64,000 bases of DNA from Aminobacter aganoensis (GTDB lineage Bacteria; Pseudomonadota; Alphaproteobacteria; Rhizobiales; Rhizobiaceae): the NCBI RefSeq assembly GCF_014206975.1, contig NZ_JACHOU010000015.1, forward strand, positions 1 to 64,000, in the 5' to 3' direction. Positions 1 to 64,000 of the stretch are shown here, piece after piece; position 1 is the first letter of the stretch; the number at the start of each line of letters is the position of its first letter. The position numbers were made by a program, and so were the translations under genes. The notes under the pieces are model-generated. The model saw nothing but the letters and a program-made list of their open reading frames with translations. It did no database searches and had not been told where the DNA came from.

Positions 1-49
1 CCAAGCAACCCGAGCCGTTCAAGGCGGCGCGTGCGCTGGTTCGGCGCAT

Positions 50-100
50 ATTCTCTTTACCATGCCGACCGCTGGCATCGTCGACTGGCATATAGAGAAT
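50..100. promoter_or_regulatory. Two-part inverted repeat upstream of ccmA
   Basis: ATTCTCT at 50-56 is mirrored by AGAGAAT at 94-100, and inside it ATGCC at 62-66 is mirrored by GGCAT at 87-91. The whole can fold as a long broken hairpin or present paired half-sites. It lies about 85 bases before the ccmA start in a stretch with no recognisable gene. Role unknown; either a leader RNA structure or a regulator site. Confidence 0.3.
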
Positions 101-183
101 TAATTGGAATAGTTCTAGACGGAGATTCGCCTATTTTGCTGTGACGCAAGGCAGCGGGACACGGCTTCGGCGACGGGGGAAAA

Positions 184-795
184 ATGCGGCTGATCGCCGA
201 AAATCTCAGCGGAGAGCGCGGCGGCGAAGCAGTCTTCGCCGGCATCGGCTTTGCGATCGAGGACGGCCAGAGCCTGGTCGTCACAGGTCCCAACGGCTCC
301 GGCAAGTCGACCCTGCTGCGCGTCATCGCCGGCCTGCTGCCGCACCTCCACGGGCGAATCGCCATCGAGGGCGGCGGTGAGGATTTCCCGACGGTTGCCT
401 CCGCCTGCCACTATCTGGGCCACCAGAACGCCATGAAGGCGGCCCTCACAGTCGACGAGAACCTCGCCTTCTGGCGCCGGTTTTCCGGCGACGGCAGGCT
501 CTCCATCGCCGATGCGCTCGAACAGGTAGACCTCGGCGGCCTCGGCCACCTGCCGTTCGGCTACCTCTCGACCGGCCAGAAGCGCCGTGCCGCGATCGCC
601 AAGCTGCTGGTCAGCCACCGCCCGGTCTGGCTTCTCGACGAACCCACCGCCGGCCTCGACAACGCCTCGGAAGCGCGCTTCACCGAACTGATGAAGGCCC
701 ATTGCGCCGCCGGCGGCATCGTTGCCGCCGCTACCCACCTGCCGCTCGGGCTGGGCGGAGCGACGGCGCTGGAGATGGGGCGAGCGCATGGCTGA
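184..795 (+). CDS. ccmA: Heme exporter ATP-binding protein CcmA
   Basis: This is the ATPase of the CcmABCD complex that releases holo-CcmE during cytochrome c maturation at the inner membrane. The 203-residue length is normal for the family. The Walker A motif GPNGSGKST is at residues 35-43, the ABC signature LSTGQ at 128-132, and Walker B with LLDEP and catalytic Glu153 near 150-154. The start was chosen because the domain begins almost at once (MRLIAENLSG) and a purine-rich GGGGGAAAA lies just upstream. ccmB follows after 60 bases, then ccmD and ccmG, which fixes the assignment. ccmC is missing from the expected place. Confidence 0.95.
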   Translation: MRLIAENLSGERGGEAVFAGIGFAIEDGQSLVVTGPNGSGKSTLLRVIAGLLPHLHGRIAIEGGGEDFPTVASACHYLGHQNAMKAALTVDENLAFWRRFSGDGRLSIADALEQVDLGGLGHLPFGYLSTGQKRRAAIAKLLVSHRPVWLLDEPTAGLDNASEARFTELMKAHCAAGGIVAAATHLPLGLGGATALEMGRAHG

Positions 796-855
796 CCCAC
801 GCTTGCGCGCTACGTTGCCCCCCTCTGGCCTCCTGGAATTCGCCGGAGGGCACCC

Positions 856-1521
856 ATGCTAGCCCTCTACCTTCGCGACCTCAGGATGGGTATCCGCTCC
901 GGCGGCGGGGCGCTGACCGGCGTGCTGTTCTTCCTCGCCGTCATCGTCACCATCCCCTTCGGCGTCGGCCCCGACCTCAACCTGCTCGCCCGCATCGGCC
1001 CGGCCATCCTGTGGATCGGCGCGCTGCTGGCCAGCCTGCTCGGCCTGGACAGGCTGTTCCAGGCCGACCGCGAGGACGGGTCGCTCGATCTCCTGGTGCT
1101 GAATTCCGACCGCCACATGCTGGCGCTGACCGTGTTCGTCAAATGCCTGGCGCATTGGAGCGCCAGCGTGCTGCCGCTGGTCGTCGCCGCCCCGCTGCTC
1201 GGGCTGTTCGTGAACATGCAGCCGCTCGGCATCGGTGCCGCAGCCCTCACCCTTCTCGTCGGCACGCCGGCCATCGTCTTCGTCGGCGCCGCAGGTGCGG
1301 CCGTCACCGTCGCCCTGCCGCGCGGCGGCCTGCTGATCTCGGTGCTGGTGCTGCCGCTGGTCATTCCTGTGCTGATCTTCGGCGTCACCGCCAGCTACGG
1401 CGCGGTCAACGACCCCGACCCGTTCATGCCGCCGTTTCTCATCCTTTGCGCACTGACCATGTTCCTCGCCGTCATCGGCCCGCTGGCCGCGGCCATAGCT
1501 CTGCGCTCGGGCACCGACTGA
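856..1521 (+). CDS. ccmB: Heme exporter membrane protein CcmB
   Basis: CcmB is an integral inner-membrane subunit paired with CcmA in cytochrome c biogenesis. The 221-residue protein begins with the conserved MLALYLRDLRMGIRSGGG stretch, followed by about six hydrophobic segments, and carries the charged loop DREDGSLDLL near residues 74-83 typical of the family. Length is normal. It sits directly after ccmA in the usual order. In relatives the next gene is ccmC, but here only about 127 bases separate ccmB from ccmD. Confidence 0.95.
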   Translation: MLALYLRDLRMGIRSGGGALTGVLFFLAVIVTIPFGVGPDLNLLARIGPAILWIGALLASLLGLDRLFQADREDGSLDLLVLNSDRHMLALTVFVKCLAHWSASVLPLVVAAPLLGLFVNMQPLGIGAAALTLLVGTPAIVFVGAAGAAVTVALPRGGLLISVLVLPLVIPVLIFGVTASYGAVNDPDPFMPPFLILCALTMFLAVIGPLAAAIALRSGTD

Positions 1522-1598
1522 TCACGATCGCTTCAACTGCCCCCGGTGCGGCGCGGCGTCCAATTGCACGGCGCCACAGCCGCAGCTAAGTGAAGGGC

Positions 1599-1652
1599 AT
1601 GGTCACAAGCGTCGACATGATGAAGTTCTGCCAGCGGATGGCTGCCCGATGA
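1599..1652 (+). pseudogene. Possible 17-codon scar of a deleted ccmC
   Basis: The usual rhizobial order is ccmA-ccmB-ccmC-ccmD-ccmG, but the roughly 700-base ccmC is absent. In its place is a mini-frame with a GAAGGG ribosome-binding site, an ATG at 1599, and a basic tail ending QRMAAR. Its stop overlaps the ccmD start as ATGA, as would be expected of the ccmC-ccmD junction. From memory, CcmC proteins of relatives end in a similar Arg-rich tail, so an in-frame internal deletion that left the start and stop is a reasonable reading. It could also be chance sequence or an assembly collapse. Confidence 0.4.
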
Positions 1653-1819
1653 GCGCGCATGCCCTTTATGTCGCCGCCGCTTATGGCGTCTCGGCGCTGG
1701 CGATCGCCGGACTGATCGTCTGGATCCTCGTCGACCAGCGCGCCCGCAAGCGCGAACTGGCGGAACTCGAGGCGGCAGGCCATCGCCGCCGCTCCGACCG
1801 CAGCGGCGCCGCGGCATGA
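1649..1819 (+). CDS. ccmD: Heme exporter small membrane protein CcmD
   Basis: This small inner-membrane subunit helps CcmC and CcmE handle heme. The 56-residue protein has the family layout: a short N-terminus (MSAHALYVAAAYG), one membrane helix at about residues 10-29 (GVSALAIAGLIVWILV), and a basic, charged tail (DQRARKRELAELE). It is too short to be caught by simple length cut-offs. Its stop overlaps the ccmG start by ATGA, so the two are translationally coupled. CcmD normally works with CcmC, whose gene is missing here. Confidence 0.9.
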   Translation: MSAHALYVAAAYGVSALAIAGLIVWILVDQRARKRELAELEAAGHRRRSDRSGAAA

Positions 1820-2394
1820 CGATGGAAACCGAAAAGCCGGCCCGCCCGCGCAAGCTGTTCGTGCTGCTGCCGCTGCTGCTCTTCCTGGCGCTCGCGGTCG
1901 TTTTCCTGATGCAGTTGCTGTCCGGCCGCGACCTGTCGGTCGTGCCCTCGGCGCTGATCGGCCAGGCCGCGCCCAAGACCGTGCTGCCGCCGCTCGAAGG
2001 CATTTCGCTTCCCGGTCTCGACTCGGCCGAATTCATCGGCAAGGTGACGTTGGTCAACGTCTGGGCGTCATGGTGCGCGCCCTGCCGCGAAGAGCATCCG
2101 GTGATCGTCGGCCTCTCCAAGGACGAGCGGCTGACCATTGTCGGGCTGAACTACAAGGACAAGCCGGAGAACGCCCGCCGCTTCCTCGGCGACCTCGGCA
2201 ATCCCTATAAGGCGGTTGGCGTCGACCCCAACGGCCGCGCCGCGATCGACTGGGGCGTGTACGGCATTCCGGAAACCTTCCTCGTCGGCAAGGACGGCAA
2301 GATCGCGTTCAAGCATGTCGGCCCGATGTCGCCCGAAACGGTGGCGGCCACGCTGATGCCCGAGATCGAGAAGGCAGCCGCGGCTTCCCAATGA
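1816..2394 (+). CDS. ccmG: Thiol:disulfide interchange protein CcmG (DsbE)
   Basis: CcmG is a membrane-anchored periplasmic thioredoxin that reduces apocytochrome c cysteines before heme ligation. The 192-residue protein has a basic N-terminus, one membrane anchor at about residues 14-35, and a thioredoxin fold with WCAPC, the redox cysteines being Cys87 and Cys90. The GIPETF motif carrying the cis-proline lies near residue 153. It is last in the ccm run and overlaps ccmD. No terminator is obvious in the 54 bases before the convergent DUF1127 gene. Confidence 0.95.
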   Translation: MTMETEKPARPRKLFVLLPLLLFLALAVVFLMQLLSGRDLSVVPSALIGQAAPKTVLPPLEGISLPGLDSAEFIGKVTLVNVWASWCAPCREEHPVIVGLSKDERLTIVGLNYKDKPENARRFLGDLGNPYKAVGVDPNGRAAIDWGVYGIPETFLVGKDGKIAFKHVGPMSPETVAATLMPEIEKAAAASQ

Positions 2395-2448
2395 GCCGTA
2401 GCGCGGGCCAGGCTGCCCGCCATGTCCGACGGCGACCTCGTCGCCCGC

Positions 2449-2616
2449 TTAGCCGTAGACCTGCTTGAAGGCCTGGTACAGCATCTCGCTGCGGTCGGCG
2501 CGCATGTCGGCCAGGTCGCGGCCGGAAAAGCCGTCGATCTCGGCGACGAGGCGCTTGTACTGCTTGCGCTTGGAAGCGCTTTCGCGGGCACGGGTCAGAA
2601 GGCTGTCGAAAAACAT
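2449..2616 (-). CDS. DUF1127-like small protein
   Basis: A 55-residue protein, MFFDSLLTRARES to the end, rich in Lys, Arg and Asp, with the pattern of DUF1127 (YjiS-like) proteins: an Arg/Lys helix, then LSDRDLADxG-like FSGRDLADMRADRSE. Some alphaproteobacterial DUF1127 proteins bind RNA or phosphate-related partners, but the function here is unknown. Start 2616 was preferred over the longer in-frame starts (2634, 2718) because AAAGGA lies 8 bases upstream of this ATG. The gene stands alone and faces ccmG. Confidence 0.7.
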   Translation of the reverse strand: MFFDSLLTRARESASKRKQYKRLVAEIDGFSGRDLADMRADRSEMLYQAFKQVYG

Positions 2617-2789
2617 CGTCGTTCCTTTCGTCATGCCGCTGGTGCGGCGCGATTTGACCTCCCTGATCAATTCGACGATGACATAGGAACTGCTGCGCCG
2701 CAAAATAAGATGCTGCAACGCAGCATTGCGACTGACGCATATCGAGTTAACGAAGCCTCAACGCGCCGGCATGGCTTGGCCGATGGCCG

Positions 2790-3404
2790 CTACCACATGC
2801 TCTTTCGGTAGGATTCGTCGAGCGAGCGGTCGAGTGCCTCGGCATTGTCGGCAAGCGCCAGCTGGTCGTGCAGGATCTGCCCGAGCGTCGGCAGGCTGGT
2901 GCGATCGGGCCAGGTTCCGGGCAGCCACAGCTCGGAACGCATGAACGCCTTGGCGCAGTGCATGTACACCGCCTTGATGGCGACGACCATGACGGTGACC
3001 GGCGGCTTGCCTTCGGCGGCGAGCTGCTCGCGCAGCCCGATGTCGGCGGTGATCCGTGCATCGCCATTGATGCGCAGCGTCTCGTTCATGCCCGGGATCA
3101 GGAACAGCAGGCCCACGGCCGGGTTGGCGACGACGTTTTCCAGCGTGTCGAGCCGGTTGTTGCCCGGCCGGTCGGGAATGGCGATGGTGGCGTCGTCGAG
3201 CACGGCGACAAAGCCCGGCCTGTCGCCCTTGGGCGTGACGTCGGCGTTGCCCTTGCCGTCGGACGAGCCGATCAGCACGAACGGGCTGCGCGCCAGGAAA
3301 CTCGTTGCATGACGGTCGAGAAGGCGGAGTTCCTTCTTCACCGCGCCGTCGCCGGGCGCGCGGTAATGCTGGCGCAGCGCCTCACGGTCGGTGATGAACT
3401 CCAC
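2790..3404 (-). CDS. Pyridoxamine 5'-phosphate oxidase-family flavoprotein (MSMEG_1061-like)
   Basis: A 204-residue split-barrel protein predicted to bind FMN. The segment FVLIGSSDGKGNADVTPKGD near residues 42-61 and the later PGNNRLDTLENVVANP match the PPOX-class flavin family often called MSMEG_1061-like. The substrate is unknown; the fold covers oxidases, heme-degrading enzymes and flavin reductases. Its start lies 10 bases after the ispZ stop, so it is probably the last gene of the dapF-mtaB-ftsY-ispZ operon, with no evident functional link. Confidence 0.8.
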   Translation of the reverse strand: MEFITDREALRQHYRAPGDGAVKKELRLLDRHATSFLARSPFVLIGSSDGKGNADVTPKGDRPGFVAVLDDATIAIPDRPGNNRLDTLENVVANPAVGLLFLIPGMNETLRINGDARITADIGLREQLAAEGKPPVTVMVVAIKAVYMHCAKAFMRSELWLPGTWPDRTSLPTLGQILHDQLALADNAEALDRSLDESYRKSMW

Positions 3405-3414
3405 GGCGGCTCTC

Positions 3415-4068
3415 CTATTTCTGCGAATGCTCTTCCAGCGAATGGCGCATGATCAGCGGCATCTGGCTGAATGTGAACAGAAGCGTGATGGGCATGATGC
3501 CCCACACCTTGAACGCCACCCAGGTGTCGGTCGAGAACGAGCGCCAGACCACCTCGTTGACCACGGCGAGGAACAGGAAGAACAGCCCCCAGCGGAAGGT
3601 CAGCTTGCGCCAGCCTTCGGCGTCGAGCCGGAAGGCGGAGGCAAAGACGTAGCCGAGCAGCGACTTGCCGAACAACAGGCCCCCCAGCAGGATCGCGCCG
3701 AACAGCGTGTTGACGATGGTCGGCTTCATCTTGATGAAAACGTCGTCCTGCAGGTAGAGCGTCAGCGCGCCGAAGACGAAGACGACGACGCCCGACACCA
3801 GCGGCATGATCGGCAGCGAGCGGGTCAACAGCCACGAGGCGATCAGCGCAATCGCGGTTGCCGCCATGAACAGGCCGGTGGCGATGAAGATCGGCCCGCC
3901 GAGCTCGGCCAGCGTCGGAAACTGCGTCGCCAGCCATTCGCCGCGCGCATTGGCGAAGAAGAACACGACCAGCGGCCCCAGTTCCAGCGCCAGCTTCAGC
4001 AGCGGGCTGATCTCTTCCTTCTTGGTTTTCGGGTCCGAAGGATCGCTTTCGAGGATCGGTGCATTCAT
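3415..4068 (-). CDS. ispZ: Septation protein A / inner membrane protein YciB
   Basis: A 217-residue polytopic inner-membrane protein of the YciB/IspZ family, linked to septation and cell-envelope integrity. Family marks are [20 protein letters not shown] near residue 24, [10 protein letters not shown] near the middle, and [20 protein letters not shown] followed by a final hydrophobic segment. Five to six membrane helices are visible. It begins only 3 bases after ftsY ends, an arrangement also common in relatives, so the two are co-transcribed. Confidence 0.92.
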
Positions 4069-4071
4069 GGG

Positions 4072-5889
4072 TCAGGCGACTCCTGCGATCGCCTTGGCGA
4101 AATCGCTTGCCGAGAAGGGTTCGAGGTCGTCGACCTGTTCGCCGACGCCGATGAAATAGACCGGCAGCTTATGTTTGGCGGCGATTGCGACCAAAATACC
4201 GCCGCGCGCCGTACCGTCGAGCTTTGTCATCACCAGGCCGTTGACGCCCGCGATGTTGCGGAAGATTTCGACCTGGCTGAGCGCGTTCTGGCCGGTGGTG
4301 GCGTCGACCGTCTGCAGCACCGTGTGCGGCGCCTCGGGATCGAGCTTGCCGAGCACGCGCACGATCTTCTCGAGTTCGGCCATCAGTTCGGCCTTGTTCT
4401 GCAGGCGTCCGGCGGTGTCGATGATCAGCACGTCGGATCCCGCTTCCCTGGCCTGCTCGAAGGCATCGTAGGCAAGGCCGGCAGCGTCGGCGCCGAGCTT
4501 GGTGGCGATGACGGGCGACTTCGTCCGCTCGCCCCAGATCTTGAGCTGTTCGATGGCAGCGGCACGGAACGTATCGCCGGCGGCGAGCATCACCGACAGC
4601 CCGCCCTCGGTCAGCTTGGCGGCGAGCTTGCCGATGGTGGTGGTCTTGCCGGTGCCGTTGACGCCGACGACCAGGATGACATGCGGCTTGTGCGTGAGGT
4701 CGAGCTCCAGCGGCAGCGCCACCGGCTTCAGCACCTTTTCGACCTCGACCGCCATGATCGAGCGGACTTCATGGTCGGAGACGTCCTTGCCGTAGCGGCT
4801 CGATGCCAGCGCGTCGGTGACGCGAAGTGCCGTCTCGACACCGAGATCGGCACGGATCAGCACGTCTTCCAGATCCTGCAGCGTGTCTTCGTCAAGCTTC
4901 CGCTTGGTGAAGATGCCGGCGATGTTGCCCGACAGCTCCTTCGACGACCGCGACAGGCCCTGGCGCAGGCGTTGGAACCAACTCTGGCGCGGCGCAGGCG
5001 CGGCCACTTCCACGACCTCGGCCTTCTGCTCGACCTTCTTCTGGACCGTCACCTTGCCGGCGGACGTTTTTGGCTCCGCTACAGCGGCCGACGGTTCGAC
5101 AGGAGCCGGCGCAACCTCCTCTCCCCCCTTGAGGGGGAGATGGTCCGAAGGACCAGAGGGGGTCGTCTCCGCCGCGCTCGGCGTCATCTCCACAATGCTC
5201 GGCGTCGCGTCCGACGATTCCGCAACCCCACCCGGCCGCTCTGCGGCCACCCTCCCCTCAAGGGGGAGGGAAATCGCAGGCGCAGCCGTCTCCCCCGCGC
5301 TCGGCAGCTCGGGCGTCGAAGGCGTCGGCTGGGCAGGAACCTCCTCGGGCAGTTCGGGCGTGGATGGCTCCGCCGGCGGCAACGGGACCTCTGCCGGCGC
5401 AGGCTCCGGCTCAACCGGGCTCGGCGCAGGCGCGGGCTGCTCGGCAGGCTTTTCCGGCTCGACGGCGGGAACTTCCGGTTCCGGAGCGGGCTTTGGCTCT
5501 TCCGGCGGCGCCGGCTGCGGCGCGGGTTCGACCGGCACGGGCTGCTCGGCCGGCTTTGGCTCGGGCACCACAGGCGGCGTCGGCGGCGTTTCCGGTGCGG
5601 GTTCGGGCTTCGGCTCCTCAGGCGCGGCGTCCTCTCCCCCCTTGAGGAGGAGATGGTCCGCAGGACCAGAGGGGGTCACCTCCAACTCGGCGACGACCCC
5701 ACCCCGATCGACTTCGTCGATCGACCCTCCCCTCAAGGGGGAGGGAGTCTCGGCCGCCACCTCTTCCGTCGGCTTCAACGCTTCTAGCGCGTCGAAATTC
5801 AGCGGCGGCAGGACCTCGTCCTCGGCCGGCTGCTCGACGGTCTCCTTCTTGCCGAAGGAGAAGACTTTCTTGATGAACCCGAATGCCAT
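4072..5889 (-). CDS. ftsY: Signal recognition particle receptor FtsY, with repeat-bearing N-domain
   Basis: FtsY is the SRP receptor GTPase that delivers ribosome-nascent chain complexes to the inner membrane. The NG GTPase module fills about residues 305-605: P-loop GVNGTGKTT from residue 409, DTFRAAAIEQL, DTAGRLQNK and TKLDGTARGG. The N-terminal 300 residues are an unusually long acidic Pro/Glu/Ala-rich region. Two stretches of it, at about residues 48-87 and 207-258, are translations of palindromic repeat elements (SPLRGG..., TPSGPADHLLLKGGE and TPSGPSDHLPLKGGE). At 605 residues the protein is long for the family. It follows mtaB by 13 bases. Confidence 0.96.
   Translation of the reverse strand: MAFGFIKKVFSFGKKETVEQPAEDEVLPPLNFDALEALKPTEEVAAETPSPLRGGSIDEVDRGGVVAELEVTPSGPADHLLLKGGEDAAPEEPKPEPAPETPPTPPVVPEPKPAEQPVPVEPAPQPAPPEEPKPAPEPEVPAVEPEKPAEQPAPAPSPVEPEPAPAEVPLPPAEPSTPELPEEVPAQPTPSTPELPSAGETAAPAISLPLEGRVAAERPGGVAESSDATPSIVEMTPSAAETTPSGPSDHLPLKGGEEVAPAPVEPSAAVAEPKTSAGKVTVQKKVEQKAEVVEVAAPAPRQSWFQRLRQGLSRSSKELSGNIAGIFTKRKLDEDTLQDLEDVLIRADLGVETALRVTDALASSRYGKDVSDHEVRSIMAVEVEKVLKPVALPLELDLTHKPHVILVVGVNGTGKTTTIGKLAAKLTEGGLSVMLAAGDTFRAAAIEQLKIWGERTKSPVIATKLGADAAGLAYDAFEQAREAGSDVLIIDTAGRLQNKAELMAELEKIVRVLGKLDPEAPHTVLQTVDATTGQNALSQVEIFRNIAGVNGLVMTKLDGTARGGILVAIAAKHKLPVYFIGVGEQVDDLEPFSASDFAKAIAGVA
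5117..5270. repeat. Mosaic palindromic element, copy A, inside ftsY
   Basis: A composite of three hairpins: CTCCCCC/GGGGGAG (5121-5139), TGGTCC-GAA-GGACCA (5141-5155), GGCCGC-TCT-GCGGCC (5234-5248), and a closing CCTCCCC-TCAA-GGGGAGG (5251-5269). The outer CTCCCC..GGGGAG modules are shared with copy B. It is in frame and open for translation in ftsY. It resembles the rhizobial intergenic mosaic elements (RIME class), which normally lie between genes. Confidence 0.85.
5631..5746. repeat. Mosaic palindromic element, copy B, inside ftsY
   Basis: A second, shorter copy with the same order of modules: CTCCCCC followed by GGAGGAG, then TGGTCC-GCA-GGACCA, then CGATCGAC-TTC-GTCGATCG (5705-5723), then the closing CCTCCCCTCAAGGGGGAGG (5727-5746). 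The middle hairpin differs in sequence from copy A while keeping its pairing, as expected of an RNA or DNA structure under selection or of separate insertions. It is also in frame. Confidence 0.85.
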
Positions 5890-5902
5890 GCGGTCGCTTT
5901 CG

Positions 5903-7186
5903 TCAGGCCGCGCGCGCGGCGGCCGGTGCCGCTGTCAGCCGCTCGCCGTCGTGCCCGGCGATGTCGACCTCGATGATTTCGCCCGCCACGCCCCGGTCGA
6001 GGGCAACGAGCGTGAAACCTTCCGTCCGCCCGAGCCCCTCGCGCTCGACAAGCACCTTCTGGTGCGAGTCCTTGAGGCTTTCGAGATGGCGCGTGTAGGC
6101 GACGTCGCCGGCGGCGCGCAGGCGGGCGGCGCGCTGCTTGACGATGTCGCGGCGCACCTGGGGCATGCGCGCGGCGGGCGTGCCCTCGCGCGGGCTGAAC
6201 GGGAAGACGTGGAGATGGGTCAGCCCGCACTCCTCGACGATGCGGATCGAGTTTTCGAACATCTCGTCGGTCTCGGTCGGGAAGCCGGCGATGATGTCGG
6301 CGCCGAAGACGATATCGGGGCGATGCTTGCGCACATCGGTGCAGAACTGGATCGACTGGTCGCGCAGATGCCGTCGCTTCATGCGCTTCAGGATCATGTC
6401 ATCGCCCGACTGCAGCGACAGGTGCAGGTGCGGCATCAGCCGGCTCTCGGTGGCGACGGCTTCGAGCAGGTCTTCGTCGGCCTCAATGGAGTCGATGGAG
6501 GAAAGCCGCAGGCGCTGAACATCCGGCACCTGGCGCAGGATCGTCCGCACCAGCTTGCCCAGACGCGGCGCGCCCGGCAGGTCGGCGCCGTAGCTGGTCA
6601 TGTCGACGCCCGACAGCACCACCTCGGCATAGCCGTTGCCGGCGAGCCGCTTGATCTGCTCGACCACCGCCCCCATCGGCACCGAGCGCGAATTGCCGCG
6701 ACCGTAAGGGATGATGCAGAAGGTGCAGCGGTGGTCGCAGCCGTTCTGCACCTGGACGAAGGCACGCGCCCTGCCCTCGATCGCGTCCACCATGTGGCCC
6801 GCCGTCTCGCGCACGGAAAAGATGTCGTTGACGCGGGCCTTCTCGAAATCGTTGACGCCGAAGTCCGGCAGCGCCCGGTAATTGTGCGCCTTGAGCTTCT
6901 CTTCGTTACCGAGCACGAGGTCGACCTCTGCCATGTCGGCAAAGGCCGCCGGATCGGTCTGCGCCGCACAACCGGTCACGATGATGCGCGCGTCCGGGTT
7001 TTCGCGCCGCGCCTTGCGGATCGACTGCTTGGCCTGGCGCACCGCTTCACTGGTCACCGCGCAGGTGTTGAAGATGACAGCGCCGCCCTTGAGCTCTTCC
7101 AGCCCTGCAGCCTTGGCCTCGCGCCTCATCACCTCGGATTCGTAGGTGTTGAGGCGGCAGCCGAAAGTGACGACATCGACCGCCAT
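5903..7186 (-). CDS. mtaB: tRNA t6A37 methylthiotransferase MtaB
   Basis: A radical-SAM methylthiotransferase that converts t6A37 to ms2t6A37 in tRNAs reading ANN codons. The 427-residue protein begins [17 protein letters not shown], whose FGCRLN is the MtaB form of the N-terminal UPF0004 motif. The radical SAM cluster motif CDHRCTFC gives Cys150, Cys154 and Cys157. A C-terminal TRAM-like segment ends the protein. Its start shares one base with the dapF stop (TGATG), so the genes are coupled. MiaB and RimO are relatives, but their N-terminal motifs differ. Confidence 0.92.
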   Translation of the reverse strand: MAVDVVTFGCRLNTYESEVMRREAKAAGLEELKGGAVIFNTCAVTSEAVRQAKQSIRKARRENPDARIIVTGCAAQTDPAAFADMAEVDLVLGNEEKLKAHNYRALPDFGVNDFEKARVNDIFSVRETAGHMVDAIEGRARAFVQVQNGCDHRCTFCIIPYGRGNSRSVPMGAVVEQIKRLAGNGYAEVVLSGVDMTSYGADLPGAPRLGKLVRTILRQVPDVQRLRLSSIDSIEADEDLLEAVATESRLMPHLHLSLQSGDDMILKRMKRRHLRDQSIQFCTDVRKHRPDIVFGADIIAGFPTETDEMFENSIRIVEECGLTHLHVFPFSPREGTPAARMPQVRRDIVKQRAARLRAAGDVAYTRHLESLKDSHQKVLVEREGLGRTEGFTLVALDRGVAGEIIEVDIAGHDGERLTAAPAAARAA

Positions 7187-8079
7187 CAGGCGACGTCCTG
7201 CCGGTCACGGGTCCAGCCGCCGGTGGCCGGATCGAAGCTGCCGGAGAATTCCCACTCGGCCGGGCCGGTCATGACCACGTGGTCGTCGGCGCGCCAGTCG
7301 ATCTTCAGCGTCCCGCCGCTCGGCACCGTCACCGTGACCGTCCGGCCGGTACGGCCGGTGCGGGCGGCGGAGACGGCGGCCGCACAGGTGGCCGAGCCGC
7401 AGGCCAGCGTCAGGCCGGCGCCGCGCTCCCAGGTGCGCAGGTTGAGCGTTTCGCGCGAAGTCACCTGGGCGATCGAGATGTTGGCGCGCTCGGGAAAGAT
7501 CGGATGGTTTTCCAGCAGCGGCCCGAAGCGGTCGAGGTCGTAGGACCAGACATCGTCATCGACCCAGAAGATGGCGTGCGGGTTGCCCATCGAGGCGACC
7601 GAGGGTGAGTGCAGCACAGGCTGATCGATCGGCCCGATCTGCAGCTCGATCGCGCGGGTATCGCGGAATTCTTCCGCCAGCGGGATGTCCTGCCAGCCGA
7701 AGCGTGGGACGCCCATGTCGACGGAGATGGTGCCGTCCTCGTGCTCCTCGGCATTGAGGATGCCGGCAACCGTCTCGAAGGTGAACACCTTCTGCCCGGT
7801 CTCGGCTGACAGTGCCTGCACCACGCAGCGCGTGCCGTTGCCGCAGGCCTGGGCATGGGTGCCGTCGGAATTGATGATCTCGATGTAATTGACCGTACCC
7901 GGCGTGCGCGGGTCGTGGATCGCCATGATCTGGTCGAACCTGGTCGCCGTATCGGCGGCGAGCGCAATCGCCGCGGCAGGCGTCACGCGGTCGGCGCGGC
8001 CGCGCATATCGGCGACGATGATCTCGTTGCCGAGCCCGTTCATCTTGGCGAAAGGGGCCTCACTGGCCATGGCAGACAT
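7186..8079 (-). CDS. dapF: Diaminopimelate epimerase
   Basis: DapF interconverts LL- and meso-2,6-diaminopimelate in lysine and peptidoglycan synthesis. The two active-site cysteines are visible in the mirrored motifs ACGNGTRC (Cys79) and ACGSATC (Cys227), and the substrate-binding [10 protein letters not shown] is near the start. The 297-residue length is normal, with a short C-terminal tail. A second in-frame Met at 8070 (MASEAPF) is an alternative start. It leads the minus-strand operon dapF-mtaB-ftsY-ispZ. Confidence 0.95.
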
Positions 8080-8161
8080 TTCTCGTGGCTGTTCGGCGCC
8101 TATATGGCGGAAACATCGTGCAATTACCAGTCTCGCGGCACGCCGGCCTCTTGAGACAATT

Positions 8162-8191
8162 TTGCAACAAGTTCATACGCAAACCCTATTT
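8162..8191 (+). promoter_or_regulatory. Candidate sigma-70 promoter of omp19
   Basis: TTGCAA at 8162-8167 and CTATTT at 8186-8191, separated by 18 bases, resemble the rhizobial form of the house-keeping promoter (CTTGAC..CTATAT). They lie in the AT-richer part of the 212-base divergent gap between dapF and omp19, about 100 bases before the omp19 start. Confidence 0.35.
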
Positions 8192-8291
8192 TAACCATAT
8201 CGGGTTGAAATTCTGCCAACTTCGCCGCTTTAGAGGCGAGCTATCGATCGCGCGGGGGCGCCCCCAGAACTGCCCCGACGGAGGGACTGCA

Positions 8292-8837
8292 ATGGCTTTT
8301 TCGAAAACCGGCCTGCTGGCCGCATCGCTGGTAGCGCTGATGACGGCGGCCGGCTGCACCAGTACGCGCCTTTCCTCGATGGACACCCAGCCCGCGCCGC
8401 TGCCCGCGGCTCCTGCCGGCACGGTGACCAGCGGCCAGCTGCCGCCGCCCGCGGCGCCCGGTGCCGCCAGCGCCTCGCAGTTCCCGGCGGCACCCCAGCA
8501 GCAGACCCAGGTCGCGGCACTGCCCGCCGACGGTGGCGCCGCTGCCGCCAACGCGCCCGACCTCACCGCGGCCAGCGTCGCTGGTGTGTGGAGCGCTTCG
8601 GTTTCCGGCCAGAGCTGCAAGGTGGCGACGCCGCAGACCAAGTTCGGCCAGGGCTTCCGGGCCGGCCCGCTGCGCTGCCCGGCACCGGTCGACGGCGTCA
8701 AGTCGTGGAACGTCGCCGGCAAGCAGCTGACGCTTTATGATGAAGGCGGCTCGCCGCTGGCACGGCTCTATTCGTCGGGCGCCGGCCGCTTCGACGGCCA
8801 GACCTCCAACGGCCTGCCGATCTCGCTCAACCGCTGA
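8292..8837 (+). CDS. omp19: Omp19-like outer-membrane lipoprotein, protease inhibitor Inh family
   Basis: A 181-residue lipoprotein with a lipobox TAAGC giving lipidated Cys22, a low-complexity Pro/Ala linker (about 30-85), and a C-terminal Inh/AprI beta-barrel domain with VAGVWSAS, QSCKVATPQTKFGQGFRAGPL and GRFDGQT. This layout and these motifs match Brucella Omp19, which inhibits proteases and stimulates host immunity. The start at 8292 follows GGAGGG and gives a proper signal peptide; longer in-frame starts upstream would spoil it. A palindromic repeat begins right after the stop. Confidence 0.9.
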   Translation: MAFSKTGLLAASLVALMTAAGCTSTRLSSMDTQPAPLPAAPAGTVTSGQLPPPAAPGAASASQFPAAPQQQTQVAALPADGGAAAANAPDLTAASVAGVWSASVSGQSCKVATPQTKFGQGFRAGPLRCPAPVDGVKSWNVAGKQLTLYDEGGSPLARLYSSGAGRFDGQTSNGLPISLNR

Positions 8838-8934
8838 TGCATGACCCGAAAATCGAAATCGATTTTCGGACAGGATCATGCATAGTTGAAATGCTGCAGC
8901 GTCCTTGCGCGTCCAACGGACGCCTGGCGCTGCA
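8838..8934. repeat. Dispersed two-hairpin repeat, copy 1
   Basis: Directly after the omp19 stop. Hairpin 1 runs from TGCATGA (8838) to TCATGCA (8883) with an inner CGAAAATCG/CGATTTTCG stem. Hairpin 2 is built on GCAGCG...GCGTCC-AAC-GGACGC...CGCTGC. An inverted copy with the same architecture lies at 39612-39709. The two diverge in the stems in a way that keeps pairing. It may act as a transcript 3-prime end or be a mobile palindromic element. Confidence 0.8.
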
Positions 8935-8966
8935 AGCAGACTTTCGAATTCGTACCCGAGTGAACC

Positions 8967-10148
8967 ATGCACCTGCGTGACGGCCTGCAGACCCATGTGA
9001 CCGTCAGGCAGCGCTACGACCATCTCGTCGAGCTCGGCAACGTCCGCCGCGACCCGGCGCAGCTGTCCATCGTCGCTGCCCTCGACAAGCTGATCGATGA
9101 GATTTCCGACAAGCGCCTGGCGCGCAAGTCGAGCGCGCTTGGCTGGCTGTTCGCCAAGCGCAAGCCCCAGCGCGAGCCCGTGAAGGGCCTCTACGTCTAT
9201 GGCGGCGTCGGCCGCGGCAAGACCATGCTGATGGACATGTTCTTCGAGCTGGTGCCGGTCAAGCACAAGCGCCGCGTCCATTTCAACGACTTCATGGCCG
9301 ACGTGCACGACCGCATCCAGAAGCAGCGGGCGGCGCGCAAGAACGGCACCTCGCGCGACGACGATCCGATACCCCCTGTCGCCGCAGCGCTGGCCGAAGA
9401 GGCCTGGGTGCTGTGCTTCGACGAGTTTTCGGTCACCGACATTGCCGACGCGATGATCCTGTCGCGGCTCTTTGCAGCGCTGTTCGGGCTCGGCGTGGTG
9501 CTGGTCGCCACCTCCAACGTGGCGCCGAAGGACCTTTACCGCGACGGCCTGAACCGCCAGCTGTTCCTGCCCTTCATCGCCATGCTCGAGCAGAACGCCG
9601 CTGTCCTCAATCTCGATGCCGACACCGACTACCGGCTGGAAAAGCTCGACCGTGTTCCGGTCTATCTCAGCCCGCTCGGCGAAGCCGCCGACAAGGCGAT
9701 GGACAAGGCGTGGGCGGCGGTGACCCATGGCGCTCCGGCCCAGCCTGCGACCGTCGCCGTCAAGGGCCGCAAGGTCCAGGTGCCGGCTGCGGTCGGCGGT
9801 TGCGCGCGCTTCGGCTTCGCCGACCTCTGCGACAAGCCGCTGGCGGCACGCGACTATCTTGCCATTGCTGCGCACTACCAGACGATCTTCGTCGACCACG
9901 TGCCGGTCATGGCCGAAGCCAACCGCAACGAGGCCAAGCGCTTCATCCTCTTGATCGACACGCTCTACGACCAGAATGTACGGCTGGTGCTCAGCGCTGC
10001 CGCCACGCCCGACAAGCTTTATGCCGGCAAGCGCGGCCATGAGGCCTTCGAGTTCGACCGCACCTCGTCGCGCCTGATCGAGATGCAGGGCAGCGAATGG
10101 CTCGACCGCTGGGCCGAACGGCACGCACAGCCGGCAGCCTCTGCCTGA
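8967..10148 (+). CDS. zapE: Cell division protein ZapE (AFG1-family ATPase)
   Basis: A P-loop ATPase of the AFG1/ZapE family; ZapE acts at the Z-ring and its mitochondrial relative AFG1/LACE1 in quality control of respiratory proteins. The 393-residue protein has Walker A GGVGRGKT (79-86), HFNDFM near 105-110, Walker B VLCFDEF with Asp152-Glu153, and the sensor-like LVATSNVAPKDLY. Length and order of motifs are complete. It is monocistronic, between the repeat after omp19 and a convergent membrane protein. Confidence 0.92.
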   Translation: MHLRDGLQTHVTVRQRYDHLVELGNVRRDPAQLSIVAALDKLIDEISDKRLARKSSALGWLFAKRKPQREPVKGLYVYGGVGRGKTMLMDMFFELVPVKHKRRVHFNDFMADVHDRIQKQRAARKNGTSRDDDPIPPVAAALAEEAWVLCFDEFSVTDIADAMILSRLFAALFGLGVVLVATSNVAPKDLYRDGLNRQLFLPFIAMLEQNAAVLNLDADTDYRLEKLDRVPVYLSPLGEAADKAMDKAWAAVTHGAPAQPATVAVKGRKVQVPAAVGGCARFGFADLCDKPLAARDYLAIAAHYQTIFVDHVPVMAEANRNEAKRFILLIDTLYDQNVRLVLSAAATPDKLYAGKRGHEAFEFDRTSSRLIEMQGSEWLDRWAERHAQPAASA

Positions 10149-10175
10149 CCGGCAAGGCTGCCTCACTGCTCCCGC

Positions 10176-10880
10176 TCACTGCCAGGCGCCCACGGCTCCC
10201 GACATCGCACGAGACTCTGTCCGCGGCTTTGCATGGCGCGTCGTTGCAGCCATCAGCACGCCGAGCATCAGCCCGTTGAGCACATGCCACATGAAATGCG
10301 TACCGATCGGCATGGCGTCGCAGACCAGGGGATCAAGCACCCGGCAGGTGACCGAGCCCAGGAAGATCGCCGCGGCGGCCAGATTGTACCAGCCGGCGGC
10401 ACTGCCCTTGGCGATGACCACGCAACCGAAGAAGATCAGCGCCAGGAATGGCGGCAGGTAGCCGGTGGTGCCGTTCGAAGCTTCGCGCAGCCAGTCGGGC
10501 ACCAAGTAGGTCAGCAGGCCGACCGCGATGTAGAAGCCGAAAAAGATGACAAGCGCCTTCGGCCACGCCATGCCGGCAAAACGCCTGAGGTTGAACAGCG
10601 TATAGGCAAGCGTGAATCCGGCAATGGGCAGGATGTCGGCCCATTTGGTGGCTTCGGTGGCGAAGGTATGGAACAGCGTCGAGCCGATGCCGATCGCCAC
10701 CACCCACCAGCCCAGCACCTCGGCGAAGACGCCGGCCTTGCGCCGCCGCGCCTCGCAGACACCCCACAGGCCGGCGGCGAAGAAGGCGAGGTTGCTGACC
10801 GCATTGAGCGGTTCGGCCCAGAGGCCGGGACTCAGCCGCTCGCAGTAAAGGTCGACATGTTGGCTTAGCTGTTCCAGCAT
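10176..10880 (-). CDS. Ceramidase-family (CREST-type) membrane protein
   Basis: A 234-residue protein with about seven membrane helices. EPLNAVSNLAFF near residue 23, GSTLFHTFAT, TKWADILPIAGF and the final THFMWHVLNGLMLG match the alkaline ceramidase family, where the His and Asp residues hold a zinc ion. Family members hydrolyse ceramide-like amides, but in a bacterium of this group the substrate is unknown; an amide-linked lipid is possible. It converges with zapE. Confidence 0.8.
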   Translation of the reverse strand: MLEQLSQHVDLYCERLSPGLWAEPLNAVSNLAFFAAGLWGVCEARRRKAGVFAEVLGWWVVAIGIGSTLFHTFATEATKWADILPIAGFTLAYTLFNLRRFAGMAWPKALVIFFGFYIAVGLLTYLVPDWLREASNGTTGYLPPFLALIFFGCVVIAKGSAAGWYNLAAAAIFLGSVTCRVLDPLVCDAMPIGTHFMWHVLNGLMLGVLMAATTRHAKPRTESRAMSGAVGAWQ

Positions 10881-11084
10881 CGATGCTTCCCCCGCCGGTC
10901 CCCGATCCTACCCTCGTCGAAGCATTTTTCGACAGGAAATTGCGCATGTCGTAGGTGACGCAGCGGAAATGCATGCCCGGCAAAATTTCACCGCAACGTG
11001 ACTTCCCGTTGAATGGCGCATCTGCCACATATTTCGCCAACCATAAGAAAAGCCGGTGACGTCGGCTGAGGATCCGGATTGGTC

Positions 11085-11840
11085 ATGGAGTTTCGCACAT
11101 ATTTTCGGCTGGCAGCCGTGGCGCTGGCCCTCACCGGATTTGCCGGTTCGGCCCATTCCCAGGTAAAGGATCGACCGCTTGGCGTGATCGAGCTTTTCAC
11201 CAGCCAGGGCTGCAACTCCTGTCCGCCAGCCGACGAACTCTTTGCCGAATACGCCGCCAAGGATGACACGGTAGCGCTCGCCTATCACGTCACCTATTGG
11301 GACTATCTCGGCTGGCAGGACCAATTGGCCAGCAAGGACAACACCGAGCGCCAGTACGCCTATATGCGCGCCTTCGGTTCTCGCTCCGTCTACACGCCGC
11401 AGGCCGTCATCAATGGCCGCACCCACGTCAGTGGCGCCAAGCGCGAAGACGTGACCGGCGCGCTCGACAACCTCGCCAAGACCGGCCAGGCCATGAATGT
11501 CGACATAACGGTCACCGAAAAGGCCGACACCTACACCATCGATGTCGGCGCCGCCCAGGGCGCGACCGGTGCCGCGCATGTCGTGGTCGTCCACTACAAG
11601 GCGCCTGAGGAAGTCGACCTCCAGAAGGGCGAGAACAAGGGCCGCAGGGTCACCTACTGGAACGCCGTCACCGACCTGCACACCGCAGGCATGTGGCACG
11701 GAAAGACACAGCGCTACGAACTGCCCAGGAGCGAAGTGGAAAAGAAGGGCGGCTGCGCCGTGCTGCTGCAGGCGGTCGGCAAGGATGGCCTGCCCGGCCC
11801 GATCCTTGGCGCGGCCGTGGTGCGCAGGCCGGACGAATAG
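11085..11840 (+). CDS. DUF1223 thioredoxin-like exported protein
   Basis: A 251-residue protein with an N-terminal signal sequence (about 1-26) followed by a DUF1223 domain with a thioredoxin-like fold. Family marks are VIELFTSQGCNSCPPAD with a CxxC pair at Cys43 and Cys46, YHVTYWDYLGWQD, and RSVYTPQAVINGRTHVSG. Function is unestablished; a periplasmic thiol role is likely from the CxxC. ATG 11085 was chosen; an in-frame TTG at 11079, with GAGGA 6 bases upstream, is an equally possible start. Confidence 0.85.
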   Translation: MEFRTYFRLAAVALALTGFAGSAHSQVKDRPLGVIELFTSQGCNSCPPADELFAEYAAKDDTVALAYHVTYWDYLGWQDQLASKDNTERQYAYMRAFGSRSVYTPQAVINGRTHVSGAKREDVTGALDNLAKTGQAMNVDITVTEKADTYTIDVGAAQGATGAAHVVVVHYKAPEEVDLQKGENKGRRVTYWNAVTDLHTAGMWHGKTQRYELPRSEVEKKGGCAVLLQAVGKDGLPGPILGAAVVRRPDE

Positions 11841-11867
11841 CCCCGCCCCGGGGCGAAACCGTCATGC

Positions 11868-11905
11868 AAAAAAGCCGACGCCAGCTTGTCGCCAGACGTC
11901 GGCTT
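11868..11905 (-). terminator. Rho-independent terminator of the candidate small RNA
   Basis: On the minus strand AAGCCGACG (from 11897-11905) and CGTCGGCTT (11872-11880) form a 9-base stem, followed at once by a run of six U (11868-11873). There is no U-run on the other side, so it serves minus-strand transcripts only. Confidence 0.85.
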
Positions 11906-12050
11906 CAGATTTTGGGATCGTCGCACCTGGTTCCAGTAAGAACCGAGGTTGGTTCGATCCGACTCGGGCCCGTGGGCGGGGGGCTTGGGGTTTACGAGCC
12001 AGTGCCGGACCGAACCGTCTCAGGCAACGGGGGTAAAGTCGTCGGACATT
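11868..12050 (-). ncRNA. Candidate structured small RNA (rod-like)
   Basis: The 409-base gap between the DUF1223 and DUF2794 genes has no convincing ORF, but it ends on the minus strand in an intrinsic terminator (11868-11905), implying a transcript. Upstream of that, GGTTCGGTCCG (minus strand, 12006-12016) can pair with 11951-11961 over 11 positions with one G-U, and GCTCG/CGAGT extends the stem inwards. Together with the other pairings this would make a long rod about 180 nt long. A 6S-like RNA is one possibility but was not verified. The 5-prime end is a guess. Confidence 0.5.
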
Positions 12051-12249
12051 GGGGCGCCAGCGCGGATAAAAAACGGCAGGAATGTGGCGAGTCATCACCA
12101 ATTCCAACAGACTGTCTCGCAAACGTTACCGTTGCGGCAAGCTTGTCCACTCCCCTTCGCCATATGGTTTGATTCGCCGCCGCGGCTTGCAATTCGGGCG
12201 CGAATGGGCGATTCTTTAGCCGTAGTCGTATTCTGCAAAGGAACGATTC

Positions 12250-12633
12250 ATGACGGATCGCGGTGCTGGAGCGGAGGATGGCGAGACATCCGCAGTGATC
12301 CCGCTTCATGAGGCCCGCCGGGAGCGGCAGGATCTTCCGGTGGCTTTCGAGCGACGGGAACTCGACCAGATCCTCAGGCTCTACGGACGCATGGTCGCTG
12401 CCAATGAATGGCGCGACTACGCAATCGACCATCTCAGCGATCGCGCCGTCTTCTCGGTGTTCCGCCGCACCAGCGAAACCCCATTGTTCCAGATCGTCAA
12501 AGACCCGGGTCTGGCCCGCAAGCAGGGCGCCTTCTCCGTCGTTGCCGCCGGCGGCCTCATCCTCAAGCGCGGCCACGAGCTGGCCCGGGTGCTCGGCGTG
12601 TTCGACAAGCGGCTCAAGCTCGTCGAGGCGTGA
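12250..12633 (+). CDS. DUF2794 protein
   Basis: A 127-residue soluble protein found widely in alphaproteobacteria and annotated only as DUF2794. Visible family features are AFERRELDQILRLYGRMVA near residue 37, AIDHLSDRAVFSVFRR, and the end GGLILKRGHELARVLGVFDKR. No catalytic motif or signal peptide was seen. The start is the ATG after AAAGGAACG. It precedes an acetyltransferase gene by 106 bases and may be separately transcribed. Confidence 0.8.
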   Translation: MTDRGAGAEDGETSAVIPLHEARRERQDLPVAFERRELDQILRLYGRMVAANEWRDYAIDHLSDRAVFSVFRRTSETPLFQIVKDPGLARKQGAFSVVAAGGLILKRGHELARVLGVFDKRLKLVEA

Positions 12634-12739
12634 CGCTGTCGGACCATGACGGCCCGATCCTTCCGGCCAGGGACCGAATTGTGCGCGCCACAAATCACCC
12701 GATGCTATCAATCCAGCCTGTCCTCGGGATTTCGACCCA

Positions 12740-13261
12740 ATGAACAATGCGACCAGGGCCAAGGCGTCCGCCGTTTCCATTCGCCCGGCAACGGTCGACG
12801 ATGCCCCGCTTCTCATGAATGCGATCGTCGGGCTTGCCGAGCATATCGGCGAAGCCGACGGCGTGGCTTGCACCGAGGCGGATCTCCGGCAGTTCGGCTT
12901 CGGCGACAATCCGGCCTACGAAGCGGTGATTGCCGAAGCCGACCAAGAATTCGTCGGCATGTGCCTGTTCTTCCCGATCTTCTCCACCTGGTACGGGCGG
13001 CCCGGCGTATTCGTGCAGGATCTATATGTCGACCAGCACTTCCGCAGCCTCGGCATCGGCGAGTTGCTGCTGCGCCACGTCGCAAGGCTGTCGCGGGAAA
13101 AAGGCGGCGTCTACATGCGGCTCGCGGTGGACGAGCACAACGAGCGCGCCCATCCCTTCTATACCGGGCTGGGCTTTGCCTGGACCCACGACCAGCGATC
13201 CTACATTGCAGGCGGCAGGACCTTTGCCGCGCTGTGCGAAGCCATCGGGGAGCGCACATGA
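12740..13261 (+). CDS. GNAT acetyltransferase, diamine acetyltransferase-like
   Basis: A 173-residue GNAT-fold enzyme that should transfer acetyl from acetyl-CoA to an amine. The acetyl-CoA loop lies in the stretch FVQDLYVDQHFRSLGIGELL near residues 90-112. LFFPIFSTWYGRPGVFVQDLY resembles diamine (spermidine/spermine) acetyltransferases. Its stop overlaps the start of an acetylpolyamine deacetylase-like gene by ATGA, so polyamine acetylation and deacetylation may be coupled here. Confidence 0.8.
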   Translation: MNNATRAKASAVSIRPATVDDAPLLMNAIVGLAEHIGEADGVACTEADLRQFGFGDNPAYEAVIAEADQEFVGMCLFFPIFSTWYGRPGVFVQDLYVDQHFRSLGIGELLLRHVARLSREKGGVYMRLAVDEHNERAHPFYTGLGFAWTHDQRSYIAGGRTFAALCEAIGERT

Positions 13262-14283
13262 AGACCTTCTACGCCGACGAGCAGAAGCGCCACGACCCCA
13301 AGGCCTTCCTGTCGATGGGGATGCAGAAGCCCAATCCCGAACGGCCCGAGCGCGTCGAGCGCCTGCTTTCGGGCGCCCGCGCCGCAGGCTCGGCGATCCA
13401 CCGCCCGGCCAATGTCGGTCTCAGCCCGATCGCCGCCGTCCACACGCCCGAATACATCGAGTTCCTGGCCCACATCTTCGAGCGCTGGCAGCGCATGGAA
13501 GGTGCCTCGGCCGAGGTGATCCCCAACATCCATCCCTTTGCCCGCAACGGCAGCTACCCGGCGGGCGCTGCCGGCCAGGCCGGCTATCACATGGCCGACA
13601 CCGCCTGCCCGATCTCGGCGGAAACCTTCGACAGCGCCTGCTGGAGCGCCTGGAGCGCTGTCGCTGCCGCCGATGCGGTAATGTCCGGCGAACCGGCCGC
13701 CTATGCGCTCTGCCGTCCGCCCGGCCACCATGCCTTTGCCGAGGTCGCAGGCGGCTTCTGCTTCTTCAACAATTCGGCCATCGCCGCCCAGCGGCTGCGG
13801 ACGACCGCAACGCGCGTCGCCATCCTCGATGTCGACCTGCACCACGGCAACGGCACGCAAGGCATCTTCTATGCAAGGTCCGACGTGCTGACCGTGTCGC
13901 TGCATGCCGACCCGTCCCGCTTCTACCCATTCTTCTGGGGCCATGCCGACGAACGCGGCGAATCCGCTGGCGTCGGCTACAATCTCAACCTGCCTTTGCC
14001 GCGCAAGTCGGGCGACGCCGAGTTTCTCGAGGCGCTGGACCGCGCCGACCGCCGCATCCAGGCCTTCGCGCCCGACGCGCTGGTCGTCGCGCTCGGGCTC
14101 GACGCCTTCGAAGGCGACCCGTTCGGCGGGCTGTCGGTCACCACGGCGGGATTCTCGCGCATCGGCGACGCGATCGCCCGCCTCGCCCTGCCCACCGTCA
14201 TCGTCCAGGAGGGCGGCTATCTCTGCGACGCGCTCGGCGACAACCTGACCGCCTTCCTCACCGGCTTCTCCGCCGTGCGCTGA
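13258..14283 (+). CDS. Histone deacetylase-like acetylpolyamine amidohydrolase
   Basis: A 341-residue zinc hydrolase of the arginase/deacetylase fold. Visible are the His157-His158 pair in RPPGHHAF, zinc ligands Asp193 and His195 in DVDLHHGNGT, Asp282 in LGLDAFEGDPFGG, and the catalytic Tyr in QEGGY. N-terminal KPNPERPERVERL and the length fit bacterial acetylpolyamine amidohydrolases. Overlap with the upstream acetyltransferase supports a shared amine substrate. True histone substrates do not apply in bacteria; acetyl-lysine proteins remain possible. Confidence 0.88.
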   Translation: MKTFYADEQKRHDPKAFLSMGMQKPNPERPERVERLLSGARAAGSAIHRPANVGLSPIAAVHTPEYIEFLAHIFERWQRMEGASAEVIPNIHPFARNGSYPAGAAGQAGYHMADTACPISAETFDSACWSAWSAVAAADAVMSGEPAAYALCRPPGHHAFAEVAGGFCFFNNSAIAAQRLRTTATRVAILDVDLHHGNGTQGIFYARSDVLTVSLHADPSRFYPFFWGHADERGESAGVGYNLNLPLPRKSGDAEFLEALDRADRRIQAFAPDALVVALGLDAFEGDPFGGLSVTTAGFSRIGDAIARLALPTVIVQEGGYLCDALGDNLTAFLTGFSAVR

Positions 14284-14288
14284 GCGGA

Positions 14289-14837
14289 TCAGGCTCCGGC
14301 GCGGATGCGCCATGCGCGATAGAGCAGAAGCAACGCGTAGAGCAGCATCAGGAGGGTGGCGATCCGCATCAGCGTCGCCGCACTGGTCAGCGGCACGAAC
14401 ATCAGCGCCAGGCCGAAGGCGGCATAGACCGCGCCGCCCACCAATGTCGGCCACAGCCGCGTCTGCCGTTCGCTGTCGAGGAAACTCGACGCCATCTCGA
14501 TCAACCCGACGACCAGCGCAAGAACGCCGACCAGGCTTGCGAGGAAGGAGAGCGTGAAGACGCTGGCCAGGATGCCGCTGGCGATCACGATCACGCCGGC
14601 GGCGATCGACAGGACGTTGCGCGCCAATGCCAGCCAGTGGCCAGTGGTCCGCGGCGCCGCATGATCGATCGTCGCCAGCCCGAGCACGCCATCGACGAGC
14701 AACAGGCCGCCGCCGACCATCACCAGGAGCTTCACCGCCTGCGCCGGATAGAACAACGCGACCAGCGCCACGGCAACGATCAGGATGGCCCGCAACGCCG
14801 TCAGCGTCGCTTCGAAACGCTTGGTCTTCTCGGCCAT
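14289..14837 (-). CDS. HdeD/DUF308-family membrane protein
   Basis: A 182-residue protein with about six membrane helices arranged as repeated pairs (AILIVAVALVALFYP, LLVMVGGGLLLVDGVLG, LVGVLALVVGLIEM), the DUF308 pattern of HdeD acid-resistance proteins. Start 14837 follows GAGGGAG and gives the charged MAEKTKRFEA head; a longer frame to 14972 has no suitable ribosome-binding site. Function unknown. It is convergent with the deacetylase gene, 5 bases away. Confidence 0.75.
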   Translation of the reverse strand: MAEKTKRFEATLTALRAILIVAVALVALFYPAQAVKLLVMVGGGLLLVDGVLGLATIDHAAPRTTGHWLALARNVLSIAAGVIVIASGILASVFTLSFLASLVGVLALVVGLIEMASSFLDSERQTRLWPTLVGGAVYAAFGLALMFVPLTSAATLMRIATLLMLLYALLLLYRAWRIRAGA

Positions 14838-15086
14838 GTCTTGCTCCCTCTGAACTGCGACAACCATTTCTGCGAGATAGGCTCCGGATTCGCAACCGGG
14901 GCGATTGCTGGCGCCAGGCCGGCAGCCGCGCCGGCTGGAAAATCGCACCGGCGCAATCCGGTTCCTCGCCACCGAAGTTATCGCCCTGTGGCGAAAGCAC
15001 TGTTACATTAGGAAATTCTTTCATCTTTGCTGTGAACACTCGTGCCGGGGTTTGTCAGGAAGTCCTGGCCGACATTGGGGCGTGCG

Positions 15087-17198
15087 ATGTTCAAAGTCAT
15101 TTCATGTCTTGCTTACGAGCATGACTATTCATTCGTCGTCATTGCCGCGATCGTCTGCGTCGCCGGCGCGGCCATGACTATGCGGCTTTTCGACCGTGCC
15201 GCTCGCCTTTCCACGGAAGCCCGCTTTGCCTGGATCATGCTGTCGGGTGTCGCCTGCGGCTCGGCCATCTGGACCACCCATTTCGTCGCCATGCTCGGCT
15301 TCCAGCTGCCTTTCGAGGCGGCGTTCAACCCTCTCCTGACGATCGCCTCGCTGCTCATCGCCATCGCCTTCACCGCAGCCGGCCTGCATCTCGCGGCAAC
15401 GCCTCCCAACGGCATGCCGGTCGAAACCGGAGGTGCCGTGATCGGCATCGGCATCGTCGCCATGCACTACACCGGCATGAGCGGCTACGAATTCGCCGGC
15501 CGGATCGAGTGGGACGCCAGCCTGGTCGAGGCCTCGATCCTGTTTGCCGTGGCCTTCGGTGCCCTGGCGATGCACCTGGCCGCGCGCCAGCGCGTCCGCT
15601 TCGCCAAGCCGATGGCGGTGGTTGCGCTCGTGCTCGCCATCTGCGCCATGCATTTCACCGGCATGGGCGCGGCAACATTGGTGCCCGATCCCTCGGTGCC
15701 GGTGCCGACAAAGGTGTTTTCGAGCGAGTTCCTGGCCGTTCTCGTTCTGGCAACCATGGCAATCATCGCCGGCCTGACGCTTTATGCGATGGATGCCAGG
15801 TCGCAGCGCGAACTTGTCGCCAGCTTCCGCCATGCCGCACAGCACGACCCGCTGACCGGCCTGCCCAATCGCGCCTTCCTGTCCGACAACCTGCCCGCAA
15901 TGCTGGAGCGCAGCGCCGCCGCCGGCAAGGAAGCTGCGGTCATCGTCGTCGATCTCGACCGCTTCAAGGAAATCAACGACGTCCACGGCCACAATGCGGG
16001 CGATCTGCTGCTGCAGACCCTCGCCAACCGGCTCAAGGCGCTGACGGGCCCGGGCGAACTGGTGGCGCGCGTCGGCGGCGACGAGTTCGTCGCCGTCAAG
16101 CAGGACGTCGCCTCCCGGCAAGAGGTCGACAGCTTCGTGCGCCGGCTTGTCGACAGCGTCCTCGACCCGATCCACAACAAGGCCAAGACGTTATCCGTCG
16201 GCGCCAGCGTCGGCGTCAGCCTCTATCCCGATCACGCCGGCGACGCCGACGACCTGATCGGTGCCGCCGACCTTGCCATGTATCGCGCCAAGCGCGCGCT
16301 GACCGACAAGATCTGCTATTATGACCGGTCGATGGACGAGGGCCGGCGCGAGCGCAGCGCGCTCGCCATCGAGTTGCGCCATGCGCTGGATCGCGACGAG
16401 TTCGAGCTCTACTACCAGCCCCAGCACGACATGAAGAGCGGCGAGGTGACCGCTTTCGAGGCGCTGTTGCGCTGGCATCACCGCGAACGCGGCCTTGTCG
16501 CCCCCGAGGAATTCATCCCGATCGCCGAGGAGAACGGGCTGATCATCCCGATCGGCGAATGGGTGTTGAAAACGGCCTGCGCCGAAGTGGCGACGTGGCG
16601 AAGGCCCTACAAGATCGCCGTCAACATCGCTGCCGCCCAGCTCACCCAGGCCGACCTGCCCAGGATCGTCCACGAGACCCTGCTGGCGACCGGTCTCGCT
16701 GCCTCGCGGCTGGAACTGGAAATCACCGAGGCCAGCATCATCGAGGACCGCGAGCGCGCCTTGCATGTCGTGCGCCAGCTCAAGGCACTGGGCGTCACCA
16801 TCGCCATGGACGATTACGGCATCGGCTACTCGTCGCTGTCGACGCTGCAGATTTTCCCCTTCGACAGGGTCAAGATCGACCGTTCCTTCGTCGAGGACGT
16901 GGCCAATGACAGCGCGTCAGCAGCGATCGTCCGGGCGACCATCCTGCTTGCCAACGACCTTCGCATCCCGGTGCTCGCCGAGGGCGTCGAGAAACAGGAG
17001 AACTTCGAATTCCTGCGCGCCGAGGGCTGCGCCGAGATGCAGGGTTTCCTGTTCGGCCGGCCCCAGCCGCTGTCGGAGATCGCCAGCCTCGTCGGCCGCG
17101 AAAGCCGCCCGGCCGAGGCGCCGAGACCGTCGACGCCAGGCGTACGCCGCATCGAGGCCACCGGCCTGGCGCTCAGCCGCCAGTCGGGCGTCGCCTGA
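15087..17198 (+). CDS. MHYT-GGDEF-EAL cyclic di-GMP protein
   Basis: A 703-residue inner-membrane signalling protein. The N-terminal MHYT sensor (about 1-235, seven helices) shows HFVAMLGF, MHYTGM and MHFTGMG, proposed to bind a metal and sense a diatomic gas or redox state. The diguanylate cyclase motif GGDEF is intact at 330-334, without an RxxD inhibitory site just upstream. The phosphodiesterase motif EAL is at 458-460, with DDYGIGYSSL and KIDRSFV downstream, so both activities may be present. Start 15087 gives MFKVISCLAYEHD, typical of MHYT proteins. It stands alone. Confidence 0.93.
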   Translation: MFKVISCLAYEHDYSFVVIAAIVCVAGAAMTMRLFDRAARLSTEARFAWIMLSGVACGSAIWTTHFVAMLGFQLPFEAAFNPLLTIASLLIAIAFTAAGLHLAATPPNGMPVETGGAVIGIGIVAMHYTGMSGYEFAGRIEWDASLVEASILFAVAFGALAMHLAARQRVRFAKPMAVVALVLAICAMHFTGMGAATLVPDPSVPVPTKVFSSEFLAVLVLATMAIIAGLTLYAMDARSQRELVASFRHAAQHDPLTGLPNRAFLSDNLPAMLERSAAAGKEAAVIVVDLDRFKEINDVHGHNAGDLLLQTLANRLKALTGPGELVARVGGDEFVAVKQDVASRQEVDSFVRRLVDSVLDPIHNKAKTLSVGASVGVSLYPDHAGDADDLIGAADLAMYRAKRALTDKICYYDRSMDEGRRERSALAIELRHALDRDEFELYYQPQHDMKSGEVTAFEALLRWHHRERGLVAPEEFIPIAEENGLIIPIGEWVLKTACAEVATWRRPYKIAVNIAAAQLTQADLPRIVHETLLATGLAASRLELEITEASIIEDRERALHVVRQLKALGVTIAMDDYGIGYSSLSTLQIFPFDRVKIDRSFVEDVANDSASAAIVRATILLANDLRIPVLAEGVEKQENFEFLRAEGCAEMQGFLFGRPQPLSEIASLVGRESRPAEAPRPSTPGVRRIEATGLALSRQSGVA

Positions 17199-17245
17199 CG
17201 GCAGGCCGAGCGCCGATCGGCCAGTTGGCCCCGTCCGCCTCGATT

Positions 17246-18886
17246 CTATGGGCGGATGGTAATCTCGCTGGTCAGCGTCAAGCGTTGCGTCTCTGAAATC
17301 TCGACGTCGATCGACGCCGTCCATGTCCCGGCTACCGGCACCTCCAGCCCGTCGACACGCCAGGTGCCGTCGCCCGGCTTGTACGCGCCGGCACTGATCG
17401 GTGCCGCGGCTTCCGCATGATCCATGCGCAGCGTCACGCTGCGCGCGTCGAGCGGACCGAAATCGCCCGTCATGATCACCATCGAGGCACTGACCACGCC
17501 GGCTCGTCCCGGCGTGAGACTGAAATCGGCCATCGCCTCTGGCGTGTGAACATGAAACGTCGCCGGCTCGGCCGCTTCGATCGCCAGCACGCGCGGCGGC
17601 GGCGTGAAGCGGAAGCCGGCTACCACGGCAAGGATCGCCGCCATGATCAGCGTCTCGACGATGATGTTGCGCGACATCAGGCGCTGCGCCTGCGGCTGCC
17701 CGGTCATCGACGGCTTGGTGAGCTTCCAGCGGTTGGCGGCGGCTAGCAGCAGCAGCGGCACGACCAGAGCCAGCTTGACCAGCAGCAGCCTGCCGTAGGC
17801 CGTCTGCCACAGGGCCCGGACGTCCTCGACCTGGACGACGGCGAGCACCACGCCGGCGGCAATCAGCGCAGCGACCACATAAGGGATCGCGGTGGAGAAA
17901 CGGCCCAAGGCCGCGCCGGCTTCGGGCGCATGGCGGCGGCTGGCGAGACAGAGCGGCACGAGGGCGCCGGCCCAGAAGGCAATGCCCGCGCCATGGATGA
18001 AGACCATCGGCCGCGTCAGCCACTGCGGCGCGGCCGCACTGGCATGCCCGCTTGCGGCGAGTGCTGCACCCGTACCGGCGAGCGCGGCGAGCGCCAGCCC
18101 GCGTGCCAACGCGCCCTCGCTCGCCAGCGCCAGCAGCGCGAACGCCAGCGCCATGAAGGCGACCGCCGCGGTGTACGCGTAGCTGGTCGCGGCCGCCGCC
18201 TGCCAGGTCACCGGCTGGCCGAACAGCCCGAGCGGCGCGCCGAGCGCATCGAGCCCCTGCAGGCCGAACGAGATCGGGGCGGCAACGAGACCGAGAGCCG
18301 TGAAGGCGGTAACGGCAACCATGCCGTGGCGATTCCCGGGCGCGAGCCAGGCCAGGGCGAATGCCCCGCCGGCGCCGAGGAAAAGGCCGAGATAGAGCGT
18401 GAATTTCGCCGCCCACAGGGCGGCCCGCAAAGTCGGGTCGTTCAGCTCCGGCGGTTGCGGCGGCGTGGCGCTGGGGCTGCCGACCGAAAAGCGCGAGAAA
18501 CCGCCGACCGGATGGCCGTCGTCCGAAACCACCCGCCACGACAGCAGGTAGGTGCCGTTGACGGCATCATTGGCCGGCAAGGCAACAGTCAGGCTGGCAC
18601 CCGAAACATTTCCGACGAGCCGGGCTGAACTGCCATCCGGCCGCAAAAGCTCGATGACCAGCGCCGTCACAGGCTCGCTGAAGGTCAACGTCGCCTGCGG
18701 CGGCAACAGTTGCACCACCGTGCCCTCTGCCGGCACGGCACGCAGCAGCGAGGCATGGGCAGCGGCAACCAGCGTGCCGCCGAAAAAGATCATGCCGGCG
18801 AGCAGGATACGGGCCAGCAAGGTTTCAAGGCGCGCGCCGTCGCCGGCAATGCCGCCCCGGACAAGGGAAGGAAAGCGCGCGCCCAT
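17246..18886 (-). CDS. CopC-CopD fusion copper resistance/uptake protein
   Basis: A 546-residue fusion. After a membrane anchor (about 22-43) comes a periplasmic CopC-like domain starting HASLLRAVPAEG, whose His44 and the later VSDDGHP are copper ligands in CopC. A CopD membrane domain with about eight helices follows (from about residue 150), ending in a periplasmic beta domain (HVHTPEAMADFSLTPG). It probably moves copper across the inner membrane. It lies 5 bases after the PCuAC gene, in a copper operon. Confidence 0.88.
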   Translation of the reverse strand: MGARFPSLVRGGIAGDGARLETLLARILLAGMIFFGGTLVAAAHASLLRAVPAEGTVVQLLPPQATLTFSEPVTALVIELLRPDGSSARLVGNVSGASLTVALPANDAVNGTYLLSWRVVSDDGHPVGGFSRFSVGSPSATPPQPPELNDPTLRAALWAAKFTLYLGLFLGAGGAFALAWLAPGNRHGMVAVTAFTALGLVAAPISFGLQGLDALGAPLGLFGQPVTWQAAAATSYAYTAAVAFMALAFALLALASEGALARGLALAALAGTGAALAASGHASAAAPQWLTRPMVFIHGAGIAFWAGALVPLCLASRRHAPEAGAALGRFSTAIPYVVAALIAAGVVLAVVQVEDVRALWQTAYGRLLLVKLALVVPLLLLAAANRWKLTKPSMTGQPQAQRLMSRNIIVETLIMAAILAVVAGFRFTPPPRVLAIEAAEPATFHVHTPEAMADFSLTPGRAGVVSASMVIMTGDFGPLDARSVTLRMDHAEAAAPISAGAYKPGDGTWRVDGLEVPVAGTWTASIDVEISETQRLTLTSEITIRP

Positions 18887-18891
18887 GGCGT

Positions 18892-19422
18892 TCAGTGACC
18901 GGAGTGGTCTTGGCTCTGGCCGCCCATCTTGTCGGCCTGGAACTCGACCGTCACCGTGCCGGCCTTTTCGAAGGTCAGCGTGCCGGAGAATTTGTCACCC
19001 TCCTTCACCGGCGCCTTCAGGCCCATGAACATGATGTGATAGGCGCCCGGCTTGAGCGCGACTTCGCCGCCGGCCGGGATCTCCACGCCGCCGGTCACCT
19101 GGCGCATGGTCATCACGCCCTTGGCGTCGACTGCCATTTCGTGGATTTCGGCCTTCTCGGAAACATCCGACTGGATTGAGACGAGCCGGTCGGCTTCAGC
19201 ACCGTTGTTCTTGACGGTGAGATAACCCGCGGCAACCTTGGCACCGGCCGGCGTGGCGCGCGACCAGGGGTGGCCGATCTCGATATCGCCGGCCTTGAAG
19301 CCGTGGGCGAGCAGCCCATGGGTCGAGGCAAACAGCAGCATCGCTGCAAAGGCGACGATGCCGAGGCGTTCCTCGAAGCTGCGGAACAACGGGCGCACGA
19401 GGGCGCGAGCGGAATTGGTCAT
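18892..19422 (-). CDS. Periplasmic copper chaperone PCu(A)C
   Basis: A 176-residue exported protein of the PCu(A)C family, which carries Cu(I) to the Cu-A centre of cytochrome c oxidase. Copper ligands are visible in IHEM (His94, Met96), MTM (Met104/Met106) and YHIMFMGL (His129, Met131). The C-terminal Met/His tail (DKMGGQSQDHSGH) may add a second copper site, as in some homologues. It precedes the CopC-CopD gene by 5 bases and follows a DUF2946 gene. Confidence 0.92.
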   Translation of the reverse strand: MTNSARALVRPLFRSFEERLGIVAFAAMLLFASTHGLLAHGFKAGDIEIGHPWSRATPAGAKVAAGYLTVKNNGAEADRLVSIQSDVSEKAEIHEMAVDAKGVMTMRQVTGGVEIPAGGEVALKPGAYHIMFMGLKAPVKEGDKFSGTLTFEKAGTVTVEFQADKMGGQSQDHSGH

Positions 19423-19513
19423 GGGAACTCCGATATGGAATGGCTGCGCCAGCTGTCGTGGCGCGTGATGGGTCTGAGGTGAAATTCATCGAGCCGCGGT
19501 CGTCGCGGCAATC

Positions 19514-19894
19514 TCAGGCGGCCGGCGGCGGCGCGCGCGGACTGCCGGGATCGTGCTTGGCGGCAGTCGGCGGATCGAGCCGCGCCGGAACGAGGCCGCT
19601 GGCCAAGTGGAACGGCAGCGTGACCGGCAGGGCCACGCCTTCGGACGGCATGGCCGATCCGACCGAGAACATGTTGCAGCCGAGTGTGCAGCATTCCGGC
19701 AGGCTCGGATGGTCGCTCTTGGCGGGTGCGGTGTGGTCGGTAGCCGAGGTGATGCAGAGCGGGTTGCCGAAGATGTCGAGCGGCGGCGTGCCTTGCCCGA
19801 TCGCCAGCGCCGCGGTTGCCGTCTGCATGACGAGCATCAGCGCCGCGGCAAGCGCGACCCCGAATCCCCATCCCTGGCGGCGAAACACGACCAA
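19514..19894 (-). CDS. DUF2946-like small copper-associated protein
   Basis: A 126-residue protein with an N-terminal signal/membrane helix (about 12-33), then a Cys/His stretch: LCITSATDHT...LPECCTLGCNMFSVG. This arrangement of cysteines and a histidine is the DUF2946 pattern, usually found beside copper genes, as here. A metal-binding role is likely but unproven. It starts the copper module on the minus strand, 91 bases before the PCuAC gene. Confidence 0.65.
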   Translation of the reverse strand: MVVFRRQGWGFGVALAAALMLVMQTATAALAIGQGTPPLDIFGNPLCITSATDHTAPAKSDHPSLPECCTLGCNMFSVGSAMPSEGVALPVTLPFHLASGLVPARLDPPTAAKHDPGSPRAPPPAA

Positions 19895-19989
19895 GCGGCC
19901 CGATCCTCAGCTTCGATGCCGAATTGATAGCATCATCGGCAGGCCCGGAGAATTGCCGAAAACTGCGACATATTCTTTGACCTGGCGCA

Positions 19990-21036
19990 CTATCGCAGCA
20001 GGAAGCCGCGGCCCAGTTCGTCGCCCGCCTCGATCGAGAAGCTCGAGCGTCCCGAATAGAAGGCGCGGCCGCCGACCTCGACGCGAACGGCGTCGAACCG
20101 CCCGGCCTTGTCGGCCCGCACCGCCTTGCCGGAAAAGATGGCGCCGGTGACGCTCTCGAAGCGGCGCGGGTCGCCGACGGCGAGTTCGCCCCGTGCCATG
20201 GCGACCGCGACACGCGCCGACACGCCGGAACCCGTCGGGCTGCGGTCGACCTCGCGCTCGGCGAAGACGCAGAGATTGCGCGTCGGATCCAACGCCCCAT
20301 TGCCGCCATCGGTCAGGATGGTGCCATAGAGAAAGGCGAGATCAGGATCGTCGGGATGCTCGAGCGGCAGGCCTTTCGCCACCGCCTTGGTGATGCGGTC
20401 GGCGGCATCGACAAGCCGGTCGAGCGGCGTCGTCTTGAGATCGAGCCCCAGCGAAGCGGCCTCGACCAGCGCATAGAAGGCGCCGCCATAGCCGAGATCG
20501 AACGTCACCCTGCCCAGTCCCGGCACCTCGATGGCCTGGTCGAGCGCGAAGGCAAAGGATGGCACGCTCTCGAAGGACGCGGCACCCGTGGCAAAACCAT
20601 CCGCTGTCCTTTCGACCTCGACCCGGACCGTCACCAGCCCGCACGGGCATTGCAGCCTTACCTCGGTCACCGGCACCTGCGGCGCGACGATGCCATGGTC
20701 GACCGCATAGCGGCCGAGCGCGATGGTGGCGTGGCCGCACATCGTCGAATAGCCCTCATTGTGCACGAACAGCACCGCCATGTCGGCATTGGGCAGGTCC
20801 GGCTCGACCGGGATCACGCCATACATGTCGTAATGCCCGCGCGGCTCGAACACGATCAGCCTGCGCAGGTGGTCGAGCTTTTCGCGGGCATGGCGGCGCT
20901 TGTCCAGGATCGTCGCGCCGGGGATCGGCGGGTAGCCCGCGGTGACGATGCGCACCGGCTCGCCGCCGGTATGCATCTCGACCGTCTCGATAGTGCCGTC
21001 GAAGCGGCCGCTGCCGCTTGTGCTGAGTTCGACCAT
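19990..21036 (-). CDS. Trans-3-hydroxy-L-proline dehydratase (proline racemase superfamily)
   Basis: A 348-residue enzyme of the proline racemase fold, predicted to dehydrate trans-3-hydroxy-L-proline to a pyrroline carboxylate. The first catalytic residue is Cys100 (STMCGHATIALG). The second position, Cys in racemases and 4-hydroxyproline epimerases (SPCGTG), is Thr268 in DRSPTGSG, which is the diagnostic change in dehydratases. Start 21036 follows a GGAG; a longer frame to 21084 is less likely. The downstream enzyme that reduces the product was not seen. Confidence 0.87.
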   Translation of the reverse strand: MVELSTSGSGRFDGTIETVEMHTGGEPVRIVTAGYPPIPGATILDKRRHAREKLDHLRRLIVFEPRGHYDMYGVIPVEPDLPNADMAVLFVHNEGYSTMCGHATIALGRYAVDHGIVAPQVPVTEVRLQCPCGLVTVRVEVERTADGFATGAASFESVPSFAFALDQAIEVPGLGRVTFDLGYGGAFYALVEAASLGLDLKTTPLDRLVDAADRITKAVAKGLPLEHPDDPDLAFLYGTILTDGGNGALDPTRNLCVFAEREVDRSPTGSGVSARVAVAMARGELAVGDPRRFESVTGAIFSGKAVRADKAGRFDAVRVEVGGRAFYSGRSSFSIEAGDELGRGFLLR

Positions 21037-21170
21037 GTCCGCTCCGCTTTGCTTGCGCCACGATCTGAGCCGCTTCGCCGCCACGCCGTCAAGCTTGATG
21101 ACCGGCGCAAAGAAAAAGCGCCGCCTGCTTTCGCGGGCGGCGCTCCGGTTTCTGACAGGCCTAGTGGCTC

Positions 21171-22685
21171 TCAGTCGATGTCGAACGACACGCCCTGTGC
21201 CAGCGGCAGCGCCTTGGAGTAGTTCACCGTGTTGGTGGCGCGGCGCATATAGGCGCGCCAGGCGTCAGAGCCGCTCTCGCGACCGCCGCCGGTCTCCTTC
21301 TCGCCGCCGAACGCGCCGCCGATCTCGGCGCCCGAAGTGCCGATATTGACATTGGCGATGCCGCAGTCCGACCCCTCGACAGACAGGAAGCGCTCGGCCT
21401 CCTGCAGGTCGAGCGTGAAGATCGACGACGATAGGCCGGCGCCGACTGCGTTGTGGGCGTCGAGCACGGCGTCGAAGTCGGAATACTTCATGACGTAGAG
21501 GATCGGCGCGAAGGTCTCTTCCAGCACCGGGCCGACCTGGCCCGGCATCTCCACCAGCGCCGGCTTGACGTAGTAGGCGCCGTCATGGCCCTGGTCGACG
21601 CGAACGCCGCCGGTGACCTTGCCGCCATGTCCGGCGGCTTCCTTCAGCGCCTTCTGCATGCCGTCGAAGGCACCCTTGTCGATCAGCGGACCGACGAGCG
21701 CCGAGGTCTCGAGCGGGCTACCCACCGAAACACTCTCATAGGCCTTCTTCAGGCGCGGCACGAGCGCGTCATAGACGCTGTCATGCACGAAAAGGCGGCG
21801 CATGGTGGTGCAGCGCTGGCCGGCGGTGCCCATGGCACCGAAGGCAATCGCCCGCAGCGCCATGTCGAGATTGGCGGTCGGGCAGACGATGCCGGCATTG
21901 TTGCCGCCGAGTTCGAGGATGGCGCGGGCAAAACGCTTGGCCAGGCGCGGGCCGACGTCGCGGCCCATGCGGGTCGAACCGGTCGCCGAAACCAGCGGCA
22001 CCTTGGGGTGGTCGACGAGCACTTCGCCGACGGCGCGGTCGCCGATCAGCACCTGCGACAGGCCCTCGGGCGCGTCAGCGCCGAAGCGGGCCGCGGCGCG
22101 CTTGAAGATCGCTTCGCAGGCGAGCGCGGTCAGCGGCGTCTTTTCCGAAGGCTTCCACACCACCGAGTTGCCGCAGACGAAGGCAAGCGCCGCATTCCAC
22201 GACCACACCGCAACCGGGAAGTTGAAAGCGGAAATGACGCCGACGACGCCGAGCGGGTGCCAGGTCTCCATCATGCGATGGCCGGCGCGTTCGGTGGCGA
22301 TGGTCAGGCCATAGAGCTGGCGCGACAGGCCGACGGCGAAGTCGCAGATGTCGATCATTTCCTGGACTTCGCCCAGGCCTTCCGACGGGATCTTGCCGAC
22401 TTCGATCGACACCAGCCGGCCGAGGTCGGTCTTGGCGGCGCGCAGTTCCTCGCCGAGCAGGCGCACGAGTTCGCCGCGCTTCGGCGCCGGCACGTTGCGC
22501 CAGGTCTTGAAGGCCGCGTCGGCGCGTTCGATGGCCTTGCCGGCTTCGGCAGGCGAGATCGACGTCAGCGCGCCGATCTGTTCGCCGGTCACCGGGCTGC
22601 GCACGATCAGGTCGCCGCCGCTGAAATCGGCCTTGGCAACGCCCAGGCGCTCGAGAAGGGCAGCGGTTTCGCTGGTCACGTTCAT
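21171..22685 (-). CDS. ALDH7-family L-piperidine-6-carboxylate / aminoadipate-semialdehyde dehydrogenase
   Basis: A 504-residue NAD-dependent aldehyde dehydrogenase. Catalytic Cys292 lies in GQRCTTMRRL, and the general base Glu258 in LELGG. TAGQRCTTMRRLFVHDS and the end GGGRESGSDAWRAYMRRATNTVNYS are marks of the ALDH7 (antiquitin) family, which oxidises aminoadipate semialdehyde in lysine breakdown. Start 22685 follows AAAGG. It may share an operon with the hydroxyproline dehydratase, 134 bases on. Confidence 0.88.
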   Translation of the reverse strand: MNVTSETAALLERLGVAKADFSGGDLIVRSPVTGEQIGALTSISPAEAGKAIERADAAFKTWRNVPAPKRGELVRLLGEELRAAKTDLGRLVSIEVGKIPSEGLGEVQEMIDICDFAVGLSRQLYGLTIATERAGHRMMETWHPLGVVGVISAFNFPVAVWSWNAALAFVCGNSVVWKPSEKTPLTALACEAIFKRAAARFGADAPEGLSQVLIGDRAVGEVLVDHPKVPLVSATGSTRMGRDVGPRLAKRFARAILELGGNNAGIVCPTANLDMALRAIAFGAMGTAGQRCTTMRRLFVHDSVYDALVPRLKKAYESVSVGSPLETSALVGPLIDKGAFDGMQKALKEAAGHGGKVTGGVRVDQGHDGAYYVKPALVEMPGQVGPVLEETFAPILYVMKYSDFDAVLDAHNAVGAGLSSSIFTLDLQEAERFLSVEGSDCGIANVNIGTSGAEIGGAFGGEKETGGGRESGSDAWRAYMRRATNTVNYSKALPLAQGVSFDID

Positions 22686-22963
22686 GCTGATTACCTTTCC
22701 TCGTTCCTCACCACCCGCGGCCATCTGCGTGTCTGTTTTTGCTTGTCGCCGGCCGGGGCTTCATCGTTTCGTATCTCCGCAGGCTTGGCCGGGAGACGCT
22801 TGGCACTGCCTATAGCCCGATCGGGCACCGGAACGCCACACCAGTCGCAGCGCCAGAGGCTCTGGACGGCGAATTGGCACGGTGTGGTCCACAAACCGCT
22901 GGAAAGTGCAGGTCGCGGCCCAAGTGGCGCGCCACGGAAATTGTCGATGGGGGGGGGAGGCTG

Positions 22964-23003
22964 AAAAAACAACACCCGCCGGGGGAGGAGGTCCGGCGGG
23001 TGT
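22964..23003 (-). terminator. Terminator hairpin of the alpha-r14 type sRNA
   Basis: ACACCCGCCGG (22972-22982) pairs perfectly with CCGGCGGGTGT (22993-23003); on the minus strand the stem is followed by UUG and six U (22964-22969). The loop carries the third anti-Shine-Dalgarno motif. Confidence 0.9.
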
Positions 23004-23089
23004 CGTATTGGTGGCCAGCGTCTGGGAGGAGGTAGGCGCTGACCTATTCGTCGGAAACCTGGGAGGAGGTAGGCCCGACAAATTCGATG
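22964..23089 (-). ncRNA. Alpha-r14 type sRNA with three anti-Shine-Dalgarno loops
   Basis: About 126 nt on the minus strand in a 582-base gene-free gap. Three hairpins each show the identical loop ACCTCCTCCC, read from GGGAGGAGGT on the plus strand at 22983-22992, 23024-23033 and 23061-23070. The last hairpin has an 11-base perfect stem and a U-run, so it is also the terminator. Three CCUCCUCCC loops are the hallmark of the alpha-r14 sRNA family (Sinorhizobium NfeR1 and relatives), which pair with ribosome-binding sites of target mRNAs. The remaining 160 bases before pcm and 278 bases before the ALDH gene hold nothing recognisable. Confidence 0.87.
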
Positions 23090-23095
23090 ACCCAT

Positions 23096-23124
23096 ATCTA
23101 GCTCCGCTGTGCCTGGTTTTAAAG
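23096..23124 (-). promoter_or_regulatory. Candidate promoter of the alpha-r14 type sRNA
   Basis: On the minus strand CTTTAA (23119-23124) and CTAGAT (23096-23101) are separated by exactly 17 bases, close to the rhizobial consensus CTTGAC-N17-CTATAT. Transcription from here would begin near 23089, giving an RNA of about 126 nt, the usual size for this family. Confidence 0.6.
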
Positions 23125-23267
23125 TGTTGATATTGCATAGGAGCTTTGCGTTTTGTGCAATGCAACATGACCCGTCGCGCCGCAACATCAAGCGGACGTT
23201 GCGGCAACTCCGCACGACCGGGAACTTCGCGCCCACATGCCGGTTAATTGGCAACGGCAGGCAGGCC

Positions 23268-23906
23268 ATGATCGACTACCGCGCAGCGCGCCTCAGAATG
23301 GTCGAATACCAGATCGCCCGGCGCGGCATACGCGATCTGGCGGTGCTCGAGGCGCTGTCGGCCGTACCGCGCGAAGAATTCGTGCCCGAGGCGCTGCGCG
23401 ACTACGCCTACGACGACACGGCGCTGCCCATCGCCCACGGCCAGACCATCTCCCAGCCCTACATCGTCGCGCTGATGGCAGAGGCGGCGGGACTGACGGG
23501 AGCAAGCAAGGTTCTGGAGATCGGCGCCGGCTCGGGTTACGCGGCGGCGGTAATGGCCGAAATCGCCGGGCACGTCGTCACCATCGAGCGCTTGGCCACG
23601 TTGGCCGCGCAAGCGACGGCGCGGCTGCAGCGCCTCGGCTATGCGAATGTCGAAGTCATCTCGGGCGACGGCACGGCAGGGTGCGCCGGGCAAGCGCCGT
23701 TCGATGCCATTCTGTCGGCGGCCGGCACCCGCAAGGTGCCGCCGGCCTGGAAAGAGCAGCTGGCAGTCGGCGGCCGGCTGGTCCTGCCGCTCGGGCCGCT
23801 CGGTGACCAGACGCTGATGAAGATCGTGCGCACCAGCGACAGCGACTACACCCAGCGCCCATTGGTCGACGTGCGTTTCGTGCCGCTGATCGAGGGGCCG
23901 GGCTGA
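23268..23906 (+). CDS. pcm: Protein-L-isoaspartate O-methyltransferase
   Basis: A 212-residue SAM-dependent methyltransferase that repairs isoaspartyl residues in aged proteins. GQTISQPYIVALM and the SAM-binding VLEIGAGSGYAAAVMA, then VISGDGT, are the family motifs in order. Start 23268 gives MIDYRAARLRMVEYQIARRG, the normal N-terminus; the frame stays open further upstream but is not conserved-looking. It stands alone, divergent from the small RNA. Confidence 0.93.
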   Translation: MIDYRAARLRMVEYQIARRGIRDLAVLEALSAVPREEFVPEALRDYAYDDTALPIAHGQTISQPYIVALMAEAAGLTGASKVLEIGAGSGYAAAVMAEIAGHVVTIERLATLAAQATARLQRLGYANVEVISGDGTAGCAGQAPFDAILSAAGTRKVPPAWKEQLAVGGRLVLPLGPLGDQTLMKIVRTSDSDYTQRPLVDVRFVPLIEGPG

Positions 23907-23908
23907 CC

Positions 23909-24484
23909 CTAGCCCTTGCCGCCCTTCGCCACGAAGCGGCGCTCCGGCATCGAATTGGCATCGGGCGGAAGCGTGGCACCGCCATTCATCGCCAATTGCA
24001 TGAATACGGTGTCGAGCCAGCGGCCATGCTTGTAGCCCGAGCCCTCCATCCGGCCGGTATGGTGGAAGCCGACCCTTTCATGTAGCCTGACGGAGGCGCT
24101 GTCGGCATGGCCGTCGCCGATCACGGCGATGATCTGGCGGAAGCCGAGCACCGTGCACTCGTCGATCAGCGCCTGCATCAAAGCCTTGCCGAGACCCGCG
24201 CCCTTGGCCTCGGGCGCGACATAGATCGAATCCTCGACGATGAACCGATAGGCCGGCCGCGCCCGGAACGGGCCGGCATAGGCGTAGCCCAGGACGACGC
24301 CGTCGCGTTCGGCGACGAGATAGGGGTAGCCACCCTCCATCAGCGCATCGTAGCGCACGCCCATTTCCGCGCGCGTCGGCACCTCCAGCTCGTAGCTTGC
24401 GGTGCCGTTGAGCACTGCGTCGGCATAGATCCCGGTGATCCGGTCGAGGTCTTCAGGCAGCGTGTGTCGTATCGAAATGCTCAT
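23909..24484 (-). CDS. GNAT acetyltransferase, phosphinothricin/methionine-sulfone type
   Basis: A 191-residue GNAT enzyme. NGTASYELEVPTRAEM near residue 26, YAYAGPFRARPAYRFIVEDSIYV, GAGLGKALMQALI (acetyl-CoA loop) and VGFHHTGRMEGSGYKHGRWLDTVFMQ follow the phosphinothricin/L-methionine sulfone N-acetyltransferase subfamily closely. Such enzymes detoxify glutamine synthetase inhibitors or amino acid analogues. It converges with pcm, their ends 2 bases apart. Confidence 0.85.
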   Translation of the reverse strand: MSISIRHTLPEDLDRITGIYADAVLNGTASYELEVPTRAEMGVRYDALMEGGYPYLVAERDGVVLGYAYAGPFRARPAYRFIVEDSIYVAPEAKGAGLGKALMQALIDECTVLGFRQIIAVIGDGHADSASVRLHERVGFHHTGRMEGSGYKHGRWLDTVFMQLAMNGGATLPPDANSMPERRFVAKGGKG

Positions 24485-24535
24485 AATTTAGGCAATCCAT
24501 TCTGCTGCCTCCATTAGAGCAAAGCTTGGCCCAAA

Positions 24536-24563
24536 TGAAAAGGGCGGCCGTTGGGCCGCCCTT
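24536..24563 (-). terminator. Rho-independent terminator after the Bax inhibitor-1 gene
   Basis: On the minus strand AAGGGCGGCC (24554-24563) pairs with GGCCGCCCTT (24540-24549) around a four-base loop and is followed by TTTTC. It lies about 30 bases past the Bax inhibitor-1 family stop. Confidence 0.8.
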
Positions 24564-24593
24564 CGAAAGTCTGATGGTCCAGGTCTCGGTGCG

Positions 24594-25373
24594 TTATTCG
24601 CGGTTGCCCAGGAACGACAGCAGGAACGAGAACAGGTTGATGAAGTCGAGATAGAGCGTGAGCGCGCCCATGATCGCCTTGCGGCCGGAGACGAGCACGT
24701 CGTCGCCGTCGAAATACATTTCCTTGATCTTCTGCGTGTCGTAGGCGGTCAGGCCCGAGAACACCAGCACGCCGATCGCCGAGATGGCGAACTGCAGGGC
24801 CGACGACTGCAGGAAGATGTTGACCACCATCGCGATCAGGATGCCGAACACGCCCATGATCAGGAACGAGCCCATGGCGGTCAGGTCACGCTTGGTCGTG
24901 TAGCCGAACAGCGACAGCGCGCCGAAGGCGGCAGCGGTCACGAAGAAGGTCTGCACGATGCTGGCGCTGGTGTAGACCAGGAAGATCGACGACAGCGACA
25001 GGCCCATCAGGCCGGCGAAGACCCAGAACGCGGTCTGCGCGCCCGAGGTGCTCATCGACTGGATGCGGGCGCTCAGGAAGAACACCATGCCGAGCGGAGC
25101 CAGCATGACGACCCACTTCAGCGGCGAACCATAGAGCGCGACGCCGAGGCTGGTCAGCATCTTGCCGTTGCCCATCGTGGCGACGGCAGTGGCGGGGTCA
25201 TTGGTGGTCGCCAGCATCATCGTGCCGAACGCGGCTAGGCCGGTGATTGCGAGGCCGAGCGCCATCAGGTTGTAAACCTTCAGCATATAGGCGCGCAGGC
25301 CCTCGTCGATCGACGCGTCGACGCGGCTGCCTGCCGTCGCCGTGCGCGTCTGGTAATTTCTGAAGTCGGACAT
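24594..25373 (-). CDS. Bax inhibitor-1 (YccA/TMBIM) family membrane protein
   Basis: A 259-residue inner-membrane protein with seven hydrophobic segments and the family end AIMGALTLYLDFINLFSFLLSFLG, where the acidic residue sits in the last helix. VFSGLTAYDTQKIKEMYF is the usual loop between helices. YccA modulates FtsH; other members are pH-gated calcium leak channels. Start 25373 (MSDFRNYQTRT) is supported by an upstream purine stretch; the frame remains open far upstream through another gene by chance. Confidence 0.9.
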   Translation of the reverse strand: MSDFRNYQTRTATAGSRVDASIDEGLRAYMLKVYNLMALGLAITGLAAFGTMMLATTNDPATAVATMGNGKMLTSLGVALYGSPLKWVVMLAPLGMVFFLSARIQSMSTSGAQTAFWVFAGLMGLSLSSIFLVYTSASIVQTFFVTAAAFGALSLFGYTTKRDLTAMGSFLIMGVFGILIAMVVNIFLQSSALQFAISAIGVLVFSGLTAYDTQKIKEMYFDGDDVLVSGRKAIMGALTLYLDFINLFSFLLSFLGNRE

Positions 25374-25567
25374 GGTTTCCTCTGTTGCTTCTGCCCCGTC
25401 GGGTGTCAGGCCGAAACCCAGGCGCCGCTGGCGGGGCTCCAGCATGCCTCCGCCGAAATATGATGATTCTTTCAGGCCAGAACAAGGCCCGTTACGGCCT
25501 GAAACCCGCTGTGAGGGCACATTTCTCATACAAATGTCGTTGAAGTCCAGCCCTCGGCGGCATTTCC

Positions 25568-28111
25568 CTACTCGCTGCGCAACACCGGCGCCGCCTTGTG
25601 GCCGAGCACGCGCCAGGTGCCGACGAGACCGAAGCCGACCGTCAGCACCAGGGCGAAGACGATCGTCGCGATCGCCACCTCGGGCAGGAAGGACGACGGC
25701 AAGGTCATGATTCGGGCCACGACGAACCAGGCCGCGACGCCGCCTGCGGCGAGCGCGAAGACCGCGGTGGCAAGCCCGATCAGCATGTACTCCAGCGAAA
25801 AGGCCGAGATCAGCGTCCGCCGCGTCGCCCCCAGCGTCTTCAATATCACCGCATCGTGGACCCGGGCGCGATTGCCCGCCGCGAGCGCCCCTGCCAGCAC
25901 CAGCACCGAAGCGATCAGCGCCACGCCGGCGGCCGCGCGGATCGCGGTGCCAAGCTGGGCGACGAGCCGGTTGACGACGTCGAGCGCATCCTTGACGCGA
26001 ACCGTGGTGATCGCCGGATAGCTGCGTGTCACCGCGTTCAGGATCCTGGCTTCGTCGGCAGGCGCCGCCTTGTCTTCGGTCAGCGTGGCCAGCCAGCTGT
26101 GCGGTGCGCCGGCGAACGTGTTGGGCGAAAACACCATGACGAAGTTGATGCCCATCGATTCCCACTGCACCTCGCGGAAATTGGCAATCTTCGCCGTCAC
26201 GTTGCGGCCCAGCACGTTGACCGTCACCATGTCGCCGAGCTTGAGGCCGAGTTCGCCGGCCTCCTGCGCCGAAAACGACACCAGCGGCTCGCCCGAATAG
26301 TCTGCCGGCCACCACGCGCCTTGCGACAGCGTCGAATTTTCCGGGATGTTCTTGGCGTAGGTCAGGCCGCGGTCGCCGCGCAACACCCAGGCGCCCTCCG
26401 GCGGCACGTTGAGCTTCTGCACGTCGGTGCCGTTCAGCGCCATCACCCGGCCGCGCAGCATCGGCACCCGCACCAGCTTGCCGCCGGGCGCTTCGGCCTC
26501 GACCAACTTGGCGAAATCGTCGACCTCGCCCGGCTGGATGTCGACGAAGAAGAAGTTCGGCGCTCGCTCCGGCAGGCTGCCGGCGATCTGGCGGCGCAGA
26601 TTGCCGTCGATCAGCGCCAGCGTCACCAGCAGCGTCAGCCCGAGGCCGAGCGACAGCACCACCGACGGCGTCAGCGCGCCGGGCCGGTGGATGTTACCGA
26701 CGGCAAGCCGGAGCGCCGTCGAGCGCACGCGCGGGCTCTTGCGCGCCAGCGATTGCACCGCGACCGCCACCACGCGCAGCACCAGGAATGAAAACACCGT
26801 CGCGCCGACGAAGATGGTGGCGATGCGGCGATCGCCGGCGAACCAGATCGCAAGCAATGCCAGCGCCGCCGCGATGCCAACCGCGGTGCCGATGTAGACC
26901 AGCCGTGGCAGGCCGCGGCCCTCGAAGCCCATCTCGCGGAATAGCGCCGTTGCCGGTACGTCGCGGGCGCGGCCCAGCGGCAGGATGGCAAAGGCCAGCG
27001 TCACCAGCACGCCGAACAGCGCGGCCATGCCCAATGCGGCGGGATAGACGCCGGCTTCCGCCGGCACCGGGATGACCGACTGCAGCGCTGCGCTCGCCGC
27101 AAACGGCATCAGCGCGCCGAGAACCAGGCCGACGGCGATGCCGAAGCCGGCGATCAGCAGGATCTGGATGAGATAGACCGACAGAACGAAGCCGCCGGAG
27201 GCGCCGAGGCTCTTGAAGGTGGCGATGACGCCGCGCTTGCCGTCGAGATAGGCGCGCACGGCATTGGCCACGCCGACGCCGCCTACCACCAGCGAGGTCA
27301 GCCCGACCAGCGTCAGGAACTGTGTGAAGCGCTCGATGTTGGCCGAGAGCGCCGGCGCCGCATTGCTGCGGGTGCGGATGCTCCAGCCGGCCTCGGGCAG
27401 CTCCGCGTTCGCCCGTTCGCGGACGGCAGTCACCTCGGCCTCGCTGGTGCCGACCGGCATGCGGATCTTGTAGGCGTGTTCGACCAGGCTGCCCGGCTGG
27501 ACCAGGCCGGAAGCGCTCAGGCCCTCCATCGACACCAGCAGGCGCGGGGCAAATCCGAAACCGTCGGAAACCGCATCCGGTTCATTGACCAGCTTGGCCC
27601 TCAGCTCGAAGGTCGAGCCGCCGAGCCTGATCCTGTCGCCGAGCTTGAGATTGAGCCGTTCGAACAAAAGGTCCGGCGCGGCGGCACCATAGGCGCCCAA
27701 CCGCTCGGCAAACAGTTCGTCGCGCGCCAGCGCCGGCTCGGTGACCAGCGTCCCATAGAGCGGATAGGCATCGTCGACCGCCTTTGCCTCGACCAGCGAC
27801 TGGTCGGAACCGTCCTCCAGCCGCGCCATCGAGCGCATTCCGGCATTGTGCGAGACGGTGCCGAGGCCTTCGAGGAAGGTCTTTTCGGTGTCCGTCGCCT
27901 CGCGCTGGATCAGCTGGAAGCGGATGTCGCCGCCCAGCAGCGCCTGGCCTTCGCTGGCGACGCCCGCGGTGATCGCGCGCGCGACCGAGTTGACCCCGCC
28001 GATGGCAGCGACGCCAAGCGCGATGCAGGTCAGGAAGATCATGAAGCCACGAAGGCCGCCGCGCATCTCGCGCGCGGCAAAGCGGAAGGCGAGAGGCAAG
28101 TCCTTCAGCAT
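25568..28111 (-). CDS. FtsX-like ABC transporter permease (YbbP type)
   Basis: An 847-residue inner-membrane protein with one N-terminal helix, a large periplasmic domain, then FtsX-like helix groups near residues 260-420 and again at 720-840, the ten-helix YbbP layout. The partner ATPase (YbbA type) ends 6 bases upstream. In E. coli the ybbA-ybbP pair lies next to tesA, as here, and is annotated as an exporter of unknown lipid-related cargo. Confidence 0.88.
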   Translation of the reverse strand: MLKDLPLAFRFAAREMRGGLRGFMIFLTCIALGVAAIGGVNSVARAITAGVASEGQALLGGDIRFQLIQREATDTEKTFLEGLGTVSHNAGMRSMARLEDGSDQSLVEAKAVDDAYPLYGTLVTEPALARDELFAERLGAYGAAAPDLLFERLNLKLGDRIRLGGSTFELRAKLVNEPDAVSDGFGFAPRLLVSMEGLSASGLVQPGSLVEHAYKIRMPVGTSEAEVTAVRERANAELPEAGWSIRTRSNAAPALSANIERFTQFLTLVGLTSLVVGGVGVANAVRAYLDGKRGVIATFKSLGASGGFVLSVYLIQILLIAGFGIAVGLVLGALMPFAASAALQSVIPVPAEAGVYPAALGMAALFGVLVTLAFAILPLGRARDVPATALFREMGFEGRGLPRLVYIGTAVGIAAALALLAIWFAGDRRIATIFVGATVFSFLVLRVVAVAVQSLARKSPRVRSTALRLAVGNIHRPGALTPSVVLSLGLGLTLLVTLALIDGNLRRQIAGSLPERAPNFFFVDIQPGEVDDFAKLVEAEAPGGKLVRVPMLRGRVMALNGTDVQKLNVPPEGAWVLRGDRGLTYAKNIPENSTLSQGAWWPADYSGEPLVSFSAQEAGELGLKLGDMVTVNVLGRNVTAKIANFREVQWESMGINFVMVFSPNTFAGAPHSWLATLTEDKAAPADEARILNAVTRSYPAITTVRVKDALDVVNRLVAQLGTAIRAAAGVALIASVLVLAGALAAGNRARVHDAVILKTLGATRRTLISAFSLEYMLIGLATAVFALAAGGVAAWFVVARIMTLPSSFLPEVAIATIVFALVLTVGFGLVGTWRVLGHKAAPVLRSE

Positions 28112-28117
28112 CGACGC

Positions 28118-28825
28118 CTACGCCCGCACTTTTTCGGCAATGTCCGCGACGGCCGGCACCTCGATGCGCCCCGAGCGCATCGCCACCTGCCGGTCGCAGC
28201 GCGCCGCAAGTGCCGGATCGTGCGTCACCAGCACCAGCGTCATCGCCCGTTCGGCAGCCTTGGCAAACAGCAGATCGGCGATCTGGCGGCCGGTCGCCTG
28301 GTCGAGATTGCCGGTCGGCTCGTCGGCGATCAGGATGCGCGGCTCCGGCGCCAGCGCCCGCGCGATCGCCACGCGCTGCTGTTCGCCGCCCGAAAGCTCG
28401 CCCGGATAATGCGTGACGCGGTCGGCGAGACCGACGGCGGCGAGCTCGCGCTCGGCAATCGCAAAGGCATCGCGCTTGCCGGCAAGCTCCAGCGGCACAG
28501 CAACGTTTTCCAGCGCCGTCATGTTGGGGATCAGGTGGAAGGACTGAAACACGATGCCGATGTTGCGGCCGCGGAAAGCGGCGATCTGGTCCTCGCTGCG
28601 GCCGTTGAGCAGTTCGCCGGCAATCTTCACCGTGCCGCCGTCAACCCGTTCCAGGCCCGCCAGCACCATCAGCAGCGTCGACTTGCCGGAACCCGAGGGG
28701 CCGACGATGCCGGTCGCCTCGCCCGCCGCGACATCGAGGCTCACGCCCTTCAGCACATGCACCGAGGAAGCCCCCTGGCCCAGCGTCAGCGATACATCCC
28801 TCAGTTCGATGACGGCTTCTGTCAC
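28118..28825 (-). CDS. ABC transporter ATP-binding protein (YbbA type)
   Basis: A 235-residue ATPase of the LolD/MacB class. Walker A GPSGSGKST is at residues 42-50, then the Q-loop VFQSFHLIPNMTALENV, signature LSGGEQQRVAIARAL, and Walker B ILIADEPTGNLD. It forms an operon with the YbbP-type permease and is divergent from tesA, with a 65-base gap that must hold both promoters. Confidence 0.92.
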   Translation of the reverse strand: MTEAVIELRDVSLTLGQGASSVHVLKGVSLDVAAGEATGIVGPSGSGKSTLLMVLAGLERVDGGTVKIAGELLNGRSEDQIAAFRGRNIGIVFQSFHLIPNMTALENVAVPLELAGKRDAFAIAERELAAVGLADRVTHYPGELSGGEQQRVAIARALAPEPRILIADEPTGNLDQATGRQIADLLFAKAAERAMTLVLVTHDPALAARCDRQVAMRSGRIEVPAVADIAEKVRA

Positions 28826-28890
28826 GGCAAATTCGTCCTATATGGAAATTGAAGGGCGGGGATCGTCTTCGTCATATCGGGTCTGACTTT

Positions 28891-29511
28891 ATGGCTTTCA
28901 AACAACTCTTTGCCGCAGCCTTCCTGATGCTTGCGGCCACAGCCCCCGGCTGGGCCGAGCCTTTCCGCATCGTCGGCTTCGGCGACAGCCTGATGGCCGG
29001 CTTCGGGCTCGGGCCCGGCGAGGGTTTTCCCGAAAAACTGGAGGCCGCGCTACGCACCCGCGGTCACGATGTGGTGATCGCCAATGCCGGTGTCTCGGGC
29101 GACACGACCAGCGGCGGCCTGTCGCGCCTCGACTGGTCGATCCCCGACGGGACCCAACTGGTCATCCTCGAGCTCGGCGCCAACGACATGCTGCGCGGCA
29201 TCGATCCAGCGCTGGTCGAACAGAACCTCGACAAGATGCTGGCCCGGCTCAAGGAGCGCAGCATTCCGGTGCTGCTTGCCGGCATGATTGCGGCGCCCAA
29301 TCTCGGCCATTCCTATGGCGAGCAGTTCGGCACGATCTATCCCAGGCTCGCCGAAAAATACGGCGCCACGCTCTACCCTTTCTTCCTCGACGGTGTCGCC
29401 GGCAATCCGAAGCTGCTGCTCGAGGACGGCATGCACCCCAATGCCCAGGGCATCGACCGCATGGTCGAGAACGCCCTGCCGACGGTGGAGAAGGCCATTG
29501 CCGGCAAATGA
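28891..29511 (+). CDS. tesA: GDSL arylesterase/lysophospholipase L1 (TesA)
   Basis: A 206-residue SGNH hydrolase with a signal peptide (about 1-22). The blocks are GDSLMAGFG with catalytic Ser33, the Gly of NAGVSGDTT, Asn98 in GAND, and Asp179-x-x-His182 in DGMHP. It should cleave lysophospholipids or thioesters in the periplasm. Start 28891 gives a clean signal peptide. The divergent ybbA-ybbP pair is the conserved neighbour. Confidence 0.93.
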   Translation: MAFKQLFAAAFLMLAATAPGWAEPFRIVGFGDSLMAGFGLGPGEGFPEKLEAALRTRGHDVVIANAGVSGDTTSGGLSRLDWSIPDGTQLVILELGANDMLRGIDPALVEQNLDKMLARLKERSIPVLLAGMIAAPNLGHSYGEQFGTIYPRLAEKYGATLYPFFLDGVAGNPKLLLEDGMHPNAQGIDRMVENALPTVEKAIAGK

Positions 29512-29519
29512 ACCGCGCC

Positions 29520-29533
29520 TTGCAACGTTGCAA
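29520..29533. promoter_or_regulatory. Perfect 14-base palindrome TTGCAACGTTGCAA
   Basis: A perfect palindrome between tesA and thpR, 118 bases before the thpR start. Palindromes with this central CG are typical of LacI-family operators, but no regulator is next to it. It is too symmetrical to ignore and not followed by a T-run, so it is not a terminator. Confidence 0.3.
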
Positions 29534-29650
29534 CACTTTGGCCCCGGCGGCGTTGTCCAACCGGGCACTGCGGAACAAACCTCTTGCCCGGCGCTGCGAT
29601 CGATGATTCGCTGACGTTACGGATTGCGATTCGAGGAAGGGAGCCTGGCC

Positions 29651-30247
29651 ATGCCGCGACTTTTCACCGCCCTCGAAATTCCGCGTGATGCCGCCTTGTC
29701 GCTGTCCCTGCTCAGGGGCGGCCTGTCGGGCGCCCGGTGGATCGACGTCGAAAACTATCATCTCACCTTGCGCTTCATCGGCGATGTCGAAGGCCACGTC
29801 GCCGACGAGATCGTCGAGGCTCTCGACCGTGTCGACAAGCCGGGCTTCCCGCTCACCCTGACGGGTGTCGGCGCCTTCGGGCAGAAGAAGCCGCACGCGG
29901 TCTGGGCCGGCGTCACGCCCTCGCCCGAGCTCAACGCGCTGCAGGCCGAGATCGAGCGCATCTGCAAGCGGCTCGGTGTCCCCTCCGATCCGCGCAAGTT
30001 CACCCCGCATGTCACGCTGGCACGGCTGCGCAACACCAGCCCGCTTGATGTCGCGCATTACCTCTCGGCGCGTGGCAACTTCGCAACCCTGCCCTTCCGG
30101 GTCGGCCGCTTCGTGCTGATGTCGTCGCGCGATTCGGTCGGCGGCGGCCCCTACATCGTCGAGGAAGCCTGGCCGCTCAACGGCACCGACGCCGGTTCGC
30201 TGATCCGGTCGGCAAGCGCTTCCGAAGCCTCGCGGATCATGCGGTAG
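29651..30247 (+). CDS. thpR: RNA 2',3'-cyclic phosphodiesterase ThpR (LigT)
   Basis: A 198-residue 2H phosphoesterase that opens or joins 2',5'/2',3' RNA ends. The two HxT motifs are HLTLRF (His37, Thr39) and HVTLAR (His120, Thr122). Start 29651 (MPRLFTALEIP) is the conserved N-terminus. The C-terminal 32 codons overlap the end of the convergent tyrosine phosphatase gene by 97 bases. Confidence 0.9.
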   Translation: MPRLFTALEIPRDAALSLSLLRGGLSGARWIDVENYHLTLRFIGDVEGHVADEIVEALDRVDKPGFPLTLTGVGAFGQKKPHAVWAGVTPSPELNALQAEIERICKRLGVPSDPRKFTPHVTLARLRNTSPLDVAHYLSARGNFATLPFRVGRFVLMSSRDSVGGGPYIVEEAWPLNGTDAGSLIRSASASEASRIMR

Positions 30248-30669
30248 ACGGCCAGGAAGCCGTCTTCGCCACCATAATAGGGATCGGGCACCTCCTGCGG
30301 CCGGCCGGTGGCATGGCCGAGGAAAAGCTCGACGCGGTCGCGCACCTGCTGCGGCGCAAGCGCCATGAGGTCGTCGACATTGGAGCGGTCCATGCCGAGG
30401 ATCAGGTCGAAGCGCTCGAAATCGGCAGGCACGACCTTGCGGGCCTGCTGGGGCGCGATGTCGATGCCGTGCAGCGCCGCCACGGCGATGGAGCGCGGGT
30501 CCGGTGCCGATCCGGCATGCCAGCCGCCGGTGCCGGCGGAGTCGATTGTGAATTCGCCATCCAGTCCGCGCTCGGCAAGAACGGCGCGAAACACGCCTTC
30601 TGCCAGCGGCGAACGGCAGATATTGCCGAGACAGACAAAGAGGATGGATTTTACCGGCTTCTCGACCAT
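30151..30669 (-). CDS. Low-molecular-weight protein-tyrosine phosphatase
   Basis: A 172-residue phosphatase. The P-loop CLGNICRS gives nucleophile Cys13 and Arg19, and the general acid Asp is in VPDPYYGG near residue 130. Start 30669 ([13 protein letters not shown]) puts the P-loop at the usual position. The 3-prime end overlaps thpR by 97 bases on the opposite strand, with both reading frames intact. No exopolysaccharide genes are nearby, so the target is unknown. Confidence 0.9.
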
Positions 30670-30719
30670 CGTTCCCGCGCTATGCTGGAGGAAAGAACTC
30701 GATAGCACGGGAGCATGAA

Positions 30720-31016
30720 ATGGCCAGAGAGAAACTTGAACCTGCCGCAGCAGCGCAAGCCATTGCCGAGCTCGGCGGCTGGACCCTGGCAGCCAACGGC
30801 TTGTCGATGACGCGCAGTTTCGTCTTCAAGAACTTCAGCGAGGCCTTCGCCTTCATGACCCGCGTCGCCCTGGCGGCGGAGAAGCTGGACCATCATCCCG
30901 ACTGGTCGAACGTCTACAAGACCGTCGACGTGAAGCTGAACACGCATGACGCCGGCGGGCTGACCGAACTCGACTTGAAGCTGGCGAAGCGAATGAACGC
31001 CTATTTCGGTTCCTGA
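30720..31016 (+). CDS. phhB: 4a-hydroxytetrahydrobiopterin dehydratase (PhhB/PCD)
   Basis: A 98-residue pterin-4a-carbinolamine dehydratase that recycles the pterin cofactor of aromatic amino acid hydroxylases. [20 protein letters not shown] carries the active-site histidines, followed by [12 protein letters not shown]. Length is normal. No hydroxylase gene is in this window. It is divergent from the phosphatase gene, 50 bases away. Confidence 0.93.
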
Positions 31017-31092
31017 GGGACGGCATCTTGCAGCGGGGCTCGCTCCTTCCCACATTTCCGGCAAAGGAATTCGTGCAAAGGAGACTGTCTGG

Positions 31093-31455
31093 ATGGTGAA
31101 AATCCCCGGCTTTGACGGCTTCCGCGGCGGCGATGCGCCGGCGAGCGAGAGCGAAGTGCGCGATAAATTCTGGCGCAAAGCCAGGACCGCCGCCCGCCAC
31201 GTCCCCTTCATGGAGGAAGTGGTGGCGGCCTATTATTGCGCCATGGACAACAACACCCCGCTGCGCGCCAAGGGCATACTTCTTGCCGCCCTGGGCTATT
31301 TCATCCTGCCGGCGGACACCATTCCCGACGTCATTCTCGGCCTCGGCTTCACCGACGACATCGCCGTGCTGACGGCCGCCATCACCGCTGTGCGCGCCCA
31401 CATGACGCCGGCCCACCGGCTTGCCGCCAAGGAAACCCTGTCGCGCGAGCCCTGA
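31093..31455 (+). CDS. YkvA-family DUF1232 membrane protein
   Basis: A 120-residue protein with the DUF1232 core: VAAYYCAMDNNTPLRAKGILLAALGYFILPADTIPDVILGLGFTDD, which includes one or two hydrophobic helices and the conserved Pro-Asp pairs. Function is unknown. It follows phhB by 76 bases and starts after a GGAGAC sequence. The next 240 bases up to the IalB-family gene hold no recognisable gene. Confidence 0.85.
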   Translation: MVKIPGFDGFRGGDAPASESEVRDKFWRKARTAARHVPFMEEVVAAYYCAMDNNTPLRAKGILLAALGYFILPADTIPDVILGLGFTDDIAVLTAAITAVRAHMTPAHRLAAKETLSREP

Positions 31456-31695
31456 CGCGCGGCTGCCTTGTTTCAGCCTGACATCAAAAGTCAAACTCTT
31501 GCCGTTTTCGTGGTTTTCAACCGCGACAGGGACACGATGCCTGTGCATGACAGGCCGAACGGCGGGGTTCCAGGGCGGCAAATGTCTTTCTGCAAGGCCA
31601 TTCACCCTTTGGTAACCCAGATTAAATCAAAATGAAGCCAACGGGCGGGCGCGCAGTCGGCCTGCCCCCGCTCCATATGAACTACAGGAAAAACG

Positions 31696-32199
31696 ATGCG
31701 CGGTTTGATAGCTACAATTTCTGGTCTGGTGCTTGCAGCGTCGGCGATGCCGGCACTCGCCCAGTCGGCGACCAAGATCGGCCAGCACAACGCCTGGGGC
31801 ACCTACAGCTACCAGGCGCAGAACGGCAAGGTCTGCTACGTCCTGACCGTGCCCACCGACAAGCAGCCGCCGACGCTCAACCACGGCGACATGTTCTTCT
31901 TCGTCAGCCAGCGCCCGGGCCAGAAGGTTTCCTTCGAACCGCAATTCATTGCCGGCTACGATTTCCAGGCAAACTCCAAGGTCTCGGTCACCATCGGCGA
32001 CAAGTCGTTCTCGATGTTCACCAAGGGCAAGTCTGCCTGGGTCGAGAATGCCGCCGAGGAGCCGGCACTGATCGCGGCCATGCGCGGCGGCGCCGACATG
32101 AAGGTGTCGGCCAAGTCGGGCCGCGGCAACCCGACCAACTACGTCTTCTCGCTCAAGGGCATTTCGGCGGCGCTCAGCTCGATCGCCACCTGCAAGTAA
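31696..32199 (+). CDS. Invasion-associated locus B (IalB) family protein
   Basis: A 167-residue exported protein: signal peptide at about 1-22 (ALAQS), then the IalB domain with CYVLTVPTDKQPP, NHGDMFFFVSQRPGQ and MRGGADMKVSAKSGRG. Bartonella IalB aids erythrocyte invasion, but most rhizobial members are of unknown role. A strong terminator lies 24 bases after the stop. Confidence 0.88.
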   Translation: MRGLIATISGLVLAASAMPALAQSATKIGQHNAWGTYSYQAQNGKVCYVLTVPTDKQPPTLNHGDMFFFVSQRPGQKVSFEPQFIAGYDFQANSKVSVTIGDKSFSMFTKGKSAWVENAAEEPALIAAMRGGADMKVSAKSGRGNPTNYVFSLKGISAALSSIATCK

Positions 32200-32222
32200 G
32201 CCTTTTCGAGTGCATTTCCGAA

Positions 32223-32254
32223 AAAGCCGGGCGATCCCATCGCCCGGTTTTTTT
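32223..32254 (+). terminator. Bidirectional rho-independent terminator
   Basis: CCGGGCGAT (32227-32235) and ATCGCCCGG (32239-32247) form a nine-base stem with a CCC loop, followed by seven T. On the other strand the same stem is followed by CTTTTTC, so it can also end the DUF1294 transcript arriving from the right. Confidence 0.92.
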
Positions 32255-32265
32255 GTTGCGAAAAT

Positions 32266-32598
32266 CTACGAAACCGCCCGGCCGCCCACGACGTTGAGCA
32301 GGCCCGATACCCATTGCGGCGCGATCAGCCAGATGACCAGCGCGGTGAGGGCGACCGCCTGAAGCAGGACGATGCCATACAGGCGCGACCGGAACGGCTC
32401 CTTGCGGGTCTTGTGGCGGAACAGGTGCTGGGCCGACAAGGCGCCGAGACTGCCGCCGGCAAAGGCGAGCCAGAGCAGGGTTTTCTCGGGAATTCGGCGC
32501 GCTCCGGACCGGGCCAGGCGCTTGTCGCGCCAGAAGGCAGCGAACGCCGCAACATTGACGGCGAGCACCACCAGGACGATGTGAAGGATGTTGCTCAT
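32266..32598 (-). CDS. DUF1294 membrane protein
   Basis: A 110-residue protein with three to four hydrophobic segments. FWRDKRLARSGARRIPEKTLLWLAFAGGSLGAL and QHLFRHKTRKEPFR are the DUF1294 marks. Function unknown; in other proteins this domain is fused to cold-shock domains. Start 32598 (MSNILHIV) is preferred to a frame start at 32646. Confidence 0.8.
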   Translation of the reverse strand: MSNILHIVLVVLAVNVAAFAAFWRDKRLARSGARRIPEKTLLWLAFAGGSLGALSAQHLFRHKTRKEPFRSRLYGIVLLQAVALTALVIWLIAPQWVSGLLNVVGGRAVS

Positions 32599-32742
32599 CG
32601 AGCCAGCATCACAGCCATTGCCTAACAGACTGCAAAGCTGCGGCACAAATGCATGGCCGCCAAAACGTGACGCAGCGCCAGACCTGTGATATGTCGCGGC
32701 AAAATCCTACATTTGCCGCTATATCAACCTAGCTGAGCCCGA

Positions 32743-33978
32743 ATGACCCTTTCGCTCGACCTCACCACCGATGCCACCCGCGATGCGTTGCGCGCCCGCG
32801 CGGCCGCGCCCTTCAAGGGCGAGCTGATCGGCCTCTCCCGCGAGGAACTCGCCGAAGCGCTGGTCTCCTCGGGCATCGTCCCCGAACGCCAGGCCAAGAT
32901 GCGCGTCCAGCAGCTCTGGCACTGGCTCTATGTCCGCGGCGTCTCCGACTTCGCCGACATGTTCAACATCTCCAAGGACCTGCGCGCCGAGCTTGCCAAG
33001 CACTTCACCATCGCGCGGCCCGAGATCGTCGAGGAGCAGATTTCATCGGACGGCACGCGCAAGTGGCTGTTCCGCTTTCCGCCGCGCGGCGCCGGCCGCC
33101 CCGTCGAGATCGAGACCGTCTACATTCCCGAGGAAGGCCGCGGCACGCTGTGCATCTCGTCCCAGGTCGGCTGCACGCTGACCTGCTCGTTCTGCCACAC
33201 CGGCACGCAGAAGCTGGTGCGCAACCTGACGGCGGAAGAGATCCTGGCGCAGCTGATGACGGCGCGCGACCGGCTGGGCGATTTCCCCGAGCGCGACACG
33301 CCCGCCGGCGCCATCGTGCCGGCCGAAGGCCGCAAGATCTCCAACATCGTCATGATGGGCATGGGCGAGCCGCTCTACAATTTCGAGGCGGTGAAGAAGG
33401 CGCTGCTGATCGCCTCCGACGGCGACGGCCTGGCACTGTCCAGGCGCCGCATCACACTGTCGACCTCGGGCGTCGTGCCAGAAATCTTCCGCACCGGCGA
33501 AGAGATCGGCGTCATGCTGGCGATCTCGCTGCACGCCACCAATGACGATCTGCGCGACCTTTTGGTCCCGATCAACAAGAAGTACCCGCTTAAGGACCTG
33601 ATCGACGCCTGCCGCGCCTATCCCGGCCTGTCGAACGCGCGCCGCATCACCTTCGAATATGTGATGCTGAAGGACGTCAACGACAGCCTCGAGGACGCCA
33701 AGGCGCTGGTCAAGCTGCTCAAGGGCGTGCCGGCAAAGATCAACCTGATCCCGTTCAACCCCTGGCCCGGCACCAACTACCAGTGCTCGGACTGGGAGAC
33801 GATCGAGAAGTTCGCCGACTACATCAACAATGCCGGTTATGCCTCGCCGATCCGCACACCGCGCGGCCGTGACATCCTCGCCGCCTGCGGCCAGCTCAAG
33901 TCGGAATCCGAACGCATGAAGAAGACCGAGCGCCTGGCGCTGGAAGCGATGATGATCGCCGGACACGGCGAGGCGTGA
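32743..33978 (+). CDS. rlmN: Dual-specificity rRNA/tRNA adenine-C2 methyltransferase RlmN
   Basis: A 411-residue radical SAM enzyme that methylates A2503 of 23S rRNA and A37 of some tRNAs. Cluster cysteines Cys144, Cys148 and Cys151 lie in [14 protein letters not shown] and the C-terminal [10 protein letters not shown] Cys, which forms the methylene intermediate, are present. The length is normal for rhizobial RlmN. A GTG-started membrane protein gene overlaps its stop by four bases. Confidence 0.95.
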
Positions 33979-34436
33979 GCCGCTTCCTGCTCTATCTCGG
34001 CAAGTTCGCCCACATGGTGCTGGGCTATCTCGCGGCGTCGCTCGCCGCCGGCGCTTTCCTCAACCTGGTCTTCCTTGGCGCGGCCGGCCTCATGGCCGCC
34101 GACATGCCGCCGGAGGTGGCGACTGGGTCGATGGTCTTCACCATCCCCTTCACCGCGCTGTTCGTCGCCTATTTTGCCTTCATGCCGGCGCTCGTCGTCA
34201 TGCTGCTCGCCGAATTGCTCGGCAAGCGCGACTGGCTGTTCTACGCGCTGTCGGGCGGCTTCGTCGCCTTGGTGTTTCTCGGCTTCGCCTACCAGAGCGG
34301 CGACCAGGGCTTCGCCTACCGCGATCCCCTGCTGCCGGTGTCGATCATCGGCAGCGGCCTGGTCGGCGGCATCGCCTACTGGTTCGTCACCGGCCGTTTC
34401 GCCGGTGCGCTGCGGCCTACTTCGCCTGCGCCGTGA
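33975..34436 (+). CDS. Membrane protein of unknown function downstream of rlmN
   Basis: A 153-residue protein with four hydrophobic segments and no family I can name. It starts with GTG overlapping the rlmN stop (GTGA), which is why this start was chosen and which implies translational coupling. Features are an N-terminal [21 protein letters not shown] helix and a short polar tail. It overlaps the end of the convergent LysE-family gene by 20 bases. Confidence 0.7.
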
Positions 34437-35058
34437 GGATCTTCAGCGCGAAGGCCGAAAACACGCCCGCAAACAGGTAGTCGACGATCCGCGTCACCTT
34501 CGGGCTCTTCTTCAGCAGGCCGGCGAACTTGTCGGCGGCGATCACCATCGGCGCCGTCACCGGCAGCGACAGCACGATGAACATGGCGCCGAGGAAGAAC
34601 AGCTTGCCCGGCGCATTGGTGTCGTGCACCGACACGAACTGCGGCAGGAAGGTCATGAAGAACAGGATGATCTTCGGGTTGAGCAGGTTGATGCCGAGAC
34701 CGGTCGCCCAGTTCTGGAACACCGAGCGCGGCGCGCGCTTGGCGGTGTCGGGCGAGAACGCCGAACCCTTGGTCACCGCCTGGAAGGCGAGCCAGACCAG
34801 GTAGCCGGCGCCCGCGATCTTGAGCACCATGAATGCCTGAGGCGAGGCGACGATCAGCGCCGACAGACCGAGCGCCACCAGCGTGGTGTGGATGACGATC
34901 CCGGTCATTGCGCCGGCCATGCAGGCAAAACCCGCCTTGCGGCCTTCAGACAGGGCGCGACCGACGAACAGCGTCATGTCGGGGCCGGGCGTGATCGCGA
35001 TGATGAAGGTGGCGATCGCAAACTGGAGGATGGTCGCCCAATCGGGAATGAAGGACAT
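34417..35058 (-). CDS. LysE-family amino acid exporter (RhtB type)
   Basis: A 213-residue inner-membrane exporter with six hydrophobic segments. ITPGPDMTLFVGRALSEGRKAG near residue 25 and GLGINLLNPKIILFFMTFLPQFV near 113 are the LysE/RhtB motifs. The substrate is probably an amino acid or homoserine lactone-like compound, not resolvable here. Start 35058 (MSFIPDW) was preferred to an upstream frame start. Confidence 0.9.
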   Translation of the reverse strand: MSFIPDWATILQFAIATFIIAITPGPDMTLFVGRALSEGRKAGFACMAGAMTGIVIHTTLVALGLSALIVASPQAFMVLKIAGAGYLVWLAFQAVTKGSAFSPDTAKRAPRSVFQNWATGLGINLLNPKIILFFMTFLPQFVSVHDTNAPGKLFFLGAMFIVLSLPVTAPMVIAADKFAGLLKKSPKVTRIVDYLFAGVFSAFALKILTAQAK

Positions 35059-35219
35059 GGTCGCGCTGCCGGGTTTTGCCTTGGAGGCGTGGTGAAGGGT
35101 GATAGGTCGGGATTTCACCCAGAGACCTACGCCCGCCGACTTGGCGCTTCAACCTGAAAATGGCGGGCCAGGCGTCGCAGCATCCGGATGGATGCACAAG
35201 AGACGCACCAGGCCATGGC

Positions 35220-35251
35220 AACGCCGCCGGACCGTTCGATCCGGCGGCGTT
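35220..35251 (-). terminator. Strong GC hairpin after glutamate dehydrogenase
   Basis: AACGCCGCCGGA (35220-35231) and TCCGGCGGCGTT (35240-35251) form a 12-base perfect stem about 11 bases beyond the stop. On the minus strand only two U follow, so it may end or protect the mRNA rather than act as a classic terminator. Confidence 0.6.
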
Positions 35252-35261
35252 GCGGGTTGGA

Positions 35262-36527
35262 TCAGCTCGCGAAGTAGTTCTGCGTGCCGTGCGCCTCGAT
35301 CGCCTCGGCGAGGCGAGCCAGCGCATGGACATAGGCCGCCGTGCGCACCGAGACGTCCTTGGCCTTGGCGACATCCCAGATGGCGCGGCCCTCGCGCTCC
35401 ATGATGATGCGCAGGCGCTCATGGATCTCTTCGATCGGCCAGTAATAGCCCTGCCGGTTCTGCACCCACTCGAAATAGGAAACGGTGACGCCACCGGCAT
35501 TGGCCAGGATGTCGGGCAGAACGACGATCCCCTTCTTCTCCAGCACTTCGTCGGCTTCCGACGTGACCGGGCCGTTGGCCAGTTCGAGCACGATGCGGGC
35601 CTTGACGCTGTGGGCGTTGTCGATGCGGATCATGTTCTCCAGCGCCGACGGCACCAGGATATCGCATTCGACACCCACCAGCGCATTGCCGTCGAGCAAC
35701 TCATGGCCGCCCTCTCCGGCGGTCGAGGTGACCGAGCGGCCACTGTCCTTGGCGGCCAGCAGGCGGCCGAGGTCGAGGCCCTTGGCGGACTGGACCGCAC
35801 CTTCCGAGTCTGACACGGCAACGATCGTGTGGCCGTCGGAGGCAAGCAGGCGGGCAATATGCTGGCCGGCATTGCCAAATCCCTGGATCGCGACGCGCAG
35901 ATTGCCCTTCAGGCCGAGTTCGTCGGCGAGATGGCGGACAAGGTAGAAGCCGCCGCGTGCGGTGGCGTCGCCGCGGCCGAGCGAACCGCCCAGCGCCAGC
36001 GGCTTGCCGGTGATGACGGCGGGCGACGCCTGGCCGACGATCTGCGAATACTCATCGGCCATCCAGCCCATGATCATCGAGTTGGTATAGACGTCGGGCG
36101 CGGGGATGTCGCGGTCCGGCCCGATGATGCTGGCAAATGCCTGGATGTAGGCGCGCGACAGGCGCTCCAGCTCGGCCTTGGACAGCTTGCGCGGATCGAC
36201 CTGGACGGCACCCTTGCCGCCGCCATAGGGCAGGTTCATCACGGCGCATTTGAACGTCATCCAGAAGGCCAGCATCTCAACTTCGTCGGCCGTCGATTCG
36301 GGATGGAAGCGGATGCCGCCCTTGGTCGGCCCGCGCGTGTCGTCGTAGCGGCAGCGCCATGCCAGGAAGGATTTGCGCGAGCCGTCGTCCATGCGGATCA
36401 TCAGACGGGCTTTGGTGGTCTCGCGGGCAAATTTCAGTTTCTCGATCACGTCGGCGTCGACGGTCAGGTGTTTTGCCGCCTCGTCGAGGCGCACGAGAGC
36501 ATGATCGAGAAGACTGCCTTCTGACAT
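35262..36527 (-). CDS. Glu/Leu/Phe/Val-family (glutamate) dehydrogenase
   Basis: A 421-residue NAD(P)-dependent dehydrogenase that interconverts an amino acid, most likely glutamate, with its keto acid and ammonia. GGIRFHPESTADEVEMLAFWM and the catalytic-lysine motif NLPYGGGKGAVQVDP are present, with the Rossmann loop IQGFGNAGQHIA near residue 215 and ILVPSALENMI. Length is that of the hexameric class. It is transcribed alone, with a 346-base divergent gap to the dipeptidase operon. Confidence 0.9.
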   Translation of the reverse strand: MSEGSLLDHALVRLDEAAKHLTVDADVIEKLKFARETTKARLMIRMDDGSRKSFLAWRCRYDDTRGPTKGGIRFHPESTADEVEMLAFWMTFKCAVMNLPYGGGKGAVQVDPRKLSKAELERLSRAYIQAFASIIGPDRDIPAPDVYTNSMIMGWMADEYSQIVGQASPAVITGKPLALGGSLGRGDATARGGFYLVRHLADELGLKGNLRVAIQGFGNAGQHIARLLASDGHTIVAVSDSEGAVQSAKGLDLGRLLAAKDSGRSVTSTAGEGGHELLDGNALVGVECDILVPSALENMIRIDNAHSVKARIVLELANGPVTSEADEVLEKKGIVVLPDILANAGGVTVSYFEWVQNRQGYYWPIEEIHERLRIIMEREGRAIWDVAKAKDVSVRTAAYVHALARLAEAIEAHGTQNYFAS

Positions 36528-36873
36528 ATGTAGATTTCCTGTCGTGATGAATGGATTTGCAGTGCGAAGAGCGGCGGATAGCCGCTGGCAGCCCGACTGC
36601 CCAAATTTTGATCAGATTTCAATGCCGAACAAGGTCGCATACCTGCCGCAAGGTCACGCCAGGACTTCGCCTGTGCCTGATATGGCGGCAAATTGCCTCG
36701 TTTTAGCGCTGAAAAACATAAGCCTGCGTCGAATGGTCCAGCGCGAACTTCCTTTTGGTCCTGGCGGCACCTTACGAAGCGGAACTGCGGCATGGGCGCC
36801 AAACGGCTTGCCGTCGGCAGATTGACTTGGCCTGCCGTGCGTCCTTCAACTGCCTGCCTGACAGGAGTGCGTG
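36528..36873. other. Divergent regulatory gap, dehydrogenase/dipeptidase operon
   Basis: No gene was found in these 346 bases. The part near 36675-36730 is notably AT-richer than its surroundings and may hold promoters or a regulator site. A short inverted repeat AGCGGC/GCCGCT lies near 36570-36583 in the dehydrogenase leader. TTGACT at 36832-36837 is a possible -35 box for the dipeptidase operon, but no good -10 box follows. Confidence 0.3.
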
Positions 36874-37932
36874 ATGCAGGCAGTTTTCGACGGTCACAAC
36901 GATGTGCTGTTCCGGTTGTGGACCAACGCCGCCAAGGGCGCGGACCCGGTGGCCGAATTCGTCGAAGGCACCGGGCAGGGTCATATCGACATGCCACGCG
37001 CCCGCAAGGGCGGCCTCGCCGGCGGCCTCTGCGCCATCTACATCACCTCCGGCGACATTGGCGACGACGACCGCGACGACAGCGGCCACTATGCCATTCC
37101 GCTCTCCGCCCCGCTCGAACGCGCGCCGTCGCTCGACATCGCCCTCGACATGGCGTCGATCGCCTTCCGGATCGAGCGCGCCGGCGGCTGGAAGATCTGC
37201 CGCAACGGCGCCGACATCGATGCGGCGCAGGCGCAAGGCAAATTTGCCGCCGTCCTTCACATGGAAGGCTGCGAGCCGATCGACGCCGATCTCGCCGCGC
37301 TCGACGTTTTCTACGCCGCCGGCCTGCGCTCGCTCGGCCCGGTATGGAGCCGCAACACCATCTTCGGCCACGGCGTGCCCTTCGCCTTCCCATCGAGCCC
37401 AGACACCGGTCCGGGCCTGACCGAAGCCGGCAAAAGATTGATCCGCGAGTGCAACCGCATCGGCATCGCCATCGACCTCGCGCACATCACCGAGAAGGGT
37501 TTCTGGGACGTCGCCCGGCTGTCCGACAAGCCGCTGATCGTCAGCCATTCCAACGCCCATGCCCTCACCCCGATCAGCCGCAACCTGACAGACAAGCAGC
37601 TTGCTGCCGTCCGGGAAAGCAACGGCCTCGTCGGGCTGAACTTCGCCGTCACCATGCTGCGCGAGGATGGCGCCAAGCGCGCCGACACCCCGCTCTCGGA
37701 CATGGTCCGTCACATCGACTACATGGTCGAGCATGTCGGCATCGACGGCGTAGCGCTGGGGTCCGACTTCGACGGCGCCACCATCCCGGCCGAGATCGGC
37801 GACGCCGCCAGCCTCCAGAAGCTCGTTGCGGCCCTCCGGAACGCTGGATATGGTGACGCCGATCTGGCGAAAATCTGCCGCGACAACTGGTTGAGGGTCT
37901 TGCGCTCGGCCTGGCACGAAACGGCAGCCTAA
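36874..37932 (+). CDS. Membrane dipeptidase family (peptidase M19)
   Basis: A 352-residue zinc peptidase of the renal dipeptidase family, which cleaves dipeptides including some with D-residues. Zinc-site motifs are FDGHNDVL near the start, HMEGCEPID, VSHSNAHAL and LGSDFDG. ATG 36874 was chosen over GTG 36871 because GGAG at 36864-36867 is six bases upstream. No signal peptide, so it acts in the cytosol. It leads an operon with a full oligopeptide ABC importer, implying that imported dipeptides are its substrates. Confidence 0.9.
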   Translation: MQAVFDGHNDVLFRLWTNAAKGADPVAEFVEGTGQGHIDMPRARKGGLAGGLCAIYITSGDIGDDDRDDSGHYAIPLSAPLERAPSLDIALDMASIAFRIERAGGWKICRNGADIDAAQAQGKFAAVLHMEGCEPIDADLAALDVFYAAGLRSLGPVWSRNTIFGHGVPFAFPSSPDTGPGLTEAGKRLIRECNRIGIAIDLAHITEKGFWDVARLSDKPLIVSHSNAHALTPISRNLTDKQLAAVRESNGLVGLNFAVTMLREDGAKRADTPLSDMVRHIDYMVEHVGIDGVALGSDFDGATIPAEIGDAASLQKLVAALRNAGYGDADLAKICRDNWLRVLRSAWHETAA

Positions 37933-37966
37933 CAACAAATAATTCGTCAACTTGGGGAACTGAAAA

Positions 37967-39607
37967 ATGATGCTTGGTAAAATCAACGGACAATTCCGTC
38001 TTCTGCTTGCAGGCGCCGCGCTGTCGGCGATGGTTGTCGCGGCACCCGCGCTTGCGGTGACGCCGGCCGACACGCTGGTCCAGGCCTGGGCCATCGACGA
38101 CACCATCACCCTCGACCCGGCAGAATCCTTCGAGCTCAGCCCGGCCGAATTCCTCGGCAACGCCTATGACATGCTGGTGCGCCTCGACATCGACGACACC
38201 ACCAAGGTACGCCCGGGCGTCGCCGAAAGCTGGACCGTCTCCGACGACGGCCTGACCTACACCTTCAAGCTCAAGCCGGGCCTCAAGTTCGCCTCGGGCA
38301 ACCCGATCACCGCCAAGGACGTCGCCTGGTCGTTCGAGCGCGTCGTCAAGCTCGACAAGAGCCCGGCCTTCATCCTCACCCAGTTCGGCCTGACCAAGGA
38401 CAACGTCACCGAGAAGGCCAAGGCCGCCGATGACACCACCTTCGTCTTCACCGTCGACAAGTCCTACGCGCCGTCCTTCGTGCTCAACTGCCTCACCGCC
38501 ACGGTCGGGGCCGTCATGGACAGCAAGCTGGTGCTCGAGCATGTCGCCCCGGTCACGCCGACCGACGACTACAAGTTCGACAACGACTTCGGCAATGGCT
38601 GGCTCAAGACCGGCTATGCCGGCTCCGGACCGTTCAAGATCCGCGACTGGCGCGCCAACGAGATCCTCGTGCTCGAGCGCAACGACAACTACTATGGTGA
38701 CAAGCCCGCACTTGCCCGCGTCATCTATCGCCACGTCAAGGAAAGCGCGACCCAGCGCCTGATGCTCGAAGCCGGCGACATCGACGTCGCCCGCAATCTC
38801 GAACCGGGCGACCTGGAAGCCGTATCGAAGAACGCCGAGCTCGCCACCACCAGCGCACCCAAGGGCACGGTCTATTACATCAGCCTCAACCAGAAGAACC
38901 CGAACCTGGCCAAGCCCGAAGTGCGCCAGGCACTGAAGTATCTGGTCGACTACGACGCCATCGGCGCCACGCTGATCAAGGGCATCGGCGAGATCCGCCA
39001 GACCTACCAGGCCAAGGGCGTGCTCGGCGCGCTCGACTCCAACCCGTTCACCTTCGACGTCGCCAAGGCCAAGGAACTGCTGGAGAAGGCGGGCCTGAAG
39101 GACGGCTTCTCCGTCACCATGGACGTGCGCAACACCCAGCCGGTCACCGGCATCGCCGAATCCTTCCAGCAGACCGTCGGCCAGGCCGGCGTCAAGGTCG
39201 AGATCATTCCCGGCGACGGCAAGCAGACGCTGACCAAGTACCGCGCCCGCAACCACGACATGTATATCGGCCAGTGGGGCATGGACTACTGGGATCCGAA
39301 CTCCAACGCCGAGACCTTCACCTCCAATCCCAACAACGCCGACGACGGCACGGTGAAGACGCTGGCCTGGCGCAATGCCTGGGACGTTCCGGAACTGACC
39401 GAGAAGACCAAGGCGGCCCTGCTGGAGCGCGACAACGACAAGCGCGCGGCGATGTACAAGGAACTGCAGCAGGCAGCCCTCGACACCAGCCCGTTCGTGC
39501 TGATCTTCCAGCAGACCGAGGTCGCCGGCCTGCGCGGCAACGTCAAGAACTACAAGCTCGGACCGAACTTCGATTCGAACTTCGTCGCTCCCGTGACCAA
39601 GGACTGA
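37967..39607 (+). CDS. ABC transporter binding protein, peptide/opine family 5
   Basis: A 546-residue periplasmic solute-binding protein (SBP_bac_5, DppA/OppA type). Signal peptide about 1-30, then the family pattern TVSDDGLTYTFKLKPGLKFASG near residue 93 and VRQALKYLVDYDAIG. It should present short peptides to the permease pair encoded next. The start follows GGGGAACTG. A palindromic repeat begins 5 bases after its stop and may protect its mRNA or reduce downstream expression. Confidence 0.92.
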   Translation: MMLGKINGQFRLLLAGAALSAMVVAAPALAVTPADTLVQAWAIDDTITLDPAESFELSPAEFLGNAYDMLVRLDIDDTTKVRPGVAESWTVSDDGLTYTFKLKPGLKFASGNPITAKDVAWSFERVVKLDKSPAFILTQFGLTKDNVTEKAKAADDTTFVFTVDKSYAPSFVLNCLTATVGAVMDSKLVLEHVAPVTPTDDYKFDNDFGNGWLKTGYAGSGPFKIRDWRANEILVLERNDNYYGDKPALARVIYRHVKESATQRLMLEAGDIDVARNLEPGDLEAVSKNAELATTSAPKGTVYYISLNQKNPNLAKPEVRQALKYLVDYDAIGATLIKGIGEIRQTYQAKGVLGALDSNPFTFDVAKAKELLEKAGLKDGFSVTMDVRNTQPVTGIAESFQQTVGQAGVKVEIIPGDGKQTLTKYRARNHDMYIGQWGMDYWDPNSNAETFTSNPNNADDGTVKTLAWRNAWDVPELTEKTKAALLERDNDKRAAMYKELQQAALDTSPFVLIFQQTEVAGLRGNVKNYKLGPNFDSNFVAPVTKD

Positions 39608-39611
39608 TCCC

Positions 39612-39709
39612 CTGCAGCGCCGCGCGTCCTTGGACGCGCGAAGGACGCTGTAACAAGTAAGTCTGTGCATGATCCCCAGAAAATCGGTTCCGGTTTTCCG
39701 GGTCATGCA
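39612..39709. repeat. Dispersed two-hairpin repeat, copy 2 (inverted)
   Basis: The same two-hairpin element as at 8838-8934, in the opposite orientation: CTGCAGCG...CGCGTCC-TT-GGACGCG...CGCTGTA, then TGCATGATCC...GGGTCATGCA. Inner stems differ from copy 1 by paired changes. It separates the binding-protein gene from the permease genes inside one operon, and the permease reading frame runs open into it. Confidence 0.8.
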
Positions 39710-39725
39710 CGAAAGGATCAGTCCA

Positions 39726-40793
39726 TTGAGCAGCATGGAAACCCAGGCACCGGCGAGGCGCGCAAACAAGCGCGCCTCCGCCATTCTCAAGGCGGTCGTC
39801 AGTTTCGTGGTGATCGTGGGCACCACCTATCTCGGCCTTCTCGCCGTCACCTTCTTCATCGGCCGCATCGTGCCCATCGACCCGGTGCTGGCCATCGTCG
39901 GCGACCGCGCCCCGGCCCATGTCGTCGAGCGCACGCGCATCGAGATGGGCTTCAACCTGCCCTACTACCAGCAGTTCTATCTCTATGTGAAAGGCGTCCT
40001 GTCGGGCGATTTCGGCACTTCGGTGCTGACCACCAATCCGGTCATGGACGACATCCGCCGCGTCTTCCCGGCAACGATGGAACTCGCCACCGTCGGCACC
40101 GTCATCGGCGCCGCCTTCGGCATCCCGCTCGGGGTGCTCGCCGCCGTCAAGCGCGGCAGCCTCGCCGACCAGATCGTCCGCATCATCGGCCTGATCGGCT
40201 ATTCCGTGCCGATCTTCTGGCTCGGCCTTTTGGCGCTCCTGGTGTTTTACGCCCGCCTCGGCTGGACCGCCGGCCCGGGCCGCATCGACGTGGTGTTCGA
40301 ATACACCTTCACGCCGATCACCGGTTTCTTCCTGCTCGACGCGATCCTCAATCGCGACTGGGCCGCCTTCAAGGACATCTTCGCCCACATCATCCTGCCG
40401 GCCTCGCTGCTCGGCTATTTCTCGCTCGCCTACATCAGCCGCATGACGCGCTCCTTCATGCTCAACGAATTGAGCCAGGAATACATCGTCGCGGCGCGTG
40501 CCAAGGGCCTGTCGGAAACCCGCATCATCTGGGGCCACGCGCTGCGCAACGCCGCTGTGCCGCTGGTCACCGTGATCGCGCTGTCCTACGCCGGCCTGCT
40601 CGAAGGCTCGGTGCTGACCGAGACGGTCTTCGCCTGGCCGGGGCTCGGCCTCTACATCACCAATTCGCTGCAGAACGCCGACATGAACGCGGTGCTCGGC
40701 GGCACCATCATCATCGGTTCGGTCTTCATCGGCATCAACCTGTTGTCCGACCTGCTCTACCGCATGCTCGACCCAAGGACGCGGATCCGATGA
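39726..40793 (+). CDS. Peptide ABC transporter permease (DppB/OppB type)
   Basis: A 355-residue permease of the binding-protein-dependent family, with an N-terminal helix, GFNLPYYQQFYLYVKGVLSGDFGTS, and the EAA-type loop YIVAARAKGLSETRIIWGHALRNA near residue 240. TTG 39726 is preferred because AAAGGA lies 8 bases upstream; ATG 39735 is an alternative. A frame start at 39669 would translate the palindromic repeat and is unlikely. The stop overlaps the next gene by ATGA. Confidence 0.9.
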   Translation: MSSMETQAPARRANKRASAILKAVVSFVVIVGTTYLGLLAVTFFIGRIVPIDPVLAIVGDRAPAHVVERTRIEMGFNLPYYQQFYLYVKGVLSGDFGTSVLTTNPVMDDIRRVFPATMELATVGTVIGAAFGIPLGVLAAVKRGSLADQIVRIIGLIGYSVPIFWLGLLALLVFYARLGWTAGPGRIDVVFEYTFTPITGFFLLDAILNRDWAAFKDIFAHIILPASLLGYFSLAYISRMTRSFMLNELSQEYIVAARAKGLSETRIIWGHALRNAAVPLVTVIALSYAGLLEGSVLTETVFAWPGLGLYITNSLQNADMNAVLGGTIIIGSVFIGINLLSDLLYRMLDPRTRIR

Positions 40794-41707
40794 GCGACAC
40801 GACCATGACCCGCCGCGAATGGCTTCTCACCGACCGCCCGCAGTCGCGCACCCAGGCCCGGCTCGGCCGCGCCTACGTGACCTGGCGCCGCTTCACCGCC
40901 AACAGGCTCGCCGTCATCGGCCTCGGCATCATCCTGCTGCTGCTGTTCGTCGCCGCTGCAGCCCCCCTGCTCGCGCCCCATTCGCCCTATATCGGCGACC
41001 TCAGGAACGCCCGCCTGCTGCCGCCCAGTTCCACCTATTGGCTCGGCACCGACGACCAGGGCCGCGACATCCTCTCGCGCCTGATCTACGGCTCGCGCCT
41101 GACCTTGCAGGTCATCGTGCTGGTGGCGATCATCGCCGCCCCCATCGGCCTGCTGGTCGGCACCGCCGCGGGCTATGCCGGCGGCTGGATCGATGCGGTG
41201 CTGATGCGTATCACCGACATCTTCCTCGCCTTCCCCAAGCTGGTGCTGGCGCTGGCCTTCGTCGCGGCACTGGGGCCCGGCATCGAAAACGCCATCATCG
41301 CCATCGCCCTGACATCGTGGCCGCCCTATGCCCGCATCGCCCGTGCCGAAACGCTGACGGTGCGCAACTCCGACTACATCTCGGCGGTCAAGCTGATGGG
41401 CGCGTCGCCGATGCGCATCGTGCTGCGCCACATCATGCCGCTCTGCATCTCCTCGCTGATCGTCCGCGTCACGCTCGACATGGCCGGCATCATCCTCACC
41501 GCCGCCGGCCTCGGCTTCCTCGGCCTCGGCGCTCAGCCGCCGCTGCCCGAATGGGGCGCGATGATCGCCTCGGGCCGCCGCTTCATCCTCGACCAGTGGT
41601 GGGTGGCAGCCGCACCCGGTGCTGCCATCCTCATCGTCAGCCTCGGCTTCAACCTGCTCGGCGACGGCCTGCGCGACGCGCTCGACACGCGCAGCGGTGG
41701 CCAATGA
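40790..41707 (+). CDS. Peptide ABC transporter permease (DppC/OppC type)
   Basis: A 305-residue second permease. YWLGTDDQGRDILSRLIYGSRLTL near residue 85 is the DppC mark; the EAA-type loop YISAVKLMGASPMRIVLRHIMP lies near residue 200. About six membrane helices. It overlaps its neighbours on both sides by ATGA, so production of the complex is stoichiometrically coupled. Confidence 0.93.
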   Translation: MSDTTMTRREWLLTDRPQSRTQARLGRAYVTWRRFTANRLAVIGLGIILLLLFVAAAAPLLAPHSPYIGDLRNARLLPPSSTYWLGTDDQGRDILSRLIYGSRLTLQVIVLVAIIAAPIGLLVGTAAGYAGGWIDAVLMRITDIFLAFPKLVLALAFVAALGPGIENAIIAIALTSWPPYARIARAETLTVRNSDYISAVKLMGASPMRIVLRHIMPLCISSLIVRVTLDMAGIILTAAGLGFLGLGAQPPLPEWGAMIASGRRFILDQWWVAAAPGAAILIVSLGFNLLGDGLRDALDTRSGGQ

Positions 41708-42533
41708 ACACGCTCTTGCATGTCGAAGACCTCCGCGTCTCCTTCCCCACCCGCACCGGCGTGGTCGAAGCGGTGCGCGGCGTTTCCTTCGCGCTCGGGC
41801 AGGAGAGGCTCGGCATCGTCGGCGAGAGCGGTTCGGGCAAGTCTCAGACCGGCCGCGCCATTATGGGGCTGACGCCGCAGCAGGCGGAGATCAAGGCCAG
41901 GCGGCTCGAATTCAGCGGCATCGACCTCTTGAAGGCCTCGCCGGCCGAACGCCGGGCGTTGCGCGGCAACCGCATCGCCATGATCCTGCAGGATCCCAAA
42001 TATTCGCTCGACCCGGTCATGACCATCGGCCGCCAGATCGTCGAGACCCTGCGCACGCATGAGAAGGTCGGCAAGGCGGAGGCGCGCGAACGCGCGCTCG
42101 ACATGCTGGCCGCTGTCCAGATCCGTGACCCCAAGCGCGTCTACGACCTTTACCCGCATGAGGTCTCCGGCGGCATGGGCCAGCGCGCCATGATCGCGAT
42201 GATGCTGATCGCCGGGCCGGAACTGCTGATCGCCGACGAGCCGACCTCGGCGCTTGATGTGACCGTCCAGCTCGACATCCTGCGCATTCTCGATCGTCTC
42301 GTCATCGACCGCGGCATGGGACTGGTCTTCATCTCGCACGACCTCCGTCTGGTCTCGACCTTCTGCGACCGAGTTATCGTCATGTATGCCGGCAAGATCA
42401 TCGAGGAGCTCAAGGCCTCCGAACTGTCGCAGGCAAAACACCCCTACACGCAAGGCCTGCTCAACTGCATGCCCAAGATCGGCGCTGACCGGCACCCGCT
42501 GCCCGTGCTCGACCGCCAGCCGGAGTGGCTGCT

Positions 42534-42537
<4 letters not shown>
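41704..42537 (+). CDS. Peptide ABC transporter ATPase (DppD/OppD type)
   Basis: A 277-residue ATPase. Walker A GESGSGKSQT, Q-loop MILQDPKYSLDP, signature VSGGMGQR, Walker B LLIADEPTSALD, and the C-terminal HPYTQGLLNCMP of the oligopeptide family that binds nucleotide-proximal Fe-S or peptide elements. Note Ser-Gln in place of Ser-Thr after the Walker lysine, which is seen in some DppD proteins. Overlaps its neighbours on both sides. Confidence 0.92.
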
Positions 42538-43283
<746 letters not shown>

Positions 43284-43430
43284 GGCAGTCCGGGAGTGCG
43301 GAAGCCGTTGCACACTCCGAAGAGCCGCTGAAATGCACTGACGGACGCCTTGCTTCGAAGCGGACCGCTTGCAATTCTGGAGCGAACGGGCAGCTGCCCT
43401 CATCCGCAACCCGCATCTCAGGTGACAAAA

Positions 43431-43871
43431 ATGCTCCTCGGCATCGACCCGCTGCTCGGCCCCGACGCGCTCTACGTGCTCCGCGCCATGGGACACGGCG
43501 ACGACCTGATCATTGCCGACGCCAACTTCCCGGCCGATGCGATGGCGCGGCAGACCGTCTTCGGCCGGCCGCTGCGCATCGACGGCGACATCGTCAGCGT
43601 CATGAAGGCGGTGCTGTCGGTGATGCCGGTAGACACCTTCGTCGACGATGCCTTCGGCCGCATGGAGGTGGTCGGCAAGCCCGACGAGATCCCCGACGTC
43701 CAGCGCGAAGTCGGCAAGCTGATCGAAGGTACGGGAACCAAAATGGTCGGGATCGAGCGCTTCGCCTTCTACGAACGCGCCAAGCAGGCCTACGCCGTCA
43801 TCCAGACTCAGGAACGCCGCTTCTACGCCGACTTCGCCGTCCGCAAGGGCGTGGTGCCGCCGGGGGCTTGA
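43431..43871 (+). CDS. fucU: L-fucose mutarotase FucU (RbsD/FucU family)
   Basis: A 146-residue pyranose mutarotase that interconverts alpha- and beta-L-fucose. LYVLRAMGHGDDLIIADANFPADA near residue 14 holds the catalytic His, and the C-terminal ERRFYADFAVRKGVV closes the sugar site. The start follows AGGTGA by five bases. Nearby genes encode the rest of an L-fucose pathway, which favours fucose over ribose as substrate. A palindromic element separates it from the IclR regulator. Confidence 0.85.
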   Translation: MLLGIDPLLGPDALYVLRAMGHGDDLIIADANFPADAMARQTVFGRPLRIDGDIVSVMKAVLSVMPVDTFVDDAFGRMEVVGKPDEIPDVQREVGKLIEGTGTKMVGIERFAFYERAKQAYAVIQTQERRFYADFAVRKGVVPPGA

Positions 43872-43945
43872 AGCCCTTCGACTAGGCTGCTCCCATCCCA
43901 TTCCGAAGCTTGTCGAGGAAGCGGTATTTTTCCTGCAAGGACACA

Positions 43946-44065
43946 GCCGCCCCTCATCCGCCTGCCGGCACCTTCTCCCCGTAATGACGGGGAGAAGGAC
44001 GAAGCCTCAACGCCGAAGCCCCCCTCTCCCCGTCCTTACGGGGAGAGGGTAAGGGTGAGGGCGGC
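43946..44065. repeat. Intergenic mosaic palindromic element between fucU and iclR-type gene
   Basis: The 226-base gap between fucU and the regulator holds a 120-base element bounded by GCCGCCCCTCA (43946) and TGAGGGCGGC (44065). Inside are two near-identical hairpins: CCTTCTCCCCGT-AATG-ACGGGGAGAAGG (43971-43998) and CCTCTCCCCGT-CCTT-ACGGGGAGAGG (44023-44048). It resembles rhizobial RIME-type elements and differs in sequence from the elements in ftsY. The other roughly 100 bases show nothing. Confidence 0.85.
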
Positions 44066-44097
44066 ACTGACCTCCCCGACATACAGTTGGAGCGTGC

Positions 44098-44880
44098 CTA
44101 AGACAGCGACAGCTTCGCCGCGACGTCCTTGAGCAGGATCAGCGTCTGGTCGATGTCGGCCTGCTTGTCGTCCAGCCTCTGGATGTAGGGGCAGGTCAAA
44201 ACGGCAATGGCAAACCCGTCAGGCGACAGGATCGGCACCGAGATGTCGTCGATGGCGCGCATCTGCTGGCTCGGGCCGACGCGGTGGCCGGTGTCGCGAT
44301 AGGCGGTCAGCACCGGTTCCAGCTTCTCCCGCGCCCCCGCCATGTCGGTGCCGTCCCAGCGCGCCGCGGCCTCGGCTTGCGAATGCTCGTCCTGGAAGGC
44401 GAGCAGGATATGGCCCGAGCTCGTGGTCAGGAGGTCGATATGCGCGCCGATGCGGATGCCGAACTCCCAGTTTCCGGGCGGGCTGGCATGCGCCACCACC
44501 AGCGCCGCGTCACGATCCGGCGCCACCAGGTGGCAGGACTGCCCGACGGCGATCGAAAACGCGTCCATCAAGGGCTGCGCCCGCGCCACCAGGCGGCGCA
44601 CCGGCGGGTGCCGGTGGGCAAGGATGAACAGCTTCATCGTCAGCGCGTAGCGGTCGCCCTCGGGCGAGCGGCTGACGAAATCGCGCGCTACCAGCCGTTC
44701 GAGCATCCGGTAGACCTCGCTCGGGCCGCGCCCCATCGCCTTGACGATCTCGGCCCGGGTCAGTCCGCCCGGCTGCTCCGACAGCAGTTCCAGGATATCG
44801 AGTCCCTTGTCGAGCGCGGGCGCGCGGTAGCGCTCGTCCTTGTCTGTGCTGTTGGCGGTCTTTGCCGGCCCTTTTGGCAT
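44098..44880 (-). CDS. IclR-family transcriptional regulator of the fucose operon
   Basis: A 260-residue regulator: N-terminal winged helix with LDILELLSEQPGGLTRAEIVKAMGR near residue 27 and a C-terminal effector domain (from about 95) of IclR type (SPPGNWEFGIRIGAHIDLLTTSSG). It is divergent from the fucose catabolic operon, so it most likely controls it in response to L-fucose or a breakdown product such as L-2-keto-3-deoxyfuconate. GGGAGGA precedes the start. Confidence 0.9.
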   Translation of the reverse strand: MPKGPAKTANSTDKDERYRAPALDKGLDILELLSEQPGGLTRAEIVKAMGRGPSEVYRMLERLVARDFVSRSPEGDRYALTMKLFILAHRHPPVRRLVARAQPLMDAFSIAVGQSCHLVAPDRDAALVVAHASPPGNWEFGIRIGAHIDLLTTSSGHILLAFQDEHSQAEAAARWDGTDMAGAREKLEPVLTAYRDTGHRVGPSQQMRAIDDISVPILSPDGFAIAVLTCPYIQRLDDKQADIDQTLILLKDVAAKLSLS

Positions 44881-44906
44881 GACGCGAAATCCTCCCGGTC
44901 GACCGC

Positions 44907-44932
44907 CTCACAATTCCCTCCTCACAATTCCC
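44907..44932. repeat. Tandem 12-base repeat in the regulator leader
   Basis: CTCACAATTCCC occurs twice, at 44907-44918 and 44921-44932, with a 14-base period. It lies in the 5-prime leader of the IclR-family gene. It may be an autoregulatory site or a chance duplication. Confidence 0.4.
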
Positions 44933-44946
44933 CATTGCAAGGTTGG

Positions 44947-44958
44947 TTCATTTATGAA
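44947..44958. promoter_or_regulatory. AT-rich palindrome, probable operator of the fucose operon
   Basis: TTCATTTATGAA is a palindrome with 5-base arms in an AT-rich island (44945-44980) that contrasts with the GC-rich surroundings, between the divergent regulator and the first pathway gene. TATGTTCGTATATAG follows at once. IclR regulators bind such short palindromes, so this is the likeliest operator/promoter. Confidence 0.45.
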
Positions 44959-45014
44959 TAGTATGTTCGTATATAGACAGAAGCGCAAGCAGTTTGCTGG
45001 GAGGAGCGACGGTT

Positions 45015-45764
45015 ATGCGACTACGCGGGAAACGCATTTTCATTTCCGCCGCTGCCCAGGGCATCGGCCGCGCCAGCGTGCTGGCCTGCGTCAGGGAAGG
45101 CGCGCACGTCATCGCCACCGACATCAATGACGAGGCGCTCAAGGCGCTTTCGGGCGAGCACGAGAACATCGAGACCCATCGTCTCGACGTCCGCGACGCC
45201 AAGGCGGTCGCCGCCTTCGGCGCAGGCCAGGCGCCGCTCGACGGCCTCTTCAACTGCGCCGGCTTCGTCCACAACGGCACCATCATGGACTGCAGCGACG
45301 AAGACTGGGACTTCAGCTTCGACCTCAACGTCAAGAGTATGTACCGCACCACCAGGGCATTCCTGCCCGGCATGCTCGAACGCGCCGAAAAGACCGGCGG
45401 CGTGTCGATCCTCAACATGGCCTCGATGGCTTCGTCGATCAAAGGCTTCCCCAACCGCCTGCTCTACGGCGCGACCAAGGCAGCCGTCATCGGCTTCACC
45501 AAGGGCATGGCCGCCGACTATGTCCGCCGCGGTGTCCGCTGCAACGCGCTGTGCCCCGGTACGGTCGACACGCCGTCGCTGCGCGGCCGCATCGCCGCTG
45601 CTGCCGATCCCGTGCAGGCCGAGAAGGATTTCATCGCCCGCCAGCCCATCGGCCAGCTCGCCACCGTCGACGACATCGCCCCACTCGTCGTCTACCTGTT
45701 GTCCGACGAGTCGCGCTTCGTCACCGGCCAGGCTGTCCTGGTCGACGGCGGCGTCACCATCTAG
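45015..45764 (+). CDS. 2-keto-3-deoxy-L-fuconate dehydrogenase (SDR)
   Basis: A 249-residue short-chain dehydrogenase. The NAD-binding motif AAAQGIG is at residues 12-18 and the Tyr151-x-x-x-Lys155 pair in LLYGATKAA. FNCAGFVHNGTIMDCSDEDWDFSFD and RCNALCPGTVDTPSL are shared with the BDH2/DHRS6-like class, to which 2-keto-3-deoxy-L-fuconate dehydrogenase belongs. It would oxidise the keto acid to 2,4-diketo-3-deoxy-L-fuconate. Start 45015 follows GGGAGGAGCGACGGTT. First gene of the fucose operon. Confidence 0.85.
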   Translation: MRLRGKRIFISAAAQGIGRASVLACVREGAHVIATDINDEALKALSGEHENIETHRLDVRDAKAVAAFGAGQAPLDGLFNCAGFVHNGTIMDCSDEDWDFSFDLNVKSMYRTTRAFLPGMLERAEKTGGVSILNMASMASSIKGFPNRLLYGATKAAVIGFTKGMAADYVRRGVRCNALCPGTVDTPSLRGRIAAAADPVQAEKDFIARQPIGQLATVDDIAPLVVYLLSDESRFVTGQAVLVDGGVTI

Positions 45765-45778
45765 GCGGGGCCGCGGCC

Positions 45779-46663
45779 ATGATCGAAAGGATCGACGGCC
45801 ACTGCCACTACTGGGCGCTCCGGCGTGGCGACTATGGCTGGCTGACGCCTGACGCCGCCCACCTCGCGCCGATCCACCGCGATTTCGGCGCAGCCGAGAT
45901 GCGCCCGCTGGCGCAAGCCGCCGGCATCGCCAGGCGCATCCTCGTCCAGGCCGCGCCCACCGAAGCCGAAACGCTGTTCCTGCTCGACCAGGGCCATAGC
46001 GACAGTGCCGTCGCCGGCGTCGTCGGCTGGGTCGATCTGTCTTCGCCAAAGAGCGTTCAGTCGCTGCAACAGCTTGCGAAAAACCCGCTGTTCAAGGGCG
46101 TCCGGCCGATGCTGCAGGATCTCGACGACATCGACTGGATCGCCACCCGCCCGGACGCCGGAGCCGTCGCCGCGCTGCAGCGGCTTGGCCTGCGCTTCGA
46201 CGCGCTGGTCCTGCCGCAGCATCTTCAAGTGCTGCGCCGCTTCGTCGAGAAACACCCGGATCTGCCTGTCGTCATCGACCATGCCGCCAAGCCTGCCTTC
46301 GCCGCACCGGCCGACGACTCGCGCCATGCCATGTGGAAATTCGGCATGGCCGAGCTCTCCGGCCACCCGCATCTGTGCTGCAAGCTCTCCGGCCTGCTCA
46401 CCGAGCTGCCTGCCGACCGCCGCGCGACGCCGAAGGCGGCGGCGCAAGCCCTGCGTCCGACCGTCGACAGCCTGCTCACCTGGTTCGGACCGGATCGCCT
46501 GATCTGGGGCTCGGATTGGCCGGTGCTCACCTTGGCCGCCCCCTTTGCCTTCTGGGACGAGGTCACCGCCCGCCTGCTCGACCATTTCGGCCAGTCGCAG
46601 CGCGCAGCGATCCTCGGCGGCACCGCGGCACGCTTCTATGGCATCGACGGAGGCCGCGCATGA
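45779..46663 (+). CDS. L-fucono-1,5-lactonase (amidohydrolase family)
   Basis: A 294-residue metal-dependent hydrolase (amidohydrolase-2, COG3618 class) predicted to open L-fuconolactone to L-fuconate. DGHCHYW near the start gives His8 and His10, [12 protein letters not shown] a further His, and LIWGSDWPV the catalytic Asp. The alternative is another sugar-lactone or 2-pyrone-4,6-dicarboxylate-type hydrolase, but the neighbours decide for fuconolactone. Start 45779 is 14 bases after the preceding gene; the stop overlaps the next start by ATGA. Confidence 0.85.
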
Positions 46664-48198
46664 CCGCCCTCGTTGCGATGAAGGACATCGAGAAGTCGTT
46701 CCCCGGCGTGCGCGCGCTGCACAACGCCCAGCTCGACCTGCGCGCCGGCGAGGTTCATGCCCTGATGGGCGAGAACGGCGCCGGCAAGTCGACGATGATG
46801 AAGATCCTCGCCGGCATCTACCGCCGCGACGGCGGCGAAATCCTGCTCGACGGCAAGCCGGTCGAGATCAACTCGCCGCGCCAAGCCCAGGACCTCGGCA
46901 TCGGCATCATCCATCAGGAGCTCAACCTGATGCCACACCTGACGGCGGCACAGAACATGTTCATCGGCCGCGAGCCGCGCAAGGCCGCGGGCCTGCTGCT
47001 CGACGAAGCCAGGCTCAATGCCGATGCGGCGGAAATCTTCGCCAGCATGCACCTGAAGCTCGATCCGCGCACGCTGATCGACGGGTTGACCATCGCTCGC
47101 CAGCAGATGGTGGAAATCGCCAAGGCGCTGTCCTACCGGTCGCGCGTGCTGATCATGGACGAGCCGACCGCCGCCCTGAACGACGCCGAGATCAACGAGC
47201 TTTTCGCCATCATCGCCCGCCTCAAGGCCGAGGGCGTCGGCATCGTCTACATCTCGCACAAGATGGACGAGTTGAAGCGCATCGCCGACCGCGTCACGGT
47301 CATGCGCGACGGCGAATATATCGGCACCGTGCCTGCTGCCGACACGCCGGTCGAAAAGATCATTTCGATGATGGTCGGGCGCGCGCTCACCGAGGAGCGC
47401 CCCGACTTACCCGACCATGCGAATTCGGACGTCGTGCTGAAGGTCAAGAACCTCAACCGCGGCGCGGCCATTCGCAACGTCGGCTTTTCCGTGCGCAAGG
47501 GCGAGATCCTCGGCTTCGCCGGCCTGATGGGCGCCGGCCGCACCGAGGTCGCCCGCGCCATCTTCGGCGCCGACCGCCGCGACAGCGGCGACATCTTCAT
47601 GCACGGCAGGAAGGTCGACATCCGCATGCCGCAGGACGCGGTGCGCGCCGGCATCGGCTACCTCTCCGAGGACCGCAAGCATTTCGGCCTCGCCACCGGC
47701 ATGGACGTCCGCAACAACGTCGTGCTGGCGAGCCTCCGCCGCTTCGCCGGCCCCGGCGGCCTGCTCCGGGAAGCCGCCATGCACGATGCAGCAAGCCGCT
47801 ACATCGACCAGCTGGCGATCAAGACCCCGTCCGACCGCCAGGAAGTGCGCCTGCTCTCCGGCGGCAACCAGCAGAAGATCGTCATCGCCAAGTGGCTGCT
47901 GCGCGACTGCGAGGTGCTGATCTTCGACGAGCCGACACGCGGCATCGATGTCGGAGCCAAGAACGAGATCTACAAGCTGTTGAACGCGCTCGCCCGGCAG
48001 GGCCGCGCCATTATCGTCATCTCGTCCGAACTGCCCGAAGTGCTGCGGCTCAGCCACCGCATCGCCGTCATGTGCGAGGGCCGGCTGACCGGCATCTTGC
48101 CTGGCGGCGCCAGCCAGGAAGAGATCATGCACCTCGCCACCCTGCGCGGCGAAGGCGCCAACCAGAACAACCAGCCGGCTAAGGGAGATGCCAAATGA
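46660..48198 (+). CDS. Sugar ABC transporter ATPase, ribose (RbsA) type
   Basis: A 512-residue protein with two ATPase halves. The first has Walker [10 protein letters not shown] and Walker [12 protein letters not shown]. The second has the degenerate loop GLMGAGRTE usual for RbsA-like proteins, then LSGGNQQK and [13 protein letters not shown]. In an L-fucose cluster it should power L-fucose uptake. It overlaps the genes before and after by ATGA. Confidence 0.92.
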
Positions 48199-49190
48199 GT
48201 GCGACCGCATCCACCGGAATTGTCTCGATGGGTTCGAAATTCTCCGGCGCCCACAGGCTCCTCGCCTTCGCCAGCCTGATCGCGCTGATCCTGGTGTTCA
48301 GCCTCGCCTCGCCCAATTTCATGCAGACCTCCAACATCATCGCCATCCTGCAGGCGACGTCGGTCAATGGCGTGCTGGCGATCGCGGCGACGCTTGTCAT
48401 CATCACCGGCGGCATCGACCTGTCGGTCGGCACGCTGATGACCTTCTGCGCGGTCATCGCCGGCGTGGTGCTGACCTTCTGGGGCATGCCGCTCGGCTTC
48501 GGCGTGCTGGCCGCCATCCTCGCCGGTGCCGCCAGCGGCACGCTGTCCGGCACTTTCGTCGCCAAGCTCAAGATCCCGCCCTTCATCGCCACGCTCGGCA
48601 TGATGCTGATCCTCAAGGGCCTGTCGCTGGTCATCTCCGGCACCCGGCCGATCTATTTCAACGGCACGCCGGGCTTCACCCAGATCTCGCAGGGCTCGCT
48701 GATCGGTTCCGTCTTCCCGGCCCTGCCGATCCCCAATGGCGTGCTGATCCTGTTCCTGGTCGCGATCGCCACCAGCTTCATCCTCGAACGGACCATCCTC
48801 GGCCGCTTCACCTTCGCGCTCGGCTCCAACGAGGAGGCGGTCCGGCTGTCCGGCGTCAACACCGACCGCTGGAAGATCGCCGTCTACGCGCTTGCCGGCT
48901 CGATCTGCGGCATCGCCGGGCTGCTGATCTCCTCGCGGCTCAATTCGGCCCAGCCAGCGCTCGGCCAGGGCTACGAGCTCGACGCCATCGCCGCGGTGGT
49001 CATCGGCGGCACCTCGCTCTCCGGCGGCCGCGGCACCATCATCGGCACGCTCATCGGCGCGCTCATCATCTCCGTGCTCGCCAACGGCCTGCGCATCCTT
49101 TCGGTCGCCCAGGAATGGCAGACCGTGGTCACCGGCTCGATCATCATTCTCGCCGTCTACACCGACATTCTGCGGCGCCGCAGGCTTTGA
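48195..49190 (+). CDS. Sugar ABC transporter permease, ribose (RbsC) type
   Basis: A 331-residue permease with about ten hydrophobic segments. [25 protein letters not shown] near residue 70 and [26 protein letters not shown] near residue 260 are the RbsC-family motifs. It overlaps the ATPase stop by ATGA. A hairpin begins 15 bases after its stop, before the binding-protein gene. Confidence 0.92.
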
Positions 49191-49204
49191 GAAAGGCCTG
49201 CTTC

Positions 49205-49223
49205 GCGCAGCCCGTGGCTGCGC
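49205..49223. promoter_or_regulatory. Hairpin between permease and binding-protein genes
   Basis: GCGCAGCC-CGT-GGCTGCGC, an 8-base perfect stem with a three-base loop and no T-run. It lies in a 114-base gap ahead of the binding-protein gene and could set mRNA processing or stability so that more binding protein than permease is made. Confidence 0.45.
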
Positions 49224-49304
49224 CAACACCAAGAAGAGAGCGAACGCGCTCCAGGAAAATTCGGAATGCAAATTCGGATCGGAAAATGAACATCAGGAGG
49301 AACC

Positions 49305-50252
49305 ATGTTCACTAGACGCACCGTGCTCGGCGCCATCAGCGCCGCAGCGATCCTGGGTTACGGCTCGAGCTTCGCACTGGCCCAGGACAAGATGTACATC
49401 CCGCTGATCTCCAAGGGCTTCCAGCATCAGTTCTGGCAGGCCGTGAAGGCGGGCGCCGACAAGGCCGCCGCCGACCTCGGCGTCGAAGTCACCTTCGAAG
49501 GCCCGGATTCGGAAACCCAGGTCGACCGCCAGATCGACATGCTGGCCGCGGCCCTCGCCAAGAAGCCGGCGGCGATCGGCTTCGCCGCCCTCGACAGCCA
49601 GGCGGCGCTGCCGCTGCTGCAACAGGCCAAGGACGCCAAGATCCCTGTCGTCGCCTTCGACTCCGGCGTCGAAGGCGACATCCCGGTCTCCACCGCCTCG
49701 ACCAACAACATCGCCGCCGCCGCCCTTGCCGCCGACAAGATGGCCGAACTGATTGGCGACGAAGGCAAGGTGGCGTTGGTCGTGCATGACCAGACCAGCC
49801 GCACCGGCATCGATCGCCGCGACGGCTTCGTCAACCGCATGAAGGAGGCCCATCCGAAGGTCGAGATCGTCGCCATCGAATATGGCGAGGGCGATCACCT
49901 CAAGTCGACCGAAATCACCAAGGCGATCCTGCAGGCCAACCCCGATCTCAAGGGCATGTTCGGCGCCAACGAAGGCTCGGCCATCGGCGTCGTCAACGGC
50001 GCCAAGGAACTCGGCCGCCAGTTGGTGATCATCGGCTACGATTCGGGTGCCCAGCAGAAGCAGGCGATCCGCGACGGCCAGATGGCCGGCGCCATCACCC
50101 AGAACCCGGTCGGCATCGGCTACAAGACCGTCGAGGCAGCCGTCAAGGCAGCCAAGGGCGAGGCGGTCGAGAAGAACATCGACACCGGCTTCTACTACTA
50201 CGACAAGACCAACATCGATCAGCCCGACATCGCAGCCGTGCTGTACGACTGA
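49305..50252 (+). CDS. Sugar ABC transporter binding protein, ribose (RbsB) type
   Basis: A 315-residue periplasmic-binding-protein-1-like protein. The N-terminus MFTRRTVLGAISAAAILGYG has a twin-arginine-like TRRTVL, so export by Tat is possible. IPLISKGFQHQFWQAVKAGADKAA and DSGVEGDIPVSTASTNN are typical. The predicted ligand is L-fucose, by context only. It starts after AGGAGG and follows the permease by 114 bases, so it may be translated at a higher level. Confidence 0.9.
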   Translation: MFTRRTVLGAISAAAILGYGSSFALAQDKMYIPLISKGFQHQFWQAVKAGADKAAADLGVEVTFEGPDSETQVDRQIDMLAAALAKKPAAIGFAALDSQAALPLLQQAKDAKIPVVAFDSGVEGDIPVSTASTNNIAAAALAADKMAELIGDEGKVALVVHDQTSRTGIDRRDGFVNRMKEAHPKVEIVAIEYGEGDHLKSTEITKAILQANPDLKGMFGANEGSAIGVVNGAKELGRQLVIIGYDSGAQQKQAIRDGQMAGAITQNPVGIGYKTVEAAVKAAKGEAVEKNIDTGFYYYDKTNIDQPDIAAVLYD

Positions 50253-50316
50253 CCACGATCCGGACCTCACCGGAGGCGGTTCGCCGCCTCCGGCTCTTCC
50301 AACCAAGGTGACGTCA

Positions 50317-51171
50317 ATGAAATTGCTCCGCTATGGCCCCATGGGCAACGAAAAGCCCGGCCTGCTCGACGCGTCCGGCCGCGTCCGCGATCTCTCGCGC
50401 CACGTCGACGACATCGCCGGCGGCGTGCTGGCTCCCGAAGGGCTCGCCCGCCTGCGCGGCATCGACCCCGAGACCCTGCCGCTGGTCGCGGGCACGCCGC
50501 AGCAGGACCTGCGCCTCGGCGCCTGCGTCGGCCGCATCGGCAAGTTCATCTGCATCGGCCTCAACTATGCGGACCACGCCGCCGAGACGGGTGCTGCCAT
50601 CCCCGCCGAACCCATCGTCTTCAACAAGTGGACCTCGGCCATCGTCGGCCCCGACGACGACGTCGAGATCCCGCGCGGCTCTCTCAAGACCGACTGGGAG
50701 GTCGAGCTCGGCGTCGTCATCGGCAAGCCCGGCCGCTACATCGACGAGGCCGACGCCATGGACCACGTCGCCGGCTACTGCGTCATCAACGACGTCTCCG
50801 AGCGCGAATACCAGATCGAGCGCGGCGGCACCTGGGACAAGGGTAAGGGCTGCGACACCTTCGGCCCGACCGGTCCATGGATGGTCACATCCGACGAGAT
50901 CGCCGACCCGCAGAACCTCAAGATGTGGCTGGATGTCGACGGCAGACGCTACCAGGACGGCTCGACCACGACCATGATCTTCTCGGTCCGGCAGGTCGTT
51001 GCCTATCTCAGCCGCTTCATGAGCCTTCAGTCCGGCGACGTCATCTCGACCGGCACCCCGCCCGGAGTCGGCCTCGGCCAGAAGCCACCCGTCTATCTCA
51101 AGCCCGGCCAGACGATGACCCTCGGCATCGAGGGCCTCGGCACCCAGAAGCAGCGCGCCGTCGCCGCCTGA
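50317..51171 (+). CDS. 2,4-diketo-3-deoxy-L-fuconate hydrolase (FAH family)
   Basis: A 284-residue fumarylacetoacetate hydrolase-family enzyme, predicted to split the diketo acid to pyruvate and L-lactate. Metal ligands are Glu128 and Glu130 in DWEVELG and Asp159 in VINDVSERE. KFICIGLNYADHAAETG and STGTPPGVGLGQKPPVYL are further family marks. The FAH family covers several diketo acids; the fuconate dehydratase next door points to the fucose pathway. Confidence 0.87.
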   Translation: MKLLRYGPMGNEKPGLLDASGRVRDLSRHVDDIAGGVLAPEGLARLRGIDPETLPLVAGTPQQDLRLGACVGRIGKFICIGLNYADHAAETGAAIPAEPIVFNKWTSAIVGPDDDVEIPRGSLKTDWEVELGVVIGKPGRYIDEADAMDHVAGYCVINDVSEREYQIERGGTWDKGKGCDTFGPTGPWMVTSDEIADPQNLKMWLDVDGRRYQDGSTTTMIFSVRQVVAYLSRFMSLQSGDVISTGTPPGVGLGQKPPVYLKPGQTMTLGIEGLGTQKQRAVAA

Positions 51172-51191
51172 AACCTTAGGGACCCCCGACC

Positions 51192-53335
<2,144 letters not shown>

Positions 53336-53493
53336 CCAGGCCGTTTTGCACCCAGCTTGGCCATCTTCGGGCGATTCGGGGCCGGATCAGCCGACAGCGC
53401 CTTCGCCTGCAAGCTTCGCGCGCCGACATTGCGTTGAGGCTCGACGCCATCGCATCTGTGGTCGGCTGCCGCTTCAGCCCGCCAGAAACGACG

Positions 53494-53520
53494 AAGGCCG
53501 CGGCAAGCCGCGGCCTTTTT
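53494..53520 (+). terminator. Rho-independent terminator of the fucose operon
   Basis: AAGGCCGCGG-CAAG-CCGCGGCCTT forms a ten-base stem followed by TTTTT (the last stem bases overlap the T-run). The same stem may help end the tRNA transcript coming from the other side. The 484-base gap around it holds only this and the tRNA gene. Confidence 0.9.
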
Positions 53521-53532
53521 CGTGGGATATAT

Positions 53533-53607
53533 TGGAGCGGGTGAAGCGATTCGAACGCTCGACCCCAACCTTGGCAAGGTTGTGCTCTACCCCTGAGCTA
53601 CACCCGC
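53533..53607 (-). tRNA. tRNA-Gly (anticodon GCC)
   Basis: Read on the minus strand, GCGGGTG pairs with CACCCGC as the acceptor stem. The D-arm has TAGCTCAGGGGTAGAGCA. The anticodon stem is CCTTGCCAAGG with loop TTGCCAA, hence anticodon GCC. The T-arm carries GTTCGAATC, and the 3-prime CCA is encoded. All four arms are complete. Confidence 0.97.
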
Positions 53608-53819
53608 TCGCGCGGCTCGTCGCCGCAACGGCGCCTATATGGCCGAAGCTCGCGGCGAATGCAACAGGGAAGCGCGATCTTTTTTCGGCTCTTCGTCCAC
53701 ACCCCGGCAAACCCCGGATTTCCGTGCAAACGGAGCCTTCTGATGTGCCGGCCGGGCTTGTCTTGGCGCCGGGCTTTGCCCATAAACCCTGAAATCGAAC
53801 AATTTTGACGAAGGCGGCG

Positions 53820-54332
53820 ATGACCGGCGCACCGAATCCCAAGACCAAGGCCGAGCTGTTCGCCTTTCTCGAAACGCTCGGCATCGCCGTCCAGACGCAC
53901 GAGCACCCGCCGCTCTACACCGTCGCCGATTCGCAGGCGCTGCGCGGGACGATCCCCGGCGGCCACACCAAGAACCTGTTCCTCAAGGACAAGAAAGACA
54001 GCTTCTTCCTCGTGACCGTCGACGAGGACGCCGATGTCGACCTCAAGCAGATCCATCACTTGATCGGCGCGGCGAGCCGCGTCTCCTTCGGCAAGCCGGA
54101 AGCGCTGATGGAGCTGCTCGGCGTCGCGCCGGGCGCGGTGACGGTCTTCGGGCTGATCAACGACACCTCGGGCAGGGTCAGGGTGGTGCTCGACAGCACG
54201 CTGATGGAAAACGCCGTCATCAACGCCCACCCGCTGACCAACGAGGCGACGACCTCGATCGCGGCCGCCGACCTGTTGCAATTCGTCAAGGCAACCGGCC
54301 ACGATCCTGTTATCTTGAAAGTCACCGGCTGA
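53820..54332 (+). CDS. YbaK/ProX-type prolyl-tRNA editing deacylase
   Basis: A 170-residue free-standing editing domain related to the insertion domain of prolyl-tRNA synthetase; such proteins hydrolyse mischarged Ala-tRNA(Pro). GGHTKNLFLKDKKDSFFLVTVDED near residue 45 has the conserved lysine, and FGLINDTSGRVRVVLDS and NAHPLTNEATTSIAAADL are ProX marks. ATG 53820 follows AAGG; a TTG at 53805 is an alternative. Confidence 0.88.
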   Translation: MTGAPNPKTKAELFAFLETLGIAVQTHEHPPLYTVADSQALRGTIPGGHTKNLFLKDKKDSFFLVTVDEDADVDLKQIHHLIGAASRVSFGKPEALMELLGVAPGAVTVFGLINDTSGRVRVVLDSTLMENAVINAHPLTNEATTSIAAADLLQFVKATGHDPVILKVTG

Positions 54333-54402
54333 TCGCCACATGGTGGGCTGACAGCCGCGGCCGACGGCCGGCGGGCCCTGAATACACACCGGAAGAGCCA
54401 GT

Positions 54403-55371
54403 ATGAGCAACGAGAACAACCCCTTCGGCGGCATGAGCAGCCAGTATGCCGCGAATGTGCAGTTTGGCGGCGCGCCTGCCGGCGATGCCGCGCCGGCGGC
54501 CGATCTCATCAAGGACACCACCACCGCGGCCTTCAGCGCCGACGTTATCCAGGAATCGCGCAACCAGCCGGTGCTGGTCGACTTCTGGGCGCCCTGGTGC
54601 GGTCCGTGCAAGCAGCTGACGCCGGTGATCGAGCGCGTCGTCCAGGCCGCGGGCGGCCGCGTCAAGCTCGTCAAGATGAACATCGACGACCATCCCGCCA
54701 TCGCCGGCCAGCTCGGCATCCAGTCGATCCCGGCGGTCATCGCCTTCAAGAACGGCCAGCCGGTCGACGGCTTCATGGGCGCCGTGCCCGAGAGCCAGAT
54801 CCGCGACTTCATCGACAAGGTCGCCGGCAAGGATGGCGGCCAGCCGCAGATCGCCGAGGCGCTCGCCGCCGCCGCCGAGGCGCGCGACGCCGGCGACCTG
54901 CAGACGGCGGTTCAGATCTATGACGCCGTGCTCGAGCAGGCTGCCGACAATCTCGATGCCATCGGCGCACTGGCCGAGATCCTCTTCGAGGCCGGCGACA
55001 CCGACGGCGCGAACGAGGTGCTGGCACGCGCCCCCGAAGGCAAGCAGGATGCGCCGGCGCTGGCTTCGGTGCGCGCCAGGATCGCGCTTGCCCAAGAAGC
55101 TGCCGCCCTCGGCGATTCGGCCGAACTGGAGCGCCGGCTGGCCCAGAACCCCGGCGACCACCAGGCGCGCTTCGACCTCGCCATGATCCAGAACGCCAAG
55201 GGCCAGCGCACCGAGGCCGCCGACAGCCTGCTCGCCATCGTCAAGGCCGACCGGACCTGGAACGACGACGGCGCCAGGGCACAGCTGCTCAAGCTGTTCG
55301 AGGCCTGGGGCTTCACCGACGAGGTGACGCTGGCGACGCGGCGCAAGCTGTCGTCGCTGCTGTTTTCGTAA
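54403..55371 (+). CDS. Thioredoxin with C-terminal TPR domain (YbbN/CnoX-like)
   Basis: A 322-residue protein: a low-complexity head (1-45), a thioredoxin fold with an intact WCGPC (Cys66, Cys69) in VDFWAPWCGPCKQL, then a helical TPR-like part (about 165-322). This is the YbbN/CnoX layout of a holdase chaperone. E. coli CnoX lacks the redox pair, whereas here both cysteines are kept. It precedes a LON-domain protein, a frequent pairing in rhizobia. Confidence 0.88.
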   Translation: MSNENNPFGGMSSQYAANVQFGGAPAGDAAPAADLIKDTTTAAFSADVIQESRNQPVLVDFWAPWCGPCKQLTPVIERVVQAAGGRVKLVKMNIDDHPAIAGQLGIQSIPAVIAFKNGQPVDGFMGAVPESQIRDFIDKVAGKDGGQPQIAEALAAAAEARDAGDLQTAVQIYDAVLEQAADNLDAIGALAEILFEAGDTDGANEVLARAPEGKQDAPALASVRARIALAQEAAALGDSAELERRLAQNPGDHQARFDLAMIQNAKGQRTEAADSLLAIVKADRTWNDDGARAQLLKLFEAWGFTDEVTLATRRKLSSLLFS

Positions 55372-55443
55372 CGGTTTTGTCGCCGGCGCCCTTGCGCTCG
55401 ACCGTTGCGGCCCCAGATGAAGGGGTATCCGACTGAGGAACAG

Positions 55444-56115
55444 ATGCAGGCAGGAAACGCGCATTACAGGCTCGACAGCGATTTGCCGACGACGCTGGCG
55501 GTGTTCCCGCTGACGGCGGCGCTGCTGTTGCCTGGCGGCCGCATGCCGCTCAACATCTTCGAGCCGCGCTACCTGCAGATGATCGACGAAGCGATTGCTG
55601 GATCGCGGCTGATCGGCATGATCCAGCCGGCGCTCGACGGCACGCTGCATCCCGACGGCGAACCGGCTTTGTGCCCCGTCGGCTGCATCGGCCGCATCAC
55701 CTCGCTCGCCGAGACCGGCGACGGCCGCTACCTGATCTCGCTGCAGGGCGTCTGCCGGTTCCGGGTCAGCCAGGAGCTGGCCGTCAAGACGCCGTTCCGG
55801 CAATGCAAGATCACCTGCTTCGGCGCCGACCTCGGCGAGGACAAGGCCGGCGCGGATGTCGACCGGCCGGCGCTGCTCAGGGCGTTCCGCACCTATCTCC
55901 AGGCCAACGAGCTCGACGCCGACTGGGAGAGCGTCAGCCGCGCCGACAACGCCATACTGGTCAACGCGCTGTCGATGATGGCGCCTTACGGCGCTGCCGA
56001 AAAGCAGGCGCTGCTCGAGGCGCCCGACCTCAAGACACGCGCCGAGACATTGATCGCGATCACCGAAATGGCACTGGCGCGCGAAAACGAGGATTTCGGC
56101 TCGAGCCTGCAATAG
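55444..56115 (+). CDS. LON substrate-binding domain protein
   Basis: A 223-residue protein made only of the Lon protease N-terminal domain: [63 protein letters not shown]. No ATPase or protease part, so it may act as a substrate adaptor or inhibitor. Start 55444 ([10 protein letters not shown]) was preferred over 55417 because GAGGA lies just upstream and the N-terminus fits homologues. Confidence 0.88.
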
Positions 56116-56239
56116 AGCTCTCTTCGCTTTTCTTCGAATGCGAAACGCTCTGTCTTCTCTTGGTTTGTGGCAATCCCGGCCGGAAAGCCGCTGCATAGTT
56201 TTCCTGGAATTGCCCCAGCCCGACCCGTGGAGAGCCTGG

Positions 56240-56467
56240 ATGGTTGAAGCCACCAACAAACGCGACATCGACGTCAAGCTGCTCGAGCTGCTGGCTTGCC
56301 CGCTGACCAAGGGTCCGCTGACCTGGAATGCCGAGCGCGGCGAACTGGTGTCCAGGCTCGCCCGCCTCGCCTACCCGGTGCGTGACGGCATCCCCGTGAT
56401 GCTGCCCTCCGAGGCGCGGCAGATTCCGGACGAGGCAGCACCGAAAACCACTCCGTCTGCCGACTGA
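56240..56467 (+). CDS. Trm112-like (YcaR/UPF0434) small protein
   Basis: A 75-residue protein of the Trm112p-like family: [16 protein letters not shown], then [22 protein letters not shown]. Only one cysteine is left, so the zinc site of other Trm112 proteins is absent. Eukaryotic Trm112 activates methyltransferases; the bacterial role is unknown. Start 56240 comes after a GGAGAG stretch. Confidence 0.88.
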
Positions 56468-56493
56468 ACCCAGGCCTCCTTCCAGGCCCTGTT

Positions 56494-59400
56494 TCATTGA
56501 AAGTTTCGTCCCTTGGGCATGACGCCGCTGGTCTTGCGGACGAGCCTTTCATAGCTCTGCACGACACGCGGGTCCTTTGCCGCCTTCTCGGCAGCACTTT
56601 GCCTGGCCGCATGTGCCTGCGCCGGCGCAGCCTTGTCGTCGGCCGGTGCCTGCAGCTCTTCCGACATGGCCGCCAGCCAATGCGTCAGATCCTCCAGCTT
56701 GTCGGCGACGATGTGGATGACGTCCGATTCCTTCTGCAGCTTGCCGGTGACGCGGATGAACTTCGAGCCCATGATGACCGGCCGGAAACGCTCGAAGACC
56801 CGCGCCCAGACGATGACATTGGCGATGGAATTCTCATCCTCCAGCGTGAGGAAGATGGCATTGCCCTTGCCCGGCCGCTGGCGGACCAGCACCAGCCCCG
56901 CCACGGAAACGCGCCGCCCGTCGGGCACGTCGCCGAGCCTGGCGTTGGGTGTGATGCCGGTGCGGTCGAGATGATGCCTGAGGAAGGCGACCGGGTGCGC
57001 CTTCAGCGACAGGCCGAGCGACCGATAGTCGTGGATGACATGCTCGCCGAGCGGCATCTGCGGCAGCCGGGTCTCGGGCTCGTTGTCGACCAGCCGCACG
57101 TCGGGGCGGTCGAACAGCGGCAGCATTTCGGCGGCACTCCTGCCGTCGAGCGCCCGCACCGCCCATAATGCGGCGCGCCGGTCGAGACCGATCGAGCGGA
57201 ACGCATCTGCCTGGGCGAGCAGCTCGATCTCGCCGACGTCGAGGCCGGAGCGCAGCCAGACATCGCGCACCGAGACATAACCCTTGCCGCGCCGTTCGGC
57301 GAAGGCATTCATCTTCTTGTCTCCGAGGCCCTTGATCTGGCGGAAGCCGAGCCGGACGGCGTGGCTGGTCCTGATGACATCGCGCATTTCGCCGTGACGC
57401 CGCTGGATGCGCTTCGGGTCGAAGCCCGAACGTTCGAGCGTGCAGTCCCAGACGGAACGATTGATGTCGACCTGCCTTATCTCGACGCCATGATCCTGGG
57501 CGTCGCGCACCAATTGCGCCGGACGGTAAAAACCCATCGGCTGGGAGTTCAGGATCGCCGCGCAGAAGACGTCGGGATAAAAGGCCTTGAACCAGCAGGA
57601 GGCATAGACGAGCAGCGCGAAGGACGCGGCGTGGCTTTCGGGAAAGCCATACTCGCCAAAGCCCTCGATCTGCTTGAAGCAACGCTCGGCAAAGTCGCGC
57701 TGGTAGCCGCGGCCGACCATGCCCTCGATCATCTTGGCGCGGTGGTTGCCGATGGTGCCGGTGCGCTTGAAGGTGGCCATGGCGCGGCGGAGCTTGTCAG
57801 CCTCGCCGGGCGTGAAGCCGCCGGCAACGATGGCGATCTTCATCGCCTGCTCCTGGAAGAGCGGCACGCCCAGCGTCTTGCCCAGGATGTCCTCGAGTTC
57901 CTTCTTGGGGAATTCAACCTTTTCCTTGCCTTGCCGGCGGCGCAGATAGGGGTGCACCATGTCACCCTGGATCGGGCCTGGCCGGACGATCGCCACTTCG
58001 ATGACGAGGTCGTAGAACTTGCGCGGCCTGAGCCGCGGCAGCATCGACATCTGCGCCCGGCTCTCGATCTGGAAGACGCCGAGCGTGTCTGCCCGGCAGA
58101 TCATGTCGTAGACCCTTTGATCCTCCTGCGGCAGGGTGGCGAGCGTATAGGGCCGGCCGTAGGGGTCGCGTTCGTCGTAATGCGCTTCGAGCAGGTTGAA
58201 GGCCTTGCGCAGGCAGGTCAGCATGCCGAGCGCCAGGATGTCGACCTTGAGGATGCCGACGGCATCGAGGTCGTCCTTGTCCCACTCGACCATCTTGCGC
58301 TCTTCCATGCCCGTCTTCATGATCGGCACGATCTCGTCGAGCCGATCCCTGGTGATGACGAAGCCGCCGACATGCTGGGACAGGTGGCGGGGAAAGCCCA
58401 TGATCTCGTTGGCGCGGTCGACGACATGCCGCGTCACGGGGTCGGCCTTGTCGAGCCCCCCGGCTGCCGTTTCCTTCTCGCCGAGTTCGGATGAATACCA
58501 GCCCCATATCGAACCCGACAAGGCGCCCCTGACGTCGTCGGAAAGCCCCATCGCCTTGGCCACCTCGCGCAGCGCCGAGCGGCCGCGATAGGTGACGACG
58601 GAAGCGGCGAGCGCGGTGCGCTTGGAGCTGTATTTTTCGTAGATGAAGGCAATGACCTCGTCGCGCCGCTCATGCTCGAAATCGACGTCGATGTCAGGCG
58701 GCTCGCCGCGTTCTTCCGAGATGAAGCGTTCGAACAGGATGTCGACGATCTCCGGTCCGACATCGGTGATGCCGATGCAGTAGCAGATGATCGAATTGGC
58801 TGCCGAGCCTCGGCCCTGGCAGAGGATTCCTTCCGAGCGCGCAAATTTCACGATCTCGTGAACGGTGAGGAAATAGCGGGCGTAGCTGAGCGTCTCGACG
58901 ATGCGGAGCTCATGCCGGATGATCCCCTGCACCTTCTCCGAGACACCATCCGGATAGCGGTTCCTTGCACCTTCCCAGGTGAGACGTTCAAGCTCCGCCT
59001 GCGGTTCGAGGCCCGATTCCGTCGGTTCGTCGGGATAATTGTATTGGAGCTCCTTCAGCGAGAAAGTGAGGCTTTCGGCGAAGCGCAGCGTCTCGGCCAG
59101 GGCCTCCGGGTGGTTGCGGAAAAGCCTCGCAATATCGACAGGCGCCTTGAGGTGGCGTTCGGCGTTCGCCTTGAGCTCGAAGCCAGCCTCGGCAACGGGT
59201 ACGCTGAGGCGGATCGCCGTCAGGACATCCTGCAGCGGCCGCTGGCCCGGTGCATGGTAGAGCGCATCATTGGTCGCCATCAGCGGCACGCCCGTGACCT
59301 CTGCCAGGGCAGCGGCCTGCTCGATCCTGAAGCGGTCGTCGCCGCCGAAATCCGGCGCGACAGCCAGCCACAGGGAGGTACCGAAGCGTGCCTTGAGGCT

Positions 59401-59844
59401 GCGCAGAAGCGCGGCATCGTCTTCCGAGGTAGCCGTGACGTCGGTCAGCACGGCAAGCGACAGCAGATCGCCCCACTCGAAAAGATCGTGCCGGTAGAGG
59501 AGCGGCGCGCCCTTTTCGCTTTCAGGCCGGGTATTGGCCTGGGTCAGCATCCGGCACAGATGCCCCCAGCCCTTGCGATCCCTGGGATAGGCAAGGATGT
59601 CGGGCGTACCGTCGGCAAAGACCAGCCGGCAGCCGGGGTGGTAGGACAGCCCCTCCGTCTGTGCCATCTTCCACGCGCGGACGACACCGGCCACCGTGTT
59701 GCAGTCGGCAAGGCCGACCGCCGAAAGCCCCAGAAACTTCGCCGCGATGACCAGCTCTTCCGGCGCAGACGCCCCGCGCAGGAACGAGAAATTCGACTGC
59801 ATGCCGAACTCGGCATAGCCGATCGGGGCAGCAGCCATGTTCAT
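56494..59844 (-). CDS. dnaE2: Error-prone DNA polymerase DnaE2 (ImuC)
   Basis: A 1116-residue C-family polymerase, the translesion partner of ImuA and ImuB in SOS mutagenesis. A PHP domain starts at residue 14 ([18 protein letters not shown]). The catalytic acidic motif [16 protein letters not shown] gives Asp384, Asp386 and Asp388. [15 protein letters not shown] and [16 protein letters not shown] follow, with an OB fold near the end ([16 protein letters not shown] type). Start 59844 overlaps the imuB stop by ATGA; the next Met (59838) is an alternative. Confidence 0.95.
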
Positions 59845-61442
59845 GCGAACACCCCATGCAGGAACCAGCGCGGGGCTGCGGCCTGCGCGTTGTAGAGGCC
59901 CTGCCGATAGAGCCAGTAGCGACGGCCGTCGGCATCCTCGATGCGGTAATAGTCGCGCGTCGGCGCGTCCGCCTCCTCGCGCCACCATTCGGGCGCGATG
60001 CGCTCGGGTCCTTCGGCACGGGCGACTCGATGCAGGGCCCGGCGCCAGCGGAAATGGAGCGGCGGCCCGTCCGGCACCTCGGTCGCCGGAACGTCGATGG
60101 GCTCGGGCTGCCGGAACAGGCGGACGGGCCGTTCGGCCGGGCGCCTGCCCGCCGGCGCCGCTGCCCGGGCTGGGCCGGCCATGCTCCTGCGCGCCTCCTC
60201 CCGGGCATAGGGCAATGCGGGGGCGGCACGTTCCGGCAGGTGGCTTTCGGCGGTGGCAGGTTCGAGCATGGCGGCTTCGCCGAGCCGGGCCGTGACGCGA
60301 TCTGCAAAAATCGCGAATTCTTCGCCATCGTCGTCGATTTCGCCGGCGAGATCGGCCTGCCGTGCATCGAACGCGGCCGTCGACAGGGCCGAAAGGCGCA
60401 CGAGATCGAAGCCGAAGCCGGCATCCATGGTCTCGCCGAGCGTCGCCAGCCGCTCATGGAACAGCCTGCGCACCAGCGTCGGCTCGCGGATCGGGCGCGA
60501 CGCCCCGACCGTGATGCGGCTGACCGCGCCGTCGACCCTGAAAAGCAAAAGTTCAAGCGCCCGCGCACCCTCTTCCCGGCGTTCGAGGTCGACCTTGAGC
60601 GTGGCGGCGAGCAGGCCGATCAACCGCTCGATGTCGTCGAGAAGCGACAGCGGATCGGCGAAGTGGCGTTCGACCGAAAGCGGGGCGACCGGCAGGCGCG
60701 GCGAGATCGCCTCCTCGAGCCGGCCAAGCGCCTGGTCGAGACGTTCGATGAGTTCGGCCCCAAAGCGGCGGACGAGCGGGGCGCGCGGCCCGTCCATGAT
60801 CGCACCGACGGTGCGCAGCCCGACGCTTTCGAGGCCGGTCTTCGTCCTGGCATCGATCCTCAGCGCCGAGAGTGGCAGGCGGGCAAGGAAATTGCGCTCG
60901 CCACCCGCAGCGATGATGTGGCCGGCGGCGAAACGTGCTGCCGCCCACGCCGCGCCCGGCGTCGAGGCGAGGCCGGCGCGGACGTCGAAACCCTGGTGGA
61001 AGAAGCGGGCCATCAGATCAGCGAGCAGGGCCTTTTCACCGCCGAAGAGATGGGCGCAGCCGGTGATGTCGAGGAACAGGCCGTTGTCGCCGTCGAGCGC
61101 GACCAGCGGCGTGTAGCGGTCGCACCAGTCGGCAAGGCTTTCGAGCAGCCGGCGGTCGGCTTCGGGATCGGCCTCGACGACGTCGATCGACGGGTGCATG
61201 GCGCGCGCCTCGGCGATGCCCATTCCCGGCCTCAGCCGGAGTGCTTCAGCCTGTGCGTCGAGGGCGGCGATGCGCTGGGTGTTGTTCTCGCGGTGGCTGA
61301 CCACCAGGGGCTGGCTCGGCCGCGGGCCTGAACGCCACGACCGTCCCAGCCGCCGCCTGAGGATCCGCTCGGCCGCGAGATGCGGAAACCACAGCGACAC
61401 GATCCTCTGGGCTGTGTCTTCTTTCTTCGAGGGTGCGTGCAT
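59841..61442 (-). CDS. imuB: ImuB, catalytically inactive Y-family polymerase homologue
   Basis: A 533-residue scaffold that links DnaE2 to the beta clamp. [20 protein letters not shown] at 13-32 is the polymerase N-terminus without the metal-binding Asp, and [12 protein letters not shown] near 117-128 lacks the SxDE active motif, as in other ImuB proteins. The C-terminal part (from about 380) is the variable ImuB tail. Start 61442 ([12 protein letters not shown]) lies 197 bases inside imuA. A frame running to 61976 is an imuA shadow. Confidence 0.92.
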
Positions 61443-62238
61443 CGGGGTTCCATTCCAGAATGAACTTGCCGGGAAGTGCCGTGCGGCTCTTGCCGATCTC
61501 GACCGAAATGGCGGGCGGGCCGATGGAACCTGAGAGCGGGCCGGCGAGCGTATGACGAAGCGATGCCGGGGCTGGCGCCGCGACGAGCCGGACCGGGGCG
61601 GCGGTGGGCTCCGGCTCGGCCGACTGGCGCAGCAGGAAGACGGGGCGGCCGCTGTCCTGCGCGCGCCGGTGCAGGCGGCGCGTCGCCGTGAGGTCGACGT
61701 TGCGCGGATTGCCGCGCAGCTCGACGACGATGGCCGCGATCTCCTCGATACGCGCGGCCTCCTCGGCGATCCACAGCACATCGGCCGGTTTTGGCGCCTC
61801 GGCGAACAGCAGGCTTGCAGCCGGGATACCGAAGAACCGGTCCAGCCCCGGCGCATAGGGAAGTCCTGCCTCGCGGAAGATCTCGGCGGTGCCGACCCAC
61901 AGGAGCAGATCCTGCGGCCGCGACCGCTCCTTGAGCATGCGGCTGACGAGACAGAGCGCCAGCCCCGCAGCCGCACCGGCGTTGCGGGTCTCGGTTCCGT
62001 GGATCTCGGTCAGGGCAGCTTTCGGCAACCCGCCACCGAGGGCCTCGTCGAGGCCCTCGACGCCGGTTGGCAAGAAGACGTCGCGCGCCGAGGCAATGCC
62101 GTTGCGGCGAACCAGCACGCCGGCCGGCGGCCGGTTGTCGGACGGCGACGCCAGCAGCTCGGGCAGCGTGCCCTCGATCTTCGCTATCTTCTGGCGCAGG
62201 GCAAAAACGACGCCCCGCGCCACGGCGCTGGTCGCCAT
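61246..62238 (-). CDS. imuA: ImuA, RecA/SulA-like mutagenesis factor
   Basis: A 330-residue protein, the RecA-related first gene of the ImuABC cassette. GVEGLDEALGGGLPKAALTEI near residue 60 corresponds to the degenerate P-loop region, and LLLWVGTAEIFREAGLPYAPGLDRFFGIP follows. Start 62238 (MATSAVARG) fits because the SOS box lies 23-37 bases upstream. The last 65 codons overlap imuB in another frame; the conserved core ends near [13 protein letters not shown], so this C-terminal extension is unusual. Confidence 0.88.
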   Translation of the reverse strand: MATSAVARGVVFALRQKIAKIEGTLPELLASPSDNRPPAGVLVRRNGIASARDVFLPTGVEGLDEALGGGLPKAALTEIHGTETRNAGAAAGLALCLVSRMLKERSRPQDLLLWVGTAEIFREAGLPYAPGLDRFFGIPAASLLFAEAPKPADVLWIAEEAARIEEIAAIVVELRGNPRNVDLTATRRLHRRAQDSGRPVFLLRQSAEPEPTAAPVRLVAAPAPASLRHTLAGPLSGSIGPPAISVEIGKSRTALPGKFILEWNPDARTLEERRHSPEDRVAVVSASRGRADPQAAAGTVVAFRPAAEPAPGGQPPREQHPAHRRPRRTG

Positions 62239-62260
62239 GTCGATATGCCTCCGGTTAATT

Positions 62261-62275
62261 GTTCCTGTTATGTTC
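62261..62275 (-). promoter_or_regulatory. LexA-binding SOS box of imuA-imuB-dnaE2
   Basis: GTTC at 62261-62264 and GTTC at 62272-62275 are exactly seven bases apart (CTGTTAT), the alphaproteobacterial LexA site GTTC-N7-GTTC (GAAC-N7-GAAC on the coding strand). It sits 22 bases before the imuA start, in an AT-rich promoter stretch. Confidence 0.92.
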
Positions 62276-62430
62276 TTATAGATTCCAGAGGCGCCAGGGA
62301 GAGTCAAGCCGATTCGCGGGGAATTTATTCCTCTCCTTGGGGAACCGCGCTCACCGCTTATTTATCGCCCGGGCGGCAAAGGCCTCGTAAGCGTGGCGGC
62401 AAAAGCTATATGCCCCCAAAAGGACAAATA

Positions 62431-62853
62431 ATGGCCCGCATCTACAAGACCCGCGCCTGGCATGACCAGCTTTCGCCCTCGATCGAGGAAATGGAGCTGC
62501 TGGCGCTCGAAGCCTATGCCCATTTGCCGGAGGAGTTTCGCCAGCTGACCGGCGAGGTCGTCATCCAGCTGGCCGAATTCCCCACCGACGAGATCATGGA
62601 CGACCTGTCGCTGGAAACGCCGTTCGACCTGCTCGGCCTGTTCGAGGGGCGCGGCATCGCCGAACGCTGGAACCCGCAGACCGGCGAAGGCCCCAACCGC
62701 GTGACGCTCTACCGCCGCGCCATCCTCGACTACTGGGCCGAGAACGAGGAGACGCTGGGCGACATCGTCACCCATGTGCTGATCCACGAGATCGGACACC
62801 ATTTCGGCCTGTCCGACGACGACATGGAAAGGCTGGAGGAAGCCGCCGAATAG
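62431..62853 (+). CDS. Zincin-like metallopeptidase family protein
   Basis: A 140-residue protein of the minimal zinc metallopeptidase group (COG3824). The HExxH motif HEIGH is at residues 119-123, followed by HFGLSDDDM, with an Asp that is probably the third ligand. FDLLGLFEGRGIAERWN and RVTLYRRAILDYW are family-typical. Substrate unknown. Start 62431 was chosen for AGGACAAATA; an in-frame ATG at 62410 is an alternative. It diverges from imuA. Confidence 0.87.
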   Translation: MARIYKTRAWHDQLSPSIEEMELLALEAYAHLPEEFRQLTGEVVIQLAEFPTDEIMDDLSLETPFDLLGLFEGRGIAERWNPQTGEGPNRVTLYRRAILDYWAENEETLGDIVTHVLIHEIGHHFGLSDDDMERLEEAAE

Positions 62854-62874
62854 GCGGCGGCCACCGCCGGAAAA

Positions 62875-63084
62875 TCAGAAATCGCTGAGCTTGGTGACGC
62901 CGGCCTCGTAGTCGTGGCCTTCGACGTCCTTCACCACGGCCTGGCCACAGCGCATGGTCTTGCTGTCGGCGTCGAAGGAATAGGTCGGCGAGCCGAACAG
63001 GTGCCAGCCCTTGTTCACCGCGGCGGTGACCTTGTGGCAGAAGGTGGCGTCGTCGGGACCGGTCAGGAAGCGGTAGAGTTTCAT
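62875..63084 (-). CDS. DUF1737 small protein
   Basis: A 69-residue protein beginning MKLYRFLTGPDDATFCHKVTAAV, then NKGWHLFGSPTYSFD and CGQAVVKDVEGHDY, the DUF1737 pattern. Function unknown. Its start overlaps the stop of the CoA ester lyase by ATGA, so it is made from the same message. The end converges with the metallopeptidase. Confidence 0.85.
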   Translation of the reverse strand: MKLYRFLTGPDDATFCHKVTAAVNKGWHLFGSPTYSFDADSKTMRCGQAVVKDVEGHDYEAGVTKLSDF

Positions 63085-63980
63085 TTTTCGTCTCCCGTCA
63101 TCTCGGCGATCATCGCCGCCCGAGCCAGCATCTTCTCGGCCTGCACCAGATGCAGCCGCTCGACCATCCTGCCACCGAGCGAGATTACACCGCGCGAGGC
63201 ATTTTCGGGAAGCGCGAAGGCGCCGACGACGGCGCGCGCCTCGGCAAGCGCCTCGGCCGACGGCGAGAACGCCGCATTGGCCGGGCCTATCTGGGCCGGG
63301 TGGATGACGGTCTTGCCGGAAAAGCCCATCGCGGCAGCCTCGCCGCATTCGGCGGCAAAGGAGTCGAGGTCGCGGAAATCGTTGGAGACGCTGTCAAGCA
63401 TGTCGACCCCGCCGGCGCGGGCGCACAGCACCATCTGCAACAGCCACGGCTGGAGGTAGCGGCGGTCGGGCGTGATCATCACGCCGGTATCCTTGGCGAG
63501 GTCGTTGAGCCCGGCGATCAGGCACGACAGCCGCGCGGCGGGATCGCGGCCGAGTTCGGCGATGGCCGCCAAATTGACCAGCGCCCGCGGCGTCTCGATC
63601 ATCGCCCACAGTTTCAGCGTGTCGGGGGCATCGGCCTCGTCGAGCACGTCATTGGCTTCCAGCAGGTCGCGCGGCGTCTCGATCTTGGGCAGCACGACGC
63701 CGTCGGTGGCCCAGCCGCTCGCCGCCGCGAGATCGTCGGCGCCCCACGGACTCTTCAGCGAATTGATGCGCACGACATATTCGCGCGCGCGCTGCGGCCG
63801 CTCGGCGAAGAATTTGGCCAGCCTGTCGCGCGCCGCGGCTTTTTGCTCGGGCAGCACGGCATCCTCGAGGTCGAAGATGACGGTATCGCAGGCAAGCTGG
63901 GGCAGCTTGGCGATCGCCTTGTCGTTGGTGGCAGGCACGAAAAGCACCGAACGGCGCGGGCGGGAAACAGAATGTGACAT
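63081..63980 (-). CDS. CoA ester lyase, HpcH/HpaI-citrate lyase beta family
   Basis: A 299-residue enzyme of the malyl-CoA/citramalyl-CoA lyase family. RSVLFVPATNDKAIAKLP at residues 10-27, FDLEDAVLPEQK, VRINSLKSPWGADDL, WAMIETPRALVNL (metal-binding Glu) and GFSGKTVIHPAQI are all in place. It cleaves or hydrolyses beta-hydroxyacyl-CoA esters such as malyl-CoA or citramalyl-CoA; which one cannot be told. The gene is complete; the window ends 20 bases upstream of its start. Confidence 0.9.
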   Translation of the reverse strand: MSHSVSRPRRSVLFVPATNDKAIAKLPQLACDTVIFDLEDAVLPEQKAAARDRLAKFFAERPQRAREYVVRINSLKSPWGADDLAAASGWATDGVVLPKIETPRDLLEANDVLDEADAPDTLKLWAMIETPRALVNLAAIAELGRDPAARLSCLIAGLNDLAKDTGVMITPDRRYLQPWLLQMVLCARAGGVDMLDSVSNDFRDLDSFAAECGEAAAMGFSGKTVIHPAQIGPANAAFSPSAEALAEARAVVGAFALPENASRGVISLGGRMVERLHLVQAEKMLARAAMIAEMTGDEK

Positions 63981-64000
63981 CTGGTCTTCTTGCCCGGCAA

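Follow-up and report, generated by a model that had tools for sequence, protein, structure and literature searches.

The window analysed here is a stretch of 64,000 nucleotides from Aminobacter aganoensis (contig NZ_JACHOU010000015.1, positions 1 to 64,000). It carries on its minus strand the gene ftsY, and this gene contains two composite repeats, referred to below as elements A and B (Table 1). A preliminary description, made from the letters alone, had noted two copies with matching hairpin modules that are translated in frame as related peptides. The sequence, the repeats and the frame were confirmed: the ftsY frame is translated through both elements, whose 3′ ends read TPSGPSDHLPLKGGE and TPSGPADHLLLKGGE.

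Table 1. Features of ftsY and of the two elements it contains (positions in the window)
Feature	Position	Strand	Evidence or remark
ftsY, SRP receptor, 605 aa	4072..5889	-	hosts both elements; ORF and translation, SRP54 GTPase domain (E 3.3e-70), SRP54_N
N-terminal segment MAFGFIKKVFSFG, aa 1-13	5851..5889	-	5′ of both inserts; conserved
NG domain	4072..4980	-	downstream of the inserts, frame unchanged; 0 modules across the 82 FtsY counted
Element A, inverted pair of two modules, linker aa ~48-86, translated PSPLRGGSIDEVDRGGVVAELEVTPSGPADHLLLKGGE	5631..5746	-	repeats, folds
Element A left-module hairpin CCCTCCCCCTTGAGGGGAGGG	5725..5745	-	
Element A left-module middle hairpin CGATCGAC..GTCGATCG	5705..5723	-	
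Element A right-module middle hairpin TGGTCCGCAGGACCA	5654..5668	+	
Element A right-module hairpin, differing from the search pattern at one position, which breaks one pair	5633..5653	+	
Element B, linker aa ~205-257, translated SLPLEGRVAAERPGGVAESSDATPSIVEMTPSAAETTPSGPSDHLPLKGGE	5118..5271	-	repeats, folds
Element B left-module hairpin CCCTCCCCCTTGAGGGGAGGG	5250..5270	-	
Element B left-module middle hairpin GGCCGCTCTGCGGCC	5234..5248	+	
Element B right-module middle hairpin TGGTCCGAAGGACCA	5141..5155	+	
Element B right-module hairpin TCTCCCCCCTTGAGGGGGAGA	5120..5140	+	

The FtsY linker (aa 14-303) extends from the N-terminal segment to the NG domain, is rich in proline and acidic residues and evolves fast. 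The inserts had been placed in a disordered N-domain; they lie in the linker (the Pfam N domain covers aa 319-374). In an AlphaFold model, poor overall (mean pLDDT 55), aa 10-303 have no secondary structure. Residues M1, A2, F5, K7, F10, F12 and G13 of the N-terminal segment are invariant among 30 FtsY proteins compared, and the first 38 ftsY codons of 11 Mesorhizobium are under purifying selection (pN 0.049, pS 0.239). The conservation of this segment ahead of both inserts indicates that FtsY translation starts upstream of them, and translation in the cell would pass through the inserts.

Each element consists of two inverted modules, and each module of a C-rich/G-rich hairpin and a middle hairpin. 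The middle hairpins had been said to differ in sequence while keeping their pairing: this is true of the left modules (GGCCGC..GCGGCC vs the CGATCGAC and GTCGATCG arms), but the right modules of A and B have the same GGTCC/GGACC middle hairpin. Folded as a whole, the two elements have z-scores of -4.4 and -4.7 (0 out of 200 shuffles equally good for either); for single modules the signal over shuffles is weak or absent in three out of four (z of -0.5, -1.6 and +0.1), and the fourth has -2.4. The inverted left and right modules pair across the entire element, i.e. they form terminal inverted repeats as in MITEs. Two long antisense ORFs run across ftsY on the plus strand (window 3391-5787, 798 a.a., and 4817-7543, 908 a.a.); they look like spurious ORFs of high-GC DNA.

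Copies elsewhere in the genome and in sister species

Two module patterns were searched in the genome to which the window belongs, one with at most two mismatches (37 matches) and the other with at most three (66 matches); the reversed patterns, used as controls, gave no match. The matches group into 63 elements with 102 modules, and 39 out of the 63 elements are inverted pairs, with module starts 45-138 bp apart (median start-to-start spacing of 95). According to a codon-usage scan (not annotation), 56 elements are intergenic and seven are within the coding frames of six genes, which encode Pfam-recognised proteins: ftsY (two elements), an ATP-dependent DNA ligase, XdhC, a protein with Pfam domains of what we take to be an ADP-forming acyl-CoA synthetase, an E2 lipoyl acyltransferase and an Lhr-like helicase. 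The preliminary description had expected such elements mostly between genes and had proposed a genome-wide module search, which returned dispersed copies of both kinds, intergenic and coding. It had also named what would speak against it, namely the same segments in all related FtsY proteins and no similar modules elsewhere; some FtsY proteins of the genus are without the segments, and the modules are dispersed.

The dispersal is uneven, and this counts against the insertion scenario that we favour below: neither pattern has a match in the first 400 kb of contig C1 of the same genome. Seven hairpins were found in 400 kb of C1 (one module-like, most of the others terminator-like), and twelve in 400 kb of Mesorhizobium AR07. 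We rejected the idea that the repeat is specially open in all reading frames: 3.42 out of six frames are open, compared with 3.29 under a first-order Markov model (38 of the 39 paired elements, 80-200 bp), so frame openness is no greater than composition predicts and the elements are not built for coding.

In-frame inserts of the same kind were also observed in the HrpB helicase of G007 (L138) and in the hydantoinase B/oxoprolinase of G005 (L193, ~1518-1664). An open frame 5′ of the ligase start (L198; G000:C3, ~567300-567640) has element-like peptides QSPPLRGRWPAGQRGVG; this stretch is probably an intergenic copy beside the ligase start codon.

Nine genomes of the genus yielded an FtsY; a tenth, G007, did not and is 81% complete. 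Element A is present in G000, G002 and G009, and the other six FtsY proteins are without it. Element B is present in five (G000, G002, G005, G008 and G009), its site is empty in G001, G003 and G004, and in G006 half of the element is gone and only the right module remains as a remnant; hairpins have decayed in G002 and G005. The preliminary description had proposed aligning close relatives to see whether the segments are clean indels: presence and absence are seen, with fuzzy boundaries. No clear target-site duplication was found in the filled and empty alignments inspected by eye, in which the linker boundaries are fuzzy. At two sites, ftsY site A and the loop of XdhC, older sequence seems to be lost where the insert lies and not merely split; like the lack of a duplication, this counts against the insertion scenario favoured below.

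The other host genes have filled and empty sites as well. The ligase insert is present in G000 and G005, and the site is empty with close joins in G001, G003, G004, G006, G008 and G009 (in G002 the ligase gene is split over two contigs, whose matches overlap within the insert). At the helicase site, G000, G002, G005 and G009 have one unbroken match that includes the insert; in G001, G003, G004, G006 and G008 the match breaks in two and the insert is lacking. These states were read from match ranges (unbroken being filled), and the sequence itself was inspected in G000, in G005 and, as an empty case, in G003. The synthetase site has the ftsY type of element in five genomes, a T type in G009 and a short linker in G001, G003, G004 and G006. 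The XdhC loop, resolved in nine genomes (all but G006), has the ftsY type in G000, G002 and G005, the T type in G009, a CTCTCCCCGT type in G007 and G008, and a different, unrelated sequence in G001, G003 and G004 (loci L212-L221). One protein site can thus hold different palindromic types in sister species. Among five genomes aligned for the E2 linker, G000 alone has the element.

The species tree of the genus has weak nodes, and the placement of G002 conflicts between genes. In G002 (5% contamination) the helicase is nearest to that of G003, E2 is nearest to that of G001 and FtsY is near none; with such conflicting affinities, recombination or contamination is to be borne in mind.

Hairpin modules in FtsY linkers across Rhizobiales

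Among the matches listed (Rhizobiales), modules, detected as perfect stems of at least 7 bp with CCCC and GGGG arms, are present in 42 out of 82 FtsY linkers and absent from the other 40. The named FtsY loci, 80 in all, were the top-ranking of at least 483 confirmed for a single query that itself bears type (iii) elements (see below). The 82 linkers remained from 89 FtsY loci after removal of seven, of which four had a short or truncated linker and three had no recognised NG start; linker starts were set by script, and a few linkers are partial (L046 begins past an upstream stop) or extended (L083). Among the matches listed, these linkers hold 98 modules in 63.9 kb vs 1.7 expected from codon shuffles, and the NG-domain DNA of the same 82 genes holds none in 74.9 kb. 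A chance origin of the modules is excluded by these numbers, together with the 37 and 66 genome matches vs 0 for the controls.

Four types, assigned by eye, cover most of the modules: type (i), ACCCTCCCCTCGATGGGGAGGGT with ACCTCCCCCATCGAGGGGGAGGT, in Mesorhizobium; type (ii), CCTTCTCCCCGTATAGTGACGGGGAGAAGG with CCCTCTCCCCG..CGGGGAGAGGG, mainly in Mesorhizobium; type (iii), the type of the window, also found in Aquamicrobium, Mesorhizobium sp. LHD-90 and L-8-3; and type (iv), ATCTCCCCCCTTGTGGGGGAGAT, in Rhizobium, Ensifer, Sinorhizobium, Neorhizobium and Pararhizobium. The modules are found at several positions of the linker, and some linkers have two or more elements. Outside ftsY, its module types were met again when 400 kb were sampled from genomes that carry them (Mesorhizobium AR07 and Ensifer BR816). 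In three Mesorhizobium ftsY genes (L055, L057 and L058) type (i) directly follows the first half of type (ii), the second half of which is missing; this arrangement is one of nested or swapped elements.

As controls we took three genes for proteins expected to have long disordered parts, IF2, FtsK and RNase E. Modules were found in 0 out of 29 IF2 ORFs (76 kb), 0 out of 30 FtsK ORFs (80 kb) and 1 out of 30 RNase E ORFs (90 kb), in 29 genomes picked for bearing ftsY modules, so that the ftsY rate in the control set is inflated (two RNase E loci are from one genome and two FtsK loci from one genome, and the FtsK loci are 30 of 53 matches). Given its recurrence in ftsY and its near-absence in the controls, the module marks the ftsY linker as a recurrent insertion site, more than a permissive low-complexity tract. 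It also suggests that tolerance by a disordered linker is only part of the explanation, which counts against the insertion scenario favoured below.

Most modules are read in one frame, e.g. TSPIEGEV in 11 out of 11 cases and the HPPLDGEG type in 10 out of 10. A few are read in two frames: PSPLRGG in 7 out of 10 vs the SLPLEGR type in 3, and HLPHKGG in 3 out of 4 vs ISPTRGE in 1. Because modules can be read in different frames, the peptide itself is not the spreading entity. The use of a single frame is in part a matter of shared descent; the peptide could also matter, which would be a point against the favoured scenario. In 60 out of 98 modules (12 ties) the frame used is more acidic than any other open frame, and the mean charge is -0.67 in the frames used vs +0.99 in the other open frames; when each combination of module sequence and frame is counted once, the figure is 27 out of 50 (11 ties); these counts are of modules, not of independent insertions, so shared descent is included, and with three frames chance often favours one as the most acidic. 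The choice of acidic frames is consistent with a filter maintaining an acidic linker, and such a charge filter may explain which frames are used.

The right modules (window 5120-5155 and relatives) have a synonymous divergence about 10-fold below that of the NG domain. For Element B in five species of the genus, pS and pN are 0.034 and 0.084 in the right segment (15 codons), 0.259 and 0.066 in the left segment (20 codons), and 0.317 and 0.009 in the NG domain; an alignment read by eye has seven changes over six codons in the right module, one of them synonymous. For type (i) in Mesorhizobium, pS is 0.024 in the right module (12 codons, 8 sequences, i.e. eight of the loci L033-L055, the motif having missed the right module in three out of 11), 0.119 in the left module (11) and 0.30 in the NG domain (11). 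The substitution counts were summed over pairs and are not independent. The low pS of the right modules could come from constraint at the level of structure, from gene conversion between copies or equally from recent independent insertion; it is not predicted by neutral decay and so counts against the scenario below.

Origin of the inserts

It is likely that hairpin repeats dispersed in the genomes of rhizobia and related bacteria have repeatedly inserted in frame into the FtsY linker, and sometimes into other enzymes. The starting material would be a dispersed non-coding palindromic repeat, made of inverted two-hairpin modules (~110-155 bp, REP-doublet or MITE-like), which may reach new genomic sites with no transposase of its own and whose intergenic copies would mostly persist. 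Copies within genes would persist only where they leave the frame open and add their 35-55 residues to a loop or interdomain linker. The FtsY linker tethers the NG domain to the N-terminal helix and is rich in proline and acidic residues; across Rhizobiales it would have been struck repeatedly by families resident in the genome, and the insertions would then be inherited and decay, at times being joined by another element. In-frame insertion turns normally intergenic repeat DNA into protein. Transposition or recombination, we infer, brought the copies to their sites, and the inserts are probably near-neutral. The preliminary description had proposed an element that moves or recombines, is tolerant of coding sites and may be shaping the FtsY linker; the empty alleles and the dispersed modules support this as the best reading, with neither a clear target-site duplication nor, in the ten genomes of the genus, a Y1 transposase found.

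Recombination could also act with no transposition at all, a homologous or template-switching exchange among dispersed palindromes swapping the element at a given site. We regard this as a tentative possibility, and as a serious partner or rival of insertion, because element types are exchanged at fixed sites: the XdhC loop and the synthetase site hold differing types in sister species. The junction of type (i) with half of a type (ii) element in three Mesorhizobium ftsY genes, the conflicting gene affinities of G002 and the low synonymous divergence of the modules are in its favour as well. It leaves the first entry into an empty site unexplained, however, and the flanks differ between elements that occupy a shared site.

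Less probable is that the ftsY hairpins are kept for a role in mRNA or DNA, e.g. by retarding linker translation, which would give the membrane helix time to engage ahead of NG-domain folding; we consider this unlikely. Any palindromic family would do for such a role, and this would account for the recurrence of different families in ftsY. The recurrence itself as compared with the three control genes, the strong folding of whole elements, the pS of the right modules far below that of the NG domain and the single synonymous change in the right module of Element B all point in this direction. But 40 of the 82 linkers, among the matches listed, have no module, so the hairpins are not generally needed; the left modules are less constrained, in the genus and in Mesorhizobium; the hairpins have decayed in two species, and a third retains only half of Element B; and gene conversion or recent independent insertion would also lower pS, with few independent substitutions to go by. 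In a broader form, which we find rather improbable, the ftsY linker of Rhizobiales would be kept supplied with hairpins that aid FtsY synthesis or membrane targeting, unrelated families being interchangeable suppliers of a structured tract. A plain low-complexity linker that forms hairpins by accident has practically no chance of being correct: the linker is indeed proline- and acid-rich and fast-evolving, but the codon shuffles and the matching modules found between genes and inside unrelated enzymes refute it.

Under the insertion of dispersed repeats, which we favour, the range of protein-coding repeat insertion, so far Rickettsia and some scattered intragenic REPs, would widen to free-living and symbiotic Rhizobiales. 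Naturally occurring alleles of one essential gene form a series, some being empty and others filled, decayed or swapped. This series makes it testable how palindromes spread with no resident transposase, and whether a repeat within a gene is tolerated or used. It is also a warning for annotation, such peptides in rhizobial proteins being repeat-derived.

Comparison with known repeats

Protein-coding palindromes (Rickettsia) and intragenic REPs (many bacteria) are already known. The protein-coding palindromes of Wolbachia, of ~100-150 bp, are found between genes and in frame within unrelated proteins. Rhizobium intergenic mosaic elements (RIMEs), like the present elements, are palindromic repeats of rhizobia. 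Rickettsia palindromic elements (RPEs) are, in the part of PMC2229807 consulted, palindromes of ~100-150 bp that are intergenic and also in frame within unrelated proteins. The repeats described here have the same mode, being palindromic, dispersed, mostly intergenic and also in frame in unrelated proteins. By description they differ from RPEs in their Rhizobiales host, GC-rich modules, inverted pairs and variable middle hairpins, and in comprising several repeat families with one gene as a hotspot.

GTAG/CGTC REPs, as excerpts of PMC3733652 describe them, are short stem-loops, single or in head-to-head or tail-to-tail dimers, mostly intergenic; some are in frame in proteins of several phyla, including a DNA ligase, and intragenic REPs are found at about the same recB site in two Xanthomonas. 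By these excerpts of PMC3733652, the statement in the preliminary description that insertion into proteins is known mainly from Rickettsia does not stand. The elements studied here likewise have stem-loop units, often as inverted dimers (39 of the 63), but tags are within 8 nt of the match in only 2 (GTAG) and 12 (CGTC) out of 102 modules. The main text of PMC3733652 has no mention of Mesorhizobium or FtsY.

The elements are also similar to REPIN/RAYT systems in being inverted palindrome doublets of ~110-155 bp. A RAYT-driven REPIN was ruled out, since the Y1/RAYT transposase domain (PF01797) is absent from all ten genomes of the genus; five out of 14 control genomes are positive for it. According to part of PMC5082802, Br-REP1/2 of Bradyrhizobium are palindromic repeats placed in 3′-UTRs and intergenic regions. 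The present elements are like Br-REPs in being palindromic repeats of rhizobia, and unlike them are also inside coding frames.

In open-licence literature, no in-frame palindromes in FtsY or in Mesorhizobium proteins were found by title and abstract opening (PMC3610622 and PMC2699552, which have both FtsY and palindromic, were left out), nor were these untagged families, the ftsY hotspot or differing element types at one protein site found in that literature.

Rfam has no match above gathering at the elements of the window or of 20 further loci, so a known structured RNA family was rejected. The best match at the window elements is whalefall-1 (18.0 and 15.4 bits vs a gathering threshold of 37): both left modules (window 5695-5747 and 5224-5272, minus strand) align to the whole model, below gathering, and a further element in L146 reaches 22.3 bits, also below gathering. 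The sole above-gathering match in the 20 further loci is a serC leader RNA (L142:2832-2884, minus strand, in G000:C11; 67.4 bits, gathering 35), ~1.3 kb from an intergenic element.
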